From Puniceicoccaceae bacterium 5H (GTDB taxonomy: Bacteria; Verrucomicrobiota; Verrucomicrobiia; Opitutales; Oceanipulchritudinaceae), in the NCBI GenBank assembly GCA_009772895.1, contig WOUP01000015.1, positions 1 to 64,000 of the forward strand: a stretch of 64,000 bases of DNA, given 5' to 3'. A program made the position numbers and the translations under genes. Numbering within the stretch: position 1 is the first letter of the stretch; the number at the start of each line of letters is the position of its first letter. Below are positions 1 through 64,000 of the stretch, piece by piece. The notes below the pieces were generated by a model. It was given only the letters and a program-made list of their open reading frames with translations. It was not told the origin of the DNA and did not search any database.

Positions 1-326
1 GGCTCCGGCTGGGGGCGGGGCGGCAGCGGCAGGTGTTGGTAGCCGATGGCGTTGAGCATCTCCCGTGCGGCCACGGGGGAGATCTCGCCACGGAGGTAAA
101 ACTTCAGGATACGGTCGACATCGGCCTGGGTACCGCGCTGGGCATTGGCGGGCGGTGTCGTGGTTTCCTGGGTCACCGGTTGCGCGGCGTTTTGGGTCGG
201 GCGGGTCGGCGTGGAGCGCGAGCGGGAGGGCTGCGGATCAATCTGGCAGCCAAAGAGGGCTGCAAACAGGGCGAGCAAAGCCAAGGCTCGCCCGCGCCGC
301 GCGAGATGCGTAGCGGACAGCTTCAT
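1..326 (-). CDS. Putative lipoprotein, C-terminus beyond window
   Basis: The visible 108 codons start at the ATG read leftward from 326 and run off the window without a stop. Residues 1-27 form a lipoprotein signal peptide: basic start, hydrophobic stretch, then a lipobox LFGC with Cys27 as the likely lipidated residue. After it comes a Ser/Pro/Thr-rich linker and a short helical segment (DVDRILKFYLRGEISP). I do not recognise the family. It lies 53 nt downstream of the FGE-like gene on the same strand, so it is probably the last visible member of that operon and acts in the envelope. No Shine-Dalgarno sequence precedes the start. Confidence 0.6.
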   Translation of the reverse strand, partial: MKLSATHLARRGRALALLALFAALFGCQIDPQPSRSRSTPTRPTQNAAQPVTQETTTPPANAQRGTQADVDRILKFYLRGEISPVAAREMLNAIGYQHLPLPPRPQPE

Positions 327-379
327 GTTGCGGATAGGTTAAGTTGACAGCGACGTGTGGCGGTGCCGGTCTGCGCTTT

Positions 380-2347
380 TTACTCAGCGACAGGTGCGTA
401 GACGGGCACGTCCATCACCACACGAAATCCAATATAGTTGGCCCCGGCGCTGGGAGAGCTGCCCCAGCGGTTGGCGCTCCGGGCCTTATCGGCCTCGTCA
501 TACCAGGAGCCGCCGCGCAGGGCTTTGAGCGCGAGGTCGATGCGAGAGAAACTGTCTTCGGACGCGCCCTTGGGGTCGGTAGCCGCGCCGGCGGAGTAGG
601 GGCCGAACCAGTCGGCCGTCCACTCCCACACGTTGCCGTGCATGTCGTAGAGGCCCCAGGCGTTGGGGGCAAACGAGGCGACGGCGGTAGGACTTTCGAC
701 CGGGGCGGGCTGATCGGCATCGTAGACCTGCGCCTGATCGCCGCTGAGCGATGCACCGGTGGCATAGGGGGCGCTCGAGCCGGCGCGGGCGGCGTATTCC
801 CATTCGGCTTCGGTGGGCAGGCGATAGGTGCGGCCTTCGCGTTCGCTCAATTTCCGGGCGAAAGCGCGGGCTTGTTCCCAACCGATGGAGTGGACCGGCA
901 GATCGGGGCCGACAAAGCCGTCTTCGGCGTCGGCCAAGGCCAGGGGCCGCCCCATCACCTCATGCCATTGGGCTTGGGTCACCTCCGTCGTGGCCATGAA
1001 AAAGGGCTGGGTGAGCGTCACCTCGTGCATGACTTCGTCCGGCTCACGATTCGCTTCATCAGCCGGAGACCCCATGGTAAACGTGCCGGCGGGGACGAAG
1101 GCCAGATCCATGCCGACGCCGTTGGCGAAGGTTTCTCCCGGCTGGTAGCTGTAGCGGTAGATAAAAGCAGTGGCCTCCGCGTCCTGGGGCTCCAGACGGA
1201 GCAGGTCGCGGTAAAAGGTCTCGGCGGTGGCCGTGTCGTTGGCGTCGGCGGCGCCCCGGGCGAGGCTGCGGATTTCGCCCTTCAGGCCTGCCGGCATTTG
1301 TTCCAGCGTGCTCGCGGCCTGGCGGGTCAAGGTGATGGCCGAGCGGTAGTTCTGGGCCTCCTCGGCAGTTTCGGCTTCGGCGATCAGGCGGTCGACCTCG
1401 GTCCAGGTCGCCTTGGCGTAATTGCGCGGTTGAGTGACGGCGAGGGCTATCTGGGCGCGCTCGAGTTGTAGCCGCGCCGCTTGGAGCGCGGCCTGGCCGT
1501 AGGCGTCGCGCGCGTCCGTCCAGAGGCTGACGGCTTCGCGGAAGTCGCCGGAACTGCCGGCGCGCTGGGCGGCCTGGGCGGAAGAATAGCCGCTGGCGTA
1601 GAGCTGCGGCGCCACGTTTTGCGCGTTGGCGTCGAGGTCGCGGGCGAGTTGACCCAGCTCCGTAGCTTCGAGGCGCAGTCGATTGGTTTCGGCCTCGTAG
1701 TCGACCGGGGCAGCCTGGGGGGCTGGTGCGGAGGCCGGTGTGTCGTCGGTGCCGCCCAGAGCGAAGAAGGCGACGACCCCGGCGACGAGCAATACTGCGA
1801 GCGCGACGAGGATGAGCAGCAGCGGGCTTTTGCGGGGCTGGATGCCGACTGGCGCGGCCACCGGCGTCGCGGCGGGGGCTTCCCCGGCTGGGGGCGGCGG
1901 AGTGCCCTCGTCGCTGATCTTGAGAAAAACCGTTTCGGACTTTTTGGCTCCACCACCGGCGTTCCCGGTGCGCAGGCGGGAGGCGAGGCGCTTGAGCCGC
2001 TCGCCGCTGAGCAAGTCGGTAAAGGTCTTGAGCTCATAGCTCGGGTCGAGCACCGCCACCGCGATAAGCTCGTGCTTGCGGCAGAGCGCGATGTTGTAAT
2101 CGCGGTAGCGCAGGAAGATTTCGTTGGAGGCCGGGTAGTAAGACTCGACGGCATGGAAGGCATTCTGGACCCAGGTGGCGGCATTTTCGAGGTTCGCGCC
2201 CTCGGGCAGATCGTGGGATTTTTCGGCCAACATTCCGCCCTGCTCGTCGAGCACCATAAATCCCATCACGGCGGGGGATTCCGCCAGGGCCGACTCATAG
2301 TGTTGCAGCCACTCGGCCTGCTCGGGGGTGCGGGGTTCAGTTTTCAA
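380..2347 (-). CDS. Membrane protein with roadblock-like N-terminus and FGE-sulfatase-like C-terminus
   Basis: 655 residues from a TTG start (2347-2345) that overlaps the end of the upstream roadblock gene; the reading frame further upstream is only that gene read out of frame. Residues 25-120 look like a roadblock/LC7-type fold. A Pro/Ala linker and one transmembrane segment (about 174-199) follow, then a helical stretch, then an SUMF1/FGE domain from about 400 to the end. Seen motifs are VPAGTFTMGS, EVTQAQWHEVMG, LPTEAEWEYAARAG and DMHGNVWEWTADW, closing with RGGSWYDE and a GFRVV end. The catalytic cysteines of true formylglycine-generating enzymes are absent from the closing part (SANRWGSSPS replaces it), so it is probably a binding domain rather than an oxidase. 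It may link a cytoplasmic sensor module to a periplasmic domain. Confidence 0.8.
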   Translation of the reverse strand: MKTEPRTPEQAEWLQHYESALAESPAVMGFMVLDEQGGMLAEKSHDLPEGANLENAATWVQNAFHAVESYYPASNEIFLRYRDYNIALCRKHELIAVAVLDPSYELKTFTDLLSGERLKRLASRLRTGNAGGGAKKSETVFLKISDEGTPPPPAGEAPAATPVAAPVGIQPRKSPLLLILVALAVLLVAGVVAFFALGGTDDTPASAPAPQAAPVDYEAETNRLRLEATELGQLARDLDANAQNVAPQLYASGYSSAQAAQRAGSSGDFREAVSLWTDARDAYGQAALQAARLQLERAQIALAVTQPRNYAKATWTEVDRLIAEAETAEEAQNYRSAITLTRQAASTLEQMPAGLKGEIRSLARGAADANDTATAETFYRDLLRLEPQDAEATAFIYRYSYQPGETFANGVGMDLAFVPAGTFTMGSPADEANREPDEVMHEVTLTQPFFMATTEVTQAQWHEVMGRPLALADAEDGFVGPDLPVHSIGWEQARAFARKLSEREGRTYRLPTEAEWEYAARAGSSAPYATGASLSGDQAQVYDADQPAPVESPTAVASFAPNAWGLYDMHGNVWEWTADWFGPYSAGAATDPKGASEDSFSRIDLALKALRGGSWYDEADKARSANRWGSSPSAGANYIGFRVVMDVPVYAPVAE

Positions 2348-2618
2348 GGTACTCGACTCCGATGTTTTTCTTGGCCGTCGGGATGAAGAGGGCCCGGTGA
2401 TCCGGCCCGGCCACCATGACATCGACCATGCCGGCAAGGCCCAGGCTCTCACCGATGGCCTGACCGATCTCGATGAAACTGTTGGTGATCATCGGCAGCT
2501 CCGGGTTTTCTTCCCCGTCTCCGTCGAGGATCTCGCCTTGCGCGTCGCACTCGACATAGGAGATCATCCCCGGAGCGTTGCGCCACTCGTCGTTTGGGCG
2601 ATTGCGAATAAAAGACAT
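2337..2618 (-). CDS. Small roadblock/LC7-like protein
   Basis: 93 residues, with a good ribosome site (aaggag) just before the ATG at 2618. The pattern of a beta strand with a 'DAQGEILDGDG' turn, a helix (NSFIEIGQAIGESLGL) and two further strands (MVDVMVAGPD, RALFIPT) fits the roadblock/LC7 fold, which in bacteria usually forms dimers and regulates small GTPases (MglB-like). No GTPase is encoded nearby in the window. Its last codons overlap the TTG start of the FGE-like gene by 11 nt, which implies translational coupling, and the N-terminus of that protein looks similar, so the two may pair. The fold assignment is inferred from pattern only. Confidence 0.6.
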   Translation of the reverse strand: MSFIRNRPNDEWRNAPGMISYVECDAQGEILDGDGEENPELPMITNSFIEIGQAIGESLGLAGMVDVMVAGPDHRALFIPTAKKNIGVEYLEN

Positions 2619-2991
2619 GGCTCCTTCAGCTGGAAATGCAGGTAAGGCACTACAGGGTTAGCCCCTGTTTGGGCCGTATTTAGCGGGCCTGAATGAGCGT
2701 TGTCTATCCTTTTGCCCGCCAAGGTGAAGAGTTTACCTGAACGTAAACATTCACGGACAATTTTAGCGAAAAAATCACGTCTTCGTTGCAATTTTGGGGT
2801 GCGTTATGGCGGCGGCTTGAAGCCGGGACCCACCGTAGCGACTGAAGGTTCCCGTTCAGGACGGGACTGTATCTCGACAAATGGCCGCAAATGTGGTTGG
2901 ATAAGACTTGGACTTGATCCTAACCCGACAGGTACCGAAACGAGATGAATGACCACCCTGAAACCCAGGGCCGGAAACAGGAGGCGGTGCA
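2619..2991. promoter_or_regulatory. Divergent intergenic region with two inverted repeats
   Basis: This 373-nt gap separates the minus-strand roadblock operon from panB and should hold promoters for both. Two perfect inverted repeats are visible: GTTTAC-6 nt-GTAAAC at 2731-2748 and TCCCGT-5 nt-ACGGGA at 2850-2866. Either may be an operator. No convincing -35/-10 pair stands out. A 16-codon reading frame (2945-2995) ends at the panB start codon. Confidence 0.35.
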
Positions 2992-3780
2992 GTGAAGCGC
3001 ATCACCGACTTCCTCGCTTACCGGCGTGATGGACGACGCATCAGCGTCGTCACGTGCTATGATGCTGCCAGTGCGCGACTGGTGGCCGAAACCGAAGTGG
3101 ATGCCCTGCTCGTCGGCGACTCGCTGGCGATGGTGGTGCACGGCTTTCCGAGTACCGTGCATGCGGATGTGCCCATGATGGCCCTGCACACGGCGGCCGT
3201 GGCCCGTGGCGCGCCCAAGCAGCCGATCGTGGCCGACTTGCCCTTCCTCAGCTATCGCAAGGGTATTGCCCCGGCAATGGAGGCGGCTGACGCGCTGATG
3301 AAGGCCGGGGCGCATGCGGTGAAGCTCGAGGGCGTGCGTGGCCACGAAGATGTGGTCCGCCATCTGGTGCAGAGCGGCATCCCCGTGATGGGCCACCTCG
3401 GCCTGACCCCGCAGCACGTCAACCAGATCGGCGGCTACAAGGTGCAGGGGCGCGACCCTTCCCAGGCGCAAGCGCTGCGCGAGGATGCCCTGCGCCTGCA
3501 GGAGCTGGGCTGCTTCAGCATCGTGCTGGAGCTCGTGCCCGCGGCCCTGGCGGAAGAAGTGACGGACAGCCTCGAGATCCCCACGATCGGCATCGGTTCG
3601 GGCGTCGGCTGCGGCGGGCAGGTGCTCGTCTGGCAAGACCTGCTCGGCCTCAACCTCGGTTTCAAGCCGCGCTTCCTGCGGGAGTTCGCCCAAGGCGCGA
3701 CGCTGTTCCAGGAGGGCCTCAACGCCTATGCCCGGGCGGTCCGCGAAGGCGGTTATCCCACGGTCGAGGAGAGCTTCTAG
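2992..3780 (+). CDS. panB: 3-methyl-2-oxobutanoate hydroxymethyltransferase
   Basis: 262 residues, GTG start at 2992 preceded by a gaggcg-type ribosome site. PanB transfers a hydroxymethyl group from 5,10-methylene-tetrahydrofolate to 2-oxoisovalerate to make ketopantoate, the first committed step of pantothenate synthesis. Family motifs include VVTCYDAASARL near the start, the metal-binding LLVGDSLAMVVHG region, VKLEGV, GHLGLTPQ and the GIGSG loop. Length is normal for the family. panC follows after 2 nt, so the two are in one operon with coaX and panD. No ketopantoate reductase (panE) gene is in the operon; it must be elsewhere or replaced. Confidence 0.95.
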   Translation: MKRITDFLAYRRDGRRISVVTCYDAASARLVAETEVDALLVGDSLAMVVHGFPSTVHADVPMMALHTAAVARGAPKQPIVADLPFLSYRKGIAPAMEAADALMKAGAHAVKLEGVRGHEDVVRHLVQSGIPVMGHLGLTPQHVNQIGGYKVQGRDPSQAQALREDALRLQELGCFSIVLELVPAALAEEVTDSLEIPTIGIGSGVGCGGQVLVWQDLLGLNLGFKPRFLREFAQGATLFQEGLNAYARAVREGGYPTVEESF

Positions 3781-3782
3781 CC

Positions 3783-4568
3783 ATGCGCCAACTTCACACC
3801 ATCGCCGAGCTGCAGGACTGGCGTCAGTCGGTCCCGGCGGGCAAAACGGTCGGCTTCGTGCCCACGATGGGCGCGCTGCACCGGGGGCACCGGGCGCTGA
3901 TCGAGCGGGCGCGGCGCGAGTGCGACCTCGTGGTCGTCTCGATCTTCGTCAACCCCACGCAATTCAACGACCCGAAGGACCTGCACAGCTACCCGCAGCC
4001 GCTGGAGAAGGATCTGGAGGCCTGCCGCGACGAGGGGGCCGATCTGGTCTTCCTGCCGCGCCGGGAGTCCATGTATCCCGATGATTACCGCTATGTCGTG
4101 CACGAGCGTGAGGCCTCGCTGGCGCTGGAAGGCAAGCAGCGCCCGGGGCATTTCGACGGCGTGCTGACGGTGGTGTTGAAGCTGTTCAACCTCGTCGCGC
4201 CGCACCGGGCCTACTTTGGCGAAAAGGACTGGCAGCAGCTCCAGCTCGTCAAGGAGATGGCTGCGGCGCTGTTTTTGCCGCTCGAAGTCGTCCCGTGCGA
4301 AACCGTGCGGGAGTCCGACGGTCTGGCGCTGAGTTCGCGCAATGTGCGCCTGTCGCCCGAAGCCCGCGCCCAGGCCCCGCGCTTTGCCGCCGCGATGCGG
4401 GAAGCTGCCACCGCCGAGGAAGCGGCCGAGCGTTTGCGCGGCGAAGGCTTTGCGGTGGAATACGTGGCCGACCGCTGGGGGCGTCGTCTGGGCGCCGTGC
4501 AACTCGGGGGCGTTCGCCTGATCGACAATATGCCGCTGAGCCAGACTATGGCGGGAGGTGAAGGCTGA
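3783..4568 (+). CDS. panC: Pantoate--beta-alanine ligase
   Basis: 261 residues, slightly shorter than the usual 280. PanC adenylates pantoate and joins it to beta-alanine to form pantothenate. The nucleotide-binding motif PTMGALHRGH sits near residue 27, followed by SIFVNPTQFN, the pantoate-binding GHFDGVLTVV, YFGEKDWQQL and the SSRN loop that closes on ATP. The C-terminal dimerisation part is short. Its stop codon overlaps the coaX start (TGATG), a sign of coupled translation. The substrate beta-alanine would come from PanD at the end of the same operon. Confidence 0.95.
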   Translation: MRQLHTIAELQDWRQSVPAGKTVGFVPTMGALHRGHRALIERARRECDLVVVSIFVNPTQFNDPKDLHSYPQPLEKDLEACRDEGADLVFLPRRESMYPDDYRYVVHEREASLALEGKQRPGHFDGVLTVVLKLFNLVAPHRAYFGEKDWQQLQLVKEMAAALFLPLEVVPCETVRESDGLALSSRNVRLSPEARAQAPRFAAAMREAATAEEAAERLRGEGFAVEYVADRWGRRLGAVQLGGVRLIDNMPLSQTMAGGEG

Positions 4569-5359
4569 TGCTGCTGTGCTTCGACATCGGCAATACGGAC
4601 ATCTACGGCGGCGTCTTCGACGGCGACCGCGTCCGCTACGAATTTCGCAAGAGCAACCAGGCGCGCCCGAGCGTGGACGAGTTTGGCGTGTTCCTGCTCC
4701 ATTGGCTGCAGGCGCGCCAGATCGATCCCAAGTCCATCGACGCGGTGGGCATTGCCAGCGTGGTGCCCGACAGTTTGCCGAGCGTGGCGGGGGCCTGCCG
4801 CGAATACCTGCAGGTCAAGCCGCTCGTGCTCGAAGCGGGCGTGCGCACCGGGCTCAAGATCCAGGTGCACGACCCGCGCGAAGTGGGGGCCGACCGCATC
4901 GCCAACGCCATCGCCGCCGTGCAGATGTTCCCGGATCGCGATTTGCTTGTCGTGGATATGGGCACAGCTACTACCGTCTGCGCCATTACGCGCGACAAGG
5001 CCTACCTCGGCGGAGTGATCATCGCCGGAATGCGCCTCTGCATGAACGCTCTGGGCAAGGGTACGGCCAAATTGCCCCTGGTCGACATCATCCGTCCGAA
5101 GCAGGCTTTGGGCAAAACAACGATCGATAATATCCAAAGCGGGCTTTACTTTGGGCACATCGGAACGCTTAAAGAAATATTCGAGCGACTCCGTCAGGAA
5201 GCATTCGACGGGCGCGAGCCGCTGATCGTGGGTACGGGAGGCTTCTCCCGGCTCTTTCGAGAGGAAAACTTGTTTGATGAGATTATCCCGGGCCTGGTCT
5301 TGCAGGGACTGCGCCTGGCTGTAGAAATGAACCCTGCTCCCCATCCGCACCATAGCTGA
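4568..5359 (+). CDS. coaX: Type III pantothenate kinase
   Basis: 263 residues. CoaX phosphorylates pantothenate to 4'-phosphopantothenate, the entry into coenzyme A synthesis, and is not inhibited by CoA in the manner of type I CoaA. The ASKHA-fold signatures are DIGNTD at the start, EVGADRIANAIAA in the middle (the GxDR aspartate) and VVDMGTATTV, with the GG(V/I)IIAGM segment after it. Residue after ATTV is Cys where many homologues have Asp; I cannot say whether this matters. It shares one base with panC and is 3 nt before panD, so the operon joins pantothenate synthesis to its first use. Confidence 0.93.
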   Translation: MLLCFDIGNTDIYGGVFDGDRVRYEFRKSNQARPSVDEFGVFLLHWLQARQIDPKSIDAVGIASVVPDSLPSVAGACREYLQVKPLVLEAGVRTGLKIQVHDPREVGADRIANAIAAVQMFPDRDLLVVDMGTATTVCAITRDKAYLGGVIIAGMRLCMNALGKGTAKLPLVDIIRPKQALGKTTIDNIQSGLYFGHIGTLKEIFERLRQEAFDGREPLIVGTGGFSRLFREENLFDEIIPGLVLQGLRLAVEMNPAPHPHHS

Positions 5360-5362
5360 CCG

Positions 5363-5716
5363 ATGAAGCGCACCCTTCTGAAAAGTAAGATCCACCGGGC
5401 GACCGTGACCGGAGCCGACCTCGACTACGAGGGCTCGATTTCGATCGACCCCGTCCTGTGCGAGGCCGCCGACCTGCTGTTTTTTGAAAAGGTCGACATT
5501 TACAACTGCAACAACGGCGAACGTTTTTCCACTTATGTGATCGAGGGCAAGGCGGGCGAAATCTGCCTCAACGGCGCGGCGGCCCGCAAAGTCTTGCGCG
5601 GCGACGTCGTGATCATCGCCTCTTACGCGGAATACGAAGACGGCGAAGAGGCCCGCAACCACACGCCGAACCTGGTGTTCGTCGACAAAAATAATGTGGC
5701 CAAGGGCCGCGACTAA
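5363..5716 (+). CDS. panD: Aspartate 1-decarboxylase
   Basis: 117 residues. PanD is a pyruvoyl enzyme that makes beta-alanine from aspartate. The proenzyme cuts itself between Gly24 and Ser25 (YEGSISID), and Ser25 becomes the pyruvoyl group. The conserved [26 protein letters not shown] and [10 protein letters not shown] segments are all present. It closes the panB-panC-coaX-panD operon and supplies the second substrate of PanC. No clear hairpin terminator follows. Confidence 0.95.
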
Positions 5717-5792
5717 AGCTGCTGGCAGTTAGTACCGCGTGAAAAAACCGCTGCACGGGGCGAAAATCGTCGCGTAGAGGCGGGCTTTGGCG

Positions 5793-5821
5793 TTGACGTA
5801 CCGACTGCCGGTTTGCAATGT
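5793..5821 (+). promoter_or_regulatory. Possible promoter for rpsU
   Basis: TTGACG at 5793 is followed after 17 nt by CAATGT at 5816, about 38 nt before the rpsU start. The -35 half is good, the -10 half poor. It lies in the 142-nt gap after panD, where a separate promoter for a ribosomal protein gene would be expected. Confidence 0.3.
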
Positions 5822-5858
5822 TTGGCCTCTTTCACTGATTTTAAACCTGCACAATTTT

Positions 5859-6059
5859 ATGCCCGTAGAAGTCAAGATCCGCAAAGGCGAACCGATGGAA
5901 CGCGCTCTGCGCCGCCTCAAGAAGAAGTTGGACCGCGAAGGCGTGATCCGTGATGTGCGCGCCAAGCGCTATTTCGAGAAGCCCAGCGAGGTGAAGCGCC
6001 GCAAGAAGAAGGTTGCCGCTTTCTCCGCCATGCTGCGCGCTCGGTACGAGAATCGCTAG
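5859..6059 (+). CDS. rpsU: 30S ribosomal protein S21
   Basis: 66 residues. S21 is a small, very basic 30S protein bound near the anti-Shine-Dalgarno end of 16S rRNA. The family core is clear: [26 protein letters not shown] followed by the [17 protein letters not shown] basic tail. The start at 5859 (MPVEVK) is chosen over in-frame upstream codons because S21 proteins begin at this point. It stands alone, not with dnaG/rpoD as in enterics. The upstream sequence (cacaatttt) has no Shine-Dalgarno site. Confidence 0.93.
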
Positions 6060-6175
6060 AGATCCCTGTATGTCAGTAGCTGGGCTGATACTCACTTGCC
6101 CGGCTTCCCCTTTGGGGGTATTTTGCATACTAGTAGGCAGGCCGTTTCTCATCTCTCGGTTTGTCTACTCACAGA

Positions 6176-7135
6176 ATGAAGCTCTCCCTCTCCAGTTGCT
6201 GGAATTCCGGGCGCCATAGCGACGGTTATGCTATGGTGCAGGAAGCAGTTGGATTGGGTTTTGAGTATATGGAGCTCTCGCATGGGATCCGGCTTTCTCT
6301 GGTGCCCGGAGTGCTTCAGGCGGTGGACGAGGGGCTGATCAAAATTAGCAGCGTGCATAATTTTTGCCCGCTGCCGCCTGGCGTTTTTGGCGCAGCCCCC
6401 AATCTCTACCAGCCGACCGCTAATACCCAGGCGGAGCAGGCCCTGTGGTTTCGGCACACCCTGCGCACCATCGATTTCGCAGGCCGCGTCGGCGCTAAGC
6501 TCGTCGTCCTGCACAGTGGCAGCGTCCACTACTGGTGGCGCGATGCCGGCAAGAAGCTCGAAGAAGGGGCGGACCATACGCCTTTTGAGGCGCGTCACAC
6601 CTCCCCCTCCTATCAGAAGCTGATCGACAAGAGTCTGCGCCGGATGAAGCGCAAGCAGTCGGGTGCCTACCGCCGACTGGTCGAGAATCTGCGGCGTATC
6701 GTGCCCTTCGCCCGTGAAAAGGGCGTGCTGCTGGGGATCGAAAACCGCGAAGATTTCAACGAGTTGCCCATCGATACCGAGATGTCGCAGTTGCTGGCCG
6801 AAGTCGGCGAGTCGGATGTCGTCGGCTATTGGCACGACTGCGGGCACGCGCAGCTCAAGGAGCGCCTGCAGCTGACCTCGCAGGAGCAGTTACTGACTGA
6901 AAACGCGGGACGCCAGTTTGGGTTTCACCTGCATGATGTCGACGCTGACGAGCGCGACCACCAGCCCATCGGCAGCGGTGTGATCAACTGGCAGTTGATC
7001 CGCAACTTCATCCGCCCCAACCACCTGCTGGTGCTCGAGTTGAGCCCGCGTCTGCGCAGCAAGCAGGTGGCCGCCTCGCGCGAATTCATGCTGCGCCTGC
7101 TCGACCAGCAAGAGGCGTCCGCCGCCGGGAAGTAG
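6176..7135 (+). CDS. Sugar phosphate isomerase/epimerase-like TIM barrel protein
   Basis: 319 residues from the ATG at 6176; a TTG 15 nt upstream is in frame but less likely. The xylose-isomerase-like TIM barrel pattern is visible: YMELSHG, KLVVLHSGS, GIENREDFNELP, GYWHDCGHAQL, FHLHDVD and LVLELSP. The Glu, Asp and His residues at the ends of these strands would bind a divalent metal. The substrate cannot be told from sequence; the family includes IolE, hydroxypyruvate isomerase-like proteins and endonuclease IV relatives. Its stop is 3 nt from the convergent mutY stop. Confidence 0.75.
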   Translation: MKLSLSSCWNSGRHSDGYAMVQEAVGLGFEYMELSHGIRLSLVPGVLQAVDEGLIKISSVHNFCPLPPGVFGAAPNLYQPTANTQAEQALWFRHTLRTIDFAGRVGAKLVVLHSGSVHYWWRDAGKKLEEGADHTPFEARHTSPSYQKLIDKSLRRMKRKQSGAYRRLVENLRRIVPFAREKGVLLGIENREDFNELPIDTEMSQLLAEVGESDVVGYWHDCGHAQLKERLQLTSQEQLLTENAGRQFGFHLHDVDADERDHQPIGSGVINWQLIRNFIRPNHLLVLELSPRLRSKQVAASREFMLRLLDQQEASAAGK

Positions 7136-7138
7136 TGG

Positions 7139-8161
7139 CTACGCACTCCAGTGCTGCCGGATCCACTTGCGGTGCGGCCCGGACAGGGTGAGCTGTTGCA
7201 AATCTGTCGGACTGGCCCATACGTAGTGGCCATTGAGCGTCGGCTTTTCGGGTGGCTTTACGTGGTAGACCTGTTCGGTGATGCGTTGATGGCTGATCCC
7301 GCGCTGCTGCTTGAAGTGCAGGTCGCCCTTGGCAAATCCCTCCGGCAGGGTGGCGAGGCGCGGTAGCTCATACATGTCGGCCAATCGCACGGAATCGGCC
7401 GCGCCGCGTTCGAGCAGCAGTTTGCCTTCGCTCACGATCCATGCCCGCTCGATCGTGACCTTCTCCGTCGCCTTGCGTTGCACCTGTGGGTAGGCCTCGG
7501 GATTGCCCTGCCGATGGCCCGTGCACCACGTGCGGATGGGGCAAAGCAGGCAATCCGGGCGCGCCTTGCGGCAGCGGATCGCGCCCAGTTCCATCATCGC
7601 CTGGTTGAAGTCGCCCGGTCGTTCCGGGTCCAGCAGTCGCTGGGCGAGCGGCCCCAGCTGCTTCTGCGCCTGCTGGCTGGATTTCCAGAGGGTAGCGTCG
7701 GCGGTCAGGCGCGAAAGCACGCGGATCACGTTGCCGTCGATCACCGCCGTGCGGTCCGCGAAATTGATGCTCGCAATCGCGGCCGCCGTGTAGGGCCCGA
7801 TGCCCGGCAGCTCTTGCCATTGCGCGGCGGTGGTCGGCAGCTCGGGCAGCGCTGCGACCTCCCGAGCCAGCTTGTGCAGATTGCGGGCGCGGCGGTAATA
7901 GCCCAGGCCCTCCCACTGCTTCATGACGGCTTCTTCGGGGGCGTCCGCGAGGGCCGCGAAATCTGGAAACAGCCGCATCCACCGCTCGAAATACGGCAGC
8001 ACGGTGTCGATCTGAGTCTGTTGCGCCATGAATTCCGACACCACTGTCCGGTAGACGCTCACCTCCTGCCGCCACGGCAACGGCCGGTGTTCCGCGTCAT
8101 ACCAGCCCAACAAGGCGGCCCGCAGGTGGGGAATCTCGGTCTCGGTCAAGGGATTGGGCAT
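7139..8161 (-). CDS. mutY: A/G-specific adenine DNA glycosylase
   Basis: 340 residues. MutY removes adenine mispaired with 8-oxoguanine. The helix-hairpin-helix (LPGIGPYTAAAI, 118-129) and the catalytic residues Glu43 (SEFMAQQTQ) and Asp142 (IDGNVIRVLSR) are present. The four cysteines 197, 204, 207 and 213 give the C-x6-C-x2-C-x5-C pattern of the 4Fe-4S cluster. The C-terminal part (about 225-340) matches the position of the Nudix-like domain that reads 8-oxoG. It is transcribed away from rnhC and converges on the TIM-barrel gene. Confidence 0.95.
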   Translation of the reverse strand: MPNPLTETEIPHLRAALLGWYDAEHRPLPWRQEVSVYRTVVSEFMAQQTQIDTVLPYFERWMRLFPDFAALADAPEEAVMKQWEGLGYYRRARNLHKLAREVAALPELPTTAAQWQELPGIGPYTAAAIASINFADRTAVIDGNVIRVLSRLTADATLWKSSQQAQKQLGPLAQRLLDPERPGDFNQAMMELGAIRCRKARPDCLLCPIRTWCTGHRQGNPEAYPQVQRKATEKVTIERAWIVSEGKLLLERGAADSVRLADMYELPRLATLPEGFAKGDLHFKQQRGISHQRITEQVYHVKPPEKPTLNGHYVWASPTDLQQLTLSGPHRKWIRQHWSA

Positions 8162-8280
8162 AGGTGAAAAGCAGTTTTATCCGCAGACTACACAGAGGAA
8201 CGCGGATTGGCTTTTTAATCGACGCTCGGGGGCGGATTTGGTGCAGTGATCATTTGCCCATACCGACTCGCGTCAAACCT

Positions 8281-9267
8281 ATGGCTCGTAAACGTGCAAC
8301 TGCCGAAGAAGAGGGGCCGAAGCCGCTCACCACATACACCATCAAGCTCGACGAGGCTCAGCTGGAGCAGCTGGAGCAGATTTGCGACGAGCGCGTGTAC
8401 GGATTCAAGGACGTGCCCCACTCGCTCTTTGCCTTTGAGGCGCCGCTGGAGAACTTCAACCTGACCGCCTACAAGAGCGGCAAGGTCGTCATCCAGGGCA
8501 AGGGCACGCAGAATTTTGTGCAAAACATCCTCGAGCCGCGCGTGACCAAGGTGGCGTTGCTGGGCTACGAAGAGGTGCACAACCCCGAGTATTACGAGCC
8601 GCACGCGGGCCTCGACGAAGCCGGCAAGGGCGACCTGTTCGGGCCGCTCGTCAGCTGCTGCGTCATCGCAGACGGCGACATGGTGCGCGCGTGGCGCGAA
8701 AAGGGTGTGAAGGACTCCAAGGCGTTGACCGACAATAGCATCCTCGCGCTGGAGAAGGTCATCCTGGGCACCAAGGGCGTGGTGGTGAAGAAGATGTTCG
8801 CCGGCATGCCCAAATACAACGACATGATGTCGAAGCCCAACGCCAACCTGAACAAGCTGCTCGCGTGGTATCACGCCAAGTGCCTGCAGAAGGCCCTGGA
8901 GGAGCGTCAGGTGGAATGGGGGCTGGTCGACCAGTTTTCCAAGCAGCCCCTGACCCAGCAGCAGCTCAAGCGCGACGGCGTGGACTTTAATCTGCAGATG
9001 CGCACCAAGGCTGAATCCGACCCGGTGGTCGCGGCCGCCTCGATCTGTGCGCGCGCGGAGTTTGTGCGTCAGCTGCAAAAGCTGAGCAAGGAGTTTGGCG
9101 AGCCCCTGAAGAAGGGCGCCAGTGCGGCGGTGAAGAAGCAGGCCAAAGAGCTGGTGGCCAAGCTGGGCGAACACCGCCTGCGCGACTTTGCCAAGGTGCA
9201 CTTCAAGACCGCTTACGAGGTACTGGGCCTGCCGGTGCCGGAAAAGCCCCGCTATTACGGCCGATGA
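8281..9267 (+). CDS. rnhC: Ribonuclease HIII
   Basis: 328 residues from the ATG at 8281; upstream in-frame codons overlap the mutY promoter side and are rejected. RNase HIII cuts RNA in RNA-DNA hybrids. Residues about 15-95 form the TBP-like substrate-binding domain typical of RnhC, and the active site begins with LDEAGKGDLFGPL (111-123). The later acidic residues are in WGLVDQFS and KAESDPVVAAASI. RnhC, unlike RnhB, has the GKGD form of the motif, which decides the assignment. It overlaps rnhB by 4 nt. Confidence 0.92.
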   Translation: MARKRATAEEEGPKPLTTYTIKLDEAQLEQLEQICDERVYGFKDVPHSLFAFEAPLENFNLTAYKSGKVVIQGKGTQNFVQNILEPRVTKVALLGYEEVHNPEYYEPHAGLDEAGKGDLFGPLVSCCVIADGDMVRAWREKGVKDSKALTDNSILALEKVILGTKGVVVKKMFAGMPKYNDMMSKPNANLNKLLAWYHAKCLQKALEERQVEWGLVDQFSKQPLTQQQLKRDGVDFNLQMRTKAESDPVVAAASICARAEFVRQLQKLSKEFGEPLKKGASAAVKKQAKELVAKLGEHRLRDFAKVHFKTAYEVLGLPVPEKPRYYGR

Positions 9268-9953
9268 GCGCGCTCAAGCGACATGATCGCCGCCGCCTGC
9301 GGGATTGTGCCGCCCTGGTCGGCGTGGATGAAGCCGGGCGCGGCGCGTTGGCCGGTCCGGTCGTGGCCGGTGCCGTGCTTGTCGACACGCCCTTTCTCGA
9401 TGGGCGCTGGTGCCGCAAGTTCGGCAAGCACATCAACGACAGCAAGCAGCTGACCCCGGCCCTGCGCGAGGAGTTGTTCGACGCCATGCGCGCGGAGCAG
9501 GCGGCGGGTGGCCTCGTTTTCTCCCCCGGCATTGCGTCGGTCGAAGAGATTGCGGCGCTCAACATCCTCGGTGCGACCCGTCTGGCGATGCAGCGCGCGC
9601 TGGAGGCCGTCTTGCCCCACGCGCCGGCGCTTTGCCCGGAAGGTTGCGTGGTCCTGCTCGACGGCAAGCCGATGCGTCCCTTCCCGTATGCTCACGAGGC
9701 GCTGGTCAAGGGAGACGGCAAGTGCCTGGCCATTGCGCTGGGCTCGATCATCGCAAAAGTGACGCGCGACCGCGAGATGGTGCGCCTGCACGCTGCATTT
9801 CCGCACTACGGCTGGGCCGAACACAAGGGCTACGCCGTGCCCGCCCACCGCGATGCGATCCTTACCCATGGCCCCTGTGCGCACCACCGCGAGCTCTTCC
9901 TGCGCAAGTTGCTCCACGCCCCCGAGCAAGCCGAGCTGGACCTGGTGGGCTAG
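9264..9953 (+). CDS. rnhB: Ribonuclease HII
   Basis: 229 residues, start overlapping the rnhC stop (ATGA). RNase HII nicks at ribonucleotides in DNA, including single misincorporated ones. The motif GVDEAGRGALAGPVVAGAV (20-38), the INDSKQLT segment and the SIIAKVTRDREM helix are all present, and the GWAEHKGYA substrate-binding tyrosine region is intact. Having both type-2 RNases H in one operon suggests divided duties: HII for ribonucleotide repair, HIII for longer hybrids. Length is normal. Confidence 0.94.
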   Translation: MSALKRHDRRRLRDCAALVGVDEAGRGALAGPVVAGAVLVDTPFLDGRWCRKFGKHINDSKQLTPALREELFDAMRAEQAAGGLVFSPGIASVEEIAALNILGATRLAMQRALEAVLPHAPALCPEGCVVLLDGKPMRPFPYAHEALVKGDGKCLAIALGSIIAKVTRDREMVRLHAAFPHYGWAEHKGYAVPAHRDAILTHGPCAHHRELFLRKLLHAPEQAELDLVG

Positions 9954-10049
9954 GGCGCGACCGCTGAGTCGGCAGGCGCCACGTCTTGCGCTGGGCACGA
10001 CACGCCACTCCTGCATGGACATCCGGCTGCTTCTGCGTGTAATAGCGGC

Positions 10050-10823
10050 ATGCAATCCACCGGCCGGCTCATCCTCCTGGGCGTAAATATCGACCACTGC
10101 GCGACGATCCGCGAGGCGCGTTACCGCGACTACGACCGCACGCATGGTGAAATCGTCGAGCCCGATCCGCTCGCGTTTGCGTTTCTAGCGGAGCGCGCCG
10201 GCGCCGACGGCATTACCGTGCACCCGCGCGAGGATCAGCGCCATGTGAAGCGCAGCGACGTGTTGCGCCTGAAGGAGCACTTGCAGGTGCCGCTGAACAT
10301 GGAGATGGCGGCGACGGACGACATGGTGGCCTTCGCGCTCAAGGTGAAGCCGACCTATGCCTGTGTGGTGCCCGAGAGCCGCGAAGAAGTGACGACGGAG
10401 GGCGGGCTCGACGTGGCCGGCCAGCCGGAGCGTATCGAGCGCGTGACCAAGGCCCTGCAGGACGGCGGCATCAAGGTCAGCCTCTTCATCGATCCCGACC
10501 CGGCGCAGATCAAGGCCTCGGCCCAGGCCGGCGCGACCTTCATCGAGCTGCACACGGGGGCGTACGCCAATGCCTATTACGATGCGGGCCAGCGCGCGGA
10601 GGAGTGCAATCGCCTGAAAAAGGGCGCGGTGCTCGGCCACGAGTTGGGGCTGACGGTGAACCTTGGCCACGGCATCAACTACGTCAACGTGGCCGAGATG
10701 CGGGAAGTGCCGCACGTGCACGAGATGAACATCGGGCACAGCATCATCAGCCGCGCGCTCCTGACCGGAGGCGAAGAAGCGGTGCGCGAGATGAAACGGC
10801 GCATGAATCCCGGGCTGTTCTAG
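10050..10823 (+). CDS. pdxJ: Pyridoxine 5'-phosphate synthase
   Basis: 257 residues. PdxJ condenses 1-deoxyxylulose 5-phosphate with 3-amino-2-oxopropyl phosphate, the last ring-forming step of the DXP-dependent vitamin B6 route. The signature LGVNIDHCATIREARY is at the start, followed by GADGITVHPREDQRH, LNMEMAATDDM, ISLFIDPDP-like KVSLFIDPDP, IELHTGAYA and NLGHGINY. Length fits. It lies 96 nt after rnhB and 35 nt before acpS; the pdxJ-acpS pairing is common in bacteria. Confidence 0.95.
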   Translation: MQSTGRLILLGVNIDHCATIREARYRDYDRTHGEIVEPDPLAFAFLAERAGADGITVHPREDQRHVKRSDVLRLKEHLQVPLNMEMAATDDMVAFALKVKPTYACVVPESREEVTTEGGLDVAGQPERIERVTKALQDGGIKVSLFIDPDPAQIKASAQAGATFIELHTGAYANAYYDAGQRAEECNRLKKGAVLGHELGLTVNLGHGINYVNVAEMREVPHVHEMNIGHSIISRALLTGGEEAVREMKRRMNPGLF

Positions 10824-10858
10824 CCAAGTGCGCGCTTTTGCGTTTTGCTGAGCGGGAA

Positions 10859-11269
10859 ATGGTTCCGGCGATTCAACTTCCTCCTGGTGGCAGCGTGCTC
10901 AGTGTCGGCACCGACCTGATCGAGTGCGAGCGCGTGAAGCAGGTCTACGATCGGCATCCCGAGCGCTTTCTGGAGCGGGTTTATACCGAGTGCGAACGCG
11001 CCTACTGCCTGCAGATGAAAAACCCGATCCCCCACCTTGCGGCCCGCTTTGCGGCCAAGGAGGCGGTGGCGAAGTGCTTCACCACGGGCATCGGGGCGGA
11101 AATCGGCTGGCAGTCGATCGAGGTCGCCAAGGGTGAGCGGGGCGAACCTGTCATCGTGCTGGATGCGCAGGGGCAACGCCTGATGGAAGAGATTGGCGGC
11201 AATCATATCGTAATTTCTCTTGCTCATACCCGCATCTATGGCCATGCCGTAGCATTGCTGTTGCAGTAA
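10859..11269 (+). CDS. acpS: Holo-acyl-carrier-protein synthase
   Basis: 136 residues from the ATG at 10859. AcpS moves the 4'-phosphopantetheine arm of CoA to the serine of acyl carrier protein. The magnesium-binding motif GTDLIECERV and the second motif ARFAAKEAVAKCF are intact, and the family ending ISLAHTRIYGHAVAL is present. The ten or so residues before GTDL are longer than in most homologues. It follows pdxJ by 35 nt and precedes nnr by 13 nt, so the three probably share an mRNA. It depends on CoA, whose synthesis genes start this window. Confidence 0.93.
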   Translation: MVPAIQLPPGGSVLSVGTDLIECERVKQVYDRHPERFLERVYTECERAYCLQMKNPIPHLAARFAAKEAVAKCFTTGIGAEIGWQSIEVAKGERGEPVIVLDAQGQRLMEEIGGNHIVISLAHTRIYGHAVALLLQ

Positions 11270-11282
11270 TTTCCCTTTCGTT

Positions 11283-12878
11283 ATGTCATCCCTACCCCGC
11301 ACTTTCCCGCTTCTCTCATGTGAACAGGCGCGCGCCTTCGAGCAAGCCCTCTTCAAGGGAGACAGCCAACGCGAATGGGAGGCGATGCAGCGTGCGGGCA
11401 AGGCGCTGGCCGCTGCGGTGGAGCGCGACTTCCTGGAGCTGGCCGAGTGGCCGGAAGACCCGCGCCTGTTGGTGCTGGCCGGCAAGGGCCACAACGCCGG
11501 AGATGCGCTGATCGCGGTGCGCCATCTGGTCGAGGAGCGGCCGGACAGCCATGTGACGATCCTCTGGGCGAGCGACCCCAACGAAGCCCGGCCGCATGTG
11601 CAACAGGCGCGGGGCGAACTGGGCCGGTGCAGGGTCGCGAAGCTGGAAGAGGTCGTATGGACGACGGAGGGGGCATTGAGTTCGCCCGAGCCGGAATACG
11701 ATGTCGTCTTCGACGGGTTGCTGGGCATGAACTTTACGCCGCCGCTGCGCAGCCCCTACGACAAGATGATCGAATGGGCCAACCACCGGGACCGCCACTT
11801 CGGCATGCGCGTGGCGGTGGACCTGCCCAGCGGGGTGGGGGATGCGGAAGCGCCTGGTGCCTTCCGGGCAGATTTCACCTACGCGATGGGGCTGCCCAAG
11901 GCGCCGATCGAGGACGAGCGCAATGGCGAGTGGGTGGGCCGGCCCGAACTGCTCGACCTGGGCTTTCTCAACGCCGGGGTGGAGCTGCCGGAGGTTCAAG
12001 CTTGCTGGCTGGACAAGCGCGATGCGTTGCGCCAGTTGCAGCACCTGCGCCCAGCCGACAGCCATAAATACACCTACGGCCAGGTCGCGGTCATCGCGGG
12101 CTCGCCCCAATATCCCGGCGCGGCGCTCATGTGCATGGGTGGCGCCCTGCGGGTCGGCCCCGGCCTGGTGACGGGCATTGTGCCGCACATGCTCTCGAGC
12201 CGCCTGGCGCTGGCGCTACCGGAGGTCACCTGGATGCCGGTGGCGGCGCGCCCGGACGGCAGCCTGGAAGTGGAGGCGGTGCGTGCGGCGCACATGATGG
12301 CCTCCAACCGCACGAAGTGCATCGTGATGGGGCCGGGCTTGGTCGCCGACCGCAACGCGCTCTTTAACATCACCCGCATCGTGCGCGAGATCACCTTGCC
12401 GCTGGTGCTCGATGCCAGCGCGCTGACGCCGGAGGTGGTGCCGGCGGTCCTGGGACGCCACCCGCAGGCGGGTCCGGTGATCCTGACGCCGCACCCGGGC
12501 GAGTTGAAGCGCTTGCTCGACCGGCGGGAAGACGGCTTCGATCCCCAGCAGGTCAGCGACTTCTGTGCGCGCCACCGCGTGATTTTGGTCCTGAAGGGGC
12601 GCATTACCCGCATCTTCGACGGCGAGTCGATGATCGCCACCGCGGCCGGAGGTCCCGTCCTGGCGCGCGGCGGCACCGGCGATGTGCTGGCGGGTATGAT
12701 CGGCGGGCTGGTGGCGCAGGATCCGGGTAACTGCCGTGCGGCGATCCTGCGGGCGGTGGCTTGGCACGGGGCCGCCGGGGATGCCTTGGCGACGCGTTTC
12801 GGGCAGGCTTCGCCCCGCACGACGGAGCTGATCGACTACCTGCCGATGGTGTTGCGCGAACGCATCCGCCGCGTCTAG
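11283..12878 (+). CDS. nnr: Bifunctional NAD(P)H-hydrate epimerase/dehydratase
   Basis: 531 residues. Nnr repairs damaged NAD(P)H hydrates: the N-terminal YjeF domain (about 1-230) epimerises them, the C-terminal ribokinase-like domain (about 240-531) dehydrates them with ADP. The C-terminal half is strong, with GQVAVIAGSPQYPGAALM, LTPHPGELKRLL, VLKGRITRI and the GGTGDVLAGMIGGL nucleotide site. The N-terminal half is divergent: the usual GNNGGDG loop reads GKGHNAGDAL, so its epimerase activity is uncertain. VAVDLPSGV is kept. The gene is 13 nt after acpS and 6 nt before dprA. Confidence 0.9.
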   Translation: MSSLPRTFPLLSCEQARAFEQALFKGDSQREWEAMQRAGKALAAAVERDFLELAEWPEDPRLLVLAGKGHNAGDALIAVRHLVEERPDSHVTILWASDPNEARPHVQQARGELGRCRVAKLEEVVWTTEGALSSPEPEYDVVFDGLLGMNFTPPLRSPYDKMIEWANHRDRHFGMRVAVDLPSGVGDAEAPGAFRADFTYAMGLPKAPIEDERNGEWVGRPELLDLGFLNAGVELPEVQACWLDKRDALRQLQHLRPADSHKYTYGQVAVIAGSPQYPGAALMCMGGALRVGPGLVTGIVPHMLSSRLALALPEVTWMPVAARPDGSLEVEAVRAAHMMASNRTKCIVMGPGLVADRNALFNITRIVREITLPLVLDASALTPEVVPAVLGRHPQAGPVILTPHPGELKRLLDRREDGFDPQQVSDFCARHRVILVLKGRITRIFDGESMIATAAGGPVLARGGTGDVLAGMIGGLVAQDPGNCRAAILRAVAWHGAAGDALATRFGQASPRTTELIDYLPMVLRERIRRV

Positions 12879-12884
12879 AGGGCC

Positions 12885-14021
12885 ATGGACGTTCAGAACG
12901 AGGCGCAGGCGCTGATGGTGCTCAACGCCCTGCCGGATTTCGGACCGGTGGGCATTCGCAAGCTGATCCAGCATTTCGGGTCTGCCCGGGAGGTGCTGCG
13001 GGCATCGGCCAAGGCGTTGGAACCCGTGCTGAGCGGTCCGCGGCGGCAGAAGCTGTTGCGTTGGCCCGAGCTGTTTGATTTGCCGCGCGAACTGGCGCGC
13101 CTGGAGGGGTTGTGCGCGCGCTTCATCCCATCTACCGAGGCGGATTATCCGGCCCGGTTGAAGGGCCTGCACGATGCGCCGGTGGGGCTCTACCAGCAGG
13201 GCGACGTCGATTGGCGGCTGCCGGCGGTGGCGATCGTCGGCACACGCAACTGCAGCCAGTATGGGCGCAAGGTGGCCTACGAGTGGGCCAAGGAATTGGC
13301 CGCCAACGGCGTGATCGTGGTCAGTGGGCTCGCGTTGGGCGTAGATGCTTACGCGCACCAGGGCGCGCTGGATGGCGGCGGCAAGACGGTGGCGGTGCTC
13401 GGCAACGGGCTGGACGTGGTCTACCCGCGTGAGAATCGCGCGCTGTACGGGCGCATCGCTGCCGAGGGGGCGTTGTTGACCGAGTTTTACCTGGGCCGCA
13501 AGGCGGACCGGCAGACCTTTCCCCAGCGCAATCGCATCGTAGCGGGGATGAGCCAGGCGACGCTGGTGATCGAGACGGACGAACGTGGCGGCAGCCTGAT
13601 TACGGCCCGTTTTGCGCTCGAGCAGGGGCGCACGGTGCTGGCGCTGCCGGGCCGGATCGACCAGCCCACCTCGCGCGGGTGTCACATGCTGATTCGTGAA
13701 GGCGCCATCCTCGTCACGTCGCCCGCGGAGGTGATGGAAGAGCTTTCGTGGCGCCCGGAGCCGCTGGAACTGGACTTCGGCGGGCTCGAGGTGGACGGCG
13801 ATGCCGCGAACACGGCCACCGTGCCGGCTCAACTGGAGCAGCTCGACCCGGCGGCCCGGCGGATCCTCGAGCAGCTGGCGGAGGGCGAGGTCCTGCACCT
13901 CGACCAGTTGAGCGATCGGTTGAATCAACCGGCGGCGGAGGTGGGCGCACAGCTGATGCTGCTCGAGATCGAGGGCTGGGTGAGCAAGCGCTTCGACGGC
14001 AGTTACGAAAAAGCCTACTGA
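12885..14021 (+). CDS. dprA: DNA processing protein DprA
   Basis: 378 residues. DprA binds incoming single-stranded DNA during natural transformation and loads RecA. An N-terminal HhH-like region (about 10-75) precedes the Rossmann-like DprA domain, with AIVGTRNCSQYGRKVA, VSGLALGVDAYAHQGAL, AVLGNGLDVVYP, FPQRNRIVAGMS and the RGGSLITARFALEQGR segment. Residues about 315-378 form the winged-helix C-terminal domain found in many DprA proteins. It is the last gene of the pdxJ-acpS-nnr-dprA run and converges on the HIT gene. Presence alone does not prove competence. Confidence 0.94.
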   Translation: MDVQNEAQALMVLNALPDFGPVGIRKLIQHFGSAREVLRASAKALEPVLSGPRRQKLLRWPELFDLPRELARLEGLCARFIPSTEADYPARLKGLHDAPVGLYQQGDVDWRLPAVAIVGTRNCSQYGRKVAYEWAKELAANGVIVVSGLALGVDAYAHQGALDGGGKTVAVLGNGLDVVYPRENRALYGRIAAEGALLTEFYLGRKADRQTFPQRNRIVAGMSQATLVIETDERGGSLITARFALEQGRTVLALPGRIDQPTSRGCHMLIREGAILVTSPAEVMEELSWRPEPLELDFGGLEVDGDAANTATVPAQLEQLDPAARRILEQLAEGEVLHLDQLSDRLNQPAAEVGAQLMLLEIEGWVSKRFDGSYEKAY

Positions 14022-14064
14022 AACGCGTCCAGCAGGCTTGAGCAAAAAGGGTGGTTGGACGGCC

Positions 14065-14409
14065 TCAACCAGGGGGCCACTCCAGCGGACGACCGCCGAG
14101 CAGGTGGATGTGCAGGTGCGGCACCGTTTCGCCGCCGTCGGGTCCGTTGTTGATCACGACGCGGAAGCCGGATTCGAGCTCGAGGGACTTGGCGAGGTTG
14201 CGCGCCACGATCAACAGGTGCCCAAGCGTATCCTGGTCTTCGTCCAGGGCATCGCCCACGCGTGGGATCGGCTTGCGCGGGATGATGAGCAGGTGGACGG
14301 GCGCTTGCGGGTTGATGTCGTGGACGGCAATGCAGAGCTCGTCCTCGTATTCCTTTTGCGCCGGGATTTCACCGGCGATGATCTTTTCAAATAACGTAGG
14401 ACCTGACAT
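14065..14409 (-). CDS. HIT family protein (HinT-like)
   Basis: 114 residues. The histidine triad HLHIHLLGGR (98-107) and the strand CIAVHDINPQAPVHLLIIPR identify a HinT/PKCI-type purine nucleoside phosphoramidase. The N-terminus LFEKIIAGEIPA is typical. Length is exactly that of the family. It is the last gene of a minus-strand run from pabA and follows the unknown 172-residue gene by 27 nt. In this type of small operon it is probably a housekeeping hydrolase of adenylylated intermediates. Confidence 0.92.
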   Translation of the reverse strand: MSGPTLFEKIIAGEIPAQKEYEDELCIAVHDINPQAPVHLLIIPRKPIPRVGDALDEDQDTLGHLLIVARNLAKSLELESGFRVVINNGPDGGETVPHLHIHLLGGRPLEWPPG

Positions 14410-14436
14410 GAGAGGGGGATTCGATTTGGTAGAGCG

Positions 14437-14955
14437 CTAGACGTAGAGGATGCTCAGTTCGGCATTGGCCGTGGTGAACTGGCTCGCGAGCGCGTCGATG
14501 TAGCCGCGCGCTTCCTCGTGGCGCTCCTGTTGCTTGCGTGTAAAAGGCTTGCCGCAGGTGATGGACTCGCGCAGGCCGGTGATCAAGAGTAGGGCGCTGT
14601 CGTAGCCGGCGACGCTCTTGAGGCCGCGCACGAGTTCTTGACGCACGAAGAGCGGGTCGAACGGCTGGCCCTCCAGCTTGAGGTGAAAGAGCCCGTAGGA
14701 GGACTGCTTGAAGGGCTGGTTCTGGCTGAGCCGCATCGCGGTCTCGGCAAAGGCCTCTACCGTGTCGTCCATTTCCGGCTCTTCGGCAATGGATTGATCG
14801 ATCGCCTCCTTGATGTGCTTGAGCAGGTAGGGGTCGCCGCCGGCCGCCTCGGCAAAAAGGTAATGGAGACAGTGATACTTAGCCCAGTCTTGCTTCGCTT
14901 TGAGCAGCGGGACGGGCTTCTCGACGGAGGTCCGATATTTCCTGCGCGAGTTCAT
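14437..14955 (-). CDS. Conserved-looking protein of unknown function overlapping nrdR
   Basis: 172 residues. I do not recognise the family. It is mostly helical, soluble, without signal peptide or membrane segment. Visible patterns are an N-terminal basic stretch, a KYHCLHYLFAEAAGGDPYLLKHIKEAI helix pair and a helical C-terminus around RKQQERHEEARGYID. The ATG at 14955 makes its first 77 nt overlap the end of nrdR in another frame. No good later start exists before the conserved-looking part, so the overlap appears real. Position between nrdR and a HIT gene gives no function. Confidence 0.6.
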   Translation of the reverse strand: MNSRRKYRTSVEKPVPLLKAKQDWAKYHCLHYLFAEAAGGDPYLLKHIKEAIDQSIAEEPEMDDTVEAFAETAMRLSQNQPFKQSSYGLFHLKLEGQPFDPLFVRQELVRGLKSVAGYDSALLLITGLRESITCGKPFTRKQQERHEEARGYIDALASQFTTANAELSILYV

Positions 14956-15367
14956 CTATATCCCTAAACTCCTTGTACACACTAGCAAAGCGCACATAGG
15001 CGATTTGATCAATAGTTTTCAACCGCTCCATGATGGCCTCACCGATGGCGCGTGCGGGGATCTCGCTGTCGTAACCGCTCTCCATCTCGGCGGTTACGTC
15101 ACTTACTAACATGCGCAATTGCTCCGGATCGATGGGGCGTTTTTCGCACGCGCGCCTCAGGCCGCTGAGGATCTTGCCGGGTTCGAAGGGTTCGCGGCGA
15201 CCGTCGTTCTTCTTCACCCACAGCTCGTCGCGCACGACTTCCTCGGTGGTGGTAAAGCGGTGGCCGCAGTCGCTGCACTGGCGGCGGCGGCGGATGGCGG
15301 AGCCGTTGCGCGCCAGGCGCGAATCGATCACCCGGGTGTCTTTTGCTTGGCAGCGGGGGCAGATCAT
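14879..15367 (-). CDS. nrdR: Transcriptional repressor NrdR
   Basis: 162 residues. NrdR represses ribonucleotide reductase genes when dATP is high. The N-terminal zinc ribbon uses Cys3, Cys6, Cys31 and Cys34 (ICPRC and CSDCG), followed by the ATP-cone domain with VVKxDGRxEPF-like KKNDGRREPFEPGKILSGLRRACEKRPI. The end AYVRFASVYKEFRDIDE is the family's dimer part. It starts 4 nt after the pabA stop. Its last 25 codons are overlapped by the next gene. NrdR boxes should mark its targets; none is in this window that I can see. Confidence 0.95.
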   Translation of the reverse strand: MICPRCQAKDTRVIDSRLARNGSAIRRRRQCSDCGHRFTTTEEVVRDELWVKKNDGRREPFEPGKILSGLRRACEKRPIDPEQLRMLVSDVTAEMESGYDSEIPARAIGEAIMERLKTIDQIAYVRFASVYKEFRDIDELAQEISDLRREARPAAQSEARLG

Positions 15368-15370
15368 AGG

Positions 15371-15967
15371 CTAGGCGGAGGCCGGAGCGGCGTGCTTCTC
15401 TGCCAGGTGCAGGAAGTTTTGCAGCATTTTATGCCCGTGCTCGGTCGCCATCGATTCCGGGTGAAACTGCACGCCCCATATCGGGAGCTCGCGGTGGCGC
15501 AGGCCCATGATTTCACCCGTCTCGGTTTCCGCCGTGATCTCGAGCACGTCGGGAAAGGTCTCCCGCTTGACCAGCAGCGAGTGATAGCGCGTGGCGGGGA
15601 AGGGCGTGGGCAAGTCGGCAAAGATGTCCGTGGCGTGGTGGTGGATGGGCGAGGTCTTGCCGTGCATCAGGCGGTCCGCCCGCACGATGTCACCGCCAAA
15701 GTAGTCGCCGATGCACTGGTGGCCGAGGCAGACGCCGAAGAGCGGGATGCGGGCCTTGCTGACCGCGCCGATGATGCCGAGGCTGTTACCGGCTTCCTTG
15801 GGGCTGCATGGGCCGGGTGAAATCACGACCATTTGCGGGTGCATGGCCACGACCTGTTCCCCGTTCAACTCGTGGTTGCGGTACACCTCGGGCTTCCACC
15901 CGAGCTGGCCGAAGTACTGCACGATGTTGAAGGTAAAGGAGTCGAAATTGTCGATAACGAGCAACAT
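15371..15967 (-). CDS. Anthranilate/aminodeoxychorismate synthase glutamine amidotransferase
   Basis: 198 residues. This type 1 glutamine amidotransferase releases ammonia for anthranilate (TrpG) or aminodeoxychorismate (PabA) synthesis. The start [15 protein letters not shown], the VISPGPCSP loop, the nucleophile Cys80 in FGVCLGHQ and the HPES motif with its His-Glu pair are present. No trpE or pabB lies beside it, so the partner cannot be decided; isolated copies often serve both pathways. It is the first gene of the run leading to nrdR and the HIT gene. Confidence 0.9.
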
Positions 15968-16050
15968 GGTCTGCCGGTATCCTCAGCGTGCATACGCCAT
16001 TGGTCAAGTCTTGCGCGCGATTGTCGCCCGGTGGAGCGGCTGGTGAATGC

Positions 16051-16764
16051 TTAGCGAAAAACGTTGTATTTGAGGATCGCATAGATGGCGCGGATGCCAT
16101 CCTTCCAGCCGATCTTTTTGCCTTCCTCATAGGTCCGCCCGTAGTAGGAAATGCCGACCTCGTAGATGCGGTAGTTCATGCGGGCTACCTTGGCGGTGAT
16201 TTCGGGCTCAAAGCCAAAGCGGTCTTCCTCGATCTGGATCTGCTGGATCACCTCGCGGCGGAACAGCTTGTAGCATGTTTCCATATCCGTAAGGTTGATG
16301 TTAGTCAGCATATTGGAAAGCAGGGTGAGGAACTGGTTGCCCATCATGTGCCAGAAGAAGACGACTCGGTGAGGATCGCCGCCCTGGAAGCGCGAACCGA
16401 AGACCACGTCCGCCTTGCCCTCGGCGATGGGCTTGATCAGGCGCGGATATTCATCGGGATCGTATTCGAGGTCCGCATCCTGAATGATGACGAGATCGCC
16501 CTCCGCGTGCTGGATGCCGGTCCGGAGTGCGGCGCCTTTCCCCTGGTTGACTTCATGGTAGACGACGCGGCAAAGGGGATCCGTCTCCACCTGCTCCCGG
16601 AGGATCGTACGGGTGTTATCGCGCGAGCAGTCGTCGACAATGATGATCTCTTTCAAGTTCACCGGGGCGTGTTTCACACGCTCGAGGATCGAGAGAATCG
16701 TTTCCTGCTCGTTGTAACAGGGGATGACGACGGTCAAGCTGAGGTTTTCTTCTCGTGTGGGCAT
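16051..16764 (-). CDS. Family 2 glycosyltransferase, dolichyl-phosphate-mannose-synthase-like
   Basis: 237 residues from the ATG at 16764; a TTG at 16824 would add 20 residues with no family match. The GT-A fold is clear: [39 protein letters not shown], the [12 protein letters not shown] metal motif (DxD-like) and VFGSRF. There is no C-terminal membrane domain, so it is of the DPM1-like soluble or peripheral type. It likely transfers a sugar from a nucleotide donor to polyprenyl phosphate. It stands alone, divergent from tgt. Confidence 0.88.
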
Positions 16765-16906
16765 GACGATTCGGGCAGCGGCCGGTAGATTGGCATCTAG
16801 AACTACCCGCAAAGGGATTGCCAAGCCTAAACTCTTCGCGCAAGGGTGGGCGGTTGGGCGAAACCAAGGCGAACTGCCGCCGTTGTGTCACCTCACCTGA
16901 TTGCAC

Positions 16907-18046
16907 ATGAGCGCATTTGAGTTGTTATATGAAGACCCGCACAGTGGGGCGCGTCGCGGACGTTTGCACTGCTTGCACGGCCAGATCGAAACACCGATCT
17001 TCATGCCGGTCGGTACCCAGGGGACCGTCAAGGCACTAACGCCGACGCAGCTGGAGGAAGCCGGTGCGCAGATCATTCTGGGCAATACCTATCATTTGAA
17101 TCTGCGCCCCGGTTCGGAGCTGGTGCACGAACTGGGCGGTCTGCACCGCTTCATGGGGTGGGACAAGCCGATTCTAACCGACAGTGGCGGCTTCCAGGTC
17201 TTCAGTCTCGCTTCCCTACGCCAGATTAGCGAACGCGGCATTGCGTTCAAGAGCCACCTCGATGGACGCAACGTCTTCCTCGGCCCGGAAGAAGTGGTGA
17301 CGATTCAAGACAACCTGGGCTCCGATATCGCGATGGTGCTGGACGAATGCGCGCCCGCCGGTTGTAGCGAACAGGAGGCGCAGACCGCCGTGGACCGCAG
17401 CTTGCGCTGGGCGGAAGACTGTGTCGAAGTGGCGCGTCGCCGCGGCTTCCTTGATCGCGGGCACTATTTGTTCCCGATCGTGCAGGGTAACCGCTTCCCA
17501 CACCTGCGCCGACAGTGCGCGGAGGGGTTGGTACAGCTCGAGATGGCCGGTTATGCAATCGGTGGCGTCAGCGTCGGAGAGCCCGAACCGGAAATGATGA
17601 GCGCGGTGGCGGCTTCGGCCGAAGTGCTGCCTAGCAATAAGCCCCGCTACGTGATGGGAGTAGGAACGCCGCCGCAGCTTTTGCGCTTCATCGCGTTGGG
17701 CGCGGATATGTTCGATTGTGTTATGCCGACCCGGGAGGCGCGCCATGGCGTCGCCTTTACGCCCGACGGCAAGATCAACCTGAAGAACCAACGCTTTCGG
17801 CAGGATGAGCGTCCACTGGTAGAGGGTATGGATAACTATACTTGCCGTCGGTTCAGTCGCGCCTATTTGCGGCACTTGCTGGTAAGTGGCGAGATGTTGT
17901 CAGCAACCCTCCTGTCTCTGCACAACGTGCACTTTTTCCTCGATTTAATGCGGCAGGCCCGTGCGCATCTCGAGCAGGGCGACTTTACCCGTTGGTCGGC
18001 GGCTTGGATTGAACGTTACGAAGCGGGGCGGGCCAGAGAAACTTGA
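16907..18046 (+). CDS. tgt: Queuine tRNA-ribosyltransferase (TGT) with altered zinc site
   Basis: 379 residues from the ATG at 16907 (an in-frame TTG lies 6 nt upstream). TGT exchanges guanine-34 of tRNAs with GUN anticodons for preQ1 in queuosine synthesis. The catalytic region TDSGGFQVFSL, the GGVSVGEP loop and GADMFDCVMPTREARHG, with the nucleophilic Asp, are intact. The zinc site is not: bacterial TGT uses CxCxxC plus His, but here residues 308-313 read MDNYTC, so the first two cysteines are Met308 and Asn310. Cys313 and His339 remain with the normal spacing of 26. It may be metal-free or use another ion. Confidence 0.93.
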   Translation: MSAFELLYEDPHSGARRGRLHCLHGQIETPIFMPVGTQGTVKALTPTQLEEAGAQIILGNTYHLNLRPGSELVHELGGLHRFMGWDKPILTDSGGFQVFSLASLRQISERGIAFKSHLDGRNVFLGPEEVVTIQDNLGSDIAMVLDECAPAGCSEQEAQTAVDRSLRWAEDCVEVARRRGFLDRGHYLFPIVQGNRFPHLRRQCAEGLVQLEMAGYAIGGVSVGEPEPEMMSAVAASAEVLPSNKPRYVMGVGTPPQLLRFIALGADMFDCVMPTREARHGVAFTPDGKINLKNQRFRQDERPLVEGMDNYTCRRFSRAYLRHLLVSGEMLSATLLSLHNVHFFLDLMRQARAHLEQGDFTRWSAAWIERYEAGRARET

Positions 18047-18210
18047 ACCTTTTGGCCCCATGCGCCTTGCCGTTGGCGATAGCACGTACGGCAATGGATA
18101 GGGTTTCGTGCGTTTACTGCAAATTTATCAAATCTTCGCATTATTAGATATATCGACTTGCAATAGGTAGTTTTGGAGTGTTGTATGCAGCGAAACGAAC
18201 CCTTAAGACC

Positions 18211-18594
18211 ATGTCTACCATCGTCGAACTTAAAGAAGAGCTGAAGAATCTGGAGAAGGAAGAGGCCAAGATTGCCCGTATGAAGGAGCAAATTGCCGCG
18301 AAGATCCAGGAGGAGAAGGAAGAGGATAACCGCCTCGATGAAATTTTTAACAACAGCGGCTATGCGACGCCCCGCGCTCTGGTCAAGGCTCTGATGGTCA
18401 AGTATGGCATCAAGGTCAGTGGCAGTGCGGCCAATGGCAAGCCGCGCAAGCGCACCCGTATTACGAGTGATCTGCGCGACAGCGTGAAGGCTGAGGTCAA
18501 CGCCGGCGGTTCCAAGAACTCCGTCAGCAAGAAATACGAGATCAGCTACGCCGTCGTCTCCAAGATCATGAAGGGTGACTACGACCATCTCTAG
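18211..18594 (+). CDS. Coiled-coil/HTH small DNA-binding candidate
   Basis: 127 residues from the ATG at 18211 (MSTIVELK); an earlier in-frame start at 18178 would add a weak leader. Residues 1-45 form a strongly charged coiled coil (Lys/Glu heptads). A middle domain with YATPRALVKALMVKYGIKVSG follows, then a basic linker and a helix-turn-helix-like end (NSVSKKYEISYAVVSKIMKG). The plan, oligomerising coil plus DNA-binding end, recalls H-NS-like or transposase-type HTH proteins, but I cannot name a family. It is monocistronic, with a strong terminator after it. Confidence 0.65.
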   Translation: MSTIVELKEELKNLEKEEAKIARMKEQIAAKIQEEKEEDNRLDEIFNNSGYATPRALVKALMVKYGIKVSGSAANGKPRKRTRITSDLRDSVKAEVNAGGSKNSVSKKYEISYAVVSKIMKGDYDHL

Positions 18595-18623
18595 GTCCGT
18601 AGCTGCAGATTGATTTTGTGACT

Positions 18624-18660
18624 GCCGTGACCGGATTGTAACCGGCACGGCCTTTTTGTT
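18624..18660 (+). terminator. Rho-independent terminator after the coiled-coil gene
   Basis: A stem of GCCGTG(A)CCGG with CCGGCACGGC around the loop ATTGTAA, with one bulged A, is followed directly by CTTTTTGTT. It ends the small DNA-binding gene and separates it from secA. Confidence 0.8.
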
Positions 18661-18769
18661 GACCGGAAATGCGCTTGCGGCGTCGGGGGACGTGCTTCAT
18701 AGCTTATAGTTTTCCTGCCCTGCAAAAGGGTGGGCGACCGGTCCGTCCGGGCGCAAAGCGTGAGATGCC

Positions 18770-21700
18770 ATGATCTTTTCCCTCTTTAAACGACTCAGCG
18801 GCAGCCACTACCGCAAGTTTTACCGGAAGTGCCAGCCCCTTATTAAACGCATCAACGAGCTCGAGGCTTCGTACCAGAAAGAGAGCGATGCGTGGCTCCA
18901 GGGGAAGACGGCCGAATTCCGCGAGCGCCTGAAAAACGGCGAGACGCTCGACGATTTGCTGCCAGAAGCCTTCGCCGTGGCCAAGAACGGTGCGCGCCGC
19001 CTCTGCGGGCGCGAGATCGAATTTGTCGGCACCAAGGCGGTGTGGAACATGGTGCACTACGATGTGCAGCTCATCGGCGGCATCGCCCTGCACGATCACC
19101 ACATTGCCGAGATGCAGACGGGCGAGGGCAAGACGCTGGTCGCCACCCTGCCGCTCTACCTCAACGCCCTGGCCGGGCGCGGCGCCCAGCTGGTGACGGT
19201 GAACGAATACCTGGCCCAGCGCGACGCCGAGTGGATGGGCCACCTCTTCAATTTCCTCGGCCTCAGCGTCGGCGTGATCCGCAATCAACAGCCCCCGGAG
19301 GAAAAGCGGGCGGCCTACAACTGCGACATCACCTACGGCACGGCCAGCGAGTTCGGCTTCGATTATCTGCGCGACAACGGCATGGCCATGACGCCGCAGC
19401 AGCGCGTCCAGCGCGACCACTTCTTCGTGATTGTGGACGAAGTGGACTCGGTGCTGGTCGACGAAGCGCGCACGCCGCTGATCATCACCGGCCCGATGCA
19501 GAACGACAACAGCGCACCCTTCATCAACCTGAAGCCGCGCATCGAACGCGTCGTCCGCGAGCAGAACCGCATATGCAACCAGCTGATCAATGAGGCGAAG
19601 GCTGAGCTGGAGAAGCTGGCCGAGAGCGACGACCGCAAGAGCCTGACGGTCGAGAAGGCGCAGCCCGCGCTGGAGAAGATGTATCAGGTGAAGCACGGTA
19701 TGCCGAAGAACAAGGTGCTGTTGCGCCTGCTCGAGGACGGCCGCTTCCGCAAGCTCTTCGAGGCCTTCGACCTCGAGATGCACGCCGACTATAATAAGGA
19801 CCAGCGGCACGCCTTGCGCGAAAACCTCTTCTTCACCATCGACGAGAAGCAGCGCTCGAGCGATTTGACCGAAAAGGGCCGCACCACGGTCAGCCCGGAA
19901 GATCCGGACGCCTTCGTGCTGCCCGACTTGCCGACCCGTTACATCGAGATCGACAATCGCACGGATCTCGAGCCCGACGAGAAGGCGCAAAAGAAGGCCG
20001 AGGAGCAATCCGCCTTTGAGCAAAAGTCCGATGAGCTCCACGTGACCAGCCAGCTGCTCCGGGCCTACAGCCTGTATGAGCGCGACGTGGAATATGTGGT
20101 GCAAAACGGCAAGGTGCACATCGTCGACGAAAACACGGGCCGCGTCATGGTCGGCCGCCGCTGGTCGGAGGGCCTGCACCAGGCGATCGAGGCCAAGGAG
20201 GGCGTTCAGATCGAGCGCGAGACGAAGACCTTCGCCACGATCACACTGCAAAACTATTTCCGCCTCTACGAAAAGCTGGCCGGCATGACCGGTACCGCCG
20301 AGACCGAGGCCAACGAGTTCCGCGACATCTACGAGTTGAGCGTGATGGTCATCCCGACCAACAAGCCCAACATCCGGATCGACGATGCGGACATCATCTA
20401 CAAGACGCGGCGCGAGAAGTATCAGGCCGTGGTGCAGGAGGTGAAGACCGCCCACGAGCGCGGCCAGCCCTGCCTCGTCGGCACGGTGTCGGTCGATGCC
20501 TCGGAACTGCTCAGCCGTATGTTGCGCCGCGAGCGCATCCCGCACGAGGTGCTCAACGCCAAGAACCACGCCCGGGAGGCCGAGATCGTGGCCCAGGCCG
20601 GGCAAAAGGGCGGCGTGACGATCGCGACCAACATGGCCGGTCGCGGCACGGACATCAAGCTGGGCGAAGGCGTCGAAGACCTCGGCGGCCTCTACGTCAT
20701 CGGCACGGAGCGACACACCTCGCGCCGGATCGACCGCCAGTTGCGTGGCCGTTGCGCGCGCCAGGGCGACCCGGGCCGCACCAAGTTTTTCCTCTCCCTC
20801 GAAGACGATCTGATGCGCCTCTACAGCCACGGCACTGCCGGCAAGCTGCTCGAGAGCTCCTTCGTCGAAGGCGAGCCGCTAGAGCACAAGTGGTTGAGCT
20901 CGATGATCGAGCGCGCGCAAAAGACCGTGGAAGAGCAGCACTACTCGATGCGCAAGCGTCTGCTGCAATACGATGAGGTGGCTTCCCGCCAGCGCGAAGT
21001 GATTTACGGCCTGCGTTCCGAAGCCATGGACGCCGATGATCCGCGCGACATCATCTGGGAAATGGTCGACGAGGAGATCGAGCACCGCATCGAGCAATTC
21101 GGCCTCGACGCCAAAGGCGCCAGCGAGCAGGCCTACGATCGCTATTTCAACTGGGCCACCCAGACATTCCCGATCCAGCTGACCAAGGAAGATATCCAGG
21201 GCAAGGACCTCGCGGGAGTTCACCAGGTCACGCTGACCCACGTGAAGGAGGCCTACGCGGTGAAGGAAGCGGCGGAAGAGGCGGAAGCCCTTCGCCGTCT
21301 GGAGCGCATGATCATCATCAGCACCATCGACCGCGCCTATCAGGACCACCTGACCTCGCTCGACCAGTTGCGTCAGGAGGTCGGTCTGCGCGGTTACGGT
21401 CAGAAGGATCCGCTGGTCGAGTTCAAGACCGAAGCCTTCAAGGCGTTCGAAGAGATGATGACCGAAGTGCGCTCCAACATCTGCAGCGACATTTTCCGTA
21501 AATTTACCAACGCCGAGGCCGTGCAGCAGATCCTGCAGCGCCTGGGCCGCCGGCTCCGCACCTCCGGTCCGGCCGATCCCGATGGCGACCAGGCCCCGGC
21601 CCCGGAGCGCAAAGGCGTTTCGGTGGCCGAAGCCGCTCGTGCGCGTCAGCTGGCCCGGGCCCGTCAATTGATGGCCCGCAAGGCCACCACGGCGACCCGC

Positions 21701-21886
21701 ACCCCGCGGGAAGCTGTGCAGACGCAGGAAATGGAGACGCCCAACGCGCCCGCACCCAGCGTGGAAGAGCCCGGCCGGAACGACGTGGTCGTGATCCGCA
21801 AGGGGGACGAGGAGCGCGAGATGAAGTGGAAGCAGGCCGAGCAGTTGGTGAAGGAAGAGGGCTGGGAGCTGGTGCGCCAGGCCTGA
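18770..21886 (+). CDS. secA: Preprotein translocase ATPase SecA
   Basis: 1038 residues, longer than the usual 830-900. SecA drives post-translational export through SecYEG. The Walker A region MQTGEGKTLVA (115-125), the DEVDSVLVDEART segment and the second helicase half with TNMAGRGTDIKLG and QLRGRCARQGDPG are intact. Extra length lies in a charged insertion (about residues 275-440), and in a Pro-rich C-terminal linker. The C-terminal SEC-C zinc motif (CxCxSGxxxxxCC/H) is missing; the protein ends WKQAEQLVKEEGWELVRQA. lnt follows after 22 nt, so the two are probably cotranscribed. Confidence 0.96.
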   Translation: MIFSLFKRLSGSHYRKFYRKCQPLIKRINELEASYQKESDAWLQGKTAEFRERLKNGETLDDLLPEAFAVAKNGARRLCGREIEFVGTKAVWNMVHYDVQLIGGIALHDHHIAEMQTGEGKTLVATLPLYLNALAGRGAQLVTVNEYLAQRDAEWMGHLFNFLGLSVGVIRNQQPPEEKRAAYNCDITYGTASEFGFDYLRDNGMAMTPQQRVQRDHFFVIVDEVDSVLVDEARTPLIITGPMQNDNSAPFINLKPRIERVVREQNRICNQLINEAKAELEKLAESDDRKSLTVEKAQPALEKMYQVKHGMPKNKVLLRLLEDGRFRKLFEAFDLEMHADYNKDQRHALRENLFFTIDEKQRSSDLTEKGRTTVSPEDPDAFVLPDLPTRYIEIDNRTDLEPDEKAQKKAEEQSAFEQKSDELHVTSQLLRAYSLYERDVEYVVQNGKVHIVDENTGRVMVGRRWSEGLHQAIEAKEGVQIERETKTFATITLQNYFRLYEKLAGMTGTAETEANEFRDIYELSVMVIPTNKPNIRIDDADIIYKTRREKYQAVVQEVKTAHERGQPCLVGTVSVDASELLSRMLRRERIPHEVLNAKNHAREAEIVAQAGQKGGVTIATNMAGRGTDIKLGEGVEDLGGLYVIGTERHTSRRIDRQLRGRCARQGDPGRTKFFLSLEDDLMRLYSHGTAGKLLESSFVEGEPLEHKWLSSMIERAQKTVEEQHYSMRKRLLQYDEVASRQREVIYGLRSEAMDADDPRDIIWEMVDEEIEHRIEQFGLDAKGASEQAYDRYFNWATQTFPIQLTKEDIQGKDLAGVHQVTLTHVKEAYAVKEAAEEAEALRRLERMIIISTIDRAYQDHLTSLDQLRQEVGLRGYGQKDPLVEFKTEAFKAFEEMMTEVRSNICSDIFRKFTNAEAVQQILQRLGRRLRTSGPADPDGDQAPAPERKGVSVAEAARARQLARARQLMARKATTATRTPREAVQTQEMETPNAPAPSVEEPGRNDVVVIRKGDEEREMKWKQAEQLVKEEGWELVRQA

Positions 21887-21908
21887 TCAGGATCCGCCGA
21901 AACTGCCG

Positions 21909-23600
21909 ATGAGCTTGAACGCCAAGGTTTGGAAAGCTTTCTGGCCCTGGCTGGCGGGGTTGAGCACCCCTCTGCTCTGGGTGCTAGCTTTCCCGCCGGT
22001 CGGCTTCGATGAGCTGGCCTACGTCTACCTCGTGCCCCTGGTGCTCTGGGCGTTTACGCGTCCGGCGGGCAAAGCCTACGGCTGGATTACCTACGGCGGC
22101 GCCTTTCTGGCGTGGGTGATCCTGCTCTCCTGGCTGCGGCACTTCACCAGTCACCTCGACGCGCCGGCGTGGCAACGCGTCGGCGGGGCGTGGCTGGCGT
22201 TCGTCTCGCTGTCGGCCTTTCTGGCGCTGTTCTTCTGGGCCTGGGCTCGCGCATTGCGCTGGATGTTGGCGTGGAGCCAGGACCGCCCCTGGTACGAGCG
22301 CCTGCTGGCGTTCGCGGCGCTCGCCGGTTTTTGGGTGGTGCTCGAGTGGGTGCGCGGCTGGATCTTTTCCGGTTTTCCGTGGCTGCCGCTCGCGGCCAGC
22401 CAGTGGCGTAACCCCCTCGTGCTGCAGATCCTGCCGGTCACAGGCTACTACGGGCTCAGCTTCCTCTTGGTGTTTTTCAACCTGGCGGTGGCGGCCTACC
22501 TGCGGCAGATGGTGCTGCAACTGCGCCAGAAGCTGCGCTGGCAGCAACGGATTTCGATCGAATTTTATACCGCGCTCGGCCTGCTCGCGCTGAGCATCGT
22601 GCAGGGGTTCGGCCAGCGAAACAGCGCCCGGCAGGAGGAGCGCCTGGGGGATGTGGCCTTTGTGCAGCCCTACATCAAGCCCCAGCAGCGTTGGGACGAA
22701 AGCCAGGACCGCAAGACGCTGGAGACCATGGCCCACCTCACGCGGCTGGCCGGCATGTTGCAGCCCGATTTGATCCTGTGGCCCGAGGCGCCGACGCCCC
22801 TCTTCTTCAAGGCCCAGCCCACCTCCGACCGCTGGGCGGCGATGCTGACCCAGGAGGTCGGTGCGCCCATTCTGCTGGGCGGCATGGTGGCCGAACGCCG
22901 CGATACCGATGATGGCCCGGCCTACGACAGCTATAACGCGGTGCTGCTGGCGACGCCGGATGCGGGGGTGAAGACCGACTTCTACTACGCCAAGCGGCAC
23001 CTTGTGCCCTTCGGTGAATACACACCGTTTGCGAGCCTGTTGCCTGCGGTGGTGCCGACCGGCTTTCAGGCGGGGGACCACCCGGCCGTATTGCATGTGC
23101 CGCTCAAGACGCGCTCGGTGGCGATCGGCCCCCTGGTCTGCTACGAAGACGTCTTCCCCGATCTGGCGCGCGAGCAGGTGCGGGAAGGGGCGGAAGTGCT
23201 CTTCGTGGCCAACAACAATTCCTGGTACGGGCAGGAGGGCAGCGGCGTGCAGCACGCGTCCCATGCCGTTTTGCGCGCGGTGGAGACGCGGCGCCCCGTG
23301 ATGCGTTGCGGCAATGGCGGCTGGAGCGGCTGGATCGACGAGCATGGTCAGATCCGTCACGAACTGCGGGACGTCCACGGCCACGGCATCTATTTCGAGG
23401 GCGTGCAAAACAGCATCGTCACCCGCGATCCGCGCTTCCAGGGATACCTGACGCCTTTTGTGCGTTATGGGCCGTGGTTTGTTTATGTCTGTATGGCACT
23501 TACGGCCGTGGGCGCCTTTTTTCGGCTCCGCAAGCGTGCGCAAAATATTTCAATAGCATCCGTACAATTGTCACAAAATCGTGTCATTGTGCGCCGTTGA
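21909..23600 (+). CDS. lnt: Apolipoprotein N-acyltransferase
   Basis: 563 residues. Lnt adds the third acyl chain to the N-terminal cysteine of lipoproteins in the inner membrane, typical of a Gram-negative envelope. The N-terminal half has several membrane segments, including WVLAFPPVGF and YVYLVPLVLWAF. The periplasmic nitrilase-like domain carries the catalytic triad Glu293 (LWPEAPTP), Lys362 (AKRHLVPFGEYTPF) and Cys411 (LVCYEDVFP). A final membrane helix closes the protein. It is 22 nt downstream of secA, linking export with lipoprotein maturation. Confidence 0.93.
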   Translation: MSLNAKVWKAFWPWLAGLSTPLLWVLAFPPVGFDELAYVYLVPLVLWAFTRPAGKAYGWITYGGAFLAWVILLSWLRHFTSHLDAPAWQRVGGAWLAFVSLSAFLALFFWAWARALRWMLAWSQDRPWYERLLAFAALAGFWVVLEWVRGWIFSGFPWLPLAASQWRNPLVLQILPVTGYYGLSFLLVFFNLAVAAYLRQMVLQLRQKLRWQQRISIEFYTALGLLALSIVQGFGQRNSARQEERLGDVAFVQPYIKPQQRWDESQDRKTLETMAHLTRLAGMLQPDLILWPEAPTPLFFKAQPTSDRWAAMLTQEVGAPILLGGMVAERRDTDDGPAYDSYNAVLLATPDAGVKTDFYYAKRHLVPFGEYTPFASLLPAVVPTGFQAGDHPAVLHVPLKTRSVAIGPLVCYEDVFPDLAREQVREGAEVLFVANNNSWYGQEGSGVQHASHAVLRAVETRRPVMRCGNGGWSGWIDEHGQIRHELRDVHGHGIYFEGVQNSIVTRDPRFQGYLTPFVRYGPWFVYVCMALTAVGAFFRLRKRAQNISIASVQLSQNRVIVRR

Positions 23601-23729
23601 GATTCAAAAAATCTCAATTTCGCTTGATTTCTAGTCCCTATTAGGCTTCTCTTGCGACCGAGGCTCATTGAGGGCCCCAAATTGTTCGCGCTCGTAATGA
23701 GTCTCACGCACTCAACATTCATACGAGTC

Positions 23730-24071
23730 ATGAAAGTCACTAAGAACACCCTGATTCTCGGGTTCATCGCGTCCCTGGTCGCCGTTCCGGCGTTTGCGGC
23801 TCAAGCCGACAAGGCTGCACCGAAGGCCCTCAAGGTGATCGAGCCCTCCCTGCCGTACCAAATCTCTCAGTATAAGATCAATAGTGAGGTGATGGTGCGC
23901 TTCAAGCTGGATGATAATGGTCGTCCGATCAACATCCGCGTGGAGTCTACGACCGACCGGGAATTCGCAGAATCCGTGGTTCGTGCTGTGCGTCAATGGC
24001 GCTACGAAGTGCCGGAAGGCTACAATGGCGAAGAGTACAAGCTCCCCGTCGTGGCCGACTTCGACGCGTAA
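23730..24071 (+). CDS. Exported free-standing TonB C-terminal-domain protein
   Basis: 113 residues from the ATG at 23730. Residues 1-23 are a cleavable signal peptide ending VPAFA. The rest is a TonB C-terminal fold: INSEVMVRFKLDDNGRPINIRVESTTDREFAESVVRAVRQWRYEVP with a 'VRFxxDxxGxxxxxxVxxS' pattern. There is no membrane anchor or proline-rich periplasmic spacer, so it cannot act as an ordinary TonB; it may bind receptor TonB boxes or other envelope partners in the periplasm. It has its own terminator. Confidence 0.75.
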   Translation: MKVTKNTLILGFIASLVAVPAFAAQADKAAPKALKVIEPSLPYQISQYKINSEVMVRFKLDDNGRPINIRVESTTDREFAESVVRAVRQWRYEVPEGYNGEEYKLPVVADFDA

Positions 24072-24116
24072 GCACTGTTTGCTAGATTCATCTGATCTAA
24101 ATTAGAAAATAACGGG

Positions 24117-24147
24117 GCACCTCTCCAGCCGGGGAGGTGCTCTTTGC
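24117..24147 (+). terminator. Rho-independent terminator after the TonB-domain gene
   Basis: A 10-bp stem, GCACCTCTCC with GGGGAGGTGC (one G-T pair), encloses AGCC and is followed by TCTTTGC. It separates the TonB-domain gene from the TPR operon. Confidence 0.75.
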
Positions 24148-24206
24148 ATGTACGGCCTCGAGAGGTCGCTTGCCAAGGGCCCCTCGCTCTCCATAGGACA
24201 TGCTGT

Positions 24207-26831
24207 ATGCGTAGACTTTTCTGCTGGTGGGTGGCTTGCCTGAGTGCGGTGTTGCTACAGGGGCAGCCCACGCCCCAAACGACTCCGACCGAGGCGGTGC
24301 CGCTGGCAGAGCAGGCACCGATAGCGACTCCCGGTGAAGCGTGGCAGCGCCAGGCGGCGGAAAGTGCGCTGCGCAATGGCTATCCGCAGATTGCCGCGAC
24401 GCTTTATCGTCGGTTGGCAGAAGGGCAGGGCACGCTCGACGCACGCTTTCTGTTGAACTGGTCGACGGCGTTGCTCGCTTCGGGCGAGGTGGAGCAGGCT
24501 GGGGAAAAGCTGGCGCAGTTGCCGGATCCGCAGATGCCGGAGGCCCGCTTGCGCCGGGCATTGATCGAAATCCTCAATCGTGAGTGGGAGCGCGCTGCCG
24601 ACGCGCTGGAGGATCTGGCCGCAACCGACGTCCCGGCGATCGACCGCAGCTGGTACTACCTTGCGCAAGCGTGGCTGGCCGACCATGAGGACGAAGACGA
24701 GGACGCGCGCGAAGCCTTTCAGAACGCCCAGCAGGCGGCGGCGTCGCCCGGCCTCGCCGCCCAGTTTGACTTGATGCAGCGGGCTTTTGAACTCCGACGC
24801 GGGACCGCCAGCGAGGCCGAGCTGGAAGACCTGCGGGAGACCCAGGAGGAGATGGCCGGTTCGCGGGCTGCCTTCGAGGCCGGTCGGCTGCGCGCGATTA
24901 CCCTGGCGCGGCTCAATCGTCGGGATCGCGCGGTCGCGGTGGTCGAGGAGCTGTTGCGCACGCCGGGCCTGGACGATTTTCAGTTGCGCCCGCAGTTCCT
25001 GCTATTGCTGGCGCTGGTCGCGGGGGAGGATACCGGGCGGAGCCGGGTGGCGCTGCGCGAGCTGCTTTCGCTGCCGCAGGCCCCGCGCGATCTCCAGCGA
25101 GTGGCGCTGCAGCTTTTGGCGTCCAATGCCTTTCAAGTCTCCGATCCCGCGGAATTTCGCGAATCGCTGAACCGCTGGATCGAGCAGACGCCACCGCACC
25201 CGCTGATCGACCGGCTGTTGCTGGTCCGCGCGCAACTGGCCGCACAGCGCGGCGACCTCGACGCCGCCGAGCGCGATGCCAAGGCCCTGCTCGAGCGTTT
25301 CCCCGGTTCTCGCCTGGTGGACGCCGCGCTGGAGTTGCTGGCACAAGTCAACTGGCGCCGCGAGCCGCCTCGTTATCGCACGGCGGCGGACTACTTGCAG
25401 CGGTTGCGCCAGCGTTTGCAGGCTGGCGGCGAACGTGCCCGATTGAGCGTCTTGATCGGTGACAGCTATTTCCTGAACAGCGACTACGCCAGCGCGGCGG
25501 AGGCTTATGGCAATGCGCTGCGTGAAACCGGCTTGGGGCCGGCCGGCCCGGTCCTCTATCAGCAAGTGCTGTCTGAGATCCGGGCGGGCCGCCTGGAGGA
25601 AGCGGCCAGCCATCTCGACGGAGTCAGCCCCGTGCCGCTCGATGCCGAGGCGCGCTGGCGGGCCGAATGGAACCTGCTCGATGCCTGGCGGCGAGCAGGC
25701 AACAGCGAGCGAGCGCGTCAGCGCCTGCAACGGCTGCTCAATGCCGACATCGTGTCCAACCTCTCCCTGCCGCTGCGCCTGCGCTTGCGTTGGCTGCGCC
25801 TGCGTCTGGCGCTCGACATGGGCGATGCGGCGGAGGTGCCGGCCCGGGTCGATGCGATCCTGCAGGAGTTGGCGGAGACCGAAGATGCCGCGCTCTCTAC
25901 CGCCGAGCGCGAACGCCTGGCCAGCTACTTTCGCCTGATTCAGGGCGAGGCCTACTTCCAGCTCGGGCAAAGCGAGCAGGGCTCCGCCGTATTTGAAGAG
26001 CTGCGGCGAATTGCCCCAGGCTCCGGCCCGGCGATCCTCTCTTATCTCGTGTCGGCGCGCGAAGGCGCGGTGCAAAACCGCCTCGTGCAGGCCCAGCAAA
26101 ACCTGATCGAGCTGGCCGACCTCTACCCGCAGAGCGAATACGCGCCCCTGGCCCTCTGGGAGGCCGCTCTCTACGCCGAGCGCCGGGGCCTCGACAGCAC
26201 CTATCAGGAGGCGATCAACATCCTCGAGCGCCTGGCCAATGAATACCCGGACCACCCGCTGCTCTTTTACGTGCGTCTCAAGCAGGCCGACCTCTCGCGC
26301 AAGCTCAACGATTTCGGCACTGCGCTGCTGCTCTATGAACGCGTGCGCAACCAGTTCCCGCAACACTCGGAGCGCTTCCGGGCGGAAATGGCGCGCGCCG
26401 ACGTGCTGATGGCCGCCGGCAGCGCGCAGCAGCCCGAGCGCCTGGCTTCGGCCATCCTCGAGTACGAGCGCCTGGCCGACTTGCCTGCCGCGCCCCTGGA
26501 TCTGCGAGTCGAGGCGAGCTATAAATGGGGCAAGGCCCTGAACCTGCAGGGAGAGCGCGAGCGGGCCAAGGCCACGTTCTGGGGTACGCTCGAGCGGTTC
26601 TGGCCAGACGCCGAGGCCGGCCGCCTGGGCACGCAGGGGCGCTACTGGCTCAGCCGCACCATCATCGAGTTGACCGGCTATCTGGAACAGGACGGCCAAC
26701 TGGAGCAGGCCCTGCGGCTCTATCGACGGATGCTCGAGAGCGGTCTGCCGGGGGAGACGCTGGCGCGCGAGCGCATCCAACGCCTGATGCCGCAGGTGGC
26801 ACCCGAGCCTGAGGGCGCTGCGGACGAATAA
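24207..26831 (+). CDS. Exported tetratricopeptide-repeat protein
   Basis: 874 residues from the ATG at 24207. Residues 1-20 form a signal peptide (RRLFCWWVACLSAVLLQG). The remainder is all helical with many degenerate TPR units, such as SALRNGYPQIAATLYRRLAEG, GDLDAAERDAKALLERFPGS, NLIELADLYPQSEYAPLALWEAAL and LNDFGTALLLYERVRNQFPQHS. Such proteins scaffold periplasmic complexes. It precedes exbB by 71 nt in a run with exbD and a TonB-like gene, suggesting a periplasmic partner of that energy-coupled machine. The exact partner is unknown. Confidence 0.8.
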   Translation: MRRLFCWWVACLSAVLLQGQPTPQTTPTEAVPLAEQAPIATPGEAWQRQAAESALRNGYPQIAATLYRRLAEGQGTLDARFLLNWSTALLASGEVEQAGEKLAQLPDPQMPEARLRRALIEILNREWERAADALEDLAATDVPAIDRSWYYLAQAWLADHEDEDEDAREAFQNAQQAAASPGLAAQFDLMQRAFELRRGTASEAELEDLRETQEEMAGSRAAFEAGRLRAITLARLNRRDRAVAVVEELLRTPGLDDFQLRPQFLLLLALVAGEDTGRSRVALRELLSLPQAPRDLQRVALQLLASNAFQVSDPAEFRESLNRWIEQTPPHPLIDRLLLVRAQLAAQRGDLDAAERDAKALLERFPGSRLVDAALELLAQVNWRREPPRYRTAADYLQRLRQRLQAGGERARLSVLIGDSYFLNSDYASAAEAYGNALRETGLGPAGPVLYQQVLSEIRAGRLEEAASHLDGVSPVPLDAEARWRAEWNLLDAWRRAGNSERARQRLQRLLNADIVSNLSLPLRLRLRWLRLRLALDMGDAAEVPARVDAILQELAETEDAALSTAERERLASYFRLIQGEAYFQLGQSEQGSAVFEELRRIAPGSGPAILSYLVSAREGAVQNRLVQAQQNLIELADLYPQSEYAPLALWEAALYAERRGLDSTYQEAINILERLANEYPDHPLLFYVRLKQADLSRKLNDFGTALLLYERVRNQFPQHSERFRAEMARADVLMAAGSAQQPERLASAILEYERLADLPAAPLDLRVEASYKWGKALNLQGERERAKATFWGTLERFWPDAEAGRLGTQGRYWLSRTIIELTGYLEQDGQLEQALRLYRRMLESGLPGETLARERIQRLMPQVAPEPEGAADE

Positions 26832-26902
26832 GCCCGCGCCCCAGCGGGGCGGATCCACCTCCAAGGTTGCATTTCCGCCCGGGCCACGCTTCAATTAGAC
26901 GG

Positions 26903-27628
26903 ATGGATTCGGTGCTCGACGCTTCACTCCTTGCCCAGGGCGGCCCGATCATGTGGCTGCTGTTCCTGGTCAGCCTCATCGGCTTCACCATGTTCGTCGA
27001 GCGCCTGCTGTTCCTGCACCGCGGGCAAATCCGGACCAACGATTTTCTCGCCGGTCTCAAAAACCTCCTGCGCAAGCGCCGCCTGATCGAGGCCGTGACC
27101 GTATGTGAAGAGACGCCGGGCCCCGTAGCCAATGTCGTGAAGGCCGCCCTGCTGCACTTCCACGAAGGCGAAGAGCGCTGCCGCCTGGCGATCCAGGGGG
27201 CGGCGATGGTCGAAGTGCCGATGCTGGAACGCCGTTTGGGCACGATTGGAGCGCTGGGCCGCCTCGCGCCCCTGCTCGGTCTGCTGGGCACGCTCATCGG
27301 CCTGATGGAAGGGCTCAATGCCGCAGGGGAGAGCGCCAGTGCCGGTTACCCGACCTACGGGCAGATGCTCGCGGGGATCGGCGAAGCCCTCTACACCTCC
27401 GCCGCCGGCCTCGCGGTGATGATGATGGCGATGCTGGCCCACCACTTCCTCTATGGCCGCATTCGCGCGCTGGTCTACGATATGGAATATGCCGGGCACG
27501 ACCTCCTGCAGTTCCTCATGCACGACTACGAGCAGGCTGAGGTTGACGAAACCGTGCACCAGGAGGGAACCAAGGCGGCGGAACCCCGCACCTCCCAGCA
27601 ACCGGCTCCTTCCACGTCCGCGTCATGA
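26903..27628 (+). CDS. MotA/TolQ/ExbB proton channel family protein
   Basis: 241 residues from the ATG at 26903. Three membrane segments lie near 15-35, 118-137 and 158-184, with the long cytoplasmic loop between the first two, as in ExbB/TolQ. Signatures are LGTIGALGRLAPLLGLLGTLIGLMEG and GIGEALYTSAAGLAVMM. With ExbD it forms the proton-driven stator that powers TonB- or TolA-type energy transfer to the outer membrane. It overlaps the exbD start by 4 nt. ExbB and TolQ cannot be separated on sequence alone, but no tolB/pal genes are nearby. Confidence 0.9.
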   Translation: MDSVLDASLLAQGGPIMWLLFLVSLIGFTMFVERLLFLHRGQIRTNDFLAGLKNLLRKRRLIEAVTVCEETPGPVANVVKAALLHFHEGEERCRLAIQGAAMVEVPMLERRLGTIGALGRLAPLLGLLGTLIGLMEGLNAAGESASAGYPTYGQMLAGIGEALYTSAAGLAVMMMAMLAHHFLYGRIRALVYDMEYAGHDLLQFLMHDYEQAEVDETVHQEGTKAAEPRTSQQPAPSTSAS

Positions 27629-28131
27629 GCGTTCAGCCGGATTCTCCCTCTCTTACCCGCTCGTTCGACTTTCGGGCCTATCTCAATTCCGCACCGCGCG
27701 CGGGTTTTGAGTGGATGCCGCTGCTCGACGTCGCGATCATCATCGGCTTCCTGCTACTGCAGGGCTACCCCTTTTTTCGCGCCCCCGGCGCCACGGTAGA
27801 CCTCCCGGCGTCCGTGAGCCAGGGGCCCCTCGACGTCCGCCCCTCGGCCGTGCTGTCGGCCGGGCGCAACGGACTGCTGTTCTTTGACGGTCGCAAGCTC
27901 GCCCCCGCCCAGCTCGCGACCACCTTGCAAGCCTACCAGGACACGCACGACCAGTCGGGCGGTACCTTGTTGATCAAGGCAGATGAAGGGCTCGAGCTGA
28001 CGGAGATCATGTCGCTGATGGATGCCGCGCGGCAGGCGGGCTTTACCCAGGTCCACCTCGCGGCAGATTGGGACAACCGGGCGGCGACGCGTCTGCGCAC
28101 CGCGGCCGAACCTGCGCCCGTTTCGCGATGA
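27625..28131 (+). CDS. ExbD/TolR family protein
   Basis: 168 residues. One N-terminal membrane segment begins at MPLLDVAIIIGFLLLQ, where the Asp is the residue that carries the proton in ExbD/TolR. The periplasmic domain ends in GTLLIKADEGLELTEIMSLMDAARQAGFTQVHLA, the usual ExbD fold. The N-terminal cytoplasmic part (about 30 residues) is longer than usual. It overlaps exbB and the next gene by 4 nt each (ATGA), strong evidence of one translationally coupled operon. Confidence 0.87.
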   Translation: MSVQPDSPSLTRSFDFRAYLNSAPRAGFEWMPLLDVAIIIGFLLLQGYPFFRAPGATVDLPASVSQGPLDVRPSAVLSAGRNGLLFFDGRKLAPAQLATTLQAYQDTHDQSGGTLLIKADEGLELTEIMSLMDAARQAGFTQVHLAADWDNRAATRLRTAAEPAPVSR

Positions 28132-28853
28132 AGCTGGTGACCTGGCGCTCCTGGCTGGCGATCTTCGTCATCGGCCTCGCGTTGCACTTCGGCTGGTGTG
28201 CCCTGGTCGATCTCAAGCAGGGGCACGCACCGGTCGAAACGGATGCGGGGACGCATTTCTCTTACGAAAGTGCCACGGCCGGGCCAGACGACGCCGCACG
28301 CCACGAAGAAGCCGAGCTGTTGGACAGCGCGCCGCTCTTCATGCCCACCGCCTGGAACTACGCCAGCAGCTACGACGACGTCGCCAACCTCAAACGAGCG
28401 GCCGAGCCCTATCGCATGATGGGCCCCGAGCTGCTGCTGGCCGACCCGGCCCAGACCGCTCCCTCGCGCCCCGCTCTGGTCGCGCGCGACAGCCTGTGGG
28501 ATGAGACCGCCCCCTCGTCCGCCCAGCGCCTTCAGTCGATCGGGCAGGAGAGCCGCCAGACGATCGTCCTGCCGCCGCGCGCGCCCCGCGTGGAGGTGAC
28601 CGACCTCGAGAGCGGCCGCGTCGTCTACACCGGAGATCTGCCCGAAACCTACGCCCAGGAGGCGACCGGGGAATGGTGGAACCCCTACGAAGCCCTGCTG
28701 CTGGTCTCGCCCAGTGGGCGCTGGGGTCGCCCCTTTCGCACCGCGCCCACCGGCATCACCGCCTTTGACGATGCGCTGCACCGCTATCTGCAGAGCGAAA
28801 ACTTCCTCCGAAATCTGCCGGTAGGCTATTTTCGCATTGCCATCGCTCCCTGA
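28128..28853 (+). CDS. Membrane-anchored TonB-like protein (degenerate)
   Basis: 241 residues from the ATG at 28128. An N-terminal membrane anchor (WLAIFVIGLALHFGWCALV, about 8-26) is followed by a long Ala/Pro/acidic periplasmic stretch. The C-terminus (about 190-241) has EALLLVSPSGRWGRPF, then FDDALHRYLQS and a final LPVGYFRIAIAP. This order (strand-turn-strand, helix, strand) resembles a worn TonB C-terminal domain. Position directly after exbB and exbD supports a TonB role. Sequence identity to TonB is too low for certainty; it could be a lineage-specific substitute. Confidence 0.55.
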   Translation: MKLVTWRSWLAIFVIGLALHFGWCALVDLKQGHAPVETDAGTHFSYESATAGPDDAARHEEAELLDSAPLFMPTAWNYASSYDDVANLKRAAEPYRMMGPELLLADPAQTAPSRPALVARDSLWDETAPSSAQRLQSIGQESRQTIVLPPRAPRVEVTDLESGRVVYTGDLPETYAQEATGEWWNPYEALLLVSPSGRWGRPFRTAPTGITAFDDALHRYLQSENFLRNLPVGYFRIAIAP

Positions 28854-28940
28854 CGTAGCTTTCTTCGCGGCTTCAATATTCTGTGGCGCCTTCAGCCCGT
28901 CTTTTCCCGTCAGGAAATCGAATTGGAGGCGCAAAAAGGC

Positions 28941-28969
28941 TTGACGCGAGTGAGAAGGTCGTGGAAATT
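28941..28969 (+). promoter_or_regulatory. Possible promoter for tRNA-Thr and tuf
   Basis: TTGACG at 28941, a 17-nt spacer and GAAATT at 28964 lie about 45 nt before tRNA-Thr. The -35 half is good, the -10 half fair. A strong promoter is expected here because the tRNA and tuf are highly expressed. Confidence 0.35.
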
Positions 28970-29013
28970 CTGCGGCTTTGCTTCTTACGGAAGCTCCTAC
29001 AGAAAACCTCATT

Positions 29014-29089
<76 letters not shown>

Positions 29090-29161
29090 TTCTTTTAGTT
29101 TTCCCTTTAAGACCAGTCCAAACGCGTCTTACGCACTCATTCGCAAACCTCAACAGCACCC

Positions 29162-30352
<1,191 letters not shown>

Positions 30353-30380
30353 ACAGCCACTTTATTTTTTGACTGGCGTT

Positions 30381-30422
30381 GCCGGATATCTCCTCTAGGA
30401 TATCCGGCTTCCGCCTCTTTTT
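30381..30422 (+). terminator. Terminator between tuf and tRNA-Trp
   Basis: A perfect 10-bp stem GCCGGATATC/GATATCCGGC around TCCTCTAG, followed by TTCCGCCTCTTTTT. The T-run starts some nine bases after the stem, so it may be leaky and allow part of the transcript to reach tRNA-Trp and secE. Confidence 0.7.
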
Positions 30423-30424
30423 GC

Positions 30425-30500
30425 AGGGTAGTAGCTCAATTGGTAGAGTAGTGGTCTCCAAAACCATTGGTTGGGGGTTCGAGTCCCTCCTGCCCTGCCA
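30425..30500 (+). tRNA. tRNA-Trp (CCA)
   Basis: A 76-nt cloverleaf. The acceptor stem AGGGTAG pairs with CTGCCCT. The anticodon stem is GTGGT/ACCAT with loop CTCCAAA (anticodon CCA), and the T arm GGGGG/CCCTC with loop TTCGAGT. The discriminator is G, as usual for bacterial tRNA-Trp, and CCA is encoded. It precedes secE-nusG, a very common bacterial arrangement. Confidence 0.95.
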
Positions 30501-30595
30501 CTATTTTTTCTCACTTGCCGTAGTGGCACCTCAGTCCGGAATGCAATCTTTGGCCTGACTCAGCTGCCTTTACGCATTCGTCCCATTCGAAACTA

Positions 30596-30802
30596 ATGAG
30601 CAATCCTTTTCGACGCTTTGGCCACTTCCTCTCCGAGACTTCTGCGGAGTTGCGGAAGTCGGTGTGGCCGACGGGCAGCGAGCTGCGTGATAGCACGATC
30701 GTGGTCTTTGTCGCCACCATCCTGCTGGGGATCTTTGTTTCCCTTTCCGATTTCAGCGTTTACGGGATTGTCGAACTTTTCACCAAGCTGGTGCGCGGGT
30801 AA
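30596..30802 (+). CDS. secE: Preprotein translocase subunit SecE
   Basis: 68 residues, the short single-span form. SecE clamps SecY in the translocon. The amphipathic part with ELRKSVWPTGSELRDSTIVV (family pattern VxWPxxxExxxxT) precedes one membrane helix and a short tail. It lies between tRNA-Trp and nusG, the standard position. The ATG has no clear Shine-Dalgarno site. Confidence 0.95.
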   Translation: MSNPFRRFGHFLSETSAELRKSVWPTGSELRDSTIVVFVATILLGIFVSLSDFSVYGIVELFTKLVRG

Positions 30803-30834
30803 GCCTTTAGGCCGTCCGCGTCTTTGTTGTTTCC

Positions 30835-31443
30835 ATGTCCTTTGATTCCGAAAACGCCTCTGGTCCCGCGACCAACCCCCAGCGCGAGGGTAAATGGTAC
30901 GTAGTGCAGACCCTCTCCAACAAGGAGATGACCGCGAAGCGTTACATCGACCGCTATATCAGCGAGTACGAGCTGGACGACTATGTCTTCGAAGTCCTCG
31001 TCCCCAGTGAAACCGTTTCGGAAGTCAAACAAGGCAAAAAGACACAACGCCAACGCAAGCTTTACCCCAACTACATCTTCCTCCACTGCCGCCTCTACGA
31101 CGAGGACGACCGGTTGATCCAGAAAGTCTGGTATTACATCAACGGCGCGGACGGGGTAATCGGGTTTGCGGGCGGTCAGCGCCCGGCGGCGCTCAAGCAG
31201 GACGAAATCGACGGTATCCTGCAGAAAGTCGCCGAATCCGAAGGCAAGGAAGTGCCCAAGGTGCAGTACGAAGAAGGCGAAGAGGTCAAGATTACCGACG
31301 GCCCCTTTGTCAACCTCACCGGCCGCATCGACGAAATCAATCCCGAAGCCGGCCAACTCAAGGTCTCGGTCTCCATCTTCGGCCGCTTCACACCGGTTAC
31401 CCTGGAATACTGGCAAGTCGAGCGCGTCACCGAAGAAGAGTAA
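30835..31443 (+). CDS. nusG: Transcription termination/antitermination factor NusG
   Basis: 202 residues. NusG binds RNA polymerase, aids elongation and couples to Rho or the ribosome. The NGN domain starts KWYVVQTLSNKEMTAKRYI and contains KLYPNYIFLHC; the C-terminal KOW domain is at EEGEEVKITDGPFVNLTGRIDEIN. A short acidic N-terminal extension of about 16 residues precedes the usual start. It follows secE by 32 nt. Confidence 0.95.
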   Translation: MSFDSENASGPATNPQREGKWYVVQTLSNKEMTAKRYIDRYISEYELDDYVFEVLVPSETVSEVKQGKKTQRQRKLYPNYIFLHCRLYDEDDRLIQKVWYYINGADGVIGFAGGQRPAALKQDEIDGILQKVAESEGKEVPKVQYEEGEEVKITDGPFVNLTGRIDEINPEAGQLKVSVSIFGRFTPVTLEYWQVERVTEEE

Positions 31444-31485
31444 GTTCCCATCCACCTTTTTATTACCTTTTAATCCCTTTCCATC

Positions 31486-31911
31486 ATGGCCAAGAAAGTC
31501 ACCGGGATCATCAAGTTGCAATTGCCTGCTGGCGCTGCCAATCCGGCCCCGCCCGTAGGTCCGGCGCTGGGTGCGGCTGGCGTGAATATCATGGGCTTCT
31601 GCAAGGAGTTCAACGCCAAGACGAAGGACCAGGCTGGCATGATTCTGCCGGTCGTCATCACCGTCTATCAGGACCGCTCGTTCACGTTCATCCTCAAGAG
31701 CCCGCCTGCGGCCATCCTTCTGAAGAAGAAGGCCGGCATCGCCAGCGGCTCGGGCGTGCCGAACAAGAACAAGGTCGGCACCGTCACCCGCGCCCAAGTC
31801 AAGGAAATCGTCGAGATCAAGAAGGCCGACCTCAGCGCCAAGAGCGAAGAGGCCGCCATGCGCATCATCGAGGGCACTGCCCGCTCGATGGGCATTGAAA
31901 TCGCCGACTAA
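31486..31911 (+). CDS. rplK: 50S ribosomal protein L11
   Basis: 141 residues. L11 forms the base of the GTPase-associated centre on 23S rRNA. Family sequence is intact: [31 protein letters not shown] at the N-terminus and the C-terminal rRNA-binding domain ending [13 protein letters not shown]. It follows nusG by 42 nt and starts the rplKAJL-rpoBC block. Confidence 0.97.
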
Positions 31912-31957
31912 CCGCATCCAACCCACAACGCAAGAACCTCACTCGAGGGAGTTGAAC

Positions 31958-32656
31958 ATGACCAAAGTAGCAAAGCGTTACGAAACGGCCTCTCAGCAGG
32001 TCGACCGCATGCGCACTTACCCGCTCACCGAAGCGGTCGAAGTGCTCTCCAAGTTTCCCAAAGCCAAGTTTGACGAAACCGTCGAGCTTTCCGCCCACCT
32101 CGGGGTGGACCCCCGCCAGTCGAACCAGATGGTGCGCGGCGTGGTGAACCTGCCCCACGGCAGCGGCAAGAAGGTGCGCGTCATCGTCTTTACCGAGATG
32201 CCCGAAGCGGCGATGGAAGCAGGCGCCGACGAAGCCGGCCTGGAAGACCTGATCAAGCGGGTCGAAGAAGGCTGGACGGATTTTGACGTGGCGATCGCCA
32301 CTCCTGCGGCCATGAAGGAAGTGCGCCGCGTCGCCCGTGTGCTCGGCCCCCGCGGCCTGATGCCGAATCCGAAGAGCGGCACCGTTACCGAAGATACCGC
32401 TGCCGCCGTCAAGGCCGTCAAGGCCGGTGGCCGCGTCGAATTCAAGATGGACAAGACCGCCAACATCGGCGTGATTGTCGGCAAGCGCTCGTTCTCCGCC
32501 GAACAGCTCGAAGAAAACGTCAAGACGGTCGTGGATGCGATCGGTAAACTCCGTCCGGAAGGCCTCAAGGGACAGCGCTACATCAAGAGCATGTCCATCT
32601 CCGGCACGATGACGCCCGGCGTGAAGCTCGACCAGAGCCTGTTCGCCTCCTACTAA
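31958..32656 (+). CDS. rplA: 50S ribosomal protein L1
   Basis: 232 residues from the ATG at 31958, which has a gagggag ribosome site; in-frame upstream codons are rejected. L1 forms the mobile stalk at the exit site and can repress its own operon. Family motifs are LGVDPRQSNQMVRGVV, GPRGLMPNPKSGTVT and KTANIGVIVGKRSF. Spacing to rplK is 46 nt and to rplJ 25 nt. Confidence 0.97.
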   Translation: MTKVAKRYETASQQVDRMRTYPLTEAVEVLSKFPKAKFDETVELSAHLGVDPRQSNQMVRGVVNLPHGSGKKVRVIVFTEMPEAAMEAGADEAGLEDLIKRVEEGWTDFDVAIATPAAMKEVRRVARVLGPRGLMPNPKSGTVTEDTAAAVKAVKAGGRVEFKMDKTANIGVIVGKRSFSAEQLEENVKTVVDAIGKLRPEGLKGQRYIKSMSISGTMTPGVKLDQSLFASY

Positions 32657-32681
32657 TCGCCCACTCGAAGGAGAGAGATCC

Positions 32682-33215
32682 ATGCAATCCGAAAAGAAAT
32701 TTCTCGTCGATGAAGTCGTCAGCTACCTCGATCGCTCCGACTACATCTTCCTGGTAGACTTTACCGGGCTCAGCGTCGCCGAAACCGAAGAGCTGCGCCA
32801 GCGCCTGGCGGAAGTCGACGCGGAGTTCCACGTCGTCAAGAACCGCATCTTCAAGCGCGCCACCTCCGAGCGTGAATACCCCGAAATGGACGAGTGGCTC
32901 AAGGGTCACACCGGTCTGATCTTCGGCGGTGAACAGATTCCGCTCGTGGCCAAGGCCGTTGAAAAGTTCCAGAAGGACAAGAAGAAGCTGGAAGTGAAGG
33001 GCGCGGTCATCTCCAAGGAGCTCATCAGCTCCGACGACTTCGCCGCCCTGAAGGACCTGCCGACGCTCGACGGTGTGCGTGCTCAGCTGCTCGCCCTGCT
33101 CAACACCCCGGCCACTCAGATCGCGCGCCTGCTCAACACGCCGGCCCAGCAGTTCCTCAACATCGTGGACGCCCGCAAGCGCGACCTGGAAGAAAAGGGT
33201 GGCGCCGAGGCCTAG
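32682..33215 (+). CDS. rplJ: 50S ribosomal protein L10
   Basis: 177 residues, with a strong gaaggagag ribosome site. L10 anchors L7/L12 dimers to the ribosome. The N-terminal globular domain (FLVDFTGLSVAETEELR, VVKNRIFKRA) and the C-terminal helix for L12 are present. L10 normally represses the rplJL mRNA; the 143-nt gap to rplL with a GGCTC-TCCG-GAGCC hairpin is larger than usual and may hold control elements. Confidence 0.96.
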   Translation: MQSEKKFLVDEVVSYLDRSDYIFLVDFTGLSVAETEELRQRLAEVDAEFHVVKNRIFKRATSEREYPEMDEWLKGHTGLIFGGEQIPLVAKAVEKFQKDKKKLEVKGAVISKELISSDDFAALKDLPTLDGVRAQLLALLNTPATQIARLLNTPAQQFLNIVDARKRDLEEKGGAEA

Positions 33216-33358
33216 AGCCGCGGCTTTTTCCCCGCTATTTTGAACATCTTACGGCTCTCCGGAGCCAAAAACGTTAAGTAACTCCAACAATCGGTCCCTT
33301 TGGGAGGCGCGACCTCTTAATTGCCCCGACGGGCGCCATGGGACCAGAGGAAACGAAC

Positions 33359-33748
33359 ATGTCCGACATCACCTCCGAACAAGTAGTCGAATGGTTGAGC
33401 AACCTCACCATTCTTGAAGCCACCAAGCTCGTCAAGGAGCTCGAAGAAAAGTGGGGCGTTTCCGCCGCCGCTCCGGTCGCCATGGCCGCTGGCCCTGCCG
33501 CCGCTGCTGGTGGTGAAGCCGAAGCTGCTGAAGAGCAAACCGAATTCGACGTGATCCTCAAGGCCGCCGGCGACAAGAAGATCAATGTCATTAAGGAAGT
33601 CCGTGCCATCCTCGGCCTGGGCCTGAAGGAAGCCAAGGACCTCGTCGAAGGCGCCCCGAAGCCCCTCAAGGAAGCGGCCAGCAAGGAAGAAGCCGAAGAC
33701 ATCAAGAAGAAGCTCGAAGCTGCTGGCGCCCAAGTCGAAATCAAGTAA
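33359..33748 (+). CDS. rplL: 50S ribosomal protein L7/L12
   Basis: 129 residues from the ATG at 33359 (MSDITSEQ), with agagga upstream. The N-terminal dimer domain, the Ala/Gly hinge (about 40-58) and the C-terminal factor-binding domain ([40 protein letters not shown]) are intact. It recruits translation GTPases such as the EF-Tu and EF-G encoded here. A large hairpin follows before rpoB. Confidence 0.97.
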
Positions 33749-33783
33749 CGCCAATCGACGTTCTAGCGTTCCAGTTTATTTTC

Positions 33784-33829
33784 CAGGTAGCCAGGCGGCC
33801 CGCTCAAGTCGAGCCGTCTGGCCTACCTG
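33784..33829 (+). terminator. Hairpin between rplL and rpoB, probable attenuator
   Basis: CAGGTAG pairs perfectly with CTACCTG, and inside them CCAGGCGG pairs with CCGTCTGG (one G-T, one unpaired C). A T-rich but not pure tail follows (TCTTCATTTGTTCTT). The site matches that of the partial terminator that sets the ratio of ribosomal protein to polymerase transcripts in enterics. Confidence 0.6.
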
Positions 33830-33969
33830 TCTTCATTTGTTCTTACGACCAGAAGCTGGCCTCCAGCTTCACCCGACTCAAAGCCAACGCCTGGCCGAGC
33901 TTGCGCAGACTCGGCCACGCTCTGGCCTTAGTGGGGCCGTCCATCCTCCACACCTCCTAACGCATCGCC

Positions 33970-37746
<3,777 letters not shown>

Positions 37747-37776
37747 ACTTAGCGCCTATCCGCACCCCTCCACGCA

Positions 37777-41901
<4,125 letters not shown>

Positions 41902-41937
41902 CCCCCGCCTCTTCGTTTATTAGACGGCTTTATTCGG

Positions 41938-41978
41938 CCGCTCCCGGCGCACCTCGCGGCGGGAGCGGTTTTCTTTCC
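41938..41978 (+). terminator. Terminator after rpoC
   Basis: A perfect 9-bp stem CCGCTCCCG/CGGGAGCGG around a loop, followed by TTTTCTTTCC. It ends the rpoBC transcript, and rpsL begins about 95 nt further on, so the str genes need their own promoter. Confidence 0.8.
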
Positions 41979-42072
41979 GAAAAAGCTTGCCCTTGCCCAA
42001 AAAAGTACTTGCTGAGCACCGTGAGTACTGTAGTTTTACCGCTTTTCCCTTTAACCACCCTTTAGGTAACAC

Positions 42073-42456
42073 ATGCCCACCATTAACCAACTCGTCCGCA
42101 AGCCGCGCGTCTTGCAGAAGGAGAAGAGCAAGAGCCCGGCTTTGAAGTCTTGCCCCTTCCGCCGTGGCGTCTGCACCCAGGTGATGACCCGCACCCCGAA
42201 GAAGCCGAACTCCGCTATCCGCAAGGTGGCCAAGGTTCGCCTCACCTCCGGCTATGAAGTCATCGCCTACATCCCTGACGAAGGTCACAGCCTGCAGGAG
42301 CACAGTGTCGTGTTGGTGCGCGGTGGCCGTGTCAAGGACCTGCCGGGTGTGCGCTATCACATTGTCCGCGGCACCCTCGACTGCACGGGTGTCGACAGCC
42401 GTCGCCGCAGTCGCTCCAAGTACGGCGTGAAGCGTCCGAAGGCTGCCAAGAAATAA
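42073..42456 (+). CDS. rpsL: 30S ribosomal protein S12
   Basis: 127 residues. S12 works at the decoding centre. The conserved loop [13 protein letters not shown] contains the lysine whose change gives streptomycin resistance; here it is wild type, as is the [12 protein letters not shown] loop. A few residues are added at the C-terminus (KRPKAAKK). It heads the rpsL-rpsG-fusA-rpsJ run. Upstream, two AGTACT palindromes flank a possible promoter (42005-42030). Confidence 0.97.
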
Positions 42457-42489
42457 ACATCCCTTTAGAGGAACTACCCGAACGAACTC

Positions 42490-42960
42490 ATGTCACGTCG
42501 ACGCCGCGCCGAAAAACGCGAAATTACTCCTGACCCGCGCTATAACAGCCCGCTGGTCAGCCAACTGATCAACGTCACCATGCTCGACGGCAAAAAGTCC
42601 GTCGCGCTGAAGATTGTTTATGGCGCTTTCGAACGCGTCAGCGAAGAGCTCCAGAAGGGTGACCCGGTCGACCTCATGCTGGGCGCGCTGGAGAATATCC
42701 GCCCCAAGCTCGAGGTGAAGAGCCGCCGCGTCGGCGGTGCAACCTACCAGGTGCCGCTCGAAATTTCGTTTGAGCGCCAGACGAGCCTCGCCCTGCGCTG
42801 GCTCATTAGCGCCGCCCGCGCCCGCCGCGGTCCCATGCGCGAAAACCTCGCCGCTGAAATTATCGACGCCTACAACAATACCGGGACGGTAGTGAAGAAG
42901 AAGGACGATACGCACAAGATGGCTCAGGCCAATCGCGCGTTCGCCCACCTGCGCTGGTAG
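42490..42960 (+). CDS. rpsG: 30S ribosomal protein S7
   Basis: 156 residues. S7 nucleates assembly of the 30S head and contacts tRNA in the E site. Family parts [32 protein letters not shown] and [10 protein letters not shown] at the end are present. In enterics S7 represses the str mRNA; no obvious matching leader is visible between rpsL and rpsG (33 nt). Confidence 0.97.
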
Positions 42961-43018
42961 TCCGTTGACAAGCCGCCGCGTTTTCTTCCTGTTCACCCGC
43001 CTGAACTAGCCAGGAACC

Positions 43019-45190
43019 ATGTCCGTCACGATCGACACCAAAAACCTTTCGCCTGCCAACGCCAAGGAGCGCAAGAACCCTCTCGAGTTCCAGCGCAACT
43101 TCGGCATTGCCGCGCACATTGACGCCGGTAAGACCACCACGACCGAGCGTATTCTTTATTACTCCGGCAAGATCCACAAGATCGGGGAAGTGCACGAAGG
43201 TGCCGCCACGACGGACTGGATGAGCCAGGAAAAGGAACGCGGTATCACCATTACCGCCGCCGCCATTACCACCGAGTGGAAGACCACCGACGGTCCCTTC
43301 GCTGGTATCGCGCACCGCCTCAATATTATCGACACCCCCGGCCACGTGGACTTCACCGCTGAGGTGGAGCGCTCGCTGAAGGTGCTCGACGGTGCGGTCG
43401 GCGTGTTCTGCGCTGTCGGTCACGTGCAGCCCCAGTCCGAAACGGTCTGGCGCCAGATGAACAAGTACAACGTGCCCCGCGTGGCGTTCGTCAACAAGAT
43501 GGACCGCACGGGCGCCGACTTCTTCGGCTGCATCGAGTCCATGCGCGAAAAGCTCAAGGCCAACGCGCACCCGCTTTACCTGCCCATCGGCAAGGAAGAA
43601 AACCTCAAGGGCCTGATCGACCTCGTCTACATGAAGGCGATCACGTACGACGAATCCGACAAGTGGGGTTCGAAGCTCTTTGTGGACGAAATCCCCGCCG
43701 AATACAAGGAACAGGCCGACGAATACCGTCAGATCCTCGTCGAGGAAATCGCTTCTCACGACGACGACCTGATGGAGAAGTTCCTCAACGACGAGGAAAT
43801 CACGGTCGACGAGCTGCGTGCCGGCATTCGTAAGGCCACCCTCTCGCTCGAATTCACGGGCGTGATCCCGGGGTCCGCCTTCAAGAACAAGGGCGTGCAA
43901 AAGCTGCTCGACGCGGTGATCGATTACCTGCCCAGCCCGCTGGACATCCCGCCGCAAAAGGCCCACCACATCGACGACGAAGACACCATCGTGGAGGTCG
44001 CTCCCGATGACGCCGCTCCGCTCGCCGGCTTGGCCTTCAAGCTGTGGACCGACCCGTTCGTGGGCAAGCTGGTCTTCTTCCGTATTTATCAAGGCACCCT
44101 GCGCAAGGGCACCGCGATCATCAATCAGCGCACGGGCAAGACCGAACGCGTCTCCCGCCTGATGATGTTGCACGCCGACCGTCGTGAGGACATCGACGTC
44201 GCCTACTCGGGTGACATCGTGGCCATCATCGGCGCCAAGGAAGTGCGCACCGGCGATACGCTTTGCGACAAGGGCATGGAGCTGACGCTCGAGCCGCCGA
44301 CGTTCCCGGAACCGGTGATCAACATGTCCGTGGAGCCCGCCTCCAAGGCCGACCAGGAAAAGCTCTCGCTGGCCCTGCAAAGCCTCTCCGACGAAGACCC
44401 GACTTTCCGCGTCTCCTCCAACGAGGAAACTGGTCAGACGATCATCGCCGGTATGGGTGAGCTTCACCTCGAGATCATCAAGGACCGCCTCCTGCGCGAG
44501 TTCAAGGTGGACGCCGCCGTGGGCAAGCCGCAGATCTCCTACCGCGAATCCATCTCGCTCGCCGCCGACGGCGTGGGCAAGTTCGTCCGTCAGTCCGGTG
44601 GTCGTGGTCAGTATGGTCACGCCGAGATCAAGATCGAGCCGAACGAAAAGGGTAAGGGTTACGAATTCTCCAACGAAATCGTTGGCGGCGTGATCCCGCG
44701 GGAATTCATCCGCCCGACGGAAGACGGCATCAAGGAAGCCATGAACAATGGCACCGTGGCCGGCTACCCGGTCATCGATTGCAAGGTGCGCCTCGTCTTC
44801 GGTTCCTTCCACGAGGTGGACTCCAACGAAATGGCCTTCCGCATGGCCGGTATCTTTGCCTTCCGCGATGCGATGGCCAAAGCCCAGCCGCAGCTGCTCG
44901 AGCCGCTGATGAAGGTGGAAGTCGAGACCCCGGAAGAGTTCCAGGGCGACGTGGTGGGCGACCTCAACCGCCGCCGCGGCGTGATCCAGGGCATGGACAG
45001 CAAGGGCGGCATCGCCAAGATCAACGCCTTCGTCCCGCTCGAAAGCATGTTCGGCTATTCCACCGACGTGCGCTCCCTCTCCAAGGGCCGCGCCAGTTAC
45101 TCGATGGAGTTCAGCCACTACGAAGCCGTTCCGGGCAACCTGGTGCAGGAGATCGTCAAGACCGCCTCCCGCGCTCCGGCCCGCACCTAA
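43019..45190 (+). CDS. fusA: Translation elongation factor G
   Basis: 723 residues, with about 20 extra N-terminal residues. EF-G drives translocation. GTPase motifs are [25 protein letters not shown] and NKMDRTG; the RGITI switch I is normal. Domain IV with [12 protein letters not shown] and the C-terminal [27 protein letters not shown] are present. It is the only EF-G in the window and lies 38 nt before rpsJ. A TTGACA hexamer is present at 42965, but without a convincing -10 partner. Confidence 0.97.
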
Positions 45191-45228
45191 TACACTTACA
45201 CCGTTAATCTTTAGCAGAATTACCTCCC

Positions 45229-45537
45229 ATGGCTGGTCCCCGCATTCGCATCAAGCTGCAAGGCTACGACTACCGCATTATTGACCAAAGCGCGTCCGAC
45301 ATCGTCGACACGGCCAAGCGCTCCGGCGCCCGTGTCGCCGGCCCGGTGCCGCTGCCGACCCGTATCGAGCGCGTGTCGCTGAACCGTTCCGTGCACGTGG
45401 ACAAGAAGTCGGCCGAGCAGTTTGAGCAACGCACCCACAAGCGCCTGATCGACATCGTCGAGCCGACCGCGCAGACGGTGGACGAGCTCAAGAAGCTCAA
45501 TCTCCCCGCCGGCGTCGACATCTCGATCAACGTCTAA
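45229..45537 (+). CDS. rpsJ: 30S ribosomal protein S10
   Basis: 102 residues. S10 sits in the 30S head and, as NusE, binds NusB in antitermination. The sequence [21 protein letters not shown] and [24 protein letters not shown] is typical. It is separated from rplC by a strong terminator and 340 nt, so it belongs to the str transcript here rather than leading the S10 operon as in E. coli. Confidence 0.97.
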
Positions 45538-45562
45538 GGGATCGCACAGAGGTCACCCTTTC

Positions 45563-45592
45563 GCCCCGGCCCAAACGCCGGGGCTTTTTTTG
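45563..45592 (+). terminator. Strong terminator after rpsJ
   Basis: A perfect 8-bp GC stem GCCCCGGC/GCCGGGGC with loop CCAAAC and a run of seven T. It closes the rpsL-rpsG-fusA-rpsJ transcript. Confidence 0.92.
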
Positions 45593-45662
45593 TCCTCAAA
45601 TGGCTCAGCAGGGTAGGGGAGCGAAAAAGTGTGTGGATCCGCGATTTTAGCCGAATCAGGCG

Positions 45663-45691
45663 TTGACAGGCACCGTTGGTACCTGCACTCT
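45663..45691 (+). promoter_or_regulatory. Possible promoter of the rplC operon
   Basis: A perfect TTGACA at 45663 is followed after 17 nt by CACTCT, a poor -10. A promoter is required here because a strong terminator lies just upstream. Confidence 0.35.
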
Positions 45692-45877
45692 CCACCCTTT
45701 CGCTTTCAATAGTTGATCGGAAAGCCGGCGGCTCACACCCCGGAACTCCTTGCAACCGAAAGCTTAAAACCCTTTCCACGCTGGGTAGCTCCCAGCTTCA
45801 CAGCTCTATTTTCTTTTTTAAACCTCTAATGCAGGGTTTTTCATTGTCTGTTCACGCAGGCCCCTGCCGCTTAGATC

Positions 45878-46516
45878 ATGAATCAACTAATCGGTAAAAA
45901 GATCGGGATGACCCAGGTCTATACGGACGACAACGTGCTCGTGCCGGTGACCGTCATTGAGGCTGGGCCTTGCCCGATCGTGCAAATCAAGACGCCCGAG
46001 ACGGATGGCTATCACGCTGTCCAGATCGGCTACGGCGCCAAAAAGGAGAAGAATACCTCCAAGTCCATGCAAGGCCACTTCAAGAAGGCCGGCGTGGAGC
46101 AGCAGCGTATCCTCCGCGAGATCCGTCTCGAAGATGCCGCCGAAGCCGAATTGGGCCAAGCGCTGACCGTCGAGATCTTCCAGGACCTGGAAAAGGTCGA
46201 CGTGATCGCCAATACGAAGGGCCGCGGCTTCTCCGGTGTGGTGAAGCGCTGGAACTTCCACGGCGGTCCTGCCTCGCACGGCTCCATGTTCCACCGCCGC
46301 GGTGGTTCCTATGGTATGTGCCAGTGGCCCGGTGAAATCCAGAAGGGCAAAAAGATGCCCGGCCACTACGGCACCGAGCAGCGCACCGTGCAAAACCTCA
46401 AGGTCGTCAAGGTGCTCGCCGACAAGAACCTCATCCTCGTCAAGGGCAGTGTGCCCGGCGCGAACGGCACGACCGTGATCGTCCGCCAGGCCATCAAGCA
46501 ACGTAAGTCCGCCTAG
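45878..46516 (+). CDS. rplC: 50S ribosomal protein L3
   Basis: 212 residues. L3 is an early assembly protein reaching the peptidyl transferase centre. The start LIGKKIGMTQVYTDDN, the centre KGRGFSGVVKRWNFHGGPASHGS and the MPGHYGTEQRTVQNLKVV end are typical. The start ATG at 45878 has no Shine-Dalgarno site. It leads the long ribosomal operon. Confidence 0.97.
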   Translation: MNQLIGKKIGMTQVYTDDNVLVPVTVIEAGPCPIVQIKTPETDGYHAVQIGYGAKKEKNTSKSMQGHFKKAGVEQQRILREIRLEDAAEAELGQALTVEIFQDLEKVDVIANTKGRGFSGVVKRWNFHGGPASHGSMFHRRGGSYGMCQWPGEIQKGKKMPGHYGTEQRTVQNLKVVKVLADKNLILVKGSVPGANGTTVIVRQAIKQRKSA

Positions 46517-46536
46517 CCTGTTGGGAGACCCTACCG

Positions 46537-47169
46537 ATGAAACTCAAGCTTTATACCGCTGACGGCGCTTCCTCCTCCGAGAAGGAGTATGCCATCCCCT
46601 CTTACGAGGGTGACAAGGGTGTGCAGGCGCTGAAACAAGTGATTTTGGCCTATCAGGCCAATCGCCGCCAGGGCACCGTTTCCACCAAGACCGTGACCAC
46701 CGTGCACGGCACCGGCAAGAAGCCGTTCCGCCAAAAGGGCACCGGCCGCGCCCGCCAGGGCTCGATGGTCCGCCCGCAGCACTACCACGGCGCCATTGCG
46801 CACGGCCCGCAGCCGCGCGACTGGAGCCAGAAGGTCAACCGCAAGATGAAGCGCCTCGCGCTGGCCCGTGCTCTCTTCGAGCGCGCCAAGGACGGCGAAG
46901 TCGCGGTGATCGAAAAGTGGGAAGTGACGGAGCGCAAGACGAAGCTCTTCAACGCCATTCTCCAGAACATCGCTCCGGCCGGCCGCGTGCTTGTGCTCGA
47001 CGATTCCTGGTCTCACCAGAACATCCTTGCCGCCCGCAACCTCGCCCGTGTGGAGGTGACCGAGGCAGGCGATGTCAATGCCCTCGACCTGTGCGACTAC
47101 GATCGCGTCGTGGTGAGCGAGAAGGGCATCGAAAAGCTCCTCAGCCGTCTGAATGGAGGTAATGCGTAA
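46537..47169 (+). CDS. rplD: 50S ribosomal protein L4
   Basis: 210 residues. L4 lines the exit tunnel and represses the S10 operon in enterics. The tunnel loop segment GTGKKPFRQKGTGRARQGSMVRPQHYHG, split over residues 55-85, and the C-terminal helices are present. The stop overlaps the rplW start (TAATG), suggesting coupling. Confidence 0.97.
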   Translation: MKLKLYTADGASSSEKEYAIPSYEGDKGVQALKQVILAYQANRRQGTVSTKTVTTVHGTGKKPFRQKGTGRARQGSMVRPQHYHGAIAHGPQPRDWSQKVNRKMKRLALARALFERAKDGEVAVIEKWEVTERKTKLFNAILQNIAPAGRVLVLDDSWSHQNILAARNLARVEVTEAGDVNALDLCDYDRVVVSEKGIEKLLSRLNGGNA

Positions 47170-47459
47170 TGGCCCACGCCGCTAATATTCTTATTGAGCC
47201 GCTCCTGACCGAAAAGGCGACGGAAGCGCAAAGCAACCTGAACCAGTACACCTTCAAGGTCATGCCCCACGCCAATGCAACGGCGATCAAGCAGGCCATC
47301 GAAGAGCAGTTCGAGGTGAAGGTCGAGGCGGTGCAAACCGTCAACGTGAAGCCCAAGTTCAAGATGAACCGGATGCGCCGTGGTGTGATCGCCCGCCGCA
47401 CCCCCTACAAGAAGGCCATCGTGCGCCTGAAAGAGGGTCAAACCATCGAACTCGTCTAA
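47169..47459 (+). CDS. rplW: 50S ribosomal protein L23
   Basis: 96 residues. L23 stands at the tunnel exit and binds trigger factor and SRP. ILIEPLLTEKATEAQ and the strand VEAVQTVNVKPKFK are typical; the end VRLKEGQTIEL matches the family. Shares one base with rplD. Confidence 0.96.
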   Translation: MAHAANILIEPLLTEKATEAQSNLNQYTFKVMPHANATAIKQAIEEQFEVKVEAVQTVNVKPKFKMNRMRRGVIARRTPYKKAIVRLKEGQTIELV

Positions 47460-47479
47460 TCGAGAAGGAGCGACACATC

Positions 47480-48328
47480 ATGCCCATCGTCACGAAACGT
47501 CCTCTTACCCCCTCGCAGCGCTACCGCGTGGTCAACCGGTCGCCGGAGCTCTCCAAGGAGCGCCCCGTCCGCAGCCTCGTCGAGCGCAAGACCAAGACCG
47601 GCGGTCGCAATGCCTACGGGCGCATGACCAGCCGTCGTCGCGGGGGCGGTCACAAGCAACTTTATCGCCGTATCGACTTCAAGCGCGAACGCATCGACCA
47701 ACCGGCCGAAGTCGTGCGCTTTGAATACGACCCGAATCGCAGCGCCCATATCGCGCTGGTGAAATACCAAGACGGCGAACTCCGCTATATCCTCGCGCCG
47801 AATGGCCTGAAGGCAGGCGACACGATCGTCAACGCTTCCGAATCGGCCGAGTTCAAGCCCGGTAACAGCATGCCGCTCGCGAGCATCCCGCCGGCCACCC
47901 GCGTGCACGCCATCGAGCTGCAGCCGCGGACGAAGGCCAGCATGGTTCGCTCCGCCGGCGCCGCCGCCACCCTCGTCTCGATCGAGAAGGGCATGGCGAC
48001 CCTGCGCATGCCGTCCGGCGAAGTCCGCATGGTCAACGCCGAATGCCGCGCCACCATCGGTGAAGTGGGTAACAGCACCCACGGCAACGAAAAGATGGGC
48101 AAGGCCGGCCGCAATCGCTGGAAGGGCCGTCGCCCCCGCGTCCGCGGTGTCGCGATGAACCCGATCGACCACCCCATGGGCGGTGGTCAGGGCAAGACCT
48201 CCGGCGGTGGCCACCCGGTCAGCCCGTGGGGCCAGCTCTCCAAGGGCTTCCCGACGCGCAAGCGCAGCAAGACCTCCAACAAGTATATCCTTGTCCGCCG
48301 CAACGGTCGCAAGGTTCGCCAAAAGTAA
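47480..48328 (+). CDS. rplB: 50S ribosomal protein L2
   Basis: 282 residues. L2 is needed for subunit joining and peptidyl transfer. The KTKTGGRNAYGRMTSRRRGGG, YDPNRSAHIALV and C-terminal GVAMNPIDHPMGGGQGKTSGG with the key His are intact. A good gagaaggag ribosome site precedes the ATG. Confidence 0.98.
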   Translation: MPIVTKRPLTPSQRYRVVNRSPELSKERPVRSLVERKTKTGGRNAYGRMTSRRRGGGHKQLYRRIDFKRERIDQPAEVVRFEYDPNRSAHIALVKYQDGELRYILAPNGLKAGDTIVNASESAEFKPGNSMPLASIPPATRVHAIELQPRTKASMVRSAGAAATLVSIEKGMATLRMPSGEVRMVNAECRATIGEVGNSTHGNEKMGKAGRNRWKGRRPRVRGVAMNPIDHPMGGGQGKTSGGGHPVSPWGQLSKGFPTRKRSKTSNKYILVRRNGRKVRQK

Positions 48329-48349
48329 TCCCGTTCTCCGTTACCAGAA

Positions 48350-48619
48350 ATGTCACGTTCACTGAAAAAAGGTTTCTACGTTGACCCCGGTCTCTGGGAC
48401 AAGGTGCTCGCCGCGCAGGACAAGGACGACAAGCGTCCCATCAAGACCTGGTCCCGCCGCTCGACGATCACCCCGGAGTTCGTCGGTCTGAATCTCGACG
48501 TGCACAACGGCAAGGGCTTCGTCCCGGTGCACGTTACCGAAAACATGGTTGGCCACAAGCTGGGTGAATTCTCGCCCACGCGCACCTTCAAGGGTCACCA
48601 GCCGCACTCCAAGAAGTAA
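48350..48619 (+). CDS. rpsS: 30S ribosomal protein S19
   Basis: 89 residues. S19 pairs with S13 in the 30S head. [32 protein letters not shown] and [14 protein letters not shown] mark the family. No Shine-Dalgarno site (gttaccagaa). Confidence 0.97.
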
Positions 48620-48639
48620 CTTTCGCCTCCTAGCAAGCC

Positions 48640-49026
48640 ATGGAAGTTAAAGCATCCCAACAATACGCGCGTATCTCGCCCAAGAAGGCCCGGGATATCG
48701 CCCGCGTGATCCAGGGCCGGCCCGCCCAGGAGGCGATCGACCTGCTCGAGTTCATCCCGCGCAAGGGCGCCAAGCTCTACCAGGAAGTTCTGAAGAGCGC
48801 CGTCGCCAACGCGGAAAACAATTTCAACCTGAATTCCGACAATCTGGTGGTGCGCTCCGCCGTGGCCGATCCGGGCCCCGCGTTCCGTCGCTTCCGCGCC
48901 GGCGCTCGTGGTTCCGCCAAGCCGATCCGCAAGCCCACCAGCCACCTGAAAGTCATTCTGGCCGAGAAGGTCCACGCGCATGATCACGACCACGATCATG
49001 ACCACGACCACGCTCACGCCCACTAA
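48640..49026 (+). CDS. rplV: 50S ribosomal protein L22 with His/Asp-rich tail
   Basis: 128 residues. L22 helps form the exit tunnel wall. The family core, YARISPKKARDIARVIQGRP to HLKVILAEKV, ends at residue 111. The last 17 codons (48973-49023) encode 9 His, 5 Asp and 3 Ala in alternation, a probable metal-binding tail that normal L22 lacks. The tail would lie near the tunnel exit or free in solution. No frameshift is seen; the stop is clean and rpsC follows after 14 nt. Confidence 0.96.
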   Translation: MEVKASQQYARISPKKARDIARVIQGRPAQEAIDLLEFIPRKGAKLYQEVLKSAVANAENNFNLNSDNLVVRSAVADPGPAFRRFRAGARGSAKPIRKPTSHLKVILAEKVHAHDHDHDHDHDHAHAH

Positions 49027-49040
49027 AACCCGCACGAACT

Positions 49041-49682
49041 ATGGGACAAAAAGTTAATCCAATCGGTTTTCGTCTCGCCGTCCGTCGTGACTGGCAATCC
49101 CGCTGGTTCGCGCGGAAGCAGGACTTCGGCGCCAACCTCAACGAGGACTACCGCATTCGCTCGTTCCTCGAAGAGAAGTTCCGCTACGCCGCCGTGCCGC
49201 GCATCTTCATCGAGCGTGCCGGCCAACGCGTCCGCGTCAAGGTCTTCACCGCCCGCCCGGGCATGGTGATCGGCCGCAAGGGCCAGGAGCTGGAGAAGGT
49301 GAAGGAGCAACTCGCCAAGATGGTGGGGCGCGACATCATCCTCGACATTCAGGAAGTCAAGAAGCCCGACCTCGTCGCCCAGTTGGTGGCCGAGTCCGTG
49401 GCCCTGCAGCTTGAGCGTCGTATTTCCTTCCGCCGCGCGATGAAGAAGGCCGTGCAAAGCACGATGAGCCTCGGCGCCGACGGTATCCGCCTGCAAGTGT
49501 CCGGCCGCCTTGGTGGCGCCGACATCGCTCGCACGGAGACGACGCGTTCCGGCCGTGTGCCCCTGCACACCCTGCGCGCCAACATCGACTACGGCTTCGC
49601 AGAAGCGCGCACCGTTTACGGCATCATCGGCGTCAAGTGCTGGTTGTGCCTGCCTGACGGCGAAAAGCCGCTGAGCCTCTAA
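49041..49682 (+). CDS. rpsC: 30S ribosomal protein S3
   Basis: 213 residues. S3 lines the mRNA entry channel. MGQKVNPIGFRLAVRRDWQSRW at the start, the KH-domain motif VIGRKGQELEKVK and the C-terminal domain GRLGGADIARTE are intact. No Shine-Dalgarno site before the ATG (cccgcacgaact). Confidence 0.97.
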   Translation: MGQKVNPIGFRLAVRRDWQSRWFARKQDFGANLNEDYRIRSFLEEKFRYAAVPRIFIERAGQRVRVKVFTARPGMVIGRKGQELEKVKEQLAKMVGRDIILDIQEVKKPDLVAQLVAESVALQLERRISFRRAMKKAVQSTMSLGADGIRLQVSGRLGGADIARTETTRSGRVPLHTLRANIDYGFAEARTVYGIIGVKCWLCLPDGEKPLSL

Positions 49683-49719
49683 AACCCATCACTTTTAACG
49701 ATCCAATTTTCTTCGCGCC

Positions 49720-50136
49720 ATGCCTTTAATGCCGAAACGCACGAAGTACCGCAAGGTCCAGCGAGGTCGCAACCGTGGCCTCGCCAAGGGTGGTGACACC
49801 TTGGCCTTCGGTGAATACGGCATCCAGACGCTCGACCGCGGCCTCATTTCTGCCCAGCAGATCGAAGCCGCTCGTGTGGCCATCAACCGCTACCTCTCCC
49901 GTAAGGGCAAGGTCTGGATTCGCGTCTTCCCCCACCAACCGGTGACCAAAAAGCCGGCTGAAACCCGCCAAGGTAAGGGTAAGGGCGGTGTGGAATACTG
50001 GGCGGCCAACGTTCGCCCCGGTTTCATCCTCTTTGAGCTCTCGGGCGTTGCCCCGTCGCTCGCCCGCGAAGCCTTCCGCCTGGCTGACGGCAAGCTCCCG
50101 ATGCGCTGCCGTTTCATCACCAAGGATGGCCAATAA
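49720..50136 (+). CDS. rplP: 50S ribosomal protein L16
   Basis: 138 residues from ATG 49720 ([10 protein letters not shown]); the second Met at 49729 is an alternative start. L16 organises the A-site side of 23S r[23 protein letters not shown] and [13 protein letters not shown] are typical. No Shine-Dalgarno site (ttcgcgcc). Confidence 0.96.
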
Positions 50137-50156
50137 CCCGAACCGATTGTCCAACC

Positions 50157-50372
50157 ATGGCGCTTGAAACCAAAGAACTTCGCGAACACCCCGTGGCCGA
50201 GCTCGAAAAGCAGCTGCGCGACCTGCAGGAGAAACTCCTGAAGGCCCGCCTCGACAAGCTGACCGGCCAACTGGAAAAAACCCACCTGCTAAAGGAGTAC
50301 CGCCGCGATATCGCACGGTTGCTCACGGTGATCAACGAAAAGAACCGCCAGGCGGCAACCGCCCAGGCTTAA
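50157..50372 (+). CDS. rpmC: 50S ribosomal protein L29
   Basis: 71 residues. Two-helix protein near the tunnel exit. ELREHPVAELEKQLRDLQEKLLKAR and RRDIARLLTVINEKNRQ mark the family. It starts without a Shine-Dalgarno site (ttgtccaacc). Confidence 0.95.
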   Translation: MALETKELREHPVAELEKQLRDLQEKLLKARLDKLTGQLEKTHLLKEYRRDIARLLTVINEKNRQAATAQA

Positions 50373-50385
50373 CGAATTTATCGTA

Positions 50386-50661
50386 ATGAGCGAGTCGGCC
50401 CAACGCAACAGCCGTAAAACCATTATCGGTCAAGTCACCTCCCGCTCTGGCGACAAGAGCATCAAGGTGACCTACGACTACAAGGTCCGCCACCCCCTTT
50501 ACCAAAAGGAAGTGAAGCGGAAGACCGTGGTGCACGTCCACGACGAGAAGAACGAAGCTGGCGTGGGTGACCGCGTCCTGATCATGGAAACCCGCCCCCT
50601 GAGCAAGCTCAAGCGCTTCCGGGTGGTGGAGGTGGTCCAGAAGGCCCCCGTCATCGGATAA
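50386..50661 (+). CDS. rpsQ: 30S ribosomal protein S17
   Basis: 91 residues. S17 is a primary 16S rRNA binder. The OB-fold sequence RKTIIGQVTSRSGDKSIKVTYDYKVRHPLYQK and DRVLIMETRPLSKLKRFRVVEVVQKA is typical. Confidence 0.96.
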   Translation: MSESAQRNSRKTIIGQVTSRSGDKSIKVTYDYKVRHPLYQKEVKRKTVVHVHDEKNEAGVGDRVLIMETRPLSKLKRFRVVEVVQKAPVIG

Positions 50662-50688
50662 CCCTGACCTGAAAGGAGACGAGATCCC

Positions 50689-51054
50689 ATGATTCAGATG
50701 GAAACAACGGTCGATGTCGCCGATAATACCGGCGCCAAGAAGGCCAAAATGATCCGCCGCCTCGGCCAGCCCACCCGCACCGCTTCCGTTGGTGACGAGG
50801 TCATCGTGCACATCCGTGATTCTTCGCCGGATGCCGCGGTGAAAAAGGGCGCCGTGCACCGTGCCGTGATCGTGCGCACCCGCTACCCGATCCGCCGCGC
50901 GGACGGCAGCTACCTGCGCTTCGACAGCAACGCGGTCGTCCTGATCAACGCCGACGGCGCCCCGCGTGGCAACCGTGTCTACGGCCCGATCGCTCGTGAA
51001 CTGCGCCAAAAGCGCTACATGAAAATCATCAGCCTGGCCCCGGAGGTCCTCTAA
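50689..51054 (+). CDS. rplN: 50S ribosomal protein L14
   Basis: 121 residues, with a clear gaaaggag ribosome site. L14 takes part in the subunit bridge. [23 protein letters not shown] and the end [23 protein letters not shown] are typical. rplX starts one base after its stop. Confidence 0.97.
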
Positions 51055-51055
51055 G

Positions 51056-51304
51056 ATGAGCAAGATCAAAGCAGGTGACGAAGTCGTCGTGATCGCTGGG
51101 AACGAACGTGGCACCCGTGCCAAGGTTCTCCAGGTGATCTCCAGCAAAGACCGCGTGCTGCTCGAAGGCGTGAACAAGCGCAAGCACCACGAAAAACCGC
51201 GCTCCGAAAGCGAGCCCGGCGGGATCATCGAGCGCGAGGCGCCGATCCACCTCTCCAACGTGATGCTGGCCAGCCGCTACGACAGCAAGGTCGCCAACAA
51301 GTAA
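51056..51304 (+). CDS. rplX: 50S ribosomal protein L24
   Basis: 82 residues, at the short end of the family. The KOW motif KAGDEVVVIAGNERGTRAKVLQV is at the start and the EREAPIHLSNVML segment near the end. It almost abuts rplN. Confidence 0.95.
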   Translation: MSKIKAGDEVVVIAGNERGTRAKVLQVISSKDRVLLEGVNKRKHHEKPRSESEPGGIIEREAPIHLSNVMLASRYDSKVANK

Positions 51305-51383
51305 ATTTTTACCTTAACCGTTTTCTCAGGTCCACAGCCGCCGGTCGGTATCGGCGGCAGGAAACCGGGAAAACCCAAGCAAG

Positions 51384-51959
51384 ATGCCAAAACCGTTTTT
51401 GCAAGAACACTTCGAAAAGGTCGTCGCTCCTGAACTCCAGAAGGACTTCAACCTCGAGAATGTGCACCTCATCCCCCGCGTGAGCAAGATTGTGCTCAAC
51501 ACGGGCTTCAACGCGACCCTCGACAAGGGCCAGATTGAGGAAACCGTGCGCGACCTGAGTTCCATCGCCGGCCAAAAGGCCGTGGTGACCAAGGCCCGCA
51601 AGAGTATTTCCAACTTCAAGCTCCGCGAAGGCATGCCCATTGGCGCCAAGGTGACCCTGCGGGGCGCCGCCATGTGGCACTTCCTCTACAAGACCCTCGC
51701 GGTCGCCCTGCCCGCCATCCGCGACTTCCGCGGTGTGAACGAAAAGTTCGATGGCGCCGGCAACTACACGCTGGGCATCAGCGATATCACCATTTTTCCA
51801 GAAATCTCCCAGGACGGCTCCAAGCGCCAGATGGGCCTGGATATCTGCATCGTGACGACGGCTGAGTCCGACGATTTGGGCCGCGAGCTGCTCCGCAAGC
51901 TCGGCATGCCCTTCCGTAAGCGCACGACCTCGCAAGAACCCGCAGCCGCCAACGCCTAA
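51384..51959 (+). CDS. rplE: 50S ribosomal protein L5
   Basis: 191 residues. L5 binds 5S r[42 protein letters not shown] and VRGRRMYEFL-equivalent [12 protein letters not shown] are present. The 79-nt gap before it is the widest in this part of the operon and holds a GC-rich palindromic CCGCCG/CGGCGG region (51339-51361). Confidence 0.96.
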
Positions 51960-51973
51960 CCACGCACGATACC

Positions 51974-52279
51974 ATGGCCAAAAAGGGAATGATTGAACGC
52001 AACAAGAAGCGCATCCGCCTGGTGGAAAAGCATGCCGCCAAGCGTGCGGAGCTGAAGCGCATCATTGCAGATCCGGAATCCTCGGACGAAGAGTTTTACG
52101 CCGCTCAGCGCAAGCTGGCCAAGCTGCCGCGTAACTCCAGCAAGATTCGTGTGCGCAACCGCTGCAGCATCACCGGGCGCCCGCGCGCCTACCTGCGTAA
52201 ATACGGTGTCAGCCGGATTACCTTCCGCGAACTCGCTTCGCAAGGTAAGATCCCGGGCGTGACCAAGTCGTCCTGGTAA
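51974..52279 (+). CDS. rpsN: 30S ribosomal protein S14, zinc-free form
   Basis: 101 residues. The long form of S14 lacks the CxxC...CxxC zinc ribbon of the short form; here the middle reads [25 protein letters not shown] with a single Cys. The end [14 protein letters not shown] is typical. Zinc-free S14 keeps translation going under zinc limitation. Confidence 0.96.
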
Positions 52280-52314
52280 CTCCAGGCTGACCGCAACCCA
52301 AGACCGCGAGAGCA

Positions 52315-52707
52315 ATGTCCGACACGATCAGCGACTTTCTCACAATTATCCGTAACGCCTACCGTTCTGGTAAGGATACCTGCTCGGGGCGTTACTCCAA
52401 GATGCACCTGGCGATCGCCCAAATCCTCAAGGACGAGGGCTACATCCGCGACTTCGCGGAGGGCGCCGACGACAACGGCCACAAGGCCCTGGTGCTCACC
52501 CTCAAGTATGTGGACGATCAACCGGCCCTGACAGGCATCCGCCGCGTCAGCACCCCCGGTCGCCGCATGTATTTCCAATCCCGCGACATCCCCCGTACCC
52601 TCGGTGGCCTCGGCCTCGGTATCCTCACGACCTCCAAGGGCGTGCTCAAGGATCGCGATGCCCGCCGCCAGAACATTGGCGGGGAGATGATCTGCTCAGT
52701 TTGGTAA
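52315..52707 (+). CDS. rpsH: 30S ribosomal protein S8
   Basis: 130 residues. S8 binds the central domain of 16S rRNA and represses the spc operon in enterics. SDTISDFLTIIRNAYRSG at the start and GLGLGILTTSKGVLKDRDARR near the end are typical, and the C-terminus GGEMICSVW is standard. Confidence 0.97.
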   Translation: MSDTISDFLTIIRNAYRSGKDTCSGRYSKMHLAIAQILKDEGYIRDFAEGADDNGHKALVLTLKYVDDQPALTGIRRVSTPGRRMYFQSRDIPRTLGGLGLGILTTSKGVLKDRDARRQNIGGEMICSVW

Positions 52708-52734
52708 ACCCTCTACTGACCGGAGACAAAAGAC

Positions 52735-53277
52735 ATGAGTCGTATTGGTAAACTCCCCGTCGTCCTCCCTTCGAAGGTGAAGGCCGAAGTGAACAACGGC
52801 ACGGTCAAGATCGAGGGCCCCAAAGGGAAACTCGAAAAGACTTTCGACCCGAAGGCGGTGACGATCAAGCTCGAGGACAACCAGATCCTCGTCGAGCCCG
52901 TCAACACCCGTAACATCTTCAGCCGCTCGATGCACGGCACTGCCCGCAGTGTGATCAACGGTATGGTCCACGGCGTCGTCGATGGCTACGAAAAGAACCT
53001 TACCATCAGTGGGGTGGGCTTCAAGGCCACGCTCAACGGCAAGATCCTGGAGCTCAACCTCGGTTACAGCCACGATATCAAGCACCCGGTGCCGGACGGC
53101 CTGACGGTGACCGTGGCCGAAAACACCAAGGTGAAGGTCCAGGGCATCGACAAGCAGCTGGTCGGCGAATTCGCCGCCCAGGTGAAGCGCTTCTACCCGG
53201 TTGAGCCTTACAAGGGCAAGGGCGTGATGATCGATGGCGAACACGTCATCCGTAAGGAAGGCAAGAAGGCCGGCTAA
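52735..53277 (+). CDS. rplF: 50S ribosomal protein L6
   Basis: 180 residues. L6 lies near the sarcin-ricin loop. SRIGKLPVVLPSKVKAEV, GTARSVINGMVHGVVDGY and the C-terminal KGKGVMIDGEHV are typical. The ATG has a ggagacaaa ribosome site. Confidence 0.97.
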   Translation: MSRIGKLPVVLPSKVKAEVNNGTVKIEGPKGKLEKTFDPKAVTIKLEDNQILVEPVNTRNIFSRSMHGTARSVINGMVHGVVDGYEKNLTISGVGFKATLNGKILELNLGYSHDIKHPVPDGLTVTVAENTKVKVQGIDKQLVGEFAAQVKRFYPVEPYKGKGVMIDGEHVIRKEGKKAG

Positions 53278-53319
53278 TGCGGCCTGCCGCGTAACCCCTC
53301 AACCGAGCGTACACGCACG

Positions 53320-53682
53320 ATGAAAGCTTTAGAACGCAAGAAAATGCTCCGCCAGAAGCGAGTCTGGCGCATCCGCAAGAAGGTGACCGGCACGGCCGAA
53401 CGTCCCCGCCTCTGCGTGAATTTTTCCAACAAGCACATCTACGCCCAGGCGATCAACGACGAGGCGGGCACCACTGTAGTGGGTCTGTCCACGATGTCGA
53501 AGGGCCTGGACGAGAAGCTGAACGCCAACACCACCAGCGCCAAGACCCTTGGTGCCAAGTTCGGTGAAGCGCTCAAGAACGCCAACGTGCAGGCGGTCGT
53601 GTTCGACCGTCACGGTCGTCCGTATCACGGTCGGGTGAAGGAATTCGCCGACGCGGTGCGTGAGTCCGGCATCCAATTCTAG
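53320..53682 (+). CDS. rplR: 50S ribosomal protein L18
   Basis: 120 residues. L18 binds 5S rRNA with L5. [20 protein letters not shown] and [23 protein letters not shown] mark the family. It lies 14 nt before rpsE. Confidence 0.96.
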
Positions 53683-53696
53683 CCCACCCTCGAGAC

Positions 53697-54488
53697 ATGA
53701 GCGAAGAATCCAATCAACAACAGCAACCTGCTTCGCCGATCCGTGCGCCGCAGGCGCCGCAGGCGCCTCAGCAGCCGGCTGAAGGCGATATCGTGGCATC
53801 GCGCCCGACGCGCGAGCGCACGAGTGCCGTGGTGGGCAAGATCGACCGTCCTCTCGAGGAAAATGCCGGTGGCCGTGGTGGCCGCGGTGGTCGTGGTCGT
53901 GGCCCTGGTGGCCGTGGCCCCGGTGGTCGCGGTCCTGGCGGCGGTCGTGGCCCGGGAGGCCGTGGTCGCGGAGGCCCTGGCGGTCGCGGTCGTGGTGACC
54001 GTGGTCAACCTCAGCAACAGCAAGAGGAAGATACCCTTTTCGAAAAAGTCGTGCACATCAACCGCTGCGCCAAGGTCGTGGCGGGTGGCCGCCGCTTCAG
54101 CTTCTCCGCTCTCGTAGTGGTGGGCGACCAGGACGGCAGCATCGGTGTCGGCTACGGCAAGGCCAAGGAAGTGCCCGAATGCATCCGCAAGGGCACGGAG
54201 CGCGCCAAGAAGAACATGCGCCCGGTGGCCCGCAAAAACAACACCATCCCGCACCAGGTGCTCGGCGAGCACGACGGCGGCAAGGTCCTCCTCAAGCCGG
54301 CGGTGCCGGGCACGGGGGTGATCGCTGGCGGCGGCGTGCGCGCGGTGCTCGAAGCTGCGGGCGTGAAGGACGTGCTGACCAAGAGCCTCGGTTCCAACAA
54401 CCCGGCGGCCATGGTGCACGCGACGCTCGACGCGCTGAAGCAACTGCGCAGCCCGGAAGCGATCCGCGAGCTGCTCAAGGCCGAGTAA
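53697..54488 (+). CDS. rpsE: 30S ribosomal protein S5 with Gly/Arg-rich N-terminal extension
   Basis: 263 residues against about 165 usually. The S5 core begins near residue 114 ([15 protein letters not shown]) and contains [30 protein letters not shown] and [26 protein letters not shown]. The added N-terminus has a Gln/Pro/Ala-rich part (1-55) and a Gly/Arg/Pro-rich part (57-103) built of GGRG and GPGGRG units, like RGG RNA-binding regions. S5 sits at the mRNA entry, so the extension could touch mRNA. No better start exists inside the repeat, and the first ATG is 14 nt after rplR. Confidence 0.95.
53868..54005 (+). repeat. Tandem GGNCGNGGN repeats inside rpsE
   Basis: About 138 nt of short repeats of the type ggccgtggt/ggtcgtggc encode the Gly/Arg-rich part of S5 (residues 58-103). 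Such repeats change length easily between strains by slippage in steps of whole codons. Confidence 0.85.
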
Positions 54489-54524
54489 CTCCGAGCCAGA
54501 ACCTCCAACCCATTCAATTTAGTC

Positions 54525-55010
54525 ATGCGACTGCATAATTTGCCCAAGAGTGGCGGCTTCCGTAAGCGCAAGCGCGTGGGCCGTGGTGAAGGTAACGGCC
54601 TGGGTAAGACCTCCGGCCGCGGTCAGAAGGGCCAACGCGCCCGTTCCGGCCACAGCCTGCGCCCCGGTTTCGAATCCGGTCACGTGCCCCTCTATCGTAA
54701 GCTGCCGAAGCGCGGTTTCTCCAACTACCGCTTCACGACCCGCTACGCCGTGGTCAATGTCACCGACCTCGCTCGCGTGGAAGGCGATGTGGCCGACCGC
54801 GAAGCCATGGTCAAGGCCGGCCTCGTCCGCCGCAGCGCCGAGCTCATCAAGGTGCTCGGCGACGGCGATCTCGACCGCGCCCTGACGGTGAAGGCAGACA
54901 AGTTTTCGGCCAGCGCCCGCGCCAAGATCGAACAGGCCGGTGGCAAGGTCGAACTGACCTCGCCTGAAGCTGCCGAGCAAGCATCTGACAGCGACAACGC
55001 GGCGGAGTAA
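54525..55010 (+). CDS. rplO: 50S ribosomal protein L15
   Basis: 161 residues. L15 is a late assembly protein. MRLHNLPKSGGFRKRKRVGRGEGNGLGKTSGRGQKGQ and RPGFESGHVPLYRKLPKRGF, each shown here in parts of the N-terminal half, are typical. A short acidic end (EAAEQASDSDNAAE) is added. rpmD, which normally lies between rpsE and rplO, is missing; the gap is only 36 nt. Confidence 0.95.
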   Translation: MRLHNLPKSGGFRKRKRVGRGEGNGLGKTSGRGQKGQRARSGHSLRPGFESGHVPLYRKLPKRGFSNYRFTTRYAVVNVTDLARVEGDVADREAMVKAGLVRRSAELIKVLGDGDLDRALTVKADKFSASARAKIEQAGGKVELTSPEAAEQASDSDNAAE

Positions 55011-55093
55011 CCCTCCGCCGTTTGTTTTCCGAAGGGCATTGCGCCTTTCGGCCTTGCTAGATCTTCCGGAATATTCTGTCGTGCCTAGGTTCC

Positions 55094-56623
55094 ATGTTAT
55101 CGGCCTTCGTCAATAGCTTCAAAATCCCCGAACTGCGGGAAAAGATTTACGTCACGCTGTTCCTGCTCTTCATCGCGCGGGTCGGTGCCAACATCCCTCT
55201 GCCGGGCGTGGACCCCACGCCGCTGCAGAACTTCTTTGCGGATCAGGCACAATCGGGCGGATCTTCCCTCGTCGGGCTCTACAATATGTTTACCGGGGGC
55301 GCGCTGCTCAAAGGCGCGATCTTTGCCCTCGGTATCATGCCGTACATCAGCGCCTCGATTATCTTCCAGTTGCTGGCTGCGGTCTGGCCTTCATTGGCCC
55401 GCCTGCAGCAAGAAGGGGAGACGGGGCGCCAGAAGCTGACGCAGTACACGCGCTACGCCACGCTGATCATCTGTCTGGTGCAGGGTGTGTTGCTGATTGG
55501 CACGCTGCTCAACCCGGGCCAGTTGTTCAACAACTACTCGGTCGCGGAATACGGCCCGATCGTGATCATGCAGCCCACCTGGGCATTCGTGCTCACGTCG
55601 ACGATCTTCCTCACGGCCGGCGTGATGTTGCTGATGTGGATCGGCGAGCAGATTACCCAGCGCGGCATCGGCAACGGTGTTTCGCTGCTGATCACCGTCG
55701 GTATCTTGTCCGATTTGCCCGGCGCCGTGATCCAGACGGCCAAGCTCTTCACCGCTCCGGTCGGTGAGCAGGCGCGCCTGGGGATCTTCCATGCGGTAGC
55801 GATGATTGCCCTGTTGATCGGGGTGACCGTCGGTGTCGTGGCCATCACCCAGGCATTGCGCCGGATTCCGATCCAGTACGCGCGCCGCCAGGTCGGCCGC
55901 AAGGTCTTCGGAGGCCAGAGCAGCTACCTGCCGCTCAAGATCAACTACTCGGGCGTGATGCCGATCATCTTCGCCTCTGCGATTGTGATGTTTGGCCTCA
56001 ACATCTTCCAGCGCGCCGGTGCGTTCTTCATGAATCGCGTCGAGTGGCTGGGCGAGGGGCTGAGTATGATCGGCAACTGGTTCAACCCGCAGCAGGCCGG
56101 CTATTACATCATCTTCGGCACCATGATCTTTGCCTTCAGCTTCCTGTGGGTCTCGATGATGTTCAAGCCGGTGCAGATCGCGGATGACCTGAAGCGCTAC
56201 GGCGGTTATATCCCGGGCGTGCGTCCGGGAGACAACACGGCCAAGTATCTCGACTTCGTCATGACCCGCCTGACTTTGGCCGGTGCCGTGTTCCTGGTCG
56301 CGATCGCGCTCTTCCCCAATTTCGTCAGCCATTCGCTGAACATTCCCTATAACGCCGCGCAGTTCTTCGGCGGCACCGGCTTGCTGATTATCGTCGGTGT
56401 GCTGCTCGACTTCCTGCGCCAGGTGGAAACCTACCTGTTGCAACGCCACTACGACGGCTTCCTGAAAAAGGGCCGCATCAAGGGCAAGAGCCAGAGCCGC
56501 TCCCGTGCGGCGGCCGCGGTCGATACCGCTGCCCTCGCCAACACGAGCCGCATCTGGGTCTGGCTGATCGCCTTGCTCGGTTCCGGGCTCCTGGCCCACG
56601 GCCTGATGTGGTACCTATTCTAG
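55094..56623 (+). CDS. secY: Preprotein translocase channel SecY
   Basis: 509 residues, some 70 more than E. coli SecY. SecY is the channel for Sec export and works with the SecE and SecA in this window. Ten membrane segments are expected; visible ones include IYVTLFLLFIARVGANIPLPG, IFALGIMPYISASIIFQLL and ALFPNFVSHS-adjacent helices. The plug/pore segments and the cytoplasmic RRIPIQYARR loop are present. Extra length lies in the loops around residues 320-350 and in the C-terminal KGRIKGKSQSRSRAAAA tail plus a last helix. Confidence 0.96.
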   Translation: MLSAFVNSFKIPELREKIYVTLFLLFIARVGANIPLPGVDPTPLQNFFADQAQSGGSSLVGLYNMFTGGALLKGAIFALGIMPYISASIIFQLLAAVWPSLARLQQEGETGRQKLTQYTRYATLIICLVQGVLLIGTLLNPGQLFNNYSVAEYGPIVIMQPTWAFVLTSTIFLTAGVMLLMWIGEQITQRGIGNGVSLLITVGILSDLPGAVIQTAKLFTAPVGEQARLGIFHAVAMIALLIGVTVGVVAITQALRRIPIQYARRQVGRKVFGGQSSYLPLKINYSGVMPIIFASAIVMFGLNIFQRAGAFFMNRVEWLGEGLSMIGNWFNPQQAGYYIIFGTMIFAFSFLWVSMMFKPVQIADDLKRYGGYIPGVRPGDNTAKYLDFVMTRLTLAGAVFLVAIALFPNFVSHSLNIPYNAAQFFGGTGLLIIVGVLLDFLRQVETYLLQRHYDGFLKKGRIKGKSQSRSRAAAAVDTAALANTSRIWVWLIALLGSGLLAHGLMWYLF

Positions 56624-56657
56624 TCACGCTTAACGCTTCAGGGAATTTACCATCCCC

Positions 56658-56693
56658 GCCCCGTCCTTTCATGGTCGGGGCTTCGTCGTTCTC
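56658..56693 (+). terminator. Hairpin between secY and map
   Basis: GCCCCG-T-CC pairs with GG-T-CGGGGC (one T-T mismatch) around TTTCAT, with the tail TTCGTCGTTCTC. The T content is low, so it may be an attenuator or processing site rather than a full terminator. Confidence 0.4.
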
Positions 56694-57512
56694 ATGATCC
56701 CCACCAAAAACCCAGAGCAGATCGAGAAAATGCGCGCGGCCTGCAAGATCGCCGCCAACGTGCTGGACCGCTTGTGCCAGATGGCCGAGGCGGGCGTCAC
56801 GACCTACGACCTGGACCAGGAGGGCAAGCGCCTGATCGAAGAGGCGGGTGCCGTCAGCGCCTGCTATAACTACGGTTTTGGCGACCACCGCTTCCCCGCT
56901 TATACCTGCCTCTCCGTCAACGACGAGATCGTGCACGGCATTGGCAGCATGAAGCGCGTACTGCAGGATGGGGACATCATCTCGGTCGACATTTCTCTGG
57001 TTTACGACGGCTGGATCGGCGACAACTGCCGCAGCGTCGGGGTGGGGCAGCTCGACGAGGATGCGCGCCGCCTGTTGGAGGTGACCGAAGAGGCGCTGTA
57101 TCTCGGAATCGAGGAAGCGCGCAGCGGCCACCGGGTCGGTTTCATCTCAAATGCGGTCGAGAAGTATGTGCGCCGCCAGCGCTACGGCATCGTGCGCGAG
57201 TTCGTCGGCCACGGCGTCGGGCGCAGCATGCATGAAGAGCCGCAAATCCCGAACTTTGGCTCTCGCAATCGCGGCGACTACCTGCGCCCGGGCATGACGC
57301 TCGCCATCGAGCCCATGATCACCGCCGGTCGCTCGGCCGTGAAGATGGACCGCGACGGCTGGACGGCCCGTACGAAGGACGGCTCCCTCGCCGCGCACTT
57401 CGAGCACACCGTGCTTGTCACCAACGGTGAGCCGGAGATCCTCACGTTGCCCGATTCCTGGAACGGCCAGGTGGTGCGGCAGTACGAAAGCAATGTCGCA
57501 AATAAAGGTTGA
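56694..57512 (+). CDS. map: Type I methionine aminopeptidase
   Basis: 272 residues. Map removes the initiator methionine from new proteins. Metal ligands are seen as Asp in SVDISLV and IGDNCRS, His in GHGVG, Glu in AIEPM and Glu in HFEHTVLV. The motif GFGDHRFPAYTCLSVNDEIVHGI binds substrate. The stretch GWIGDNCRSVGVG has Asn-Cys-Arg where many have DTSRTF, a mild change. No SecY-adk-map triplet: adk is absent. Map lies 70 nt after secY. Confidence 0.94.
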   Translation: MIPTKNPEQIEKMRAACKIAANVLDRLCQMAEAGVTTYDLDQEGKRLIEEAGAVSACYNYGFGDHRFPAYTCLSVNDEIVHGIGSMKRVLQDGDIISVDISLVYDGWIGDNCRSVGVGQLDEDARRLLEVTEEALYLGIEEARSGHRVGFISNAVEKYVRRQRYGIVREFVGHGVGRSMHEEPQIPNFGSRNRGDYLRPGMTLAIEPMITAGRSAVKMDRDGWTARTKDGSLAAHFEHTVLVTNGEPEILTLPDSWNGQVVRQYESNVANKG

Positions 57513-57538
57513 CTTTCTTGCACGTACTCCTCTCTATT
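57509..57538 (+). promoter_or_regulatory. Probable promoter for rpsM-rplQ
   Basis: TTGACT at 57509, overlapping the map stop codon, and TCTATT at 57533 are spaced by 18 nt. This is the best sigma-70-like pair found in the ribosomal block. The 103-nt gap to rpsM fits a separate transcript. Confidence 0.45.
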
Positions 57539-57615
57539 CACGATTTTCCCTTTTCGTCTCCTGACGAAGCCCCATTTTAGCACGTTTTTCCACTTCCACC
57601 CAGACACATTTAACC

Positions 57616-57987
57616 ATGCCACGTATTCTTGGGGTAGATATTCCCGGCAATAAGAAGATTCCGTATGCGCTGCGCTACATCTACGGTATCGGCCCCACGC
57701 TGTCCGATATGCTCGTAGAGGAAGCCGGTCTGGATCCCGACGCCCGCGCCCACACGCTGAGTGAGGAAGATCTGAACAAGATCGCCGAACTCGTGCTGCA
57801 AAAGGGTATCCGCGTCGAGGGCGACCTGCGTCGTGAGATCACCGCGAACCTGAAGCGCCTTCAGGCGATTCAGTGCCACCGCGGCATCCGCCACCGCAAG
57901 GGCCTGCCCGTCCGCGGCCAGCGCACCAAGAGCAACGCCCGCACGCGCAAGGGTAAGCGCCGCACCATCAGCGGTAAGAAGAAATAA
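57616..57987 (+). CDS. rpsM: 30S ribosomal protein S13
   Basis: 123 residues. S13 bridges the subunits and touches the P-site tRNA. PRILGVDIPGNKKIPYALRYIYGIG at the start and HRKGLPVRGQRTKSNARTRKGKRRTI at the end mark the family. rpmJ, usually before rpsM, is not present in the 103-nt gap. Confidence 0.97.
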   Translation: MPRILGVDIPGNKKIPYALRYIYGIGPTLSDMLVEEAGLDPDARAHTLSEEDLNKIAELVLQKGIRVEGDLRREITANLKRLQAIQCHRGIRHRKGLPVRGQRTKSNARTRKGKRRTISGKKK

Positions 57988-58027
57988 CCCGGCGCCGCGC
58001 CAACTACTTTATTTTTAATAGCTACAC

Positions 58028-58576
58028 ATGAGCGAAGAACAAAAGAAGGAGCAGTCCGATAAGACTCCCGCTGCGGAAAAGCAACAAGCCACCGCAGCCG
58101 CCCCGGCCGAGGGCCAAGTCCAGGCCGAAGGTGCTGAGAAGGAAGAGAAGAAGTCCGGTCAGCCCACGGCGGCTGACCTGCTGAAGAGCGATGTCGACCT
58201 CAACGTTCGCAAGGCCAAGGGCTCCAAGAACGTTACCTCGGGTATCGTGAACATTCTCGCCACCTTTAACAATACGAAGGTCACCTTCTGCGATCGCAAC
58301 GGGAACGTCGTTTCCTGGTCGAGCGCTGGCAAGATGAACTTCCGCGGCAGCCGCAAGAGCACGGCCTACGCCGCCCAGGTGGTCACTCAAGACGCCGGCC
58401 GCACCGCCCTCTCGCACGGCATGAAGGAAGTGGAAGTCCGCGTGAAGGGCCCGGGCATGGGTCGCGACAGTGCGATCCGCGCCATCCAGAGCCTCGGCAT
58501 GAATGTCTCGTCCATCCGCGACATCACGCCGGTGCCCCACAATGGCTGCCGCCCCAAGAAGCGCCGCCGCGTCTAA
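58028..58576 (+). CDS. rpsK: 30S ribosomal protein S11 with acidic N-terminal extension
   Basis: 182 residues against about 129. The S11 core starts near residue 60 ([28 protein letters not shown]) and ends [14 protein letters not shown]-like [16 protein letters not shown]. The first 55 residues are low-complexity Lys/Glu/Gln/Ala ([20 protein letters not shown]). S11 lies on the platform where mRNA leaves. The ATG at 58028 is well placed 40 nt after rpsM; no internal ATG sits at the core start. Confidence 0.95.
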
Positions 58577-58612
58577 ACCCTGGTCGATAACCTTTAGCCC
58601 ACTTTAAGCGAA

Positions 58613-59224
58613 ATGGCCCGTTATACTGGACCCGCTACCCGCATTAACCGTAAGTACGGCATGTCTGTGTTCCCTGCCTCCAAGGCGCAGGAACGCAAGC
58701 CGCACCCGCCCGGCCAGCACGGCCCGCGGATGCGCCGCAACAAGCAGAGTGAATACTCCGTCGGCCTGGCCGAGAAGCAAAAGCTCCGCTACATGTACGG
58801 CCTCACGGAAAAGCAGTTCCGCCGCACCTTCGAGACCGCCAAGTCCAAGATCGGTGTGACGTCGGAGATCTTCACGCAGATGCTCGAACGCCGCCTCGAC
58901 TCGGTGGTGTATGCCTGCGGTTTTGCCAAGACCCGCCGCCAGGCCCGTCAGTTTGTGACGCACGGCCACGTGAAGGTCAACGGCCGCAAGACGGACGTCC
59001 CCAGCTGCCAGATTTCGGCGGGCGACGTAGTCGAAGTCCGTGAGTCCACCTCCAGCCGTCAGCTCGCCACCCGGGCAATCGAAGACACGCGCGTCCGCAC
59101 CGTACCGCTGTGGATGAGCCGCAATGAGGACCAACTCACCACGACGATCAATCGTCTGCCTTCCGCCGATGACATCGAAACGGGCGTCAACGTCCAGCTC
59201 ATCGTCGAATTCTACAGCCGCTAA
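58613..59224 (+). CDS. rpsD: 30S ribosomal protein S4, zinc-free form
   Basis: 203 residues. S4 is a primary 16S rRNA binder and represses the alpha operon in enterics. The S4 domain LERRLDSVVYACGFAKTRRQARQFVTHGHVKVNG, given here in shortened form as LERRLDSVVY and HGHVKVNG, is intact. The N-terminal Cys zinc knuckle found in some S4 proteins is absent (YTGPATRINRKYGMSVFP). Confidence 0.96.
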   Translation: MARYTGPATRINRKYGMSVFPASKAQERKPHPPGQHGPRMRRNKQSEYSVGLAEKQKLRYMYGLTEKQFRRTFETAKSKIGVTSEIFTQMLERRLDSVVYACGFAKTRRQARQFVTHGHVKVNGRKTDVPSCQISAGDVVEVRESTSSRQLATRAIEDTRVRTVPLWMSRNEDQLTTTINRLPSADDIETGVNVQLIVEFYSR

Positions 59225-59292
59225 TCTGGAACGGCAGGTCGCTGGAATGCTTCCCGCACCTGCCCCCGCATCTCCCGCACCCGATACGTCCC

Positions 59293-60294
59293 ATGGCCAT
59301 CCGACTAGGTAAGTTCCAGCTGCCCAACCGCCTCGTTAAAGAAGAGGAAACCGCGACCGAGACCTACGCGAAATTCACGGCCGAGCCTTTCGAAACCGGC
59401 TACGGTCACACGATCGGCAACGGCCTGCGCCGTGTGCTGCTCAGCTCGATCGAAGGCGCCGCGATCTCTTCTGTTAAAATCGAAGGGGTGCAACACGAGT
59501 TTCAAAGCATCGAGGGCGTCGTCGAAGACGTCACCGACATCGTGCTGAACCTCAAGAAGGTGCTGATCGTTTCGCAAAGCCGCGACACGGTTCGCCTCAG
59601 TATCGACGTCACCCGCGAAGGCGAAGTGACGGCGGCTGACATTCAGGCCGATTCCCGCATCTCGGTTGTGAACCCGGAGCAAGTAATCTGCACCCTGGAC
59701 AAGAGTCAGCGTTTCCTCGCTGAGCTTGAAGTCAAGGTGGGCCGCGGTTACGTGCCCGGGGAAGACAACAAGGGGGAAGACCAGCCGATTGGCGTGATCG
59801 CCATCGACTCGCTCTTCAGCCCGGTGCGCCTCGTCAAATACTCGATCGAAAACACCCGCGTGGGCCAGATGACGGACTACGACAAGCTGGTGCTCGAGAT
59901 CTGGACCGACGGTCGCATCACCCCCGACGAGTGCATCAAGCAGGCCGCCGCGATCCTGCGCCACCACCTCGACGTGTTCGACAAGGTGAGCGAGGAAAGC
60001 GTCGAGTTCGAAAACGAACAGAGCGAGGTCTCCGAGGAGCAGAACAAGCTCCGCAAGCTGCTCAACATGAGCGTGAACGAGATCGAGCTTTCCGTGCGTG
60101 CCGCGAACTGCCTGAACAACGCCAACATTACGACCGTCGGCGAACTGGCGATGAAGTCCGAGCAGGAGATGCTCAAGTATCGTAACTTCGGTAAGAAGTC
60201 CCTCAACGAGATCAAGGCCAAGCTCGAACAGCTGGGCCTGAGCCTCGGTATGAAGATCGACGAGCGTTTGCTCGAGAGCCGCAACGAATTTTAA
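59293..60294 (+). CDS. rpoA: RNA polymerase subunit alpha
   Basis: 333 residues. The N-terminal domain with GYGHTIGNGLRRVLLSSIEG dimerises and binds beta and beta'. The C-terminal domain with LLNMSVNEIELSVRAANCL and NFGKKSLNEIKAKLEQLGL contacts promoter DNA and activators. Length is normal. It follows rpsD by 68 nt and precedes rplQ by 40 nt. Confidence 0.97.
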   Translation: MAIRLGKFQLPNRLVKEEETATETYAKFTAEPFETGYGHTIGNGLRRVLLSSIEGAAISSVKIEGVQHEFQSIEGVVEDVTDIVLNLKKVLIVSQSRDTVRLSIDVTREGEVTAADIQADSRISVVNPEQVICTLDKSQRFLAELEVKVGRGYVPGEDNKGEDQPIGVIAIDSLFSPVRLVKYSIENTRVGQMTDYDKLVLEIWTDGRITPDECIKQAAAILRHHLDVFDKVSEESVEFENEQSEVSEEQNKLRKLLNMSVNEIELSVRAANCLNNANITTVGELAMKSEQEMLKYRNFGKKSLNEIKAKLEQLGLSLGMKIDERLLESRNEF

Positions 60295-60334
60295 CGCGGG
60301 CGGCAGCTAATACCCTAGCACACCACCAGTACCA

Positions 60335-60916
60335 ATGCGTCACCGTAACCACCGTTTTATTCTTGGCCGCAAAAAGGAGCACCGCGAGGCGCTCATGGCC
60401 AACCTCGCCGCTGCCCTCATCAAGCACGGCAAGATCCAGACCACCCTGCCCAAGGCCAAGGCCCTGCGCCCCTTCGTGGAGCGCATCATCTCCATGGCCA
60501 AGCGCGCGAAGAACGCCCCGACGCCGGAGCGTGCGCTGTATCTGCGTCGTCTCGCGGTTTCCCGCGTGCGCGACAACGAGGCGATCGCGATCCTCTTCAA
60601 TGAAAAGGTCGAGGAGTTCCTCAACCGCGAGGGCGGCTACACCCGTATCTATAAGCTCGGCAATCGCCGGGGCGACGCGGCTGAAATGGCCCTGATCCAA
60701 CTCATCCCCGCGGATGACGAGGGCTACAGCAAGAGCCGCAAGAAGGGCTCCGCCAAGCCGAAGGCCGTGAAGGCCGCCGCCCAGGAAGAAGCCCCGACCG
60801 CCGGCGCTGCGGCTGCCGCTGCAGAGGCTGAATCCGTGGCCGTGGCGGAAGCTGAACCGGAAGCCCCGGAAGCGGCTGAGGAGGAAGCCTCCTCCGAAGA
60901 AAAGAAGGGCGAGTAG
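60335..60916 (+). CDS. rplQ: 50S ribosomal protein L17 with acidic C-terminal extension
   Basis: 193 residues against about 120. The core MRHRNHRFILGRKKEHREALMANL to GDAAEMALIQLIP ends near residue 127. A Lys-rich linker and an Ala/Glu/Pro-rich acidic tail follow (about 145-193). L17 sits near the tunnel exit. This is the last gene of the alpha group. Confidence 0.95.
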   Translation: MRHRNHRFILGRKKEHREALMANLAAALIKHGKIQTTLPKAKALRPFVERIISMAKRAKNAPTPERALYLRRLAVSRVRDNEAIAILFNEKVEEFLNREGGYTRIYKLGNRRGDAAEMALIQLIPADDEGYSKSRKKGSAKPKAVKAAAQEEAPTAGAAAAAAEAESVAVAEAEPEAPEAAEEEASSEEKKGE

Positions 60917-60951
60917 CCGGTATTTGACTCGGCGGATCGTCCCTGAGTCCG

Positions 60952-61179
60952 ATGCTGGACCTCAGCACATTTTTTGCCTTGTTAGTGGGCGGCTCTCTCT
61001 TTGGGATAGCCGCCCTTTGGCTGTACTATGACCGGCGCGATCACCATTATTACGATCTGCTGCGCCAGCGGCACGCCTTCCATTGTGTGAAGTGCGGCAC
61101 GCTCTACAGCCTGCGTCAGCACGAAGAGGTGGGAAAATGCCCGGTGTGCGGCTTTCAGAACCAGCGGCTGAAGTTTTAG
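60952..61179 (+). CDS. Small membrane-anchored zinc-ribbon protein
   Basis: 75 residues. One membrane helix (FFALLVGGSLFGIAALWLYY) is followed by a charged linker and a four-cysteine zinc ribbon: CVKCG near 45-49 and CPVCG near 62-66. I do not recognise the family. Such proteins are often anchored sensors or adaptors. It is 35 nt after rplQ on the same strand, so it could share that transcript. Confidence 0.65.
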   Translation: MLDLSTFFALLVGGSLFGIAALWLYYDRRDHHYYDLLRQRHAFHCVKCGTLYSLRQHEEVGKCPVCGFQNQRLKF

Positions 61180-61242
61180 GCCGTATGCGCGCGCAGGGGC
61201 TTCGAGCGTTGACTTGCGCGGGCGCGTAGCTGAAGTAGGGCT

Positions 61243-61848
61243 ATGGCGACGGAGCAATGGTTCTGGCGCGTCTTTGGCGCTGTGGGCACGGCCTTGATGG
61301 GAGTGATGCCGGTCGGTGGCGTGCAGGCCCTCCTGGCGCTTTCCAGGGCCTGGCAGGAGCTGCAGGAGCGCGACGTGCCCAACAAGATCGAGTTGATCTC
61401 GCTTTACCTGGCGCCGTCGTTGGAAACGATCCGCGTGGGGCTCTGGTTGTGGCACCTGGGGCTGCTGCTGCTCATCGTATCGCTCGGGCTGCTGCGACGT
61501 CGCTTTCCCCGCCGCCTGCATCTGGGGCGCTGCAGCGGGTTGCGCTACGGCTTTACGTTCACGCTGTGCCTGTTGCTGGGGCAGGTGGGCGCGCATCGCT
61601 TTTACGCCGGACGTTGGGGTACGGGTATGTTGTACATTGTGCTGAGTGCGTTGACGATTCTGGCCTTTCGCTGGCCGCACCCTGCCTCGCTGTTTATCAG
61701 CGCCACCTGCATGCCCTTGTTGCTGCTGTGGCGCACCGTAGACATGATCAGCATTGCCGATGAGCGTTTCCGCGATGCCGAGGGCGGCTACATCATGATG
61801 CGGGCCAACCGTCCGATGGTGCCGGCGCCGGCGATTCCCTCGTTTTAG
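61243..61848 (+). CDS. TM2 domain membrane protein
   Basis: 201 residues. Five or so membrane segments. The C-terminal half has the TM2 pattern: GLRYGFTFTLCLLLGQVGAHRFYAGRWGTG, split as GQVGAHRFYAGRWG and LWRTVDMISIADERFR. The N-terminal half carries two further helices (AVGTALMGVMPVGG and LWHLGLLLLIVSLGLL). TM2 function in bacteria is unknown. TTGACT at 61209 may belong to its promoter. Confidence 0.75.
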   Translation: MATEQWFWRVFGAVGTALMGVMPVGGVQALLALSRAWQELQERDVPNKIELISLYLAPSLETIRVGLWLWHLGLLLLIVSLGLLRRRFPRRLHLGRCSGLRYGFTFTLCLLLGQVGAHRFYAGRWGTGMLYIVLSALTILAFRWPHPASLFISATCMPLLLLWRTVDMISIADERFRDAEGGYIMMRANRPMVPAPAIPSF

Positions 61849-61853
61849 GGCCG

Positions 61854-62747
61854 CTAGAGCTCCTCGCTGGTCAAGCCGTAAGATTCGAGCCACCAGTAGA
61901 ACGCGTCGATCCAGTGGTCGCTGGTGGTGCCTTTTTTGTAAAGGCCGAAGCCATGATTGCCTTTGGCGTAGATATGGAGTTCGGCTTCGGCACCGGCCTC
62001 GCGTGCCTTTTGGTAAAAGGGGATCTGGCCGGGGGCGACGAGACCGTCGTCTGCGGCCACGGCCATGAACAAGGGCGGTGCGGCCTGCCAGTCGAACTGG
62101 ACATTCTCGGGGTCGGCGAGAGAGGGCGCGCCATAGATCAGGGCTGCGTAATCCGGTCGACTCTCAGCGTCGGGCTGCAGGGCGGTGCCGGCGGTTACCG
62201 CACCGCCGGCGGAAAAGCCGATCATGGCAATGCGGTGCGGATCGATGGCGTATTCTTTGGCGTGTGCGCGCACGTACGCGACGGCCTGCTTGCCGTCGGC
62301 GATGCTTTTGAGCGATTGCTGATGGATCTTGCGGAAGCCTTCGGCGTTGTCTTCAGGGGAGCCGCCGAAGAGCTGCCCGATCAGCTGATCGAAAGCCTCG
62401 GGGTCCTCCGGAGTGGGGACGGTGCGGTATTTGAGGACAAAGGCGGTGATGCCGCGCTCTTGCAGCCATTCGGCTACCCAGCGGCCTTCGTGGTTGATGG
62501 CAAGAAACATGAGCCCGCCGCCGGGCGCGATGACGACGGCGGTGCCATTGGGGTGCTCGGGTCGGTAGACGAGCAGGCTGGGCTCGCTGACGTTGCGGAC
62601 GACTTCGGAGCCGGTGGCCTGGGTGACGATCTCGGTCTTGGCGGCGTCGGGGCCGTAGTCCCCCAGCGGAATCGTTTCAGGCGCGGCGGTGAGGGCACAC
62701 GCGAGGTTGGCGAGCAATACGAATGGCGTCAGTCGGGGTAGCTGCAT
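61854..62747 (-). CDS. Exported alpha/beta hydrolase (esterase-like)
   Basis: 297 residues from the ATG read at 62747; a further in-frame start 24 nt upstream is less likely because the signal peptide (MQLPRLTPFVLLANLACALTA) begins here. The catalytic Ser is in GFSAGGAV, the Asp in ADDGLVAP and the His in KGNHGFGLY. The oxyanion strand is APGGGLMFLAINHEG. It resembles the BD-FAE/acetylxylan esterase-type group, often used on polysaccharide esters; substrate not provable. It converges on the TM2 gene, stops 5 nt apart. Confidence 0.8.
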   Translation of the reverse strand: MQLPRLTPFVLLANLACALTAAPETIPLGDYGPDAAKTEIVTQATGSEVVRNVSEPSLLVYRPEHPNGTAVVIAPGGGLMFLAINHEGRWVAEWLQERGITAFVLKYRTVPTPEDPEAFDQLIGQLFGGSPEDNAEGFRKIHQQSLKSIADGKQAVAYVRAHAKEYAIDPHRIAMIGFSAGGAVTAGTALQPDAESRPDYAALIYGAPSLADPENVQFDWQAAPPLFMAVAADDGLVAPGQIPFYQKAREAGAEAELHIYAKGNHGFGLYKKGTTSDHWIDAFYWWLESYGLTSEEL

Positions 62748-62819
62748 CGTCTCTCTTTCGTAAGGCCGCACGACTCGATTGGCAAAAACTGCCGCATTCT
62801 AACTTTATGGGCACAAGAA

Positions 62820-62847
62820 AGGCCAGGTGCATGTCGCGGCCTGGCCT
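62820..62847 (-). terminator. Terminator of citrate synthase
   Basis: An 8-bp perfect stem AGGCCAGG/CCTGGCCT with a 12-nt loop, followed on the minus strand by TTCTTG. The T-run is short, so strength is moderate. It lies 24 nt after the citrate synthase stop. Confidence 0.6.
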
Positions 62848-62871
62848 GGAAAGAGAAGTCGGGTGCGGCTT

Positions 62872-64000
<1,129 letters not shown>

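Follow-up and report, generated by a model that had tools for sequence, protein, structure and literature searches.

The ribosomal protein uL22 encoded in this genome continues, past a complete conserved core, into a short tail composed only of His, Asp, and Ala, and a homologous tail occupies the same place in the one congener that we examined. The explanation that we tentatively favor is a selected metal role, in which the tail serves as a low-affinity, high-copy metal buffer carried on every ribosome. The features needed for the argument are given below, with positions counted in the window (the whole stretch of DNA that was analyzed, 64,000 nucleotides).

48640..49026 (stop included), + strand: rplV, ribosomal protein uL22, 128 amino acids (PF00237, E 5.5e-35; the best solved relatives are bacterial L22 chains)
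48973..49023, + strand: His/Asp/Ala C-terminal tail of L22, 17 codons, HAHDHDHDHDHDHAHAH (read from the sequence; low AlphaFold2 confidence)
48979..49011, + strand: HDHDHDHDHDH stretch without a break, which includes the published model peptide HDHDHDHDH (read from the sequence; PMC11938343)
49041..49682, + strand: rpsC (S3), the next gene, starting 14 bases past the rplV stop (PF00189, E 5.3e-35)
56694..57512, + strand: map, methionine aminopeptidase (M24 metallopeptidase), farther downstream within the ribosomal gene cluster that holds rplV (PF00557, E 9.4e-49)

The identity of the protein is well supported. Its core is the full PF00237 domain (residues 5-107 against positions 1-103 of the 104 in the profile), and rplV lies between rpsS (S19 by PF00203) and rpsC (S3 by PF00189) in an S10-type ribosomal cluster; both the coverage of the whole domain and this position place it in the uL22 family. 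Pfam confirmed the identity of every one of the 19 other ribosomal genes that run from S10 to L15, and the 14-base gap between rplV and rpsC recurs in the congener (genome G055). In the AlphaFold2 model the last core strand spans residues 101-109, after which come KV and then the tail, with 9 His, 5 Asp, and 3 Ala and a TAA stop at 49024-49026. An earlier note, made from the letters alone, had described a 17-codon tail of this composition after a complete L22 core, and it was right to the exact coordinates and letters. Mean pLDDT, taken over blocks of ten residues, is 92-97 in the core, 51 for residues 111-120, and 54 for residues 121-128, and because of the low values in the last two blocks the tail is probably disordered. 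No Cys occurs among the 128 residues of L22, so the protein holds no Cys-based structural zinc site.

The composition of the tail is far from that of its neighbors. The 19 neighboring ribosomal proteins of the cluster (S10 to L15) contain 59 His among 2853 residues, and against that frequency the binomial probability of at least 9 His in 17 residues is 1e-11. Only one other site in the window has 6 His in 15 residues (in stop-to-stop frames of at least 40 codons), and it lies antisense to the Gly-rich part of rpsE. It should be noted that the DNA of the tail is an imperfect tandem repeat (periods of 6, 12, and 18 bases, 78-90% matching), so that the question is one of the retention of an expanded repeat and not of random composition. 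The synonymous codons are mixed (7 CAC and 2 CAT for His, 3 GAC and 2 GAT for Asp), which, together with the imperfection of the repeat, indicates that the tail is not a fresh product of pure slippage. The antisense frame at 48595-49035 (- strand) was considered as a gene and rejected, given that it reads the repeat backwards as a Val/Met run and shows no gene evidence.

Extensions are present on three other ribosomal proteins of the window. S5 (53697-54488, + strand) has a long N-terminal extension, Gln/Pro-rich and then with RGG/GPGGRG repeats, so that its Pfam domain begins at residue 116; the congener aligned over the full length (81.8%). S11 (58028-58576, + strand) has an N-terminal extension of ~70 residues, and L17 (60335-60916, + strand) an Ala/Glu-rich C-terminal extension of ~70 residues.

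The genome (G000; 4.10 Mb, 40 contigs, 98.6% complete) has a single L22, and L22 is present in all 17 of the family genomes examined. The congener carries a His/Asp tail of 19 residues at the same place, ending in PAHDHHHDHDHDHNHAHAH. Thus, in the examined set, the tail occurs in both genus genomes and in 0 of the 15 other family genomes, whose L22 proteins end in, for example, SSN, AEDSKTANT, GE, AANN, or AAEPVEEAKA. This is the pattern of a lineage-restricted His-rich tail following a complete conserved core, as in HspA (see below), found here in 2 of 17 family genomes. For a wider view, L22 tails were collected from 194 loci, yielding 155 distinct proteins (152 with the stop inside the locus), of which 71 came from 80 contigs spread over several phyla and 84 from order and class genomes. 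At least three His after residue 108 were found in just two of the 155, both from this genus. A profile search of the order matched the L22 core in 333 of 372 genomes, with tails taken from the best 30 loci and some later stretches. In the class, 364 of 384 genomes were matched (a sample that does not contain G055), and among the matches listed only G000 reached residue 128. The relatives compared include Puniceicoccales and Opitutales records (L034, L087). As far as L22 proteins were read in this non-exhaustive census, the tail is confined to the genus.

The earlier note had taken absence of the tail from all close relatives as the sign of a local slippage accident. The sole congener examined has the tail, and a one-genome accident is ruled out by the homology of the two tails and by a synonymous codon pattern that is largely common to both species, from which it also follows that the tail has not been recently re-homogenized.

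Divergence between the two species was used to ask how freely the tail has changed. Over the 111 core codons of L22, 71 are identical, 21 differ synonymously, and 19 nonsynonymously (pS 0.31, pN 0.10). Three gap placements tie as the best; in the one used here, 13 of the 17 tail codons are identical and there is one 2-codon indel; 8 of the 9 His, 3 of the 5 Asp, and all 3 Ala are matched. Nonsynonymous differences number 3 in 43 sites (pN 0.07), or 2-4.5 over all placements. Fourfold sites across the cluster differ at 482 of 1452 positions (0.33), at which rate a neutral tail would show ~14 differences; the binomial probability of so few in a freely drifting tail is 5e-5, and the tail of this one species pair is thus not diverging at a near-neutral nonsynonymous rate. 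However, the 17 codons that close each of the 19 other ribosomal proteins also change little (pN 0-0.144, with the maximum in the L15 tail, likewise gapped), and in genus g2 the L22 tails, which are not of the His kind, are conserved as well, although the g2 species are closer together (core pS 0.22-0.25). The tail is therefore constrained as other ribosomal-protein ends are, and not demonstrably more so. Because a single species pair amounts to one evolutionary event, and because other protein ends are constrained too, low divergence does not by itself decide function.

What the tail could bind is best judged from a published peptide identical to its nine-residue core. At pH 7.0, HDHDHDHDH (acetylated and amidated) has Kd values of 1.77e-7 M for Zn, 6.27e-6 M for Fe(II), and 8.41e-5 M for Mn, and of the six peptides measured it holds Fe(II) most tightly (PMC11938343); the parts of that paper available to us give no Ni affinity. 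The tail is thus very probably capable of binding metal ions, judging from this peptide chemistry. The earlier note had called the composition metal-binding-like, an impression that the peptide bears out and that agrees with the His-tailed UreE and the HDH-bearing CobW-family and cation-efflux proteins of the same genome.

Whether such a site would be filled in a cell can be estimated from the buffered availabilities reported for aerobic E. coli (Mn 7e-6, Fe 1.9e-6, Zn 2e-12, and Ni 1.3e-13 M; PMC9434800, as far as the available text goes). We modeled the tail as a single site with the peptide constants and three competing metals; because this moves E. coli values to another organism and 9-mer constants to a 17-mer, the resulting figures are a guide only. 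With those values the computed occupancy under aerobic conditions is 22% Fe, 6% Mn, and 0.001% Zn, with 72% empty; under anaerobic conditions it is 9% Fe and 10% Mn, with 81% empty; and after peroxide it is 21% Fe and 41% Mn, with 38% empty. The suggestion in the earlier note of a ribosome-bound zinc store or sensor is accordingly unsupported at normal conditions, in that almost no Zn would be bound at E. coli availability, and a zinc store or sensor at rest is disfavored. These estimates agree better with weak buffering of Fe/Mn, or with a sponge that takes up Zn or Ni in excess.

The selected metal role that we prefer would work as follows. The tail would be an extension of uL22, specific to the genus, probably disordered, and exposed to solvent, that weakly binds divalent metal ions; at rest it would be partly filled with Fe(II)/Mn(II), and surplus Zn or Ni would be soaked up by it. 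The existence of the tail, its inheritance within the genus, its absence in the relatives examined, its low divergence, and its predicted disorder come from the present analysis. The literature contributes metal binding by the identical core peptide, solvent exposure of a uL22 extension in another species, and the docking of an enzyme on L22. In Cutibacterium acnes, the C-terminal extension of uL22 projects into solvent (PMC10085706), and uL22 is among the proteins surrounding the tunnel exit (PMC5071890); in the part of the source available for each statement, the C-terminal helix of peptide deformylase (PDF), an Fe(II) enzyme, docks near the exit on L22, where methionine aminopeptidase (MAP) competes with it for an overlapping site (PMC8712518). 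Each genus genome has one match to deformylase, with a basic C-terminal segment. The tail may also act locally on these two metalloenzymes where they dock next to L22. That whole ribosomes bind metal in vivo, and that the cell gains from it, is what we infer beyond these observations. A narrower version, in which a ribosome-tethered metal ligand near the exit feeds Fe(II)/Mn(II) (or Ni) to docked PDF or MAP, or to emerging metalloproteins, is a long shot; if it were true, metal handling would be built into the ribosome at the birthplace of proteins.

The genome offers some context for a metal role. A codon search for HDHxHxH gave 14 hits in it, and besides L22 the motif occurs in frame in five proteins. 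One is a CobW-family GTPase, two are cation-efflux proteins, one is a P-type ATPase that has heavy-metal-binding domains, and the fifth is a DUF2492 protein, whose function is unknown; of the remaining frames, two are without a Pfam match and one is antisense to the ATPase. Together with the contrast between the two genus genomes and the other family members, the low nonsynonymous divergence, the published Zn/Fe(II)/Mn binding (PMC11938343), and the solvent exposure of the C. acnes extension (PMC10085706), these five proteins argue for the buffer. Against it stand the low divergence of other ribosomal-protein ends in what is one event, the weak affinities of the peptide (with which the predicted site would stand 72-81% empty without stress in an E. 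coli-like cell and 38% empty following peroxide), the placement of rplV in a ribosomal cluster, and the low-complexity extensions that L22 often carries elsewhere.

These last extensions lead to the most serious competitor. L22 C-termini in the wider class are in many cases long and Lys/Ala/Glu-rich, and at least 15 residues follow residue 111 in 22 of the 155 distinct proteins, the two genus proteins included (19 from the order and class genomes, among them both genus proteins, and three from the contigs of several phyla). The C-terminus of L22 is a permissive site, and what is unusual here is the composition and not the extension itself. Since other L22 C-termini are often extended by low-complexity sequence, extra tails are evidently tolerated, and a CAYGAY repeat may have expanded once in the ancestor of the genus at this permissive end, with no selected function and with metal binding only incidental. 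We consider such a functionless tail almost as likely as a selected metal role. The imperfect 6/12/18-base repeat, the 2-codon indel between the species, and the wide variation in the length of L22 tails elsewhere all agree with it. The 3 nonsynonymous differences where ~14 are predicted (2-4.5 by other placements), the retention of 8 of 9 His, and the shared codon pattern do not. The neutral growth that the earlier note offered as its alternative is thus weakened by the low divergence, and yet survives as a rival of nearly the weight of the metal buffer.

The other explanations are less probable. The tail could be a nickel buffer for urease, part of a genus nickel supply beside UreE, UreJ, and NikR. 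Both genus genomes have a urease cluster with Pfam-scored urease alpha, UreE with a His-rich tail, UreD, a UreG-type GTPase, HupE/UreJ, and NikR (UreF was scored in G055 only), and the UreE of G000 has a conserved PF05194 core and the tail GHHHHDHDEGHHHHHPHKPHGHG. Urease alpha is unmatched in 14 of the 17 family genomes, some of which are incomplete; the three that have it are the two genus members and G139, a member of the same family whose L22 is tail-less, and a strict link between tail and urease is therefore not upheld. NiFe hydrogenase and HypA, as further nickel users, gave no match in either genus genome, and two species again represent one event. We regard this reading, which overlaps with the broader metal role so that the two probabilities are not exclusive, as improbable. 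Rather unlikely, too, is a selected role without metal, in which a polyampholyte tail shifts its charge near neutral pH and tunes factor docking, assembly, or packing at the solvent face. Three of the five His of HDHDHDHDH have pKa values from 6.90 to 7.98 (PMC11938343 Table 2), and the docking of PDF on L22 in competition with MAP (PMC8712518), both taken from the available parts of the sources, speak for it, as does the basic C-terminal segment kept in the PDF of the genus; the tail, however, has no Lys or Arg, whereas many other long L22 tails are Lys-rich. Least credible of all is an effect of the repeat on the folding of the rplV-rpsC junction in RNA and not in protein. A small hairpin is predicted in both species, but the folding barely beats shuffled sequence (z -0.43 and -0.80, with 67 and 37 of 200 shuffles as good or better), and RNA structure at this junction was rejected on that basis.

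Some further observations concern metal-related genes. The urease clusters of both genomes (G000:C19, locus L256, and G055:C19, locus L257) adjoin genes for a putative urea ABC transporter (by eye). L36 is without a CxxC pair in both genus members and in five other family genomes where the sequence was read, a form that we take to be the zinc-free type; tail-less family members are alike in this respect, and so it was rejected as a peculiarity tied to the tail. No rpmJ (L36) was seen between map and rpsM (window 57512-57616), and the sole L36 match is on another contig (G000:C13, loci L248 and L258), beside an L31-like frame without a CxxC pair. In the congener, a 103-residue open frame (L167, G055:C22) has CxxC pairs and a C-terminal HVHDHGHGHA tail. 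It has no family match above the cut-off, and from its sequence may encode a small metal-binding protein. A TonB-dependent receptor of the congener (L163, G055:C1) has a long HDHDHDH run, with a second His-rich stretch ~200 bases off.

If the L22 tail is metal-loaded in the cell, there would be one weak site per ribosome, at a copy number that few proteins equal, adjoining the docking place of metalloenzymes that act on nascent chains, and the ribosome would buffer metal by means that do not involve zinc ribbons. A functionless tail would still be a clean natural case in which a highly conserved protein has acquired and fixed a low-complexity motif.

Zinc-ribbon ribosomal proteins (L31, L36, L33, and S14) and their zinc-free paralogues make up the ribosomal zinc reservoir, which has in common with the proposed buffer the idea of metal held on the ribosome; the sites of the reservoir are structural and Cys-based, whereas L22 has no Cys. 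The same protein with an extension at the same end is known from C. acnes and M. smegmatis, where the extension projects to solvent but is longer (43 amino acids in C. acnes), and the available part of the source does not mention metal binding (PMC10085706). Within the same cell, UreE likewise has a His-rich C-terminal tail, although on its own PF05194 core in the urease cluster. Alternating His and Asp at a C-terminus are also found in mycobacterial PacL1, whose motif, DLHDHDH, follows a disordered region. According to the parts available of the study in question, the peptide W-DLHDHDH binds Zn at micromolar affinity (~6 uM) and does not bind Mn, and the motif is needed only at high zinc; PacL1, however, a small membrane protein that pairs with a zinc exporter, has no relation to L22, and the same source notes a His-rich C-terminal region in actinobacterial GroEL1 (PMC9374683). 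The closest likeness is to HspA (GroES) of Helicobacter pylori, a universal housekeeping protein that likewise ends in a short C-terminal extension rich in His. HspA is a co-chaperonin, and its extension is His/Cys-rich, metal-binding, and dispensable for viability; it binds nickel and serves hydrogenase maturation, and the gene is NikR-regulated (PMC3856676, in the part available). The L22 tail, unlike that of HspA, sits on a ribosomal protein, contains Asp, and has no Cys. Among the matches listed in our search of the open-access literature, by title, we found no described His-rich tail on L22 or on any other ribosomal protein. The tail belongs to a known kind, the lineage-specific His-rich extension of a housekeeping protein as in HspA, on a ribosomal carrier that appears to be new within the literature searched.
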